This document shows positions 1-46,288 of a stretch of DNA of 46,288 nt, one piece after another (positions within the stretch are counted from its first letter, which is position 1; every line of letters starts with the position of its first letter). Where the stretch lies: the NCBI GenBank assembly GCA_009887195.1, contig QXXX01000073.1, forward strand, positions 67,329 through 113,616, given 5' to 3'. The notes under the pieces are model-generated. The model had not been told where the DNA came from. It saw only the letters and a list, made by a program, of their open reading frames with translations, and did not search any database. The stretch comes from Candidatus Poseidoniales archaeon (GTDB lineage Archaea > Thermoplasmatota > Poseidoniia > Poseidoniales > Poseidoniaceae). The position numbers and the translations under genes were made by a program.

Positions 1-2271
1 AACGTAATTAGGCTATGCAGTCCACTAATTGACAAAGAGATAATTACAGAAAATTTGATTGGTTGCCATTCGGGGCGAGATTTACCTTTGATATCTAAAC
101 CCGAAACAGGATTAGCAATGCTAGAATCCCTAATCAAATGTATTAATTGGGAAAACCTAATGCTAGACGATAAACAGTTTAACAGATGTATAAATGCAGT
201 AAACACGTTGATTGCAACATGTTTTGAACTCCAAAGTCGAACAAGTAAAGATAATAATTCCAAACTAAATTTCATCGATATAATCAATATGATTATCAGC
301 AAAGAACAAAACACAAAACTGAGAATTGAATGTGATAATATCAAGATAATGGCTCCAAGCGACGCTTTTGGTCAAACTGCAGACATTATGATATTAGCAG
401 GCTTAGACTCAGATTCTTGGTCAATGAAACCAAATAGCGTACCATGGCTAGATCAATTGACAAAGGTCAAACTTGGTCTAAGTAATTCAGATATCAAAAT
501 ACGACAGGCGCGCCACCAATTGCGACATTTACTCAATTCCTGTGAAAGCATGATTGTTATTGATACTTCATTAGATGAAGCCGCAACTCCAAGCCCCCCG
601 CTTGCTGAATGGCTACAAGATATTTCAACGGATAAGAAAATATTTTCTCAACCGCCAAAATTTGTTGAACAGTTATCATACTCTCCTGATAACAATCAGC
701 GCGCATGGGATTTGGTTGAAACCAATGGCAAAAAGTCATTAAAATTACGGTTATTTTCTACTGAAACATCAGAAGGAGTTCAATATGGAACAAAATCAGG
801 GACTCGTGGCAGAGATATTAGACAACGCTCTGGGCTATCGCTTAGAGCCGGAATAATACCCGAAAAACTGCCAAACAGCAAAAGTTCTGTAGCCATGTCC
901 ATGGAATTACCGATCAATACTGAAAGGCACAACAATCAAGCGACAATAAAAAGCGTTGAGAAAGGCGAAGCGCTGTCTTGGGATTCTAGAAATGGAATGA
1001 TTTCTTACAGTAAATTAAACCTCCAACCAGGTCATAAATCTGCAGAATCTGATACTAGAGGTTGTTCTACATGGCCAAATCTAGGGGTTCGAATCAACGG
1101 CAATATCACTAGCCCAGCCATCGACCCCCGTCCTCTTCCAATGCAACATGATTTAACTCCAACAATCCAATCTGTCATGGGCCATACTGGAGAAATAATA
1201 GCTCCAAAACGCTGGTCTCCATATCGATTACAATCTTGGTTGAAGTGTCCAAGACAAGCTTGGTTGATTGATTTCTTGAAATTATCAACAGTGGAGACCC
1301 AAGACGAGGATATCGACAACAGAACACGAGGATTGTTGATGCATGATATTGAAGCAGAAATATTATCAAAAATCGGGACGCCTATTCTTGAACAACCGCT
1401 AGACAATTCCAGGCCATTATACTTATCAAATTTAGGTGATAAACAGTCTCTTTGGAACACTGCACTTGAATATGTTAAGACAGAAAGCCCTTGGATTAAT
1501 AGGAAAAATGCAGTTTCAGTACATCGCTGTAGGGAATTAATTGGGGTGGGCCCAGAACAACTACAGCAATGTATTAACGGCGAAATCGAACTTGAACCCG
1601 GTGGTAAAGTTCACAATTATCTTCAAGCAAGTTTGGCATTAAAACAGTCGGCCGCACTGGTGTGTGAATGGAAAATAGGGACTGACATGGGCCACCAATT
1701 AACCGTTGAAGGCCGAACGGATTCCGGGCAAAGTCAAAGTTTTACGCTATCTGGGCGAGTTGATAGAGTTGATGAATTATATCTCCCAGATAGATTAAGC
1801 GAAGGACGATTAATCCTAATTAGAGATATGAAAACAGTAAATGGTCCGAAATTAAAAGACCGTGGTGACAGGCATAGGCGGGCTATCTTTGATGAATTAC
1901 AACTGGCTCTATACGCCAAGGCTTGGGAGGCTGCCTATCCAAAAGATCGAGTTATTGGGGTGGGCATTACCGAGGTTGGAGAAGATACTCAGTATTATGT
2001 TGAATTAGATACAGACTTTATCGGTTTAGTCGATGAACAAAGCATTGGTAATATCACCACTTACACCAGCAATACTTATCGGGACAAACAGGAACAATCT
2101 CCCAATCAAAGTAACGGTTTCAGGGCATGGTTAGATGAGAGATTAACCACCGCAATTCGAGTAATAAATAGTGCCAACTCAGGCAAGGCGAACCCAACGG
2201 TCAGTAACAATTGCAATTATTGTAAAGTCCGCAGAATGTGCCCAACTTCCTCTTTGGAGGCGGAGTCATGA
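1..2271 (+). CDS. AddB-like / RecB-family PD-(D/E)XK nuclease with 4Fe-4S Cys motif, 5' truncated by window edge
   Basis: Frame 1 is open from base 1 (NVIRLCSPLIDKEIITEN upstream of the TTG at 55), so the gene starts outside the window. Motifs: LSGRVDRVDEL...LILIRDMKT...ELQLALYAKAWE (RecB-type nuclease), and Cys in SWLKCPRQAW plus C-terminal CNYCKVRRMC (C-X2-C-X5-C), the AddB/Cas4-type Fe-S pattern. Confidence 0.8.
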   Translation, partial: NVIRLCSPLIDKEIITENLIGCHSGRDLPLISKPETGLAMLESLIKCINWENLMLDDKQFNRCINAVNTLIATCFELQSRTSKDNNSKLNFIDIINMIISKEQNTKLRIECDNIKIMAPSDAFGQTADIMILAGLDSDSWSMKPNSVPWLDQLTKVKLGLSNSDIKIRQARHQLRHLLNSCESMIVIDTSLDEAATPSPPLAEWLQDISTDKKIFSQPPKFVEQLSYSPDNNQRAWDLVETNGKKSLKLRLFSTETSEGVQYGTKSGTRGRDIRQRSGLSLRAGIIPEKLPNSKSSVAMSMELPINTERHNNQATIKSVEKGEALSWDSRNGMISYSKLNLQPGHKSAESDTRGCSTWPNLGVRINGNITSPAIDPRPLPMQHDLTPTIQSVMGHTGEIIAPKRWSPYRLQSWLKCPRQAWLIDFLKLSTVETQDEDIDNRTRGLLMHDIEAEILSKIGTPILEQPLDNSRPLYLSNLGDKQSLWNTALEYVKTESPWINRKNAVSVHRCRELIGVGPEQLQQCINGEIELEPGGKVHNYLQASLALKQSAALVCEWKIGTDMGHQLTVEGRTDSGQSQSFTLSGRVDRVDELYLPDRLSEGRLILIRDMKTVNGPKLKDRGDRHRRAIFDELQLALYAKAWEAAYPKDRVIGVGITEVGEDTQYYVELDTDFIGLVDEQSIGNITTYTSNTYRDKQEQSPNQSNGFRAWLDERLTTAIRVINSANSGKANPTVSNNCNYCKVRRMCPTSSLEAES

Positions 2272-5200
2272 GTTTTCCCTTCAATAACAGTCAGCTGATG
2301 GGCTTAGATTTAGACAAACATATTGCGATTGATGCCGGTGCGGGGACTGGAAAAACTACCGTAATGGCTGAACGATATGTTCAACATCTACTCGCTCAGC
2401 ATCAAAGGGCCAAAGAATTACTACCAAACGGGCCAAGAACGCCTTTACAAGGTCACGGCTCGCTAAGAGCACCGGCCCGAGAAAGGACGGGTCTTGTTGA
2501 GTGGAAAGGTCTCTTACCCAGTGAAGTTGTAGCGATTACCTTTACTCGAAAAGCCGCTGCAGAATTACGCAGCCGAATTAGAAGTAGGCTAAGTAAGACC
2601 GATATCAACCTACACTCGATTAATTCTGGCGACGTTGAAATGCTACTTACCAGTCTTGAAGACGCTCCAATATCAACAATTGATGCATTTCTCGCCAAAC
2701 TAGTCACTCCATATCTCGATATTCTATCAGCTCAACCAGCCGGTCAGCAAATCTCAGAAGTACGCTCTCCAATGCTAATTTCGGAAACCATAAACTCTGC
2801 TTGGCGTATCAGAACAAATATTGATGCAGAAGAAGCGGGGGTACGAGGTGATCCTTACGGTTTTGTTGAATCAAGGAATAATTTAGCAATATTGCTAGGG
2901 GGGCAGAGTAACGCGGAAACGGTTTTGTCTGGCTTACTAAACACCTCATTATTTGTCGAAGAAACCAAGCGTTCTCTTAGTGAAAAATCTAAGGCAAAAG
3001 GAATTTCATGGGATGATTCAAGATTATTGGAGCCAGACATAATTCTTGATATGATTGGCGAGCCTGCAGCTGAGTTTATTGAGTCTTTCAATAACCAAAT
3101 TAGGGACTTATTAAACCAATACATCGACCTTTACATGGAGCATTACAGTAGTTACGTTTTAGACTGCGAGTCTAAAATTGAAACAGATAAAACTAGATTT
3201 AACCAATTAGTCGAATTAGTTAGAAATACCTTCCCAGATGACAATATTGGCAAACTCCAATGGGGTTGGTTAGTGGTAGTTTGTTGTACTTCTAACTCTT
3301 CATTAGACACTGACAAGCCATCTCATTTCCCACGTGGAAAATTGCCCAATGCAGATAATTGGCACCCCGGAATTCATACTAACAAAGGAAATGTTGTTGG
3401 CCCATCCACTAAACAAAAGAGTGCAATTAGTGCACAATCAACCGCACTAGCAAATCAAATCAAAGTTCTACTCAACAGTAATTATGGGAGATTAGCAAAA
3501 ATACTTGGCCGCAGTTCCTACACTTTCGACCCAAGAATAGACATGCCGTATTTGCCAGATTATAGCACTATTAATTATGCGGACTTAGGGGTTGAATTAT
3601 CTCCTTCCCCACCAATAGGTAGGTTGAGAATATCCAAAGAATTACAATTACAGGTACTCAAAGATTTACTGAAAGTCCACCGCGGCTGTCAAGAGATTCT
3701 TACTCTACGAAAAATGCAAGAAGGAGTTCATGATTTTGATGATATTCAGCGGCTTGCTGCTGATTTACTCCTGGCCCGTTGCCCCGACATAATTCGTTAT
3801 GAGTATCCAACAGAAATGGTCGACTTACTTGATGATCTTGGGGATGAACCTTGGAGAGACAGCCACATTGCAAGGGTGCGGGCAGTACTGCCAAAGTATC
3901 CAAAATGGGCTGAAGATTTTGAACGTAGAGTGACCATTTTACAAACAATCAGACAACAATATCTAGCTTTTATTATTGATGAATATCAAGATACCAATCC
4001 AGCCCATTTCAGGCTATTAGCTAGGCTGTGGGGCTCTAGAGATTTTGATAAAAAGTCGGATTACCATGGCCCGTGGGACCCAACTGTATGTGTTGTTGGG
4101 GATATGAAGCAGAGCATCTATCGGTTTAGACAAGCTGAAGTTACAGTAATGCGTAGAACGGTTGAGTACATCAAGCAGATGAATACAATTGAATTTGCTA
4201 ATACTGAATTTGAATTTAGAGATACTAGTAAAGCTCGCGACCCAAGGCCAATTTTAGGCCAAGACTTGTTTAAGTCAGGTCCAGGTTTGAAAGATTTGCC
4301 TAAGGGGTCAAGAAAGTGGAGGCATCTAGAAATCTATGCTGATGATAATGGTCAAATTATCGCGGAAGACAGAAAAGAAAGTCGTCGGTTAGGGCATATT
4401 GATTTAACCTCAAACCATCGGACTGCTCATGACTTGTTACGCACATTGAATCAAATGTTTACCGATGTTTTTGACCAACGCCACCAAAGTTTGCCCGGAG
4501 ATTGGCACGCCGAAGCGCAAAGCCTAATCGCCAATAAAAAAGATACCCCAAACGGAAAATTAGAATGGTTAATGCCAATGCAATTAGATAATTCATCATC
4601 TCAGCCAAACAATAAATTGTTTTCTGACCCCAACCCAAAAGCCATTCATTTGGAACATGAAATGATTGCACTGCGCCTGCAAAATCTCATCCAAGGCAAA
4701 GCATGTAAGTTGTGGAATTCGGCTAAACGAGAATACACGATTTTGGAAAAGCCAACAGATTTAGTTGAACCAAATGATGTAACTATATTGGTCCATACTA
4801 GAAAACACATCGCTGATTTAATCCAACGTCTGCAATCTCGAGGAATACCAGTCGTATCCGACCGGCAAGGGCGCCTGCTTGGCCAACCGATAGTCAAAAA
4901 CCTCATGTCTGCCTTAGACCTCATTGCCCACCCACAGTCAAAATATGCCGCAGCATCATTGGCCAAAACACCAATCATCGGTTTTACCGATAAGGAACTT
5001 CACCGATTTTTTAGCACTAGAGTTGAATCAAATAACTGGTGGCATGACATGGCTGAGTGGACCGATAATAAAGCTACTAAAAATCTACTTAAGCACTGTA
5101 GTGGTCAATTAATTGGTACCAACGTCCACCAAATATTAAATGAGATTCTTGACAATTCAGATTTGTTATACGCCTATCCGGATGACTCGTCACGGCAAAA

Positions 5201-7100
5201 TGCCGAATTATGGTGCGGTTTAGTACATGATATAGGTAAAGAATGCGGGCATAATCCAGCAGAGATTTATGCACAGATGCAAATACTGGATAGTTTGGGC
5301 AGAAAAGGTCCACAAGCAACGACTATTCCATCATCTGGAGCGGTTAAAATAATGACAGTTCATGGTGCAAAAGGACTAGAATCAAAGGTCATTGTGGTAT
5401 CGGGTATTTTTCAAGCTGGGCAATATGATTCATCGATTACCGCTAAAGATAACGTACTAGTTACTCCAAAAATAATTTCAGGTCGAATAAACCCCTGGTC
5501 TTCCATAGATCGCCCTGAGGATGGGCTATGGCAGTTTGCCAAGAGCATTGATGGCGCCCAAAGCCAAGCAGAACGCAGAAGAGAATTCTATGTGGCTTTG
5601 ACTAGAGTTGAAAATCATCTTATCATAGTAGGCAACTCAACAAATTCAGGAGCCCTTTGTGAATCTACTGGAATGCTTGAATTCACCAGCAAACCATCTG
5701 AGAAAACCATGGGCCACATGTGGATGGAAGGTCTTAGATATTTAGCGTATTCAAATGAGATTATCGATTCACCATGGTTAAATGAAGGCGATATTATTGG
5801 GCATTCGCTTGCTAATTATGGCAAAAAGCAATTGGTGATAGATCCATTTAGCCTATACTTTAATGCCCAACTTGGCAGTGATAATATCAGATCGATTGCT
5901 ATCTTTGACTCGCCAAATTGCTTCATTGATGACAAACCAACAGATGCAGTAACCAGATGGAAGATAATGGAGAACATAATCGATGACGGCAAAACTTCAC
6001 CGTCAAAGCCATACAAGGTTAATTCAGTTAACCATATTCTTCGACTCGGTGCTAATACTTTGGATACCAGCGTAAAATGCCGACATAATCACTGGCCCAA
6101 TAATTTAGCAGAATGGAATAATAATCGATTATCACAGTTGCTAGAGAGGCCTAAACCTAAACCAGCTAAGGCCAGTAATTACCCAAGTCCAGTTGAGTTT
6201 GGTTTAATGATGCATAGGTTGGTTGAAATCAGCCTAGATAATCCAAGTAAGTACAACTCGCCCCCAGTGTTACCACTGCCAAGTAGTTGGTTGAATATGC
6301 CAGATAATAAATTAACAGACCTGGCTTCTGCAGAACTGGTGATGAGTGAATTTGGCATCAACAAGGGAGATAGTTCGCCAACAAAGTTATTCAATTACAC
6401 TCGTAAAAGAATGCATCAAATCGCTCAACTTATCGATCGCGGGTTGACCGGAATATATGCATCAGGAGGGTCAAAGCATATGCGTACAGCAGAGGGGCTA
6501 AGGACTGAATTGCCGTTCCTATACAATCATGAGGCTAAATTGAATAACTCATCACGCAAGGTACTTCGCGACTGTGAAATTCATGACAGCACCATAGTTA
6601 CTAATACCAGTATTTTGTTTGAAGGTAGGGCAGATTTAGTCATGGCTTATTCTGATGACGAGGGTCGCGGATCTCTACAAGTTGTCGACATGAAAACAAC
6701 TGGTTGTTTATTTGGTTTCAATCATGAAAATCCAAGTCAAGGAACTGCATTACAACAATTTTCAGGTGATTTACACGGGCAGTATCCAAGTACCGAATCA
6801 GAGAAAGAAATATTACAGAAATATCAGTATCAATTAACACTATATTCCACAGCATTGGAAGCCATAGAGGAGGAAAAGCCGGCAGCAGAGCGAAGAATAA
6901 TTTTACCCCCAGCACTATTGATTGCCGCTTCTGGAAGGACGATTGAAATGACTCAAGAAGGGTATGAGCAGTGTAAAAGTGAGTTGGCAGAACAACTGTC
7001 ATGGATAGCCGAACTCGCTGCTCAACCATCCGATACAACCGACTCATCGCGAATGAGTTTCGAACATGCGATGTCTTGTTGGAATGGCGAAATGCAGTGA
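2268..7100 (+). CDS. AddA-like UvrD/REP-family helicase with C-terminal RecB-type nuclease domain
   Basis: Walker A AGAGTGKTT; motif Ia AITFTRKAAAELRSRI; DEYQDT; GDMKQSIYRFRQAE; MTVHGAKGLE; REFYVALTRVENHLIIVG; C-terminal GRADLVM...VVDMKTTG...YQYQLTLYSTAL. The ORF track starts at 2238, but ATG 2268 follows GGAGG and overlaps the upstream stop (ATGA). Confidence 0.88.
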   Translation: MSFPFNNSQLMGLDLDKHIAIDAGAGTGKTTVMAERYVQHLLAQHQRAKELLPNGPRTPLQGHGSLRAPARERTGLVEWKGLLPSEVVAITFTRKAAAELRSRIRSRLSKTDINLHSINSGDVEMLLTSLEDAPISTIDAFLAKLVTPYLDILSAQPAGQQISEVRSPMLISETINSAWRIRTNIDAEEAGVRGDPYGFVESRNNLAILLGGQSNAETVLSGLLNTSLFVEETKRSLSEKSKAKGISWDDSRLLEPDIILDMIGEPAAEFIESFNNQIRDLLNQYIDLYMEHYSSYVLDCESKIETDKTRFNQLVELVRNTFPDDNIGKLQWGWLVVVCCTSNSSLDTDKPSHFPRGKLPNADNWHPGIHTNKGNVVGPSTKQKSAISAQSTALANQIKVLLNSNYGRLAKILGRSSYTFDPRIDMPYLPDYSTINYADLGVELSPSPPIGRLRISKELQLQVLKDLLKVHRGCQEILTLRKMQEGVHDFDDIQRLAADLLLARCPDIIRYEYPTEMVDLLDDLGDEPWRDSHIARVRAVLPKYPKWAEDFERRVTILQTIRQQYLAFIIDEYQDTNPAHFRLLARLWGSRDFDKKSDYHGPWDPTVCVVGDMKQSIYRFRQAEVTVMRRTVEYIKQMNTIEFANTEFEFRDTSKARDPRPILGQDLFKSGPGLKDLPKGSRKWRHLEIYADDNGQIIAEDRKESRRLGHIDLTSNHRTAHDLLRTLNQMFTDVFDQRHQSLPGDWHAEAQSLIANKKDTPNGKLEWLMPMQLDNSSSQPNNKLFSDPNPKAIHLEHEMIALRLQNLIQGKACKLWNSAKREYTILEKPTDLVEPNDVTILVHTRKHIADLIQRLQSRGIPVVSDRQGRLLGQPIVKNLMSALDLIAHPQSKYAAASLAKTPIIGFTDKELHRFFSTRVESNNWWHDMAEWTDNKATKNLLKHCSGQLIGTNVHQILNEILDNSDLLYAYPDDSSRQNAELWCGLVHDIGKECGHNPAEIYAQMQILDSLGRKGPQATTIPSSGAVKIMTVHGAKGLESKVIVVSGIFQAGQYDSSITAKDNVLVTPKIISGRINPWSSIDRPEDGLWQFAKSIDGAQSQAERRREFYVALTRVENHLIIVGNSTNSGALCESTGMLEFTSKPSEKTMGHMWMEGLRYLAYSNEIIDSPWLNEGDIIGHSLANYGKKQLVIDPFSLYFNAQLGSDNIRSIAIFDSPNCFIDDKPTDAVTRWKIMENIIDDGKTSPSKPYKVNSVNHILRLGANTLDTSVKCRHNHWPNNLAEWNNNRLSQLLERPKPKPAKASNYPSPVEFGLMMHRLVEISLDNPSKYNSPPVLPLPSSWLNMPDNKLTDLASAELVMSEFGINKGDSSPTKLFNYTRKRMHQIAQLIDRGLTGIYASGGSKHMRTAEGLRTELPFLYNHEAKLNNSSRKVLRDCEIHDSTIVTNTSILFEGRADLVMAYSDDEGRGSLQVVDMKTTGCLFGFNHENPSQGTALQQFSGDLHGQYPSTESEKEILQKYQYQLTLYSTALEAIEEEKPAAERRIILPPALLIAASGRTIEMTQEGYEQCKSELAEQLSWIAELAAQPSDTTDSSRMSFEHAMSCWNGEMQ

Positions 7101-7106
7101 AAACAG

Positions 7107-7727
7107 CTAAGATTTCTGCCCAACAAAAACTAAAGTGACTCCCTCTTCTCCACCAGCAACCCAATGCTCTACTTTATTGAAACCAGCCTTATTCCAAGCG
7201 GTCTCCCATTGACTGATGGTCCTTGTTGCCATATTTACTCCAACATGTTCTGGCCACGATAAACTATCTTCATTTTCCATGTAATGGTCAATACCAATTA
7301 CTGCCCAGCCGCCTTCTTTCAACCAATTATCATGAAATAGTTGTAGCATCTGCTCTGGCTCGTCTAAGTAATATAGGAATTCCATTGAATGAATATAGTC
7401 AAATTTTGTTGTTGGTGAATAATCTGGCAATCTAGCACAGATGTATTGGTTGTCATCATCAATGGATTTGGCTTTGTCAATCATCGCTTTAGCACCGTCG
7501 ATGCCAACTACCTGTTGGCACAGAGGGTTATCGGCTAAAATCCTAACAACCCATCCGTTGCCACATCCGACATCTACTGCAGAGAAATTAGAGTTGCGCT
7601 GTTCGGATTTAACTGAAATAAAATCAACCATTTCGGCCACAGACAGTGCATGACCTCGCTCCATCCCCTCATCCTTTCCTCGTACAGCCCAATCATGAAA
7701 AACATCAGTTGCCGGTCTTCTCTCCAT
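7107..7727 (-). CDS. SAM-dependent methyltransferase (class I)
   Basis: VDVGCGNGWVVRILADNP...VVGIDGAKAMIDKA motif. ATG at 7727 preceded by AGGAGG on the minus strand. Confidence 0.8.
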   Translation of the reverse strand: MERRPATDVFHDWAVRGKDEGMERGHALSVAEMVDFISVKSEQRNSNFSAVDVGCGNGWVVRILADNPLCQQVVGIDGAKAMIDKAKSIDDDNQYICARLPDYSPTTKFDYIHSMEFLYYLDEPEQMLQLFHDNWLKEGGWAVIGIDHYMENEDSLSWPEHVGVNMATRTISQWETAWNKAGFNKVEHWVAGGEEGVTLVFVGQKS

Positions 7728-7806
7728 ATTTCCTCCTGTTAGACTCACTCAATAAATCGTGTCATCCATCAAAAAACATTACCAACTGAGAGCCTAAAGT
7801 CCGTAC

Positions 7807-8763
7807 ATGGGCGATAAATCATCATTAGGCAAAGTATTGTATCCAAAAACCTCACCACATGCTACTGGAATGCTTCAAGTTTCCAGCCTGCACACAATCT
7901 TTTGGGAGCGTAGCGGTAATCCTTTGGGAGAATCTGTGATCGTCATCCATGGCGGTCCTGGGGGTGGCTCTCAACCAGCCTACCGTCAATACTTCAGTCC
8001 AGAAAAATTCGACATAATACAATTTGATCAAAGAGGATGTGGTAAATCTACCCCCTATGCAGAATTACAAGAAAATAATACGCATAATTCTGTTGCAGAT
8101 ATCGAGGCATTAAGAGAACATTTAGGAATTGACTCTTGGCATGTATTTGGGGGTTCTTGGGGCTCAACATTAGCACTGATATATGCACAAAACCATCCAA
8201 AGCGGGCTCAAAGTTTGATCCTGCGGGGGATATTCATGTGTCGTAAAAGTGAGTTGCAGTGGTTCTATCAGCAAGGGGCAAGTCACGTATTCCCCGATGC
8301 CTTTGAACCATATTCACAACACATTCCGATTGAAGAAAGACACGATTTAATCACCGCTTACTATCAAAGACTGACTCATGAAGATGTTGAGATTAGAAGA
8401 GCGGCTGCTAAAGAATGGACTCGATGGGAAATGGCAACCAGCCGTTTATTGCCTGACCCAGAATATTTAGAAAAAGCGGAAGATCTAGATTTTGCAGTAG
8501 CATTTGCTAGGATTGAATGTCATTATTTCATCAATGGAATATTTGTCGAAGATGGCCACATCCTCAATAATGTCGAGAAGATTAAGCACATTCCAACCAC
8601 CATTGTGCAAGGTCGTTATGACATGGTATGCCCAACTATTAGTGCATGGGAATTACATAAAGCATTACCAGAAAGCAAATTAATCATTGTCCCAGATGCT
8701 GGACATTCAATGGGGGAGGCCAGCATTGCCCGAGAATTAGTCAATGCAACTGATAACATTTAG
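7807..8763 (+). CDS. pip: Proline iminopeptidase-like alpha/beta hydrolase (S33)
   Basis: VIHGGPGGGS, FDQRGCGKSTP, FGGSWGSTLALIYAQ nucleophile elbow, ...PDAGHSMGE. Confidence 0.88.
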   Translation: MGDKSSLGKVLYPKTSPHATGMLQVSSLHTIFWERSGNPLGESVIVIHGGPGGGSQPAYRQYFSPEKFDIIQFDQRGCGKSTPYAELQENNTHNSVADIEALREHLGIDSWHVFGGSWGSTLALIYAQNHPKRAQSLILRGIFMCRKSELQWFYQQGASHVFPDAFEPYSQHIPIEERHDLITAYYQRLTHEDVEIRRAAAKEWTRWEMATSRLLPDPEYLEKAEDLDFAVAFARIECHYFINGIFVEDGHILNNVEKIKHIPTTIVQGRYDMVCPTISAWELHKALPESKLIIVPDAGHSMGEASIARELVNATDNI

Positions 8764-8837
8764 CGGGCTAGTAAAACGCTAAACTTGAACTATTGAAGCG
8801 TTCCTTTGATATGGTGTGTATGGGTGGGGGTTAATGA

Positions 8838-8851
8838 AGAGGATATCCTCT
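8838..8851. promoter_or_regulatory. 14-bp perfect palindrome AGAGGATATCCTCT upstream of the coiled-coil gene
   Basis: Read directly; lies immediately 5' of the GGTGAT ribosome-binding site and ATG 8862. Confidence 0.4.
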
Positions 8852-8861
8852 AGGTGATTGC

Positions 8862-9653
8862 ATGGCGGATGAAGGAACAATAACCCCAGAGATTCGAATT
8901 AGCCAACTTGAAGACTCGCTTGCTACTGAAACCGAGAGGCTTCAGAAACTATTCGCAGCATATGAAGGCCAAGAAAAAGATTTACTCGATGTTAGAGCTG
9001 AAAATGAAGTTCTGGAAAAAGAGATTATTGAAAGAGAAATCGAGAAAGAGGCCCAAGAATCCCTGATCGCTGAAAAAGATTTCAGAATCAGAGACTTAGA
9101 AATGAAGGCTACTAAGGCTGACAAGCGTGTTGAACACTTAGAGCCAGAACTTGAAAAGATGGAAGAGAAATACTCTCGAGAAAAAGACCGTCTAGGCAAG
9201 ATATTCAACATTGCAACAGAGCTTGATGACGATTTGAAGCTAGCAGTTACTGAAATGAAGGCTAGAGATGATTGGTATGTATCCCACATGACCCTGTTCG
9301 AAGACCTCAATAAGGCAATCAAAGAGCGTTACGAGATGATTGAGCGAGCAGTTGAGTCGGAGAGAAAATCACAGCATATGGGAAGAGCAATTGAAGACAG
9401 AGTCGAAGAAATGGTTACCGCAAGAGCGGCTGAAATGACAATCGATGAAGCAGAGGGTTCTGCTACTGGAGCAAAGTCAGAGGAGGCCGAGGCCCCCGCC
9501 GAGGATGAGCCAGTAGCCGAGAAGTCAGAAAACGAAAGTGAAGCAGCAGTAGAAGATTCCACAACCGAATCAACTGAGGCAGCGGAACAACCCGACGTTA
9601 CTCCAGCAACTACAACTTGGGCAGACGATGAAGATCCTTGGGCAGATAACTAG
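8862..9653 (+). CDS. Coiled-coil protein with acidic/Ala-rich low-complexity tail, function unknown
   Basis: Heptad-rich E/K/L sequence over ~150 aa, then EAEAPAEDEP...WADDEDPWADN. GGTGAT RBS at 8853. Confidence 0.75.
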   Translation: MADEGTITPEIRISQLEDSLATETERLQKLFAAYEGQEKDLLDVRAENEVLEKEIIEREIEKEAQESLIAEKDFRIRDLEMKATKADKRVEHLEPELEKMEEKYSREKDRLGKIFNIATELDDDLKLAVTEMKARDDWYVSHMTLFEDLNKAIKERYEMIERAVESERKSQHMGRAIEDRVEEMVTARAAEMTIDEAEGSATGAKSEEAEAPAEDEPVAEKSENESEAAVEDSTTESTEAAEQPDVTPATTTWADDEDPWADN

Positions 9654-9663
9654 GTGATGCACC

Positions 9664-10512
9664 ATGGGCGGCCTAGCTAGGGGCGGTCATGCCCCGGTTT
9701 TGATAACCTTCATGATGGGGTCAAGTGCGATAATTATCGGCATCCTAATAGATTCATTAAACGGCTTAATTCACTTGTTTGGCGTACTATGCTGGATGAT
9801 GGCGGCCTTTTTCGCTAACTTTTGGCGAGATCCAGACCGAAAAATACCCAAAGACGAGGGAATACTTGTCTCACCAGCAGATGGCCATGTAATGTTTGTA
9901 AGAAGAGAGCGAGCAACAGGTAGGAGACCTTCAAGCGGGGAGATGGGCAGCGACAGAATAGAATCTGACAAATTAACTGGTCCATGGTATCCAGAACCAA
10001 TTGAACAACCGCTATCATTTGCGACAGAGCAGCGCTTTGAATCTGTACCGGCTGGCGAAGAATCAGAAAATGATGTATATCGCGTGGCTATTTTCATGTC
10101 GCCTCTCGATGTTCATGTCAACCGTTCACCATGTTCGGGAGTTATTGAAAGAATGGAACATAGAACTGGTCAAGGCCGTCGTAGAGGCCCATTCTTACCG
10201 GCCATGAAAAAGGAAAGCGAGCATAATGAGCGTGTTAGAACAGTCATACTTGCTGAGGGAGCCTACAGAATTGAAGTTTGCCAAATATCAGGGGCGCTAG
10301 CTAGAACTATTGTGCCATGGACTGGAATAGATGATAAATTAAGACGAGGCCAGCGGTATGGGATGATACGGTTAGGTTCTAGAGTTGATGTTAGAGTGCC
10401 GGCTAAATTGTTCACTCCGTCCGTAGAATCGGCTGAGTCTGGTAATCCAGAGTATCCAAAAGGTCAGTTTGTCCAAGCGGGCTCAAGTATTCTATTCAAC
10501 CCAGTGATGTGA
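9664..10512 (+). CDS. Phosphatidylserine (archaetidylserine) decarboxylase-like protein
   Basis: ILVSPADGHV, FMSPLDVHVNRSP, ISGALARTIVPW, and the pyruvoyl-processing LGSRVDV motif (GS). RBS ggtgatg upstream. Confidence 0.87.
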   Translation: MGGLARGGHAPVLITFMMGSSAIIIGILIDSLNGLIHLFGVLCWMMAAFFANFWRDPDRKIPKDEGILVSPADGHVMFVRRERATGRRPSSGEMGSDRIESDKLTGPWYPEPIEQPLSFATEQRFESVPAGEESENDVYRVAIFMSPLDVHVNRSPCSGVIERMEHRTGQGRRRGPFLPAMKKESEHNERVRTVILAEGAYRIEVCQISGALARTIVPWTGIDDKLRRGQRYGMIRLGSRVDVRVPAKLFTPSVESAESGNPEYPKGQFVQAGSSILFNPVM

Positions 10513-10516
10513 TTAG

Positions 10517-11683
10517 ATGGCCAATAATATATCGTTAACTTTAGTCGGTGGTAATGAAAAACCTGCCAAAATACATCATTTAGTCAAAGCTCCAGCAAAT
10601 ACGCCTTGGGCGCTAGCAAAGCAACAATCATGGGATGCAAATCATCCAGCAACTGTTTATGTGACGCCAGAGACCCTGCCAGATGGTACTCCTTGTAGTG
10701 CTGTTACCGTGATACTTAGGACCAAAGGCTGTCATTGGTGGTGGTCTAGTGGTTGCACTTTCTGTGGTTATTTTAACGATACAAGAGACGATGTGACCAA
10801 TGAGAATTTACATGCCCAATGGGAAGCTGCTAAAACCCAACACAATGGGTTTAAAGACCAAAAAATGGTCAAAATATACACTTCAGGCTCTCTATTAGAA
10901 GACCGTGAAATTCCCGTTGAGTTTCAAGAAACAGTTTTGCGAGAATGCCATGAAATGGATAAAGAATTAATCGTTGAAAGTCGATGCGAACAACTTACTG
11001 AGGAGAAGCTGTCCTGGGCTACAAAAATCAACCCCTCATTCACTGTGGCGGTTGGATTAGAGGCTTATGATGACGAAGTATTGCGTTTCCACGTCAACAA
11101 GGGATTCTCTACCAAAGCTTGGGACAAGGCCGTAGAAAATTTACGTAAGTACAACTTAAGGGTCAAAACATATCTAATGTTCAAACCGCCATTCATGAAC
11201 GAAGTTGACGCCCTTGAACATGGAGTAAGGTGGATAAAAGATGTAGCAGCTAAAAGCGATGAAATCTCAGTTAATCCGATGAATATTCAGCGCGGGACGG
11301 TTATTGACCGGCTGCATAGAAACAATGAGTACCGCCCACCGTGGCTGTGGTCGCTGGTTGAGATGATAAAACGGGCTCATCCGATAATTTATCCTGAGGG
11401 TGGAACCAATGGTTCAGACGATCAAGTTTGTCGCTTAATCATCCATCCAACAGCCGGAGGGAAAATCCGTGGAGCCCATAATTGCGGCACTTGTGACAAA
11501 TTTGTAGTCGCAGCCATTGAACGCTATGCAGTATCAGGAGATCTAAGGGAATTCAACGGTTTGTCATGTGAGTGTGAAGCAATTTGGCAGCAGGAATTAG
11601 CCTTGGAGTCAGCCCTTCCGTTGCCGTTGGGGATCTCAAGACCGCGCCGAGGCAATCGTATCGAGAATCTTCGTTCCCTATGA
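10517..11683 (+). CDS. Archaeosine biosynthesis radical SAM protein (RaSEA-type)
   Basis: GCHWWWSSGCTFCGYFND Cys motif typical of RaSEA-family radical SAM proteins; KIYTSGSLLEDREI; VESRCEQL; VAVGLEAYDDEVL; C-terminal Cys-containing segment CGTCDKF. Confidence 0.82.
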   Translation: MANNISLTLVGGNEKPAKIHHLVKAPANTPWALAKQQSWDANHPATVYVTPETLPDGTPCSAVTVILRTKGCHWWWSSGCTFCGYFNDTRDDVTNENLHAQWEAAKTQHNGFKDQKMVKIYTSGSLLEDREIPVEFQETVLRECHEMDKELIVESRCEQLTEEKLSWATKINPSFTVAVGLEAYDDEVLRFHVNKGFSTKAWDKAVENLRKYNLRVKTYLMFKPPFMNEVDALEHGVRWIKDVAAKSDEISVNPMNIQRGTVIDRLHRNNEYRPPWLWSLVEMIKRAHPIIYPEGGTNGSDDQVCRLIIHPTAGGKIRGAHNCGTCDKFVVAAIERYAVSGDLREFNGLSCECEAIWQQELALESALPLPLGISRPRRGNRIENLRSL

Positions 11684-11740
11684 TGACTTTTTCCTGCTAA
11701 TCTAGTGAATGTTTATCACCACTCTGCCGGTGGCTTGGAA

Positions 11741-11757
11741 TGACCCCTTCGGGGTCA
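11741..11757. promoter_or_regulatory. Perfect hairpin TGACCCC-TTC-GGGGTCA in the 5' region of the small membrane protein gene
   Basis: 7-bp perfect GC-rich stem with 3-nt loop, 14 nt upstream of ATG 11772; no poly-T follows. Confidence 0.5.
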
Positions 11758-11771
11758 ATGGGTGAGATGAA

Positions 11772-12041
11772 ATGAATAACTCAATATTGCCGGATGTAAC
11801 GGTCGGAACTGGCCAACCATCCATGGGACGAGTAGCACTTACACTGATGTTTGTTGGTGTGTTTGGATTATTTGCTTTATTTGCCAATGTATTTGGCTGG
11901 GACGCAATGCCTATTCTGGGTGATGTTGTACCGTTTATTGGTAATCTCGGTGGCAGCGGAATTTGGTATTATTTAGTTGGAATTCTTATTGGAATTGGAG
12001 TCGTAGTTGCGACATTAATCGGCGAGGTAATCGTCGAATAA
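11772..12041 (+). CDS. Small (89 aa) two-TM membrane protein, possible partner of the downstream protein
   Basis: Two hydrophobic segments (VALTLMFVGVFGLFALFANVFGW; WYYLVGILIGIGVVVATLIGEVIV). GGTGAG RBS. 13 nt upstream of the next CDS. Confidence 0.75.
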   Translation: MNNSILPDVTVGTGQPSMGRVALTLMFVGVFGLFALFANVFGWDAMPILGDVVPFIGNLGGSGIWYYLVGILIGIGVVVATLIGEVIVE

Positions 12042-12054
12042 AGGGGTTTAGAAT

Positions 12055-14241
12055 ATGGAACCAATTTTCATTTCAGCAGCAATATTACTAGCGACACTAT
12101 TGGTCGTTTCCTATTATGTAACCAACGGCGTTGGAACAATGGGAGTGCCATTGAGGCAATTTGCCTTATTTTTGATGAATAAGGCTCCAGTTGGATTAGT
12201 TGATCTATTCAAAGACGAACCTGGAAGCGGCAGTAGGACTTGGATGAAATTTGGAACAGGATGGTTTATTCTCACTGTAATTAGTAGTTTTATTGCCATA
12301 TGGCATAATTACGACCCAACTGCTTTGGACTCATTGGCTAGTATAGGATGGTCATATGATGACGGTTCAGCCTTAGCAGACTTCACATCTGCTGTGATGT
12401 TGATATCCTTCACCTATCTGGTGATAGGAGGGTGCTTGGTTGCAGTCGCTCGTGCAGGCAACAATCGTTTGGCCAGTGAAGCAAGTGCTTCAATGGTTGC
12501 TGTATTGTATACTGCTTCACTTTCATTTAATCTAATTTTAATCCCAATAATCTTCAATTTTGCCGACATTGCAGATGCGGAAACCATTAGAGATTTAATT
12601 TCCTTAATGGTAAACTATGTTGTTTCAAGCCTATTGTTTACCGCACTGCTAATGAATGTGTTAGCGACCTATTCACAACGTGATGACGGGTCTACTTCAG
12701 TAACTGCTTGGTTCCTCATTATGGCTATAGTGTCCAAATTAATCGCTTCAATGTATTACGTAATAGGAGAGGCAACAGATAATACCCAAATGGTTTGGAT
12801 GTCAGAGCGTGTGCTTGAGGGTTGGGTTCCACTCGCTTTGATGTTCGCCTTAGCATACCACGTAATCCCTCATGCGGCAACGGCTCCTATTTGGTCAGGT
12901 TCTTTACTAAAAGCAAATATGGTTCTGCTGTTTTTAACAGTCCCACCATTCTTCATGACCTCTGCAGACGCCGGAGAGTTACTACAAAATGTTGGAGCAC
13001 TACTGCTGACATTCTCTCTACTGCCCTTATTTGCCGGTTCAGTAAATCTTCTAGCAACTGCTTCGTCTAACTCTAGTGGCGTACTAAAAAACCCAGGAGC
13101 CTTGTCGGCAACATTAGCAATGTTCTTGTTGCCAATATTTGCTGTTGGCAGTTACTTTACCGCCATGGACACCTTCACTGGCACTAACCAAATGTTAACA
13201 ATGTCCTCTACTATTGATAACGGATTTATGTACACTGTTGGAGGATTAATGATGCTATCTGCAATCTTCTCGTCTTACCCATTAGCAACTGGAAACAAAC
13301 TAGCCGAGCCATCAAGAGCAAACATGTCTGTGTGGTTTATGATGCTAGGTGGTCTAACCGCAACAATCACTATGTTGATTGGTGACTTTACCTCAAAGGC
13401 AGTATTAGATTCGGGAGTTGAAGATGTAGTTGCTTCAACATCAGGATTTTACCTGGTTGCTGCAGCTATGTTTTACCTTGTGCCTATCTCTGCTATTCTA
13501 GCAACGTTAGTTTTGATCAGAACCGGTACTTCATCACAGAAAATCGCCGAAGTTGGCTCTAAAATTTCTGATGTAGAAACATATACTCTAGTCGAAGGAA
13601 CTAGCACCACTATTCAACAATTATTAGGTCGTGGAGTTGGTGTAAACACTAATTTGGTAATTGGTGATGCAACCGAGGACGAAGGGGGCTCAACAGTAAT
13701 AGCCGTCTCTGCAACCTTGCACAACGACGAAATTACCGAATTCCCAGAAGAAGATCCTGTAGATGAAGCACATGAAGAGGATAAAGGTCCTGCTAAGGAA
13801 TTGATGATGCTAGTTGATTATCTAAAGAACAGCGGTCAAACAGTATTCGACTTCTTCAAATCTATTGACTTAGATAACTCGGGTAGTATAGACGGATTCG
13901 AGTTTCAACAAGCTTTGCTAAACAGTGACGTAGGGGATTTTCCCCCGTGGGAAGTAGACGAACTCGTGGCTGCCATTGATCTTGATAGCGATGGAAACAT
14001 CAATCTTCCAGAGTTAGATATTGCTTTAGCAAAGATTGCAGCAGCATACGGTTCACCAGAGCCAAAAGATGGAGAAGATGCAGAAGATGCAGAAGATGCA
14101 GAAGATGAGGCCAGTAATGAACTCTCAAAAACCGATCTAGGTAAACTAAAGAAAGCAGAGTTAGTATCTATTGCTAAAGAGAAAGGCGTTGCAGCAACAG
14201 GAACAAAGGCCGAATTAGTGGCTGCAATATTAGGCGAATGA
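12055..14241 (+). CDS. Polytopic membrane protein (possible degenerate heme-copper oxidase subunit I-like core) with C-terminal EF-hand pair and SAP motif
   Basis: About 12 hydrophobic segments; EF loops DLDNSGSIDGFE and DLDSDGNINLPE; SAP-like LGKLKKAELVSIAKEKGVAATGTKAELVAAIL. Confidence 0.8.
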   Translation: MEPIFISAAILLATLLVVSYYVTNGVGTMGVPLRQFALFLMNKAPVGLVDLFKDEPGSGSRTWMKFGTGWFILTVISSFIAIWHNYDPTALDSLASIGWSYDDGSALADFTSAVMLISFTYLVIGGCLVAVARAGNNRLASEASASMVAVLYTASLSFNLILIPIIFNFADIADAETIRDLISLMVNYVVSSLLFTALLMNVLATYSQRDDGSTSVTAWFLIMAIVSKLIASMYYVIGEATDNTQMVWMSERVLEGWVPLALMFALAYHVIPHAATAPIWSGSLLKANMVLLFLTVPPFFMTSADAGELLQNVGALLLTFSLLPLFAGSVNLLATASSNSSGVLKNPGALSATLAMFLLPIFAVGSYFTAMDTFTGTNQMLTMSSTIDNGFMYTVGGLMMLSAIFSSYPLATGNKLAEPSRANMSVWFMMLGGLTATITMLIGDFTSKAVLDSGVEDVVASTSGFYLVAAAMFYLVPISAILATLVLIRTGTSSQKIAEVGSKISDVETYTLVEGTSTTIQQLLGRGVGVNTNLVIGDATEDEGGSTVIAVSATLHNDEITEFPEEDPVDEAHEEDKGPAKELMMLVDYLKNSGQTVFDFFKSIDLDNSGSIDGFEFQQALLNSDVGDFPPWEVDELVAAIDLDSDGNINLPELDIALAKIAAAYGSPEPKDGEDAEDAEDAEDEASNELSKTDLGKLKKAELVSIAKEKGVAATGTKAELVAAILGE
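14074..14109 (+). repeat. Tandem 9-nt repeat (gaagatgca x3 plus one degenerate copy) encoding an EDA linker
   Basis: gaagatgcagaagatgcagaagatgcagaagatgag read directly. Confidence 0.85.
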
Positions 14242-14254
14242 TGGAAGATTTCCT

Positions 14255-15535
14255 ATGAAAATTGGCCTAGTCGGCAAGCCTAATGTTGGTAAATCAACAT
14301 TTTTTTCATCCGCAACACTCGCCAAAGTTGATATTGCCAATTATCCATTCTGTACCATTGAACCGAATGTTGGTGTCGCATTTATTTCTGCAAGACTCGA
14401 CTGTCCGTGTAAAGAACTACGGCAACGCTACGAGGCAGATGGGCGTTTAGCGCCTATTTCTCTAGATGATACACGTAAAGGAAGTATTTGCCAACCCCGG
14501 ACCGGTGATTGTATTGGTTTCAAGCGCTTAGTACCCTGTTATCTTGTTGATGTAGCAGGTTTGGTACCTGGGGCTAGTGAGGGGAGGGGTCGAGGAAACG
14601 CATTCCTTGCTGACTTGTCCAACTGTGATGCACTTATTCAAGTGGTTGATGCTGCCGGAACCACGGATATCGAAGGAAACCCAAAGGCAGTGGAACAAGA
14701 TTCAATCGCTGCTGCCAAATCGGTACAGCAAGAAATTGATTTCCTTTCAAAGGAGTTGGACAATTGGATTCTAGGTCTACTAAAAGAAAGTTGGGCTCGA
14801 GGTGTAAGGAGAGTACAATCAGAAGGAGAAAAAGGAATTTTGAGTTTTTTACATGAGAAATTAACCGGGCTTGGTTCCTCAATAGTATTAGTTACAAGGG
14901 GATTTGAATCATTTAAACAACAGAATAAAGATTCTAGCCCCCCTTGGGATTGGAGTAGCGAAACCCTTGGTTTACTAGCGACTTGTCTTAGAAGCGAATT
15001 GTTTCCAATCCACATTGCGGCTAATAAATTCGACATGTCTCCCGAAGGAGTAATTGCGAAACTACAGGCTAATGGAATAATAATTCCTTGTATGGCAGAC
15101 ATGGAATTAGCATTGATGCGAGCAGCATCAGCAGGTATAATCGACTATCAATCTGGTAAATCCTCTTTTGAAATTCTTCAGCAAGAAAATTTGAACCCAA
15201 AACAGATTGAAGCACTAGAAAAAATGAGTCAAAAATTAACTTCTAGCGGGTCTACTGGAGTTTCTGACATAATAGACAAGGTATTATTTGATCAATTAGA
15301 CCATATCGTAGTTTATCCTGTTCAAGATGAAGGCCAATGGACCGACGGTGATGGAAAGGTACTTCCTGATGCTTTTGTAGTACCAGTTGGAATGGCTGCA
15401 AAGGAATTAGCATACATGGTCCACAGTGACCTAGGGGACGGCTTTATCAAAGGAGTTGATGGGCGTTCCCGAAGAGCTGTTGGTTCAGATTATCAGTTAA
15501 GCGACGGTGACGTACTTAAGATTCATTCCAAATAA
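14255..15535 (+). CDS. ychF: YchF/OLA1-like P-loop GTPase/ATPase with C-terminal TGS domain
   Basis: GLVGKPNVGKSTFF, DVAGLVPGASEGRGRGNAFLADL, AANKFD, C-terminal TGS-like VVYPVQDEGQ...LSDGDVLKIHSK. Confidence 0.87.
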   Translation: MKIGLVGKPNVGKSTFFSSATLAKVDIANYPFCTIEPNVGVAFISARLDCPCKELRQRYEADGRLAPISLDDTRKGSICQPRTGDCIGFKRLVPCYLVDVAGLVPGASEGRGRGNAFLADLSNCDALIQVVDAAGTTDIEGNPKAVEQDSIAAAKSVQQEIDFLSKELDNWILGLLKESWARGVRRVQSEGEKGILSFLHEKLTGLGSSIVLVTRGFESFKQQNKDSSPPWDWSSETLGLLATCLRSELFPIHIAANKFDMSPEGVIAKLQANGIIIPCMADMELALMRAASAGIIDYQSGKSSFEILQQENLNPKQIEALEKMSQKLTSSGSTGVSDIIDKVLFDQLDHIVVYPVQDEGQWTDGDGKVLPDAFVVPVGMAAKELAYMVHSDLGDGFIKGVDGRSRRAVGSDYQLSDGDVLKIHSK

Positions 15536-15922
15536 TCAGTGACCCTTTGGTCTTTCATAATTTGGTGTGAGTCTTGCGAGATTCCCAGCAAAGTGAGCTC
15601 CCCTTATGAAAAACCAAACAGGCGCAAACAACGTCAAACCGATCAAAACAATCAAGAAATAAATTCCCCAAGGGTCTACTGAACTGATGAACATGCCCCA
15701 AAGTGTCCAAAGGACTGGAATGTAGAGAAACATACTGTATCTTCTTGCAACCAATGACAGCCTTGCATTACGTAATTTTTCATTATAGAGGTTTTCTATT
15801 TCCTCTTCTGAAGCCATTTTACGGTCTACAGCACAACGAATACAAACTTGAGCACGTGGACCATTTCCGTGAATGAATTGGTCTCTAGAAAAAGTTCCCA
15901 AACAGAACCTGCATGTCGGCAT
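15536..15922 (-). CDS. Small zinc-ribbon/transmembrane protein, unknown function
   Basis: CRFCLGTF...QVCIRCAVD (two CxxC pairs), then two hydrophobic segments. Confidence 0.65.
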   Translation of the reverse strand: MPTCRFCLGTFSRDQFIHGNGPRAQVCIRCAVDRKMASEEEIENLYNEKLRNARLSLVARRYSMFLYIPVLWTLWGMFISSVDPWGIYFLIVLIGLTLFAPVWFFIRGAHFAGNLARLTPNYERPKGH

Positions 15923-15959
15923 GTAACTCCCTCATGTTACCGGAAATGGTCTTGATTCT

Positions 15960-18227
15960 TCAAGCATCCGATTGAAGTTCCAAGAATGAACTGAATATTT
16001 GCAATCCGTTCGAGGAACCGATTGACTCTGGATGAAATTGAACACTGTGTATATTTTTAGATTTGTGACGCAGACCCATTATCGCACCGCTTTCATCGAA
16101 TATATTTGGCACTAATTCATGTTTCTTCGTTTGGGTTATGAGTAACGAGTTATATCTGACATAAGTTCCAGATTTGCTAGAGTTAACAAATAGCCCGGAA
16201 TTATCACTTTGACAGGTAACAGGAGAGCCATGAACCGCTCCATTAGGATCTTTGATGAGTTGGTAACCATCAGATATTCCCAATGCTTGGTGCCCTAAAC
16301 AAATACCTAGTAACGGAATTTTCAAATCTTCTTCGAGGCATAGTTTAGCCATTGTCATGGTTAATTCTGAATCTTGTGGTTTTCCAGGCCCGGGCCCGAT
16401 TATGATGTGTGAAGGCTGAAACTGGTTCAAAACCTCCAAAAGGTAGCCATAATTACTCAATTGGTTAGCACTTTCATCCCTACCGTTTATGATACATACT
16501 TCTCGACCTAGACCGGCAATTGCATGAGCGATGTTGAGGGTGAATGAATCCAAATTATCAATAATTAATACTCGGCCTTTGAGTAACTCTAACTCAGCGG
16601 GAATATTGGTGATAGTGGAAATATTTCCAGTTTTTTGATATTCAAACATATTCTCAATTTCTAATGAAGTTCGTTCTAACTTCCCAACATTTGTCTTATT
16701 AAAATCAGGTGGCAGCCAGCCACATACCTTCCTAATGGCTTGGGATTTCCAAATTGATTCCTCTACTTCATTTTCAGGATTTGATCTAATTGTGATGCCG
16801 CCCCCAGCTCCAACTTTGCCATGCCATTGTTTGCCACTTCTACGAGCCTCAAGAGTCCGAATCAAAATGTTCCAAGAGCAATCTCCAGAGTGAGGTTGAA
16901 ACCAACCCGCAGAGCCGGTCCAAAATGAACGGTTTTGTTGTTCAATTTGATCAATTACCGCACAAACCATTGTTTTGGGGCATCCAGTGATACTTCCACC
17001 TGGGAATAAATTACCAAACGCATCGGCACTGGTTTTGGTTTGGGCAAGCTGTCCGCCGATATGTGAGACTAGGTGATGGACATTGGCATATGATTCAACA
17101 TCAAAGCGAGAGATATTAACCGTTCCAACATCACATATAGAAGACAATTCATTGCGCATCAAATCAACCAACATACGATGCTCAGATCTCTCCTTAATAT
17201 CGGCAATCATAGATGCGATCATAGCAAGATCTTCAGATTGATTGCTTCCTCTAGTAACAGTTCCTTTTATTGGGGCGGTAGAAATTTTACCGTTGCATGC
17301 TCTTAGCATGGTTTCTGGTGAAGATGACACAATAGCCAAATCTAGGTCGTGGGCTTCAATAAATATTGAAAACGGAGCAGGATTGACAAGGCATAATCTC
17401 TGAAATATGGTCAGGGGTGATTCAACTAAACTACCAGACCAAAACCGACCAAAGTTTACTTGATACAATACCCCCTCAGCAATGGCTTGTTTTATTTTTT
17501 CAATACTAGTAACGTGTTCTAAATCAGAAAGCGACGATTGTTCCACAGAATTATTGGGCAACTGTTCATCAATCTGATAATTAATTTCACGATTATTAAT
17601 AGTTTTCAAAACTAGATTAACCCATTTAGAATTAGTCCCTTCAACTCGATATTCATTTGATGATTTCGAATGAATGATATAATTTTCAATAAGCCACATA
17701 ACAGCAATGATGTCCCCTTCATTTGGCACATTTTCAAGATTCAGTGGCTGAGTCCATTGGACAAAATCATATGATATTGCACCAGACCAAAAGGGCCCAT
17801 TGGGTAATAGATCAGTTTCTTTATCGAAAAATTCCACATCCGGAGTTAGATCGGTTAATTGTTCAAATAAATCTGCTATATTATTTGCCGAAATTATGTT
17901 GGCATGATACCAGCAACCATGCTTCCATTCTTCCACCTCAGCAATGAAATTTAGTTTTTGATAATCGAGTTCTATTTGGCCTGATAAAGCGTCGCCTTTT
18001 GGATTGGTTTTGATTGATGAAGGTTGTTTTATCACTACTCTAGTTTTACTTGGCCCACATAATATGGAATTACTAGCTAAATGGGTGACTGGGCCCCCAG
18101 AATTCATAATTATGAGGTCGCGAGAACCGAATTCTATCGCTTCATTACCAAGTAATTGACCATCTATCAAGATAGATGCCAACGCATTGATACCATCTAT
18201 TGTAGATACTCGCACATGTTTGTCCAA
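15960..18227 (-). CDS. pabBA: Aminodeoxychorismate synthase, fused component I (PabB, N-terminal) and glutamine amidotransferase (PabA, C-terminal)
   Basis: PIKGTVTRG (Lys-containing PabB-type motif), FPGGSITGCPKTMV, GAGGGITIRSNPENE; C-terminal IGPGPGKPQDS, LLGICLGHQALG, SVQFHPES. Start is TTG 18227 or GTG ~18214; it overlaps the upstream gene's 3' end. Confidence 0.87.
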   Translation of the reverse strand: MDKHVRVSTIDGINALASILIDGQLLGNEAIEFGSRDLIIMNSGGPVTHLASNSILCGPSKTRVVIKQPSSIKTNPKGDALSGQIELDYQKLNFIAEVEEWKHGCWYHANIISANNIADLFEQLTDLTPDVEFFDKETDLLPNGPFWSGAISYDFVQWTQPLNLENVPNEGDIIAVMWLIENYIIHSKSSNEYRVEGTNSKWVNLVLKTINNREINYQIDEQLPNNSVEQSSLSDLEHVTSIEKIKQAIAEGVLYQVNFGRFWSGSLVESPLTIFQRLCLVNPAPFSIFIEAHDLDLAIVSSSPETMLRACNGKISTAPIKGTVTRGSNQSEDLAMIASMIADIKERSEHRMLVDLMRNELSSICDVGTVNISRFDVESYANVHHLVSHIGGQLAQTKTSADAFGNLFPGGSITGCPKTMVCAVIDQIEQQNRSFWTGSAGWFQPHSGDCSWNILIRTLEARRSGKQWHGKVGAGGGITIRSNPENEVEESIWKSQAIRKVCGWLPPDFNKTNVGKLERTSLEIENMFEYQKTGNISTITNIPAELELLKGRVLIIDNLDSFTLNIAHAIAGLGREVCIINGRDESANQLSNYGYLLEVLNQFQPSHIIIGPGPGKPQDSELTMTMAKLCLEEDLKIPLLGICLGHQALGISDGYQLIKDPNGAVHGSPVTCQSDNSGLFVNSSKSGTYVRYNSLLITQTKKHELVPNIFDESGAIMGLRHKSKNIHSVQFHPESIGSSNGLQIFSSFLELQSDA

Positions 18228-18967
18228 GTGTCCGGGTTAGAATAATGTTGAGCGAGAATATCACGGCATCTCTCAAAAATCAACGACTTTTCCCGGCCAA
18301 TCATTTCTCCATCAATAGTCACTAATTTGCTACATCCAATACCGGTTCCAGTAACCAATATTTCTTCGCACCTAGCAACCATTCTTTCATTGAGTCGCGC
18401 TTTCATTACCGGGATTCCAATTGATTTTAACGCGCGCGCTACTATCTGATTTGTGATGCCGTCTACTCCTAATCTGCTATCGCTTACGTAAGCAGTCCCG
18501 TCCTCGTCGATAACTACTATACTTGCTCTGTCAGTGTCGACAATAGTAAAATCATCAACTAATATCGAAATATCAGCACCACTTTGTTCAGCATCATCTC
18601 GTGCATCAAGATACGGCTTCCAATCTCCATGCTTAGTTCCAGTAACATCTCCCAGCCATTTGTGAAGGGGTTTGGTTTTGCCATGTATCTCCGATGATCT
18701 TAGTTTTGGCAATGGTCTTGAGGTCAAATCAAGATTATCTGAATTAGAATAACTAATGGTAAGAAGTTGTCTCTGAGTTTTTTCTATACCCTCGCCCAAT
18801 TCACAAATAGCCTTGGCTACCGTCAAATCTAAATCGCTTGGCAGTTCTATACGTAGACGTTCTGCATGATTTTTTAATCGTGCTAAGTGAGCACTGAAGT
18901 CAGCAACACTGCCCCCTCCATCCCACATTACTGTGGTAAACACCGAATCTCTGGGCTTAACAGCCAA
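18197..18967 (-). CDS. pabC: Class IV aminotransferase, probable aminodeoxychorismate lyase (PabC-like)
   Basis: VFTTVMWDGGGSVADFSAHLARLKNHAERL; LNERMVARCEEILVTGTGIGCSKLVTIDGEMIG. Operonic overlap with pabBA. Confidence 0.78.
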   Translation of the reverse strand: MAVKPRDSVFTTVMWDGGGSVADFSAHLARLKNHAERLRIELPSDLDLTVAKAICELGEGIEKTQRQLLTISYSNSDNLDLTSRPLPKLRSSEIHGKTKPLHKWLGDVTGTKHGDWKPYLDARDDAEQSGADISILVDDFTIVDTDRASIVVIDEDGTAYVSDSRLGVDGITNQIVARALKSIGIPVMKARLNERMVARCEEILVTGTGIGCSKLVTIDGEMIGREKSLIFERCRDILAQHYSNPDTWTNMCEYLQ

Positions 18968-18976
18968 TCAATCACC

Positions 18977-21900
18977 TCACAAAAGGTCATCCAAAAACGA
19001 TGTGTCAATATTTGGTTTTGGGGCCTGTTCATTATTTAATTCACTAAGCAGCGCACTGTTTTGGGGTTGTAAAACAGGTTGTTGCTGTTGATATAGATCT
19101 CTTTGATATGGGTTTGAATTATCAATTCTCTGCGCGGCGGAATAAATGTCATTTTGAGCCTGTGGGGTAATTTGCGGTGGTGGCGCAACTTGTGGGGCAA
19201 CACTGGCTGGTGCAGAATCATCCCAGCTCAAATCATCTTGAATCCCCCAAGTGGCCTCTTGGAGTTCCCATGACTTATCCTTCATCCGTTGATCTCCTCT
19301 AGATCTAACAATCGCAATTAACAAAAATAGCACGACAATTAATAATCCAGCGGCCAGTAAGTTTGTCGACGTTAACAATGAACTAAAGTCAGTATTTTCG
19401 TCAGAATCTTCAGTAGTTTCTACGGCTGTTGCACCAGCTGGTGGGACTTCAAGAGAGGCTACTGAAGACCTAGTAGTATAGTCGTCAAATGGAGATACTG
19501 CAACATACCAAGTAGTTTGGTTATCCAAATCTTCAAACACCTCAGAATTAATTAAGAAGTTGGTCGAAGCAAAAACCTCGCCAATTTCAATTGCCGAAGT
19601 GATTCCATCGAATTCTTCATCCGAAATATAAATCTTATATCCTCTAATTTCACCGTTATTGATACCACTCCATGAGACTATTATTTCATCACCGTCAAAC
19701 CATTCTGCGCGAAGGTCTTCCACTGGAGTAATATAATCGCCAGAGTCATCAAAACCATCATCAACAGATTGACTTGAAACTACAGTTAAGTCGTCTAAAT
19801 ATGCATTGCCAGCGGTATCTCTTGCCACAACAGTAGCCCATACTTCTAGTCCTGTGACAACAGGCATATCACCTGCAACAATCTCAATCAAATGAGGAAG
19901 ATTTGGATTTCTATCTAATACGGCAATCGGCGTTGTTGGGCCGCCGCCGCCTGCAACGACACTGGTGAATGGATTTGATGCAGCATATATCTCATATGAG
20001 CCAACATCGCTCGCATCGCTCAAATCAAAAGTAAACAGCAGTGCAGTTCCATCGTCATTAGGTCTGTCAGTCAACGCCATCTCAACTAATCTAGCAGGTG
20101 GTTGGGTGTCGACAATATTATTGATTGGCGTAACCGCTGCTTCTGGTAAGTTTGTCAAATATACATTGCCTTTGATATCATGAACAGTTACTGTGACAAA
20201 GAGTTCAATATCGGGTTTGATTAATTGCGGAGTCGCCATAGTCAAGTCCATCAAATTATTTGGTGGACTATACAGGGCAGTTGAAACTGTTAATTCAATT
20301 GGGTTTTTATCTTCATCAATCCATTGCTTATCAATCTTCAAACACCCGCATTTATCAGGGTCATCACCAAATGCAGCCCAAGCACCACTTAGGTCTGAAA
20401 CAGGTTGGTCAGCGACCCAAACAATGTAGTACGCGAAGTCATCAACATTAGAAACAGTCCATACGATATCGATAGCAGTTCCATCATCTTCTGCATGATC
20501 ATAAGCATTGACAGAATCAATGCGTTCAGGAGTTCCACCACTTCCTACAGTGTTCTTAAACGGCGTTGCAGATACTCTTTCAACATCGACTAAATCAACA
20601 TTTAACCAGTCATCATATGCCACAACAGCAAGTAGGTATGGCTGACCATCTTCAAGTTGAATACCAGCATAATTGTCAATTATCGCGCTTGTTGTACCAC
20701 AATCATCGATTATTTCTGCTTGAATAAAGCCCCAAGCATCTAGTGATTGCAAGATTTCGATATCGGGTTGTCCATCGTCTGGCATAACCCATACCTCATA
20801 GAATGTACAATCCTCAGCAGTACTCTGGTCCCAAGAAATAGTAATTCTACCACCATCGTCATCAGGAGTATCTATTGCCTCAACATTCTCCAACTTAGGC
20901 GGTGGCGTTAGGTCGTTTAATCCACCAGTAGGTACTACCGGCCCGATTACAGTCGGGTTGAAAATATCTTCTTGGCCAGCATCATCTACGCATGTAAGGG
21001 CAATCCAGTATGGCCTTCCTGGGTTTAATTGAAGCACAGTAGTATTGCCTTCTGTTGGAGGTAAATCGGCAATAGGAAACAAACCAAGTACGTCATTGAT
21101 ATCAATTGTGGATGAGTAGATTCGTGTGCTAGCCAAATCTAAAGAAGTACACCGAGCCCATTCTAAGTCAAGGTCGCCATCTTCGCCTCCTTCATGTGGT
21201 CCAGCTTCAGCCCAGAGTGGCGATACCGGTACTTCATCAGTAGGAATTGCCGGCCCTAATTGCATGGAAGGATTACCCAACCTGCCATCATCGTATTCAA
21301 CTACAATTACAGCATGATACGCAACTCCATCAGTCAATGGAACTCCGTTAGCGGTAGTAACCTCGCTTTGCAATCTACTGTGCAAGGAGATGGTTTTGTC
21401 TACCACTCTGCCAGTTAAGTCATCAGCCGTGATGTCTAATGTACCTGAAGCGCTAGTGAAAGGTCCTTCATTAACATAAACCAAATATCTAGCGAAGTCA
21501 TCATCGTGGACCAAAGTCCATGATGCAGTTAGTGCACCACCGCCATCATCAGGGCGGTCTACTAGATTCGTGAGGTCAATTGGAGTTTCTAACTTAATGT
21601 AATCATAAGTAATTCTTACTTCTAGTGAGCCATTGTTTGGTGAGCGGAGATTCAACTGAACAAATTTAGTGCCGTTAATTTGAACAGCGTTATCAACTGC
21701 TGCTTGTAATGTATTGGATAGTTGTGGGTCATCTGAGAGATTAAGCGTCACTGCATACTTCAAACTGTTAGATTGAGCCCAAGTTGCTGCACCGCTGACA
21801 GGTGAGGAAAAGGCTAGAGGCACCCCTTGGAATAACAGGTTGTGAACACCAGGAGTTCCGCTATCCTGGTCTAGAGTGATTGGATTTGCGGTATCAGCCA

Positions 21901-24900
21901 GTTGAATTTGAACACCAGGGTGGGTCATGTTTGTAATGTCTAAATTTACCAGGTTGAATCCCATGGTAAGAGGATCGGCCCGGCGCAACTCAAATCTTTC
22001 TAACGGCGTCCATTGTGGATTATTCATCCAGCCAAACAAGCCGTCATCGTCTGTAGCGAGCCATAAATAATCTGAGGAAAGATCTCCGCCCGTTAGAGTG
22101 ACATCTGGTATGATGAATACCTTAGTGACAGAGTGTGCAGGCGTTCTTGCTTCTAGAATAGTGACGACGTTGTTGCCAATAGCCATGACTTGGTCACCGT
22201 TACTAACGAGTTTTTCGACAGGCCAGCTAGATATCTGGAATGCAGATGCGCCATCTTCAAATTGATTGTTCAAACCGTTCCAATGAGTCATAGGCCCGAC
22301 ATCAGTAGCAATGTGAAGGCCCCAGAAATCACTGGCAATTGCTGTTATTGTATTGGACGGTAGTTGATCGAACCGATGAGTTGCAATAACTAATCCGGAG
22401 GCCTCATTGATGCTAGACACCCCTGGTCTTTCACTTCCAGCACCATTATGGCTAACATGGATTTGGACATTTCCAACATTATCCGTTGTTTTTATCAAGC
22501 CCCATGTAGATGTTCCAATCATGCCATTTGCGCTGGTAAGTGTGTTGATAGAATTAGTATTGATATCTATTTTTACTAAACCAGACGGTGTTGCAGCCCA
22601 TAGATGTGGATCTTCAAAGACGAGGTCTTGGATTATATTTGATGGCAGTCCATCAGTACTAGTAATCGGATTTAACCAATCATTGGTTTGGAAAGACCAT
22701 CTGCCAATACCACCATCAGTGGCAATGTACATGATATTGTTATCAGTTTCAAACCCGTTTACTATGTTGGAGGGCAGTCCAGCAACAAGACGACCATTGC
22801 CAAAAGTATCAGTTAGAGTATCGAACACTTGGACTCCAGCAGACGATCCGAAGTTACCCTGCAGACCGATGATCAAATCAGTCCCAACTAACTTTAAACC
22901 ATCCATGTTATTGTGCAATGCCCCATTTATTGGGCTGAGTGAAGCAGAAACAGTATCTAATTTCATTAGTCCAGCAGGAGAAGTTGAGATGTAAAGGTCA
23001 GTGCCCACTAACTGAGTATCCTTAGCTTGTGAGTTTGCTGGCAAAGTCCATCCTTGCTGCCATTCTACCGAGCCATCGTTTTGCCTTTCACCTTGCAAAA
23101 TACCAGCCCCAGTCGATTGGCCAAACCCAACGTTCTCTCCAATTGTAGTGACCCAGAGATGAGTGCCATTGCCAGTCATAGTCGTTACCTGCCCGCTAAC
23201 CAATCCGGGTAGATTGTAGACTGTACTTTGGCCATTAGCATCCAAATAATCAACTCGGCTGTAGCCAGATGAGCCGCCGGCTTGCCCAAGCAACCAACCA
23301 GCCCCAGTCCATTGGAACGAAGTAACAGAAGAGCCTTGGGCGTTGGAATTCACCTGACTGGTAATTGCTCCAGTAGTTGATATTATGGAATATCCGCCCC
23401 CAATAATGTTTGAACCATCTTGTCCAAGGCCGTGCCCTACAATCAGCTTACCAGAGTCGTAACCAATTGCATCCCACCAAATTCTGTCACTTGGAAGGTT
23501 GTGGGTTTGAGTAGTAATGTCTGCTAGCCATTGGCCAGTATTCGTATTGTATTTTTTGATGGGTTGTTCATCTTCGTAAAAAGTAACATACAGTGTATCG
23601 GTTGAAGGGTCGCAGGCAACGCCAGAGACTCGACCTTCGCCCAGAGATGCTTGAGTAAAAGTATTGACAATAGTTGAGGTTGTCAAATCAATTTGTTCTA
23701 TTCCACCATTATTGTCGTAAATTCCAACATTAAGCAAACCTCCACATTCTGCCATAGTTAGAGGATAACCTCTTTGAATTCCATTCTGACCATTTGAAGT
23801 AAAAACGTTCCAATTAGCACCATCCCAGTGAGAAATCGCGCCACCCTGGAATCCGCCGAAATTTGACCCATCACCGCCACCGACAACAAGATCAAGACCG
23901 TTAGTCCATAATTCATAGATTTCTTCTCCAGCATTATTTGGCAATCCATTGTTCTCTTCCCAAGTAGGAAGCCAGCCGCCATTGTTACTGTCATATCGGG
24001 CCACTCCCGATTCGGTGGCGAACAAGGTTTCACCATCATATTCGATAATTTCCCTTATCGGGAAATCAAGGCCATCGTCGCTGTCCCAAGAGCCGACAAA
24101 GGCGCCTAGGTTGTTGTATAGGTCAAGTTTCAACTCTCCCCACGAAACCCACATTTCTCCGGAGGAAGTCTCGTATGCAGTCACTCTGTCAACTTGGCCA
24201 GTTGGTTCAATATTTTCGCCCCAATCGTCATCGCTAATATTCCACTGTGCAATACCGCCACGACCGTCATAATAGTCGGGGAAACCACCATTTGAAGCAA
24301 CACCAGTCATGATTACATCATCTATCAAACCCATTCCCCAAGCCGGACCGCTATTGTCATCTAGTTGGATTCCAGCATCAATATTGGATAATTGATTAAA
24401 GTTAACGAGGTCAATTCGATAGAAACTGTTACTATCGTCTCCTTGATGATAATACATGACATCATTGTAAACAGTCATTTGGTACGGCTCACCGTTTCCA
24501 AGATAAATTGAATTAGATTTCTCAATGTCATAGACTTCTACTTGGTTTACTACATCGATTAATTGGAAACCATCCTCTCCACCGATCCATAATTGGTCTG
24601 GATTAATGTCTGCAACCAGTCCAGTGACAAACTGATTTCCGTCATCTAAGACGTCATCTTCAGTCCATGTAGGCAACCATGAATTAGTTGAGATTTCATA
24701 TCTTGCAATACCTACACCGTTTAATCCAACATAAGCAATATCGCCAATAACTTCAACTGGAGCATTGTCAGTATCTTCACTGGCTTCCCATGTATCAACT
24801 ACTTCAAAGGGGTTAGCAGTTAGAATACCAACGCCATCATTGGTCCCACCGTAAATCTGAGACCCGTCAGTGCCCACAGAATATGTAGCCCAATCTGGCA

Positions 24901-27304
24901 TGCCGTCGTACACATTTTGGCAGTCATCAACCACTAATGTGCTGGTTGGATATTTACAAACGCCACGGTCTGTGCCAACATAGATATCATTGCCAAGTAG
25001 AACAAAGTCAAAGAATTGATCCGGTTGTGTCACCCAACTTTGTCCTCTTCCGGAGAAATCGACAGACTGTACACCGTCCCATTTCACCGCTCCATCATCA
25101 GCGCCAATGTATAGCGCTGACCCATCAGAAATCAAGGCATATACGTTATCATTTGGCAGAATTTCTATACCATTTACGTCAGAATTTTCAACTAGGGGCA
25201 ATAGAATTTCACCATTGGTCAAATCTTTTCTTACAACTCCATAGCCAGGTAAACCCATATGCAGAATATCATCAAACACAGCTAGAGGTACATTGTTGGC
25301 GTTATTGACTCCTGTTGAGCCCCAAGGGGCAAGGAACGTTTCATTAGTCATATCAAAACGGGCAAGTCCAATGTCGGAAGTGGCAATATATGCCATATTA
25401 TTGAAGGTCGCTATATCTTTGATTATTGAAGAGCCCAGCCCAGAATTTTCATCATAGGTTGTTATTGAGTTACTAGATATATCAATTATGGAAATTGCTG
25501 AATCTGAGTTAACTGAGAGCAATTTATTACCAGAAATTGCTAGGTTGTTCACATTATTACTAAACAATCCGTCAATATCTGACCAGGTCTGTACTATGGT
25601 ACCATTACTGAGCATTTTGTGTGCTCCAGTACTCTCTCCAGCAATGTAAATATGCACGCCATCGGTAATTAGGTCGTTGACATCATCGCCGATTAACTTT
25701 GGTGTAAGCCATCTTGAAGCAGTAGTGTCATATCGATTCATGATTCCATCTGCGGCAACGAAAAGCACCCCATCGAGCTCTACAACATCATCCATATCCG
25801 CTGAGGTCGGCCCACTCGCCAATAGCATATTGCCTTGGTAAAGTGGCGTTGCCGCAGCATCAATAATAGCCAAATCTCCGCCACCATCACTGATTAATAC
25901 AATCTCTGTTGATGGAGACCTTACGCCTATGTTTGGCCATGTCAATAGTTTTCGGCCATCATCAACCAATCCATAATCGGCCAAATCATAAGTCTGTAAG
26001 AACACACCATTTGCGGTGTTGTACGTTTGGATAGCGCCGCCGTTTAAGATCATCAAAATATTACCCGAAAGAGCAACATCGGCGACATTGTTTGAGGTTA
26101 ACCAGTTGCCATCGTTCCAGGTAGATAGCCAGAAACCGGTATTCCAGTCGTATCGTGCTAAGCCAGCGTCTTCTGAAGTCATAAGCAGTTGGTTGCCGGA
26201 AATTTCGAAGGAAGTAACAGAATCGGAATGTAGATTATTAGCACTTGACCAAGCAGACAATTCAGAATTTGTTGTTAAATCCCATCTAAGTACGCCGCCA
26301 TTTTCAAAAGAGAAGTAAAGGATATCTCCCACCTCAATAATATCTAGTGCTTGGCCAACTGAACTTTTAATTAACACATTATTCCAATCATTGCCATCAA
26401 AAACGGCGATTCTATCAGAATTTGACGCATAAGGGGTTCCATCGCTGGCGATTATGAATTGGTCAAATTGGACGAATTCAATTGTATCTAGATCAAATAC
26501 AGTCTCAGGCAACGGCGTTAAAATAGATGTATCAACAAGGGAAAGTGCATGGAAATAATCATCATTGGTTAGCACGTGTAGAGCAAGATTAGTATAATCA
26601 ATTTCCAGGTCGACGATTCTTTCTGCATCGTCAAAACCGATGATGTCGATAATCTTCGGCTGATTATTGTAATCGATAACCAATAATGAATTATCAATTG
26701 CCAAATACATCCTTCCATCAACGAAGTGAATTGCATAGTCTGCAATATTAATGTCTACAGGTTCAAACGTCACTGCAGGGTCAACAGGGGCTAAAGCCTC
26801 TATTATCAAGTCATTAATTTCTGCACCCGAGGGGAGCGTCCAATAAGCACCAGCATCGCTGTTGGGCGACAGCCTGCCTGAATGGGGATTAGCGCCAGTG
26901 AAGGAATCGCTTGAACCTAGCATGCCCAAACCATTCCAATCAAACAGGTTGATGCCTACATCACTGGCAGTTATCACAGGTTCTTGGATTAACATCCCGC
27001 CACTGCCATTCACCCTAACCTCCATAGTTACATTCGACAGTAGGGCGCCTGGGGCAAATTCGAGCCCCCAGTTTGCATTGGCTGACATCCCTATACTTGG
27101 ATCCGCTCCAATTGCGTCGAGTTGTACCCAACCAGTATCATTGCTGCCTTGCTTTTCCCAAACGGTGGCGTTACCGTTTTCGTGGGCAGAAACGGGGTTT
27201 ACAGTCATTAACGGCGAAAGCGAGGTAATTACCATCAATAAAGTGAGTAGCAGAGCTTTTTTTGCTCCGCTAACTCGAGATGCCACACTAAACTTACCGT
27301 TCAT
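18977..27304 (-). CDS. Giant (~2775 aa) secreted/membrane-anchored protein: signal peptide, many beta-propeller-type repeats, ~6 Fn3-like domains, C-terminal TM and Q/P-rich cytoplasmic tail
   Basis: Signal MNGKFSVASRVSGAKKALLLTLLMVITSLSPLMTVNPVSAH. Recurring G(V/L)xRYDxxxxxWLxxW...LxxNxV units; repeated DxPxDDGxxxxxxW...DDFxxYxVYV units; TM AAGLLIVVLFLLIAIVRSR. The ORF-track start at 27451 is extended; ATG 27304 fits the signal peptide. Confidence 0.88.
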   Translation of the reverse strand: MNGKFSVASRVSGAKKALLLTLLMVITSLSPLMTVNPVSAHENGNATVWEKQGSNDTGWVQLDAIGADPSIGMSANANWGLEFAPGALLSNVTMEVRVNGSGGMLIQEPVITASDVGINLFDWNGLGMLGSSDSFTGANPHSGRLSPNSDAGAYWTLPSGAEINDLIIEALAPVDPAVTFEPVDINIADYAIHFVDGRMYLAIDNSLLVIDYNNQPKIIDIIGFDDAERIVDLEIDYTNLALHVLTNDDYFHALSLVDTSILTPLPETVFDLDTIEFVQFDQFIIASDGTPYASNSDRIAVFDGNDWNNVLIKSSVGQALDIIEVGDILYFSFENGGVLRWDLTTNSELSAWSSANNLHSDSVTSFEISGNQLLMTSEDAGLARYDWNTGFWLSTWNDGNWLTSNNVADVALSGNILMILNGGAIQTYNTANGVFLQTYDLADYGLVDDGRKLLTWPNIGVRSPSTEIVLISDGGGDLAIIDAAATPLYQGNMLLASGPTSADMDDVVELDGVLFVAADGIMNRYDTTASRWLTPKLIGDDVNDLITDGVHIYIAGESTGAHKMLSNGTIVQTWSDIDGLFSNNVNNLAISGNKLLSVNSDSAISIIDISSNSITTYDENSGLGSSIIKDIATFNNMAYIATSDIGLARFDMTNETFLAPWGSTGVNNANNVPLAVFDDILHMGLPGYGVVRKDLTNGEILLPLVENSDVNGIEILPNDNVYALISDGSALYIGADDGAVKWDGVQSVDFSGRGQSWVTQPDQFFDFVLLGNDIYVGTDRGVCKYPTSTLVVDDCQNVYDGMPDWATYSVGTDGSQIYGGTNDGVGILTANPFEVVDTWEASEDTDNAPVEVIGDIAYVGLNGVGIARYEISTNSWLPTWTEDDVLDDGNQFVTGLVADINPDQLWIGGEDGFQLIDVVNQVEVYDIEKSNSIYLGNGEPYQMTVYNDVMYYHQGDDSNSFYRIDLVNFNQLSNIDAGIQLDDNSGPAWGMGLIDDVIMTGVASNGGFPDYYDGRGGIAQWNISDDDWGENIEPTGQVDRVTAYETSSGEMWVSWGELKLDLYNNLGAFVGSWDSDDGLDFPIREIIEYDGETLFATESGVARYDSNNGGWLPTWEENNGLPNNAGEEIYELWTNGLDLVVGGGDGSNFGGFQGGAISHWDGANWNVFTSNGQNGIQRGYPLTMAECGGLLNVGIYDNNGGIEQIDLTTSTIVNTFTQASLGEGRVSGVACDPSTDTLYVTFYEDEQPIKKYNTNTGQWLADITTQTHNLPSDRIWWDAIGYDSGKLIVGHGLGQDGSNIIGGGYSIISTTGAITSQVNSNAQGSSVTSFQWTGAGWLLGQAGGSSGYSRVDYLDANGQSTVYNLPGLVSGQVTTMTGNGTHLWVTTIGENVGFGQSTGAGILQGERQNDGSVEWQQGWTLPANSQAKDTQLVGTDLYISTSPAGLMKLDTVSASLSPINGALHNNMDGLKLVGTDLIIGLQGNFGSSAGVQVFDTLTDTFGNGRLVAGLPSNIVNGFETDNNIMYIATDGGIGRWSFQTNDWLNPITSTDGLPSNIIQDLVFEDPHLWAATPSGLVKIDINTNSINTLTSANGMIGTSTWGLIKTTDNVGNVQIHVSHNGAGSERPGVSSINEASGLVIATHRFDQLPSNTITAIASDFWGLHIATDVGPMTHWNGLNNQFEDGASAFQISSWPVEKLVSNGDQVMAIGNNVVTILEARTPAHSVTKVFIIPDVTLTGGDLSSDYLWLATDDDGLFGWMNNPQWTPLERFELRRADPLTMGFNLVNLDITNMTHPGVQIQLADTANPITLDQDSGTPGVHNLLFQGVPLAFSSPVSGAATWAQSNSLKYAVTLNLSDDPQLSNTLQAAVDNAVQINGTKFVQLNLRSPNNGSLEVRITYDYIKLETPIDLTNLVDRPDDGGGALTASWTLVHDDDFARYLVYVNEGPFTSASGTLDITADDLTGRVVDKTISLHSRLQSEVTTANGVPLTDGVAYHAVIVVEYDDGRLGNPSMQLGPAIPTDEVPVSPLWAEAGPHEGGEDGDLDLEWARCTSLDLASTRIYSSTIDINDVLGLFPIADLPPTEGNTTVLQLNPGRPYWIALTCVDDAGQEDIFNPTVIGPVVPTGGLNDLTPPPKLENVEAIDTPDDDGGRITISWDQSTAEDCTFYEVWVMPDDGQPDIEILQSLDAWGFIQAEIIDDCGTTSAIIDNYAGIQLEDGQPYLLAVVAYDDWLNVDLVDVERVSATPFKNTVGSGGTPERIDSVNAYDHAEDDGTAIDIVWTVSNVDDFAYYIVWVADQPVSDLSGAWAAFGDDPDKCGCLKIDKQWIDEDKNPIELTVSTALYSPPNNLMDLTMATPQLIKPDIELFVTVTVHDIKGNVYLTNLPEAAVTPINNIVDTQPPARLVEMALTDRPNDDGTALLFTFDLSDASDVGSYEIYAASNPFTSVVAGGGGPTTPIAVLDRNPNLPHLIEIVAGDMPVVTGLEVWATVVARDTAGNAYLDDLTVVSSQSVDDGFDDSGDYITPVEDLRAEWFDGDEIIVSWSGINNGEIRGYKIYISDEEFDGITSAIEIGEVFASTNFLINSEVFEDLDNQTTWYVAVSPFDDYTTRSSVASLEVPPAGATAVETTEDSDENTDFSSLLTSTNLLAAGLLIVVLFLLIAIVRSRGDQRMKDKSWELQEATWGIQDDLSWDDSAPASVAPQVAPPPQITPQAQNDIYSAAQRIDNSNPYQRDLYQQQQPVLQPQNSALLSELNNEQAPKPNIDTSFLDDLL

Positions 27305-27327
27305 TGGTATATTGGCACATCTTACAC

Positions 27328-27360
27328 TATTTGAACGCGGCCCTAATTCGTGTTCAAATA
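27328..27360. promoter_or_regulatory. Perfect 9-bp inverted repeat TATTTGAAC-N15-GTTCAAATA in divergent promoter region
   Basis: Arms 27328-27336 and 27352-27360 read directly, between the divergent giant-protein and malic enzyme genes. Confidence 0.5.
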
Positions 27361-27475
27361 TATCATTAAAACCGTCGAACAAACCGTAAATCATACAAAA
27401 ACCCAGTTCACACCATACATACTTCCCCAAACAATCAAACATCGTATACAACTTCGATGGCTTGGAAGTGTTTCA

Positions 27476-29800
27476 TTGGACGAGCGAAAAGAGCAACAAC
27501 TCAAGAAAGAAGCACTTGATTATCACGAGGCAAAGCCGCATGGGAAGATCAAGGTTGTACCGACAAAACCGCATTCCACTGCCCATGAATTAAGCCTGGC
27601 ATATTCGCCTGGAGTTGCGTATCCTTGTTTGGAGATTGCTGAAAAACCAGAATCTGCTTACAAGTATACTTCAAAGGCCAATTTAGTTGCAGTTATCTCT
27701 AACGGGACTGCTGTGTTAGGCTTGGGCAATATCGGTCCCTTGGCTAGTAAACCAGTTATGGAAGGTAAAGGATTACTGCTCAAAACGTTTGCAGATATTG
27801 ATGTATTTGACATTGAAGTTGACACTGAAGATCCCGAATCATTCATCGAAACCGTGGTAAACATATCCAAAACATTTGGTGGAATCAACTTAGAAGACAT
27901 CAAAGCACCTGAGTGCTTTGAAATTGAACGACGCATAGCCGCTGAGACAGATATCCCGGTCATGCATGATGATCAACACGGAACGGCAATAATTTCTGGT
28001 GCTGCATTGATAAATGCAGCAGAATTACAAAATAAAAAATTATCAGATATCACGGTTGTTGTACTTGGCGCTGGCGCATCAGCCATAGCATGTGCGAACC
28101 ATTATGTTGCGTTAGGTGTGAATAGAAAAAATATCAAAATGGTAGATAGTAAAGGAATTCTAACCAAGCAGCGCCTCTCTGCAGGCGAGTTAAATCAATA
28201 CAAAGCTGATTTCGCTCACGATATACCGGACGGCGACCTTGCGGCAGCATTAACCGGGGCAGACGTCCTGCTAGGATTATCTAAAGGCGGGTTAGTAAAC
28301 AAAGAAATGGTCGCTAATATGGCGGCAAAGCCAATTATTTTCGCTCTTGCCAACCCAACTCCAGAAATAACCCCAGAGGAAGTAATGGAGGTACGATCAG
28401 ATGCGATAATTGCTACTGGGCGATCAGATTATCCAAATCAAGTCAACAATGTTTTGGGATTCCCTTACATTTTCAGAGGAGCCTTAGATGTACGCGCCAC
28501 AGACATCACGCAAAACATGAAGATGGCAGCCACAAAAGCCCTAGCCGAATTGGCGAGACAACCAGTTCCAGATTATATCTCTGAGGCATATGATGGAGCA
28601 ACAATGCAATTTGGCCCGGAGTACATTATTCCAAAACCGTTTGATCGCCGAGTTCTAATCTGGGAAGCATCAGCAGTAGCCCAAGCAGCAGTTGATGAAG
28701 GAATTACTCAGATTGGTAAAGACGAGTTCTCCATAATACAGTATCGTGAAGAATTAGAAAGTCGTCTTGGGCTATCTTACTCGATTATGCGCCATATGAT
28801 AAATCAAGTTAGAGGCCGAGGCAAACGAATTGTATTTCCCGAAGGCGACAATGAAAAAGTGCTAAAAGCATCAGCACAGTTAACGGAGCAGAGAATTTGT
28901 CATCCAATTTTATTGGGTTCAAAAGAACGGATAGATTCTATGGTTGAGGAACTTGGGCTAGAATTTGAATATGAAGTATTTGACCCTCGATATGATGATC
29001 GAAGAAAAAACCTCTATGCCCCTGCTTTGTTCAAACGGCGTATGCGTAAGGGTATGACTTTGGAGGATGCGGAAAGGCTGCTCAAGAGCCGACCTTATTT
29101 TGCTAGCCAAATGGTTGCTTCAGGTGATGCTGATGGGTTTGTCGGTGGAGTGAGTCGAAATTATGCAGATGTATTGAGGCCAACAATCGAAGTGATTGGT
29201 TCAGATTCTTCTGCTCATTGTGTTATTGGCTGCTATATGGTTAACGTTAACGGCAGAACAATATTTCTCGCTGATGCAACAGTCAATGTATATCCCGATA
29301 GTCCAACCTTGGCTGAAATTGCGATACAAACAGCAAAGATTGCTCGAAGATTTGGTATCAAACCCAAGGTTGCAATGTTATCATTTTCTAATTTTGGCAG
29401 TACTAGAGCCCAACGCTCAACAAGGATAGAAGAGGCTGTGGTAATGGCTAAAGAAATCGACCCAACGCTGATTATTGATGGACCAATGCAGGCTGATACG
29501 GCCTTGAATAGAAGTGTTCAGGAAGATTATCCATTCATGGATTTTGAAGGGCCGGCAAATGTCTTGGTTTTGCCAAATCTTGCTGCAGCTAATATTGCTT
29601 ACAAATTACTTGAGGAACTTGGTGGTGCTGAAATGACAGGACCAATTTTGGAAGGAATGGACAAACCAGTTCAGTTAGTCGCCCGTACAGATGGTGTCAG
29701 GCACATCGTCAATATGGCAACCATTTGTGCTGCAGACGCAATTAGGCAGGACTCTTATTGGGAAACCTTAGCAGCATCAGAAAACAATAATCAAGATTGA
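27476..29800 (+). CDS. maeB: NADP-dependent malic enzyme with C-terminal phosphotransacetylase-like domain (MaeB type)
   Basis: AYSPGVAYPCLEI, GLGNIGPLASKPVMEGKGLL, MHDDQHGTAII, VVLGAGASAIA; C-terminal RIVFPEGDNEKVLKA (PTA domain). The ORF is open from 27350; TTG 27476 best matches the family N-terminus. Confidence 0.9.
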   Translation: MDERKEQQLKKEALDYHEAKPHGKIKVVPTKPHSTAHELSLAYSPGVAYPCLEIAEKPESAYKYTSKANLVAVISNGTAVLGLGNIGPLASKPVMEGKGLLLKTFADIDVFDIEVDTEDPESFIETVVNISKTFGGINLEDIKAPECFEIERRIAAETDIPVMHDDQHGTAIISGAALINAAELQNKKLSDITVVVLGAGASAIACANHYVALGVNRKNIKMVDSKGILTKQRLSAGELNQYKADFAHDIPDGDLAAALTGADVLLGLSKGGLVNKEMVANMAAKPIIFALANPTPEITPEEVMEVRSDAIIATGRSDYPNQVNNVLGFPYIFRGALDVRATDITQNMKMAATKALAELARQPVPDYISEAYDGATMQFGPEYIIPKPFDRRVLIWEASAVAQAAVDEGITQIGKDEFSIIQYREELESRLGLSYSIMRHMINQVRGRGKRIVFPEGDNEKVLKASAQLTEQRICHPILLGSKERIDSMVEELGLEFEYEVFDPRYDDRRKNLYAPALFKRRMRKGMTLEDAERLLKSRPYFASQMVASGDADGFVGGVSRNYADVLRPTIEVIGSDSSAHCVIGCYMVNVNGRTIFLADATVNVYPDSPTLAEIAIQTAKIARRFGIKPKVAMLSFSNFGSTRAQRSTRIEEAVVMAKEIDPTLIIDGPMQADTALNRSVQEDYPFMDFEGPANVLVLPNLAAANIAYKLLEELGGAEMTGPILEGMDKPVQLVARTDGVRHIVNMATICAADAIRQDSYWETLAASENNNQD

Positions 29801-30639
29801 TGTTGCTCTCCATCTTCATACATAATGATTGGTCGTCTTGGTCGCCAAAAAGCACCTGTGACAAATCCTGCACATAACCCACCAAACAGTAAATTCACCC
29901 AGCCAGAATAGACATAATCCCCCATTCCTCTAAGCCAGGGTATGGCAAATGAAGGAACAACACCGAGTAAGACTGTCCAAATTAGTTCAGATTTTATGTT
30001 GCCCGACAAATCAGCCTTTCTAGGAACAGTAACCGGCCTGCCTTCTCTTATTGGAGTCAGTACTAGTCTGAGGGATAAACCCTGATTTTCTCGATCCATA
30101 GGGGCGCTTGATAGCGCAATTATCTCCTTATTTGAGGGGTGGATTTCCATGGTCGCAGTATGCCATTGCATTGGGCCATGCCCTTCAAAACCTCGAGGGC
30201 GCCCATCCATCATAGCACCGCGGTAATTACCCGTAACGGCATCTGCTAAGATTTCCTTGGCTTTACAACTAATATCAATCGCGTTTTGTTCTCTAGCATG
30301 CATCCATTCTCCTTGGGTTGGGCAACGTACTTCCCAATTGGTAAAATCGCCAGTTAATGTCTCAAGACTTTCCCGTAGTGAATCATTTACCAGCGCAATA
30401 ATAACTGACAACCTTTCAGAATTCCAGACAGTTTCATCACCCAATGCTATTTTGCTATCTAAAATGCTGGACAATTGTTGATTACTTAACGGATTTTTCA
30501 TGATGTAAAATTCTGGGCATCTGACTTCATGACAAGGCCGTTGGCCCGCATATATCCATCCGCCCTTTGACTCTCCGACAAAAACCGACCCTGCACTGAC
30601 TTTTGAAAATTTAAGTCCGGCTATTTCCAAAGATGACAT
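29791..30639 (-). CDS. Divergent formylglycine-generating-enzyme/SUMF1-like domain protein with C-terminal TM segments
   Basis: FSKVSAGSVFVGES...PCHEVRCPEFYIMKNPLSNQQ, RCPTQGEWMHARE (cf. LPTEAEWEYAAR), LSLRLVLTP; C-terminal hydrophobic segments. Confidence 0.6.
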   Translation of the reverse strand: MSSLEIAGLKFSKVSAGSVFVGESKGGWIYAGQRPCHEVRCPEFYIMKNPLSNQQLSSILDSKIALGDETVWNSERLSVIIALVNDSLRESLETLTGDFTNWEVRCPTQGEWMHAREQNAIDISCKAKEILADAVTGNYRGAMMDGRPRGFEGHGPMQWHTATMEIHPSNKEIIALSSAPMDRENQGLSLRLVLTPIREGRPVTVPRKADLSGNIKSELIWTVLLGVVPSFAIPWLRGMGDYVYSGWVNLLFGGLCAGFVTGAFWRPRRPIIMYEDGEQHQS

Positions 30640-30647
30640 GTGAATCC

Positions 30648-31337
30648 CTAGTTTAGTAAATCGTTCATTCGATTGTACCAAGCGATCCCGTTTTGGTGAT
30701 CCTCTAGCATGGCGAATTGTGGGAAAGGAGATATCGATCGCATGTAGCCGAATACAGAAAAATCTACCATGCTTGGCCCATCACCGCCAAAGAAATCTTT
30801 TCCTTGATGCTCATCGGTAAACTCAGTAAGTAAATCATGCCATAGTTGCTTAGGCTTTCGCCCGTCCTTTTTGACGCGCTTTTTGGCAATTATTCCCCAC
30901 ATTATTGGAAAGCCTGCCCAAGCGTATAGGCGCTTGGAAATGAAACCAAATTCTTCTAACTTTGAGATCCTTGTTGTGGTTTTGAATGCTGAACCTAATG
31001 TGCCATACAAAATTGGGACAGTGGCCTTAGACATTTTTTGATCTGACCAATCAAGCCATTTTGATGTACGTTCCTGGGTTGATACATTTAGTAGTTTATT
31101 TTCATTATAGTGTTGATCAATGAATTTCATAATCGGCGTAGAATCAACATGATGAGTGCCTGTTTCATCGGTAAATACGGGTACTTTACCCCATCCATCA
31201 GTAAACGATACCGCTTTTTTTATTTTCAATCCATTAACCGCGATGAGATCTACATCTAGTTGTAAATATTCGATAAGGCCCCTCACTTTCCAGCAAAATG
31301 GGCAAGTATGCAACATGTGCAGTGTTGCTTTTGACAT
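30648..31337 (-). CDS. Glutathione S-transferase-like protein with N-terminal glutaredoxin/thioredoxin-fold CPFC motif
   Basis: LHMLHTCPFCWKVRGLIEYLQLDVDLIAVNG...KVPVFTDETGTHHVDSTPIMKFIDQHY, then an all-helical C-terminus. Confidence 0.75.
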   Translation of the reverse strand: MSKATLHMLHTCPFCWKVRGLIEYLQLDVDLIAVNGLKIKKAVSFTDGWGKVPVFTDETGTHHVDSTPIMKFIDQHYNENKLLNVSTQERTSKWLDWSDQKMSKATVPILYGTLGSAFKTTTRISKLEEFGFISKRLYAWAGFPIMWGIIAKKRVKKDGRKPKQLWHDLLTEFTDEHQGKDFFGGDGPSMVDFSVFGYMRSISPFPQFAMLEDHQNGIAWYNRMNDLLN

Positions 31338-31362
31338 ATCCTAGCCTGTAACGGGACACTAT

Positions 31363-31698
31363 TCAATCCTTGTCTGCGGTATCAGGTACAGGTTTCCAAC
31401 CAGTTTTCCAAAATTCAAGGTCATCTAACCATCTAAGCCATTCTTGATCTGTGCTTGATAAAAGCCTAAACGCTCGGCTCTCTAGCGCTTCTTTGTTAAT
31501 GTTAGATAGAGAACCGTTATCAAAACATTCTTGCCACTCGACTTGCATTTGTCGAATTCTTCGCTTTGCCTCTTCTGGGTTATCGAAATTACGTTCACAC
31601 ATATCTCTAAGCTCGAGTAACCAAGTCCTACCGTCTTTCATTATTGGCTCAATCACTCTACGAGCCGACTTAGGTTTTGAAAACGGCCACCAGCCCAT
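31363..31698 (-). CDS. Hypothetical protein, 111 aa
   Basis: Intact ORF in a genic slot, same strand as neighbours; no recognised family. Confidence 0.55.
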   Translation of the reverse strand: MGWWPFSKPKSARRVIEPIMKDGRTWLLELRDMCERNFDNPEEAKRRIRQMQVEWQECFDNGSLSNINKEALESRAFRLLSSTDQEWLRWLDDLEFWKTGWKPVPDTADKD

Positions 31699-31800
31699 GT
31701 TAGCCCCTATTGGTCGTAGTTATTGAATATGGTTCAAAGTATGAAATATTCTTATTGTCAACCTATACAATTCAAGTGAATGGGTTAGGTGAGGGAATTA

Positions 31801-32229
31801 ATGGGCCGCATAACACTTCATCTCCACGGCCAAGCCAAAGAGCGTTCTTACCGTGACATGTTAGAAATCTACTCACAACGATTAAGCCTTAAAAATATCA
31901 AAATAACCGCCCACTCAGCAAAAAAACCCGTACAACAATATTACGAGGAGATCAACAAAAACGCAATTTTATTCATCTTAGATGAAGATGGAGAACAATA
32001 TACTTCCCGACAATTTGCAGAGTTGGTAAAAGGATGGTCTATTGCTTCAGAGGACATTAATTTGGCAATTGGGCCAGTAGATGGATGGCAGCAAATTAAC
32101 CACGCCCCCAAGCAAGTAATTTCGCTTGCTAAAATGACCATGCCGCACGAACTTGCAGCAGTTGTTTTAGCCGAGCAAGTTTACCGTGCAACAGAAATTA
32201 TCAAGGGGACAAAATACCACCGTGATTGA
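31801..32229 (+). CDS. rlmH: 23S rRNA (pseudouridine-N3)-methyltransferase RlmH-like (SPOUT)
   Basis: NAILFILDEDGEQYTSRQFAELV, LAIGPVDGW, C-terminal SLAKMTMPHELAAVVLAEQVYRATEIIKGTKYHRD. GGTGAGGG RBS. Confidence 0.88.
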   Translation: MGRITLHLHGQAKERSYRDMLEIYSQRLSLKNIKITAHSAKKPVQQYYEEINKNAILFILDEDGEQYTSRQFAELVKGWSIASEDINLAIGPVDGWQQINHAPKQVISLAKMTMPHELAAVVLAEQVYRATEIIKGTKYHRD

Positions 32230-32274
32230 GCAAATACTCAAAGCGGAGGGGTATATGCATTGGATTGAGAGGCC

Positions 32275-33021
32275 ATGATACTAGAAGATTCTACAGTAGT
32301 TTGGTTGTTACTTGGATTTGAATTAGGGATTTCCATAATTTTAATTCTCGGATCTAAAAGCCAACCTTTTCCGACTCCTGCTAGAAGATTTGGATTGGTT
32401 ATATTGATGGTTAGCAGTTTGCTATTGTTAGGTCAATCAGCACCAAACCCAACTAGCCTAGAAGCTCATTTAGCAATTCTTTCTGTGTTTGGAGCGTTTG
32501 GACTGGTAAGCGGAATAAATTTGATGCTGAGGACTAGACGTGAAGTACTGGTTGCTCCAATGTCAGGTTTCATGTTCTGTGTAGGAGTCACAGGCTTGAT
32601 TACTCAAACCTGGGATGAACTAAACAAATTTGAACACTGGGCCGGCTTTTTGGCGCTTGTAGTATTAGCTGGAGGGCAAACTTGGTTGGTGTTCAGAGGC
32701 TTGCTAATCGGCAGATTACCATTAGCTTGGAGCCAAGCAGGGATGGTCGCTTTACACAAGGGCCAATTGCGCGGACCTCACGGTGCAATAGAATGTTTTG
32801 AGAAGGCGTGGGACGCCGAAGAAGAACATCTAAACCCAATGGCTTATTCTGCTCTTAGTAAAATATTCCAAGCGTTAGAGGAGACAGATATAGCAGCCCA
32901 TTGGAACGAATTATTCCTTGAATCAGGTGGCAATGATTCAGTGGCTGAAGAATGGTTGACCGCAATAGATGATTGCTTGAATAATATGGGGTTTGTAGTA
33001 GCCCATGATGAAAGCGAATAA
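32275..33021 (+). CDS. Polytopic membrane protein with C-terminal TPR-like helical region
   Basis: Multiple hydrophobic segments over the first ~155 aa, then GAIECFEKAWDAEEEHLNPMAYSALSKIFQALEETDIAAHW. Confidence 0.7.
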   Translation: MILEDSTVVWLLLGFELGISIILILGSKSQPFPTPARRFGLVILMVSSLLLLGQSAPNPTSLEAHLAILSVFGAFGLVSGINLMLRTRREVLVAPMSGFMFCVGVTGLITQTWDELNKFEHWAGFLALVVLAGGQTWLVFRGLLIGRLPLAWSQAGMVALHKGQLRGPHGAIECFEKAWDAEEEHLNPMAYSALSKIFQALEETDIAAHWNELFLESGGNDSVAEEWLTAIDDCLNNMGFVVAHDESE

Positions 33022-33079
33022 TGCCGCTTTAAGTAACTTTTAATGCTTATTACGCCGAAAGGCAGCATTTTAGCGATTG

Positions 33080-33094
33080 TTTTATGTATTTAAA
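33080..33094 (+). promoter_or_regulatory. Possible TATA-like element for a leaderless transcript of the 33110 gene
   Basis: TTTATGTATTTAAAC centred about 23 nt upstream of ATG 33110, with no ribosome-binding site visible. Confidence 0.3.
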
Positions 33095-33109
33095 CGTCGA
33101 TATATAACC

Positions 33110-33415
33110 ATGAGAAACAACAATACGCGGAACAGTATCAAACAAACCTCACCGTTACTGGTGGCAATTTTAGGAATTTGGTTTGTGGCAAACCTGACCT
33201 CCCAACTTGTCTTCATATCAATTCACGGTAGCCCGTATGATGGCCTTGCGATGCTAATGTCATTGGGACCAATATATATTGCGATTTTAATTGCCGAAGC
33301 AATACTTTGGGTTTGGGTGCTATTTTACGTTGCATACAAAACCTACAATCACATAATATCAACCAACTCATCTGGTATTACTGGCAATGGACAAATGGTT
33401 ACTAAATCAACATAA
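33110..33415 (+). CDS. Small 2-TM membrane protein
   Basis: Two hydrophobic segments; stop abuts the next start at 33416. Confidence 0.6.
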   Translation: MRNNNTRNSIKQTSPLLVAILGIWFVANLTSQLVFISIHGSPYDGLAMLMSLGPIYIAILIAEAILWVWVLFYVAYKTYNHIISTNSSGITGNGQMVTKST

Positions 33416-33952
33416 ATGAGTCAATATTATCGATGTATTCAAGACCCTTCTCGTCAAAAGCCGTTTGTGTCTGATACTTCTGAAGCACCAATATATTCTG
33501 GTAGGCCTATGGCTGTCACGGATTTGATTAACCATGATACAGCAATCGACGAAATTCCCAGTGGAGCAAAAATAGTAACCATTGAAGAAGCAAGAAAGGG
33601 ATTGAAAGAAGCCGCTAGATGTTTGGCAGAACTTCAATCAATTAGTGATATATCAGGAGATTTAACCGAGGAATTAGATATCATTTTGGAAAGCTATGAT
33701 TCAAAACATGACCATGTTACGGAGATCGCCGACTACCTAGCTACAATGATACAATCGTGGCATAGCGTGGTTAAACGACTGGAATCTACTGGCGCTCGAA
33801 TGGCTTGCTTAGAACTTGGCAGACTTGAATGGTACGGCGTTGTCGACGAGAAAGTGGTGCAATATTCTTGGTGCAGTGGTGAAGAAGACATAGAGTGGTA
33901 TCATGAGTTAAACTCAAGTTTTCTGTCCCGCAAACCACTCATAGAAGCATAA
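33416..33952 (+). CDS. DUF2203-like protein
   Basis: IVTIEEARKGL... and C-terminal RMACLELGRLEWYGVVDEKVVQYSWCSGEEDIEWYHELNSSFLSRKPL, resembling the DUF2203 signature (GlvDFP...CW..GE..I.yWHe...g...R.PL). Confidence 0.65.
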   Translation: MSQYYRCIQDPSRQKPFVSDTSEAPIYSGRPMAVTDLINHDTAIDEIPSGAKIVTIEEARKGLKEAARCLAELQSISDISGDLTEELDIILESYDSKHDHVTEIADYLATMIQSWHSVVKRLESTGARMACLELGRLEWYGVVDEKVVQYSWCSGEEDIEWYHELNSSFLSRKPLIEA

Positions 33953-33978
33953 CCTCGGATGGTTAGGTCGGGTGTGTT

Positions 33979-34677
33979 ATGGTTCGAATTAATCGTGTTT
34001 ATACTGGGACTGGAGATGATGGCTCCTCTGCATTTGTAGATGGCTCGAGGCACCGCAAATCTCACCTAAGGTTTGTCGCGGTTGGTACCTGTGACGAATT
34101 AAACTCAATCGTTGGCTTGATCAGAAGAGAGTGTAAAGTCTTACCAAGCCATGCAGACGGGGGTTCGAGTGCGACTATTGGCCGAATTCAGAATATTGCA
34201 GAGTCTGCACTAGATCGCATACAAAATGAATTATTTGATTTGGGTGCTGAATTGGCTTGTGAACCTGATAAATTGCCTGAATATATGCAGTTAATCGATT
34301 CGAATCAATGCGACAGCCTAACTGGAGAAATGGATGCTTGGCTAGAACAACTTGACCCATTAACCAGTTTTATTTTACCAACAGGAGCAGGACCTGAACC
34401 CATAATTCATTTGGCTAGGACCGTAACTAGGCGTTTGGAGAGGGGCTTAATTGCGATTGAAGATGAGGAAGGTACAGAATCGGTAAGAAAGGTCGCTAAG
34501 GTCTATGTTAATCGTCTTTCAGACTGGTTTTTTGTGTTCGCTAGATGGGTTACTAAAAATATGGGTGAACAGGAGACCCTTTGGACGCCTCTAGGAAAAC
34601 GTGGAGAGTCCTCTAATGTCGCCAATATGATTAGAAAGATTGGTTCAAACGACGCTGATTATGATAATTTAGACTAA
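33979..34677 (+). CDS. Cob(I)alamin adenosyltransferase, PduO type
   Basis: VYTGTGDDGSS...FVAVGTCDELNSIVGLI, IQNELFDLGAELA, FILPTGAGPEPIIHLARTVTRRLER, VNRLSDWFFVFAR. Confidence 0.9.
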   Translation: MVRINRVYTGTGDDGSSAFVDGSRHRKSHLRFVAVGTCDELNSIVGLIRRECKVLPSHADGGSSATIGRIQNIAESALDRIQNELFDLGAELACEPDKLPEYMQLIDSNQCDSLTGEMDAWLEQLDPLTSFILPTGAGPEPIIHLARTVTRRLERGLIAIEDEEGTESVRKVAKVYVNRLSDWFFVFARWVTKNMGEQETLWTPLGKRGESSNVANMIRKIGSNDADYDNLD

Positions 34678-35079
34678 GCCGATACGGTCAGCAAATGACT
34701 TGGCCTTGGTAAGAGTCCCTTTTGTCTCATCATGAGTTGCCATTTCAATTGCCAAATCCCAATCAAGCCACATGTAGCGGTGGTGTTCTTTAGACAATTT
34801 TACTGTTATTCTTTCAGTGGTGGCTAAAAACCAAAAAACCTGTTTTTCGGTTAATCTGCCCTTTTGCTTGAAACTATAAGTTGTCTTTTCTTCAAAGCCG
34901 TCAATAAATTCTATTGCCGAAATACCAGTTTCTTCAATTAACTCTCTTGCTGCAGTAGCCTTTTTGTCACTATCAAAGTCTTCTACGTGCCCCTTTGGTA
35001 GATCCCAATGCCCTTGTGGATATTGTAGCAATAACACCGCCCCAAAATTCACTAGGACTACACCACAAGAGGTTTCCAT
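34669..35079 (-). CDS. NUDIX hydrolase (diadenosine tetraphosphatase-like)
   Basis: WDLPKGHVEDFDSDKKATAARELIEETGI Nudix box (with one apparent extra residue). Confidence 0.85.
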   Translation of the reverse strand: METSCGVVLVNFGAVLLLQYPQGHWDLPKGHVEDFDSDKKATAARELIEETGISAIEFIDGFEEKTTYSFKQKGRLTEKQVFWFLATTERITVKLSKEHHRYMWLDWDLAIEMATHDETKGTLTKAKSFADRIGLV

Positions 35080-35161
35080 ACTAAGCCCAGCACGTAGTTA
35101 GTCATGTTATTTACGCAAGTTACTGCGAAAATACTTCAATCTAGTTGTTCGAGTTCCGCAT

Positions 35162-36157
35162 ATGGGTGCGAAAGAGATTCCTCTGTTCACAAAAATTGTG
35201 GCAGACTCTGATTTTGATGGGTTAATTGGCGCAGCCATTCTAAAAGCTTACAATTCCACGGCAAAAGTGAGGTTTTCCCATGCAGCATTGGTAAGGAACG
35301 GCAATATGGATACAGAAATCGACGCCTCTACAGTAATTGTTGATTTACCATTTCATCAAAACTGTGGATGGTATTTAGACCACCATCAAACCAATAAACC
35401 GACTAAGCAAGAGTCCTTAGAATTTGAAAAAAAAGGTGGAGTTACTGATTGGCAGGCGACACCATCAGCAGCAAGATTGGTGTATGATCTGATTAATACT
35501 CACTGTGATTTAAGTAATTTTGTCGACGTAATGCCGTTTGTTGATGCACTTGATTCGGGAGGCATAACCATCGAACAGTTTCGTGAAGACGGTGAGTTAA
35601 TGCGCTTCAGTCGAACGCTAAAAGTCACTGAAAGTGACTACATGAAGCAAATTGTTAACCAACTATCTCAAGGTAAAACCATCTCTGAAATTTTGCAATT
35701 ACCAGAAGTTAAATCACGATTGTCAGTACAACAACAACAAAGATCTGCAATAGAGAAGGTAGTTGAGTCTAACACTGTGATAATTGACCGTCTTGCAATA
35801 TGTCATTTACAAGATACAGGTCATTTCTCTAATGGCTACTTAGTGACTGCATGGGCTGGTGACAGGGCAGATGCTTGTTGCATAATCCATGGGTACTCTG
35901 ATGGCAATATCAACGATGCCAACAGGCCACCATTGTCAGCAAGTTTCTACGCTAATTCGTTTATCAAAGGAGGCCAAGGTAGGTATGACCTTTCTCGCCT
36001 CGCCACTAAATTTGACCCAAGTGGCGGAGGACACATGAATGCTTGTGGTTGTCGAATTCAGGACCCTGGGCTTGATGACAATTTAGCAAATTGGCTTGAA
36101 ATGTGGGGCGACAGGGATGCCGTATTAGCTGTTAATCACAACACTGCAAATATGTAG
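35162..36157 (+). CDS. DHH-family phosphoesterase
   Basis: VADSDFDGLIGAAIL, VDLPFH...WYLDHHQTN, C-terminal GGGHMNACGCR (DHHA1-like). Confidence 0.82.
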   Translation: MGAKEIPLFTKIVADSDFDGLIGAAILKAYNSTAKVRFSHAALVRNGNMDTEIDASTVIVDLPFHQNCGWYLDHHQTNKPTKQESLEFEKKGGVTDWQATPSAARLVYDLINTHCDLSNFVDVMPFVDALDSGGITIEQFREDGELMRFSRTLKVTESDYMKQIVNQLSQGKTISEILQLPEVKSRLSVQQQQRSAIEKVVESNTVIIDRLAICHLQDTGHFSNGYLVTAWAGDRADACCIIHGYSDGNINDANRPPLSASFYANSFIKGGQGRYDLSRLATKFDPSGGGHMNACGCRIQDPGLDDNLANWLEMWGDRDAVLAVNHNTANM

Positions 36158-36603
36158 AGGAAACCCAAAAAAGCATGAATGAAGATTAATGCCATAATAA
36201 AATCTGCAGCCCTTCCATGTTTTAATTTCTCATTGGCAAACTTTTCGCCAGCTAATCGCTTGCGCTTGACAGTTTTTCCTAAATTTGTCATAATTAGTAA
36301 TAGTGCGAGGCCAAGAGGGCCAATAGTTCCATGAAGACTTGTTGGCCAAATTTCTGCAAATATGTCGCCACTAGATCGCCATCCTGCGACCATACGTCCG
36401 ATAAAAGCGACCAACACAACAGCAAATCCTGCCCATAAAATAAATTGGCCATTTTTTTCATGCTTTTCTAGAGCATCTTTTCGTATCTCTCCCTTCATCC
36501 CTTTACTTGCCTTGCGCCATGAGTACTGTCGCCAAATCCAGAAAATTAGCGCGCAGGCTAACACAGGATGGGCCAATAATGCAATGGCTCGAACGAAATC
36601 CAT
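36136..36603 (-). CDS. Four-TM membrane protein (possibly DUF4079-like)
   Basis: MDFVRAIALLAHPVLACALIFWIWRQYSWRKAS..., four hydrophobic segments with embedded His. Confidence 0.6.
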   Translation of the reverse strand: MDFVRAIALLAHPVLACALIFWIWRQYSWRKASKGMKGEIRKDALEKHEKNGQFILWAGFAVVLVAFIGRMVAGWRSSGDIFAEIWPTSLHGTIGPLGLALLLIMTNLGKTVKRKRLAGEKFANEKLKHGRAADFIMALIFIHAFLGFLYIFAVL

Positions 36604-36745
36604 GGTCTCAATCAAACTCCGCTAGAGCCTCTTCATTCATGAACACTAGTGATGAAAAACATATTCCAGATAGATTTAGTGATAATTGTTGCCGGTTAAT
36701 TGAATAGCGACTTAACTAGCCGTCAATATGTAGGGGGTGTATAGC

Positions 36746-39700
36746 ATGCAGGAAGGGCACATGGCAAATTGCTTGGAAATTGCTTTCAAGCACAATATTC
36801 CCAAACAACAACGCAAAGCCAGAGTTGCTAAATCACCAGATTGGCAAATCATGGATAAAAGTTGGCGAAGTATCCTCACAATTGCGTTGGATGAAGTAGA
36901 GATTCCTGGCGATGATGAAGATAGTAACACCTCGCGGTCAAACAGAATGATGCGCCGCAGGGGGCGTGGTTCAGCAGGTAAATCGTCACTTGACTGGCTG
37001 CCAAGCAGTGAAGAAATAACTTCTGATAGTTCTGAAACAGCAGCTTACAGATTAGCAGTTTTATTAATTAATAAACAACTTAAGCGAGGAGAATGGACTG
37101 ACGATTTGACTGCGGCTGAAAATGCAATACGGGAAACCTGCCTTAGCACTGGAGTGGACAAGGTTTGGCACCAAATAGGTGAGAAAACCGCTTTACTCGC
37201 TCAGTTTATCGGCTTCCCTGTGGCCAAAAAGAAAGCCAAGAGCAAAAAGAAAGTATCTCTTGAAGTAGCCAAAATTGACGTTTTTGACAATGAACAACTA
37301 GGTCAAGCGATATCTCAATTATCGGTTCTTTGTGGCGAGGCAGCACAACAAATCGCAATTCAAAAAATCCAATCTCAAATATCCTCTAGAAGGAGTATTG
37401 AGGCTGGGGAAAGCCTGCTATCTCTTACTGGTGACGCATCAGCAATATCTGTAATGCTTGCAATTGCTAGTGGATTAGACTCTGAAAAAGCACTGAAAGA
37501 ATTGTCTAAGAGCGATAAACAATTAGCTGCCCAATTCAAAGACCTTGTAGATTTAGTCAACGGTAAGGTAAATGATTGGAAAAACAGCATCAATGGTGGC
37601 GATGATGGTCTTTCAAAAGCAATAAGAAGATTTGCCTGGCTCAATTTTACTGATGAGGTTGAAAAATTATCACCCGCAGAAATTTTAGCGGGAATTGAAT
37701 TATTGGAGGCCATTCCCAATTCCCAATTACAAGTGCAGAATTTGAAGTGGGTTCATTTATCTGCATTAGCGGCAAGTGGCAAAAGTGATGAGGCTGCAGA
37801 CGCCTTGGTCACTTACAGCCTTGACAATGCAATAGATATTGATAACCTATACCAACTAGTCTCCCAATTAAATTCTACAGCAGTTGAGGAATGGCTTAAG
37901 ACCCAGTTAAATGTTCTTGATGAAGGTGCATTGGTGTATATTGCTCAGCACGAAATATCATCATTGGATTTAAAAAATGAATGCTTCAAAATGCTACAAG
38001 ACAGCGGTGGTGAAGCTTGGGAAGAATCAAGTGTGGCTGCTATAGCAGTATTTGCTCAAAAACTCGAGTTAAGAAGACTCAGTAAAATTTTGACAAATAA
38101 CGATCTTGCACCAATGTCCCATCCGCATGAAACCTTGTTGTCATATCATTTACTGGCCACTAATCAAGAACATCAACTGTGGGAAAAGTCAATTGAAATG
38201 AGGCAACTCGCGTTAAATTCCATTCACAGTACAGCATTGCCAGAATATTTGTCTCCAATGTCACAGAGCCTGGTCATGTTAATGGAAGGTAACAAAATAG
38301 ATGACGAGCACTTCACCGTACTTGGTAAGAAAGGCTATCAAGCACTACGACAGGCAAGGAATGCATTGAAGCAAGGCGGTACAGGTATTACTTCAAGAAC
38401 TCACATAAATCATCTAATAACTAGCGTAGAAAAAGCTGATCTTTCGGCATTAGAATCCAACCTTTTGATGGCCTTAATCTCAACCTTGAAACTAAATCAA
38501 GCGACCATTTCTCTACAACATGGGGATGCAGATGAAGAAATATTTGCAACTTTAAACAGTTTAGTTATTGGTTCTGAAATCCCGACTAGATTTATTCGTG
38601 CCATTCGCCAATTAGTCTTCGAGTATGATATTGGCTTAGAGCAACTAGTTACTTGGTACCAACAAAACGACCCCCTATCTCCTTGGCATACTTTGTCCAG
38701 AGCAGCATTATTTGCTCAAAACAATGAGGAATTGAATGCTGCAAGAGAATACCGCAGAGCTGCAGAAAGTGAAGAATACGATTACGAGCATTCAATGATA
38801 CTATACCGCAAATCAATAATTCATCTTGCCCATGCTGAACAATGGAGTGAAGCGGTTGAACTACTGGATACAAAACCTGCATTACGTACCGCAATAACCA
38901 AACGCTTCCAACTTTATCTCAAAGTTTCATTTACTGCAAGCAATCAGAAAACCAATGAAGCAACACATTTATTGAAAGAATTTGTTCGCTATTCAAAAGA
39001 TATTGAAGAAGAAAATGTTGAGGGCGAAATGGAAACAAAAACCATCACATTCTTTGCGGAAGATGAACTAGATACGCTGAGAAATTATCCGTTTGAACAT
39101 TCCAGAGAATTGCCTGGAGATCCGTTTTTGGGGCGTGTTACAGCGGCTCTAAATGCGATTCAGCGTAACAAGCGTCGTAATCGTCATAGTTTTGATAACA
39201 GATTCCGCAATGAAATGCAACAAACCCCACCAACCATAATGGCAATTTATGATATCGCCAGTGATGCTGCTGAAAAGAATCCCATTGAAGGCTTAACATA
39301 TCTTGAGAGGGCGCAGAATTCTGGTAAATTTAAACAATCAGAAATGAAGACGTTATACGATGCCGAAAGAGCATTATTTGCCACTCATAAGTTACAAATT
39401 CCTAATTCCTCACGACGTTATCTTAAGAATTTGGCATTGCCACCTTTAGTCGTAGTAGATACCAACATTTTGGTTGATGCATTGGTGGATAAAATTGCTC
39501 ATAATCTAGAGCTAGCTAGTGAAACAAGTTTAGACTTGTTCGAGCATGATAATTTCCATAAAGTACTCAAAAGCCGTGCAGATGCAGGCAGAATTAACCT
39601 TTGGCTACCTTCAACAGTAAAACAAGAGCTGATTGAATTAAGTAAACGTCACGGGAAGTTAAAGGCTAAATTTAGCACTTCATTAGTCAAGCCTGAAGTA

Positions 39701-40129
39701 CTTGAATCAGTGCTTGATGACAGTAAAATATCGAAGTTAGTGGATGAAATAATCTCAGAGTACAGCCGCTGGAAACCCCTTGATATTCACACTGAGAGAG
39801 ACGCTGTGGATGAACAATCCGATAAAGAAATTAGCCTTTTCTTGGCTGAATTTTCTGAAATATATGATGAGTTAACCGATATGAAGGTAAGACGAGATCC
39901 TAAACAAAACCGGACCAAGATAAACGGCCAAGCGATTTTCCCAGAAGCAGCAGATCGTGAAATTATGGCAATATGCCGTTACCTAGCATCGCAATCTTTG
40001 GAAGGCCTAGGCAGCATCTTAGTAGCAACTAGGGATGGCGATTTTACCCTGGCTGCGAGGGCCTTTGAAGAACGGTTTGGTTATGGAATAATTAAGAATA
40101 GTAAAATGCTAAATTCTTGGTTAAACTAG
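36746..40129 (+). CDS. Large (~1127 aa) helical-repeat protein with C-terminal PIN-like nuclease domain
   Basis: C-terminal LPPLVVVDTNILVDAL ... STVKQELIELSKRHG ... EAADREIMAICRYL ... LVATRDGDFTLAARAF acidic PIN residues (D, E, D, D). Preceding ~900 aa is alpha-helical/TPR-like. RBS GGGGGTG near 36733; ATG 36746. Confidence 0.8.
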   Translation: MQEGHMANCLEIAFKHNIPKQQRKARVAKSPDWQIMDKSWRSILTIALDEVEIPGDDEDSNTSRSNRMMRRRGRGSAGKSSLDWLPSSEEITSDSSETAAYRLAVLLINKQLKRGEWTDDLTAAENAIRETCLSTGVDKVWHQIGEKTALLAQFIGFPVAKKKAKSKKKVSLEVAKIDVFDNEQLGQAISQLSVLCGEAAQQIAIQKIQSQISSRRSIEAGESLLSLTGDASAISVMLAIASGLDSEKALKELSKSDKQLAAQFKDLVDLVNGKVNDWKNSINGGDDGLSKAIRRFAWLNFTDEVEKLSPAEILAGIELLEAIPNSQLQVQNLKWVHLSALAASGKSDEAADALVTYSLDNAIDIDNLYQLVSQLNSTAVEEWLKTQLNVLDEGALVYIAQHEISSLDLKNECFKMLQDSGGEAWEESSVAAIAVFAQKLELRRLSKILTNNDLAPMSHPHETLLSYHLLATNQEHQLWEKSIEMRQLALNSIHSTALPEYLSPMSQSLVMLMEGNKIDDEHFTVLGKKGYQALRQARNALKQGGTGITSRTHINHLITSVEKADLSALESNLLMALISTLKLNQATISLQHGDADEEIFATLNSLVIGSEIPTRFIRAIRQLVFEYDIGLEQLVTWYQQNDPLSPWHTLSRAALFAQNNEELNAAREYRRAAESEEYDYEHSMILYRKSIIHLAHAEQWSEAVELLDTKPALRTAITKRFQLYLKVSFTASNQKTNEATHLLKEFVRYSKDIEEENVEGEMETKTITFFAEDELDTLRNYPFEHSRELPGDPFLGRVTAALNAIQRNKRRNRHSFDNRFRNEMQQTPPTIMAIYDIASDAAEKNPIEGLTYLERAQNSGKFKQSEMKTLYDAERALFATHKLQIPNSSRRYLKNLALPPLVVVDTNILVDALVDKIAHNLELASETSLDLFEHDNFHKVLKSRADAGRINLWLPSTVKQELIELSKRHGKLKAKFSTSLVKPEVLESVLDDSKISKLVDEIISEYSRWKPLDIHTERDAVDEQSDKEISLFLAEFSEIYDELTDMKVRRDPKQNRTKINGQAIFPEAADREIMAICRYLASQSLEGLGSILVATRDGDFTLAARAFEERFGYGIIKNSKMLNSWLN

Positions 40130-40131
40130 AA

Positions 40132-40791
40132 TTAGTTTCTCCATGCTGCGTAATATCTTGTGACATCTATCGATTCTTGGTAGGTAAATTGAGTAAAGCC
40201 ATGCAGGTTTATCTCACTAAATGAAGCCTTTAACCAATCCTCTTTCAGCGGCCAAGGGGGTGATTGTATCATTTGTCTACCGTCATCTAATCTTCCAATA
40301 CACAATAAAAAACCGTCTTTATTGAGTAACTTGGGTAAATTTTTAGCTGCGAGTTCTCTAATACCTCCATCTGGAATTGCTTGCAAAATATGAATTTCTA
40401 CAACCAAGTCAAACTGTTCTATCCATTTTGTTGGCGGCTCAAGAATGTCCGCAACCTGCCAATCTACCGAAGACTCTGGAAATCTTTCTCTGCACCAATT
40501 AATACATTGCTGTGAAATATCAAATGCAGTTACTTGAAAGCCAAGTTCTTCTAAGCCGATGGCATCATCACCAAGCCCGCAACCAACAATTAATGCTTTA
40601 CCACCAGCGATATTTTTCTTTACCCAATCTGTCATTATTGGATTAGGTGACATCCTTGCCCAAGGAATCATTGACGAATTTCTGTTAGCTAAATCGTATA
40701 GTTCATCAAACCAACCAATCGGATCATTATTTATTGCCGCTTTTGCGGTAGAAATTAATTCTTCACGTTCAATTTCTGTCATGTCACTCAT
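40132..40791 (-). CDS. SAM-dependent methyltransferase (TPMT/Methyltransf_25-like)
   Basis: ALIVGCGLGDDAIGLEELGFQVTAFDISQQCINWCRERFP...VDWQVADIL. Confidence 0.82.
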   Translation of the reverse strand: MSDMTEIEREELISTAKAAINNDPIGWFDELYDLANRNSSMIPWARMSPNPIMTDWVKKNIAGGKALIVGCGLGDDAIGLEELGFQVTAFDISQQCINWCRERFPESSVDWQVADILEPPTKWIEQFDLVVEIHILQAIPDGGIRELAAKNLPKLLNKDGFLLCIGRLDDGRQMIQSPPWPLKEDWLKASFSEINLHGFTQFTYQESIDVTRYYAAWRN

Positions 40792-40796
40792 AATTA

Positions 40797-42023
40797 TCAC
40801 ATGTATGAGATAATTGCATCGCCAAATTCACTACATTTTAGCAATGTAGCATCGTCCATTAATCTTTCAAAATCATAGGTGACGGTCTTTGCCAAAATAG
40901 CTCCTTCCATTCCCTTGACAATAAGGTCTGCAGCAGCAGTCCAGCCGATATGTCTTAGCATCATTTCAGCACTCAATATTACGCTTCCGGGATTTACTTT
41001 ATCTTGGCCAGCATATTTGGGTGCAGTTCCGTGAGTTGCTTCGAAAATGGCAATTCCAGTATCATAGTTGATATTTGCACCAGGTGCGATTCCTATGCCG
41101 CCAACTTGAGCAGCCAGTGCGTCAGAAATGTAATCACCGTTAAGATTCATTGTAGCTAGTACAGAATATTCTGCAGGCCTTAGGATGATTTGTTGTAACA
41201 TTGCATCAGCAATAACGTCCTTGATGAGGATTTCATTACCAGTAATTGGATTTTTCATTGTGCACCACGGACCACCATCAAGTTCAGTAGCTCCAAACTC
41301 TTGTTTTGCTAATTCATAGCCCCAATCTCTAAATCCGCCTTCTGTGAATTTCATGATATTGCCTTTGTGAACCAAAGTTACAGTGTCTTTATCATTTTCA
41401 ACAGCGTATTTTAGCGCTGCACGGACGATTCTTGCAGTGCCTTCTTGTGAGATTGGCTTAATTCCTATGCCTGAGGTATTTGGAAATCTAATCTTATCGA
41501 CTCCCATCTCATTTTGTAAGAAATCAATAACCTTCGCAACCCCTTCAGTACCTGCTTCCCATTCGATTCCAGCATAAACATCTTCACTGTTTTCACGGAA
41601 AATAATCATGTCAACATCTTGAGGAGCTTTAACTGGAGACGGAGTACCATCATACCATCTTACAGGCCTTACACAAGCGAATAAATCCAGCTTTTGTCGC
41701 AATGCAACGTTAAGTGAACGGATTCCGCCACCAACTGGAGTTGTCAATGGTCCTTTGATTGAGACTAATCCTGACCTCATGGCTTCTAGTGTTTCTTCTG
41801 GCAACCACTGGCCAGTTTGATTGAATGCCTTTTCCCCAGCGAGTACTTCATTCCAGTGAATCTGCTTTTCTCCAGAATATGCTTTGCTTACTGCAGCATC
41901 TACGACTTTTATCATTACCGGGCTGATATCAACACCAATTCCATCACCTTCAATGAAGTGTATGGTAGGGTTATTAGGCACATTTAGCAAGCCATTGTTA
42001 AGAGTAATCGTCTTTCCAGCCAT
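40797..42023 (-). CDS. icd: Isocitrate dehydrogenase (NADP-type)
   Basis: [92 protein letters not shown]. Confidence 0.93.
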
Positions 42024-42081
42024 TCCAATCAATACATCCGAGAGGCATTTCCTTCAAGAATGAACCGCCCGTGGGAACGTC

Positions 42082-42474
42082 ATGTTCGGCCGTGTTGAGT
42101 GGAAAGGTAAGAGTAAAGTCGATTGTTTTAATGAAGCTGGAGATTGTATAGAAATCGACTGGGATAATGGACCAACACCGGTACAAATAGTATTACAGAT
42201 GATTGGGGCATGTTCATTGGCCGATGTTCAAATCGGATTGAAAGATCGGGAAATATCAAGAATTTATATCGAACTATCAGGACAAAGAAAAACTGAAGCG
42301 CCAAAAGTTTTCACAGCGATAGAAATGAATTATTTTATTGAGGGTGATGCACCCAAGAGACTTGCCAAGAGGCTGGTGGAAAAAAGCCACGAGAAATACT
42401 GCACAGTGTCAAATATGTTCAAATCTACTGTAGATATTTCTTCAAACGTTTTTGTTAATGGTGAAGTTTGTTGA
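42082..42474 (+). CDS. OsmC-family protein
   Basis: GPTPVQIVLQMIGACSLADVQIGL ... IELSGQRKTEAPKVFTAIEMNYFIEG ... EKYCTVSNMFK. Confidence 0.8.
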   Translation: MFGRVEWKGKSKVDCFNEAGDCIEIDWDNGPTPVQIVLQMIGACSLADVQIGLKDREISRIYIELSGQRKTEAPKVFTAIEMNYFIEGDAPKRLAKRLVEKSHEKYCTVSNMFKSTVDISSNVFVNGEVC

Positions 42475-43038
42475 GGACAGTGCTTGCATGGCCTTGGCTA
42501 GCATATCTCTCAATGCCTCATAAAGTGGAATCCAACTACTTGGAATTGTTTTAGGCGCTGGCTCGATTAGTAGTGAATTATTTTCGCTGCGAACCTTAGC
42601 AAACGGCCTTAGTGGACCTGAACCATCAACTTCTATTATTACAGAGAGTTCGTATTCTTCATTGCTTTTACTAACTTTGGCAGTTTCCAAATTGAACTTT
42701 GCCTTGGTGGGGATTTTGCTAATGATAGATTCTTCATCCAAGGAATGAAGTTCTTTCTTGACTAATACTTCCAAAAGTTCAGTAATTGTTTCATCTGAAA
42801 TTGTGGTAGTTGATGCTTCGATCACAACCGGTTGTTGTGTGGCAAGGGATTCCTGTGTTTCTATTAAGGGGGCTGCATCATCATCAATCGATAATAAGAT
42901 CGCTAGATTTTCATTTTGGGATTCTTGATTTGATTTTACTGCAGCAGGGCGGTTGTTTACCACGCCTAATTCAGCAAAAATATCTATATCGTCTTCCTCA
43001 AATGAGTTGGGTAAAACAAAGGCTTCTTCTTGAAACAT
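42442..43038 (-). CDS. Hypothetical protein with acidic, low-complexity N-terminal half
   Basis: Intact ORF in a genic slot, M at 43038; overlaps the convergent OsmC gene by 33 nt. Confidence 0.6.
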   Translation of the reverse strand: MFQEEAFVLPNSFEEDDIDIFAELGVVNNRPAAVKSNQESQNENLAILLSIDDDAAPLIETQESLATQQPVVIEASTTTISDETITELLEVLVKKELHSLDEESIISKIPTKAKFNLETAKVSKSNEEYELSVIIEVDGSGPLRPFAKVRSENNSLLIEPAPKTIPSSWIPLYEALRDMLAKAMQALSSTNFTINKNV

Positions 43039-43160
43039 ATCATAAACTAACATTTCATCATACTTAACATAATGTTCCCCACTGTCGCGGTTTGCATCAC
43101 GATACTTTGATGTGGTAAGGGCATGATAAGTGTCAAAGGTGGTGACATTTTGGATAAAGT

Positions 43161-43793
43161 GTGGCTACTAGAATGCCGAGGTTAATTACGGTAATTTTAT
43201 TGTTTGCTGTCCTAATTCTTGTGCCCATTCACGAGGTGAACGGGTTTCCTAACGGTGTAGGAGATATTGGCGAACAAGGATGCCTTTGTCATGGGGCAGA
43301 AAATGACTTAACCTCAGTGCAGATAGCAGGATTGCCTGATAAATTTGAATCTAACACCACCTACTTTCTGCAATTGATTGTTGATAATCCACAAATTGAT
43401 GTTAATGCAAGTTCTGCTCAAGGCGGCTTTAGACTCGTTGTATCATCTGGAACTATATCTTTCAATGACACCAACACCAGTCAAATAATCGGTGACGGTT
43501 GGACACATACGGAGCTAGGAAATCAACAACGGATTTGGAACCTTACTTGGCAATCTCCCAGCGATAACACATCATTAAGCGCTCTGACTCTTTTTGGCAA
43601 CGCGGTTAATGGTAATGGTGAATTTACCGGAGATGGATGGAATAAAATAAAAATATACGTTCTTGGGGTTGAAAATTACAATACAATTGATGAACTCAAA
43701 AATAATCATGAACTTGACTTATTTGACAAAACTATGCTTGGACTAGGATTGCTAGTCTTGTTCTACATTTTGGTCAAGATAGTTAAGGACTAA
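43161..43793 (+). CDS. Secreted/membrane protein with CxCH motif, resembling the choice-of-anchor V / Reeler-like family
   Basis: Signal peptide PRLITVILLFAVLILVPIHEVNG, GVGDIGEQGCLCHGAEND, beta-rich FRLVVSSG...., C-terminal TM KTMLGLGLLVLFYILVKIV. Start may be GTG 43161 or ATG 43173. Confidence 0.65.
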   Translation: MATRMPRLITVILLFAVLILVPIHEVNGFPNGVGDIGEQGCLCHGAENDLTSVQIAGLPDKFESNTTYFLQLIVDNPQIDVNASSAQGGFRLVVSSGTISFNDTNTSQIIGDGWTHTELGNQQRIWNLTWQSPSDNTSLSALTLFGNAVNGNGEFTGDGWNKIKIYVLGVENYNTIDELKNNHELDLFDKTMLGLGLLVLFYILVKIVKD

Positions 43794-44938
43794 TTAACAA
43801 ACTCAATACTTTTGTTTCTAAGGGCTCTTAGTTGACGGTTTTCACTAGAACCATGAATTTGTTCACTCTTCACTCCAGTTAGCACCAGCATTACTCTAAT
43901 CTCATCACCTAGGTTTTGGTCGACAGCAGCACCCCAAATTATCTTAGCATGCGGAGAGATCCGTTCTTGAATAATCTGCGCACACTTTTCGGCTTCACCA
44001 AGAGTCAGATTAGGCCCGCCGACTACATTAATCAGCGCGCCGCGAGCATCAGTCGTATCGAGTTCCAGTAATGGAGAATGTAACGCTTCTAGAGTCGCAT
44101 CTTCTGCTCTATTAGTGGCTGATGAGGCACCAAGGCCAATCATGGCAACTCCACTACCAGATTTGATAACTGCCTTCAAATCTTCAAAGTCAAGATTAAC
44201 CATGCCATCAGTAGTTAGAAGTTCAGTTACTCCAGTAATTGAGCGTACAAGTAACTCATCACCAACTCTAAACGCACTGGCAATAGGTAAATCCTTGACA
44301 CCATCTATTTCCAGCAGGCGTTCATTTGGAATTACTAATATTGTATCACAGTGTTCCCTAAGTCTCTCTAAACCCCATTCAGCATTTTGCTTTCTTAGGG
44401 ACCCTTCAGACTTGAACGGATAAGTTACTACCGCAATTGTCATTGCGCCTTGCTGCTTTGCTAATCTAGCAATATGGCCGGCAGCACCAGTACCAGAGCC
44501 GCCACCCATACCAGCAGTAATAATTGCAAGTTGCGTATCATTAGTAATTCTTCTAAGGACCATTTCTGATTCTAGTGCAGCAGCTTCACCTTTGCTTGGA
44601 TCGCCTCCAGCACCCCTGCCTCGAGCTGTTCTGCCAATCAATACCTTTTCTTCCAACGGCGACATCAAAAGTGCTTGCGCATCAGTATTTATCGCATACC
44701 CAGTGACGTAACTGCTCTCAAATAGCCCTTCTTCTGCTAATCTACTAACTGCGTTACACCCTGCACCGCCGGCACCATAAACTCGAATACGTGGTTGCAA
44801 CGATTCTAGCAATGCTTTCAGTTCATCTTCATTGCCTTGGCCAGGTGGGACTTCACTTGGAGAAACCCTAACTTGCTCTTCTTCGCTTAACTCTAAAACG
44901 CGGTCAATTAAATGGCGCATGATAGCAAGATTGTCCAA
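43790..44938 (-). CDS. ftsZ: Cell division protein FtsZ
   Basis: YGAGGAGCNAVSRL, AINTDAQAL, TAGMGGGSGTGAAGHIARLAK, VTYPFKSEGSLRKQNAEWGLERLR. Start TTG 44938 or ATG 44920. Confidence 0.92.
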   Translation of the reverse strand: MDNLAIMRHLIDRVLELSEEEQVRVSPSEVPPGQGNEDELKALLESLQPRIRVYGAGGAGCNAVSRLAEEGLFESSYVTGYAINTDAQALLMSPLEEKVLIGRTARGRGAGGDPSKGEAAALESEMVLRRITNDTQLAIITAGMGGGSGTGAAGHIARLAKQQGAMTIAVVTYPFKSEGSLRKQNAEWGLERLREHCDTILVIPNERLLEIDGVKDLPIASAFRVGDELLVRSITGVTELLTTDGMVNLDFEDLKAVIKSGSGVAMIGLGASSATNRAEDATLEALHSPLLELDTTDARGALINVVGGPNLTLGEAEKCAQIIQERISPHAKIIWGAAVDQNLGDEIRVMLVLTGVKSEQIHGSSENRQLRALRNKSIEFVN

Positions 44939-45008
44939 GCGTCTTTGAAGGTGCCGACTGATTTTCGACTAAAATAGCCGATTTGTCTACCTTAGAGATT
45001 TTGCCAAA

Positions 45009-46046
45009 TCAATCTTTGAGTCCTTCTTCAGTTACTTGATAGACGCACTCGCCGTCAGGTAAGTTTGGTGAATCCACTAGTCTAGCGATTCTTCTGCCAC
45101 CTTTAGCTTTCCTCAAGTATAATCTAAATGTACTTGCGTGCGCAAGAACGTGGCCACCAACTGGCTTTGTTGGATCTCCCCACATAGCATCAGGTTTTGA
45201 GTGAACCTGGTTTGTCACCAATACCAACGCATTGTTAATATCTGCAAGTTGTTTTAGTTCCTTCAGATGCTTGTTCAACTTTTGTTGCCTGTTAGCTAGC
45301 ATTCCACGACCGATAAACTCAGCTCTAAAGTGGCTAGTTAACGAATCAACAATAATCATCTTGACGTTCAAGCCTTTACCCACTCTTTTGATTTCATCCA
45401 CCAGCAACATTTGGTGAGCCGAATTGTAGGCTCTAGCTACATGAATTCTAGCAAGTACTTGGTCAGGATCTAGACCTTGACCTCTAGCCATTTGAGTAAT
45501 TCTTTCAGGTCTAAAGGTATCTTCTGTATCAATGTAGAATACATCGCCATCAAATCCTCCTTCACTGACTGGTAATGTGCAATTTACTGCTAATTGGTGA
45601 CCAATCTGAGTTTTCCCGCTGCCAAATGCTCCATAAACCTCAACCAAGGCTTGAGTTTCAAATCCTCCGCCTAGCAAATCATCGATCGATTGAACTTTTG
45701 CCGATAATTTTTGCACTTCTTTTCGGCGTTCTAATAGTGCTCCACCAGATACGAAACCGCCAATATTGGCCATCTTTTTAGCCGCTGCAATAATTTTTCC
45801 AGCTACTGATTCGCCAATTTCTGCTTGTTCTGCTAAGTCAGCAGGTGACATGACTGCTAAAGATAGTAAGTCATCAAACCCAGCCTCACGCAATTTCTCT
45901 GCGGTTGCCGGTCCTACACCTGGCAAATCATCAATTTTGACTTCAGGTGCATCATCGTCTAACGCCATCATTAACACCGTGTCCTCTTGAGGGTCTTCAT
46001 TCTTTTCAATTTCAATCTTCGTTTTTTTCTTCGCTTTAGTCGCCAT
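45009..46046 (-). CDS. radA: DNA repair and recombination protein RadA
   Basis: HhH region [26 protein letters not shown], Walker [77 protein letters not shown] 46046. Confidence 0.95.
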
Positions 46047-46123
46047 CCTTTCACTTCCAACCCATACCATCGGGCTGGGGTATATGAATAGATTAAACAC
46101 GCATGTTTTTGCAAAACCGCTCC

Positions 46124-46198
46124 TTTCAGTGCCCTAATCGCATGATTAAAGTCAATATTTCAGTTTAACTTTTAGTTTCAGCATCGGTGAAACTGAAA
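46124..46198. promoter_or_regulatory. Cluster of TTTCAG/CTGAAA elements forming alternative inverted repeats upstream of radA
   Basis: TTTCAG at 46124, 46158 and 46176; CTGAAA at 46193. TTTCAGTTT (46158-66) pairs with AAACTGAAA (46190-98); AGTTTCA (46174-80) pairs with TGAAACT (46188-94). Confidence 0.5.
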
Positions 46199-46207
46199 AT
46201 AAAGGCA

Positions 46208-46288
46208 TTATTGTTCTTGAGTTGGCAGAGGATTAGGTTTGCTTTCTTCATCAATATATGTTATTGTTACATCATGGTCAATGTTAAC
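46208..46288 (-). CDS. C-terminal end of an upstream gene, 5' part outside window (possibly acyl-CoA thioesterase-like)
   Basis: Minus strand is open from the window edge to TAA at 46208-46210: VNIDHDVTITYIDEESKPNPLPTQEQ*. The ending loosely resembles hotdog thioesterase tails (fv.iDe.gkp.p.P). Too short to be certain. Confidence 0.4.
   Translation of the reverse strand, partial: VNIDHDVTITYIDEESKPNPLPTQEQ

Follow-up and report, generated by a model that had tools for sequence, protein, structure and literature searches.

A Poseidoniales membrane protein family related to the oxidase subunit CcoN lacks the canonical heme and copper ligands and adjoins a two-helix partner

Few membrane enzymes have been studied as much as the heme-copper oxidases, which are defined by their metal ligands. 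Uncharacterized archaeal relatives of these enzymes have a precedent in halobacterial fam02696, an archaeal hypothetical family that Meheust et al. (2022, PMC9258230) report to be distantly homologous to subunit I of heme-copper oxidases. In literature searches that covered open main texts, neither the Poseidoniales family reported here nor a ligand-less heme-copper oxidase homolog was described. In this study, we analyzed a window of 46,288 nucleotides from a Poseidoniales genome, the whole stretch of DNA considered below, and followed up a sequence-only reading of it. This reading had pointed to an open reading frame of 728 codons preceded, at a distance of 13 nt, by one of 89 codons. Both are present where it placed them and lie on the same strand (Table 1).

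Table 1. Features of the gene pair and its surroundings (window coordinates)
Feature	Coordinates	Strand	Basis
Pseudo-CcoN, 728 aa	12055..14241	+	ORF, profile matches, structure models, purifying selection
Membrane core, residues 1-502: extra N-terminal helix (2-24) and 12 oxidase-type helices I-XII	12055..13560	+	AlphaFold helices
End of TM VI and VI-VII loop, AYHVIPHAATAPIWSGSLLKA; its counterpart is a 21-letter CcoN stretch	12853..12915	+	hhalign
Conserved cytoplasmic linker with order-wide motif T[TS]IRxLLxxGxGxDT	13561..13698	+	alignments
EF-hand pair, residues 598-653, loops DLDNSGSIDGFE and DLDSDGNINLPE	13846..14013	+	Pfam
SAP motif, residues 694-725	14134..14229	+	Pfam
Two-helix membrane partner, 89 aa	11772..12041	+	order-wide adjacency, alignment
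TATA-like element GTTTATCAC, probable promoter of the pair	11711..11719	+	conserved upstream sequences; inference
Perfect 17-bp palindrome TGACCCCTTCGGGGTCA between TATA-like element and start codon	11741..11757	+	
RaSEA, archaeosine biosynthesis radical SAM protein, 388 aa	10517..11683	+	TIGR01210, E 3.7e-89; conserved upstream neighbour
YchF-related GTPase with TGS domain, 426 aa	14255..15535	+	NF007171, E 1.8e-127

The sequence-only reading had likened part of the 728-aa protein to CcoN by eye, and had counted about 12 transmembrane segments. Searching Pfam, NCBIfam and the PDB with the first ~500 residues as a single sequence gave no usable match. One ortholog (L032) aligned colinearly with the COX1 profile PF00115 (residues 59-433 with profile positions 3-401 of 436, E 1.5e-6), a match that lies below the curated cut-off. 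In profile-profile comparisons, a family profile built from 33 members matched CcoN over ~406 columns (E 4.4e-15), and over ~395 colinear columns when one more divergent CcoN was included (E 4.6e-18); a further comparison gave E 6e-18. Each of the two archaeal families matched CcoN separately, with E 3.7e-10 for a Poseidoniaceae-only and E 1.1e-16 for a Thalassarchaeaceae-only profile. The alignment spans residue 37 to about residue 449 of the window protein, and the closest profiles were those of three divergent short CcoN relatives (L150-L152; E 1.2e-17). By the same method the family profile gave no significant match to the A-type COX1 of the same genomes (E 0.04) or to NorB (E ~1e-3), hence the CcoN match is not the product of membrane-protein composition alone. 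Kinship with the genomes' own A-type COX1 was rejected on this comparison.

Structure models agreed with the profiles. AlphaFold, run on shallow input alignments (33 and 55 sequences), returned pTM values of 0.82 for the window protein and 0.84 for a member from Thalassarchaeaceae, and the predicted helices are the 12 of the oxidase type and one extra at the N terminus. For both models the seven best Foldseek matches in the PDB were all CcoN chains (best E 3.4e-8 for the window model and 2.7e-12 for the Thalassarchaeaceae model; TM-score over the target up to 0.78), followed by subunit I of ba3, cNOR and aa3 enzymes. The 12-helix subunit I fold together with significant profile homology places the family within the heme-copper oxidase superfamily, and CcoN is the nearest of the oxidase families compared, by profile as well as by Foldseek, which places it in the C-family. 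The resemblance seen by eye thus extends to the first ~500 residues. One could still argue for an unrelated transporter that resembles CcoN by chance or convergence, since the window protein alone matches nothing in Pfam or the PDB by sequence; given a profile E of ~5e-18 over ~395 colinear columns, and structure matches that are independently led by CcoN and not by another transporter, we regard this as exceedingly improbable. An oxidase fold and oxidase descent are near certain, and the data show that the 728-aa protein descends from CcoN, subunit I of C-family cbb3-like heme-copper oxidases.

We then mapped the six His ligands through the profile alignment onto 55 diverse members. The TM II position is His in 0/55, the two TM X positions in 0/55 and 1/55, and neither TM VII position has a His at its aligned column, where the columns fall in a gapped stretch and any nearby His occurs in at most 2/55 sequences. 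The TM VI position has His in 16/55 and Arg in 18/55, with other residues in the remainder. The loss of CuB and heme His ligands that had been suggested from the sequence is therefore borne out, with five of the six positions virtually without His, and the family does not have the set that binds the low-spin heme, the high-spin heme and CuB. Structural residues from the cytoplasmic side of CcoN are kept (Mesorhizobium CcoN numbering): S292 and N345 in 55/55, W216 and T349 in 54/55, W442 in 51/55 and P289 in 50/55. In the VI-VII region of the window protein, W280 and S281 are invariant in the family alignment. CcoO/FixO (PF02433) was absent from 6/6 Poseidoniales genomes searched. We hold with high confidence that the canonical redox centre has been lost, and because the ligands for both hemes and CuB are gone, the protein cannot be a terminal oxidase of a known kind. 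From the His kept at the TM VI position in 16/55 members, and from further His residues that some members have at positions 86, 129 and 269, one might read a gas or redox sensor whose heme or metal is still bound, by other ligands. However, none of the His, Cys and internal Met columns comes near to invariance in the family alignments, so that we see no conserved set of replacement ligands, and a sensor of this kind is very unlikely.

The family is not decaying. We found the core in 56/60 relatives, with the misses mostly in incomplete genomes; the close relatives belong to Poseidoniaceae (MGIIa), and those further away mostly to Thalassarchaeaceae (MGIIb). We also sampled 293 genomes evenly across the phylum. 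Of the Poseidoniales genomes listed from this sample, 81/82 had the core; it was found in no genome outside the order, six from another family of the same class among them. The dN/dS ratio is 0.03-0.09 for the core and 0.04-0.15 for the tail; the family is under strong purifying selection, and its low core ratio shows that the gene has not decayed.

Loops assigned by oxidase topology carry, per protein, 14.8 Lys/Arg on the predicted cytoplasmic side vs 0.9 on the outer side. By the positive-inside rule the C-terminal tail is thus cytoplasmic, as the sequence-only reading had assumed. Conservation is skewed to the same side, with 2.45 vs 2.11 bits for the cytoplasmic and the other half of the helices (p 1.7e-4) and 2.48 vs 2.00 bits for cytoplasmic and outer loops (p 2.3e-4). 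The exception is the predicted outer I-II loop, whose strong conservation (2.90 bits) means that the outer face is under some constraint too. These data bear on the possibility that the emptied heme cavity and the old proton paths were turned into a channel or transporter for ions or small solutes, gated by Ca2+ through the EF-hand tail in Poseidoniaceae. Ca2+-binding tails are typical gates, the centre of the twelve-helix bundle is emptied, and there are conserved polar residues on its cytoplasmic half (N201, T205, S281, N331 and T335). However, no conserved charged residue lies deep within the helices, the conserved N, T, S, W and P are mostly residues kept from CcoN near the cytoplasmic helix ends, and searches against transporter families matched none. 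We consider a conducting function unlikely.

The tail carries the domains that had been read from the sequence, as Pfam agrees. The EF-hand pair scored above the cut-offs of PF13499 (E 3.6e-7) and PF00036 (E 3.2e-7), and its two 12-residue loops of the DxDxDG type are predicted to bind Ca2+. The SAP motif (PF02037), for which nucleic-acid binding is predicted, reached 23.4 bits (E 4.6e-5) in an hmmscan of the whole protein, just under the cut-off of 23.9, and 28.4 bits, above it, in the genome scan. The same reading had taken coupling of Ca2+ sensing to SAP as the essence of the system, and this did not hold in the ortholog survey. Among 179 loci examined, at least two EF-hand loops were present in 96/96 long-tailed proteins, all from Poseidoniaceae, and in 0 short-tailed ones, three of which end at contig ends; by family, this is 96/96 Poseidoniaceae vs 0 of ~80 Thalassarchaeaceae. 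SAP, identified by pattern, is patchy, with 38 of the 96 long-tailed Poseidoniaceae proteins and three loci from one Thalassarchaeaceae genus without EF-hands. Nearly all Thalassarchaeaceae have the core and the 89-aa partner without an EF-hand/SAP tail. In two relatives from Poseidoniaceae (L177 and L179), the tail has one or two helix-hairpin-helix-like domains beside the EF-hands, which indicates that modules of the nucleic-acid-binding type were recruited more than once. EF-hands and SAP motifs are common elsewhere in these genomes, with 8 SAP matches and 14 EF-hand_7 matches for the genome of the window, and earlier work (PMC9258230) mentions that family-specific protein modules from Poseidoniales have calcium-binding domains. 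Being limited to lineages and common elsewhere, the tail domains are a lineage decoration on a universal core and do not define the system. We rejected the Ca2+/SAP coupling as its defining feature.

The 89-aa protein had been proposed as a partner subunit, and conservation of the two-gene unit supports this. Its homologs form a family that adjoins the core across the order, with a median gap between the genes of 13 and 9 nt in the two families, and the alignment shows two helices with invariant P16, P47, W65, G70 and G74. A two-gene functional unit is very probable. In sets of 54 loci each from Poseidoniaceae and Thalassarchaeaceae, the gene directly after the core encodes the YchF-like GTPase in 53 and 53, and the pair is immediately preceded by RaSEA, also in 53 and 53. 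Outgroup genomes in which we located both RaSEA and YchF had them on different contigs. The GTPase is probably co-transcribed with the core, and the synteny may reflect inherited operon order without functional contact.

The first helix of the partner weakly resembles the N-terminal segment of CcoP (FixP_N, E 0.024 for one ortholog), and in a comparison with decoys CcoP ranked third of 219 segments (E 1e-3); the second helix is unmatched, and the heme-c domains of CcoP are absent from the partner. We keep an origin from a remnant CcoP hairpin, for which this likeness is weak, as a lead; the partner could be unrelated to CcoP.

Other genes of the window were noted as well. A phosphatidylserine/archaetidylserine decarboxylase-like gene (9664-10512) lies upstream of RaSEA in Poseidoniaceae; in Thalassarchaeaceae other genes usually take its place. 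A prolyl aminopeptidase is encoded at 7807-8763 (TIGR01249, E 2.8e-127), and the minus strand at 18977-27451 encodes a putative surface protein of 2824 aa in which one can see by eye many repeats that resemble propeller segments, a membrane anchor at the C terminus and a short tail.

Upstream of the pair, the palindrome is nearly invariant in Poseidoniaceae, while many Thalassarchaeaceae have other inverted repeats instead, with a strong hairpin at 79/103 loci, where shuffles lead one to expect 25. Taken as one RNA hairpin, the palindrome has a stability that is unexceptional relative to shuffled sequence (z -1.15), and no Rfam family matched across the window. It occurs once in the assembled genome of the window, and an operator of a regulon was rejected for this reason. 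The element may be an operator or a 5'-UTR hairpin.

The neighbourhood also bears on whether the protein is a pseudo-subunit, or an assembly or regulatory factor, of a genuine A-type oxidase. Each of 5/5 Poseidoniales genomes checked has one genuine A-type COX1, located elsewhere, and MGII live aerobically, using cytochrome c oxidases of low affinity (PMC6336850). However, no oxidase gene family is among the recurrent neighbours of the unit, and six genomes from another family of the same class have COX1 but not the unit, which makes such an accessory role improbable. In the genuine A-type COX1 from the genome of the window (L063 1249-3576, minus strand), the oxidase domain is preceded by a long N-terminal extension that contains a CxCH motif (GCSCHGG).

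Conservation on the cytoplasmic side, the restriction of constant companions to the two-helix protein, the GTPase and RaSEA, and the position of the tails at the cytoplasmic end favour a different use of the scaffold. We put at about even the chances that a redox-dead oxidase subunit has been reused as a membrane platform or regulator that faces the cytoplasm. In such a structural or regulatory platform, which would act through its cytoplasmic face, the 89-aa partner would pack on the helix bundle, perhaps at the sites taken by the CcoP/CcoQ helices in cbb3 oxidase, and the cytoplasmic loops and the C-linker, whose order-wide motif comes after helix XII, would dock a soluble partner, with the YchF-like GTPase as the first candidate. 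The EF-hand pair could make docking Ca2+-responsive in Poseidoniaceae, and SAP or helix-hairpin-helix add-ons could modify it in subclades. We infer the scaffold role, the contact with the partner, the response to Ca2+ and the link to the GTPase from these patterns. The full combination, an order-wide, non-redox and cofactor-free heme-copper oxidase homolog with a two-helix subunit, engaged in cytoplasmic signalling or anchoring, with a Ca2+ connection in one family and an operon link to a YchF-like GTPase, is somewhat less likely than the platform by itself, and we propose it tentatively.

Poseidoniales (Marine Group II) are an abundant order of surface-ocean archaea, and nearly every genome has the family. 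A fold that is kept by strong purifying selection without its cofactors shows that the oxidase scaffold can live beyond redox chemistry, and makes an oxidase fold that is free of cofactors by nature available to researchers. It is also a warning that distant matches to COX1 profiles need not mean an oxidase.

Among known systems, fam02696 resembles the Poseidoniales family in being archaeal, uncharacterized and a distant subunit I homolog, but is often near oxidase genes, according to PMC9258230, whereas the Poseidoniales unit is not. NorB/qNOR, the nitric oxide reductases related to the C-family, has the same overall fold and is among the next-best Foldseek matches, but its profile match is not significant, and its ligands are missing in the 728-aa family. 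Differences from CcoN/FixN are the absence of ligands for heme b, heme b3 and CuB, the absence of CcoO in the six genomes, the extra N-terminal helix and the cytoplasmic C-linker or tail. CcoN/FixN, and especially its divergent short relatives, is the closest known system, sharing with the Poseidoniales family the 12-helix fold, the topology, a colinear profile match and the residues on the cytoplasmic side.
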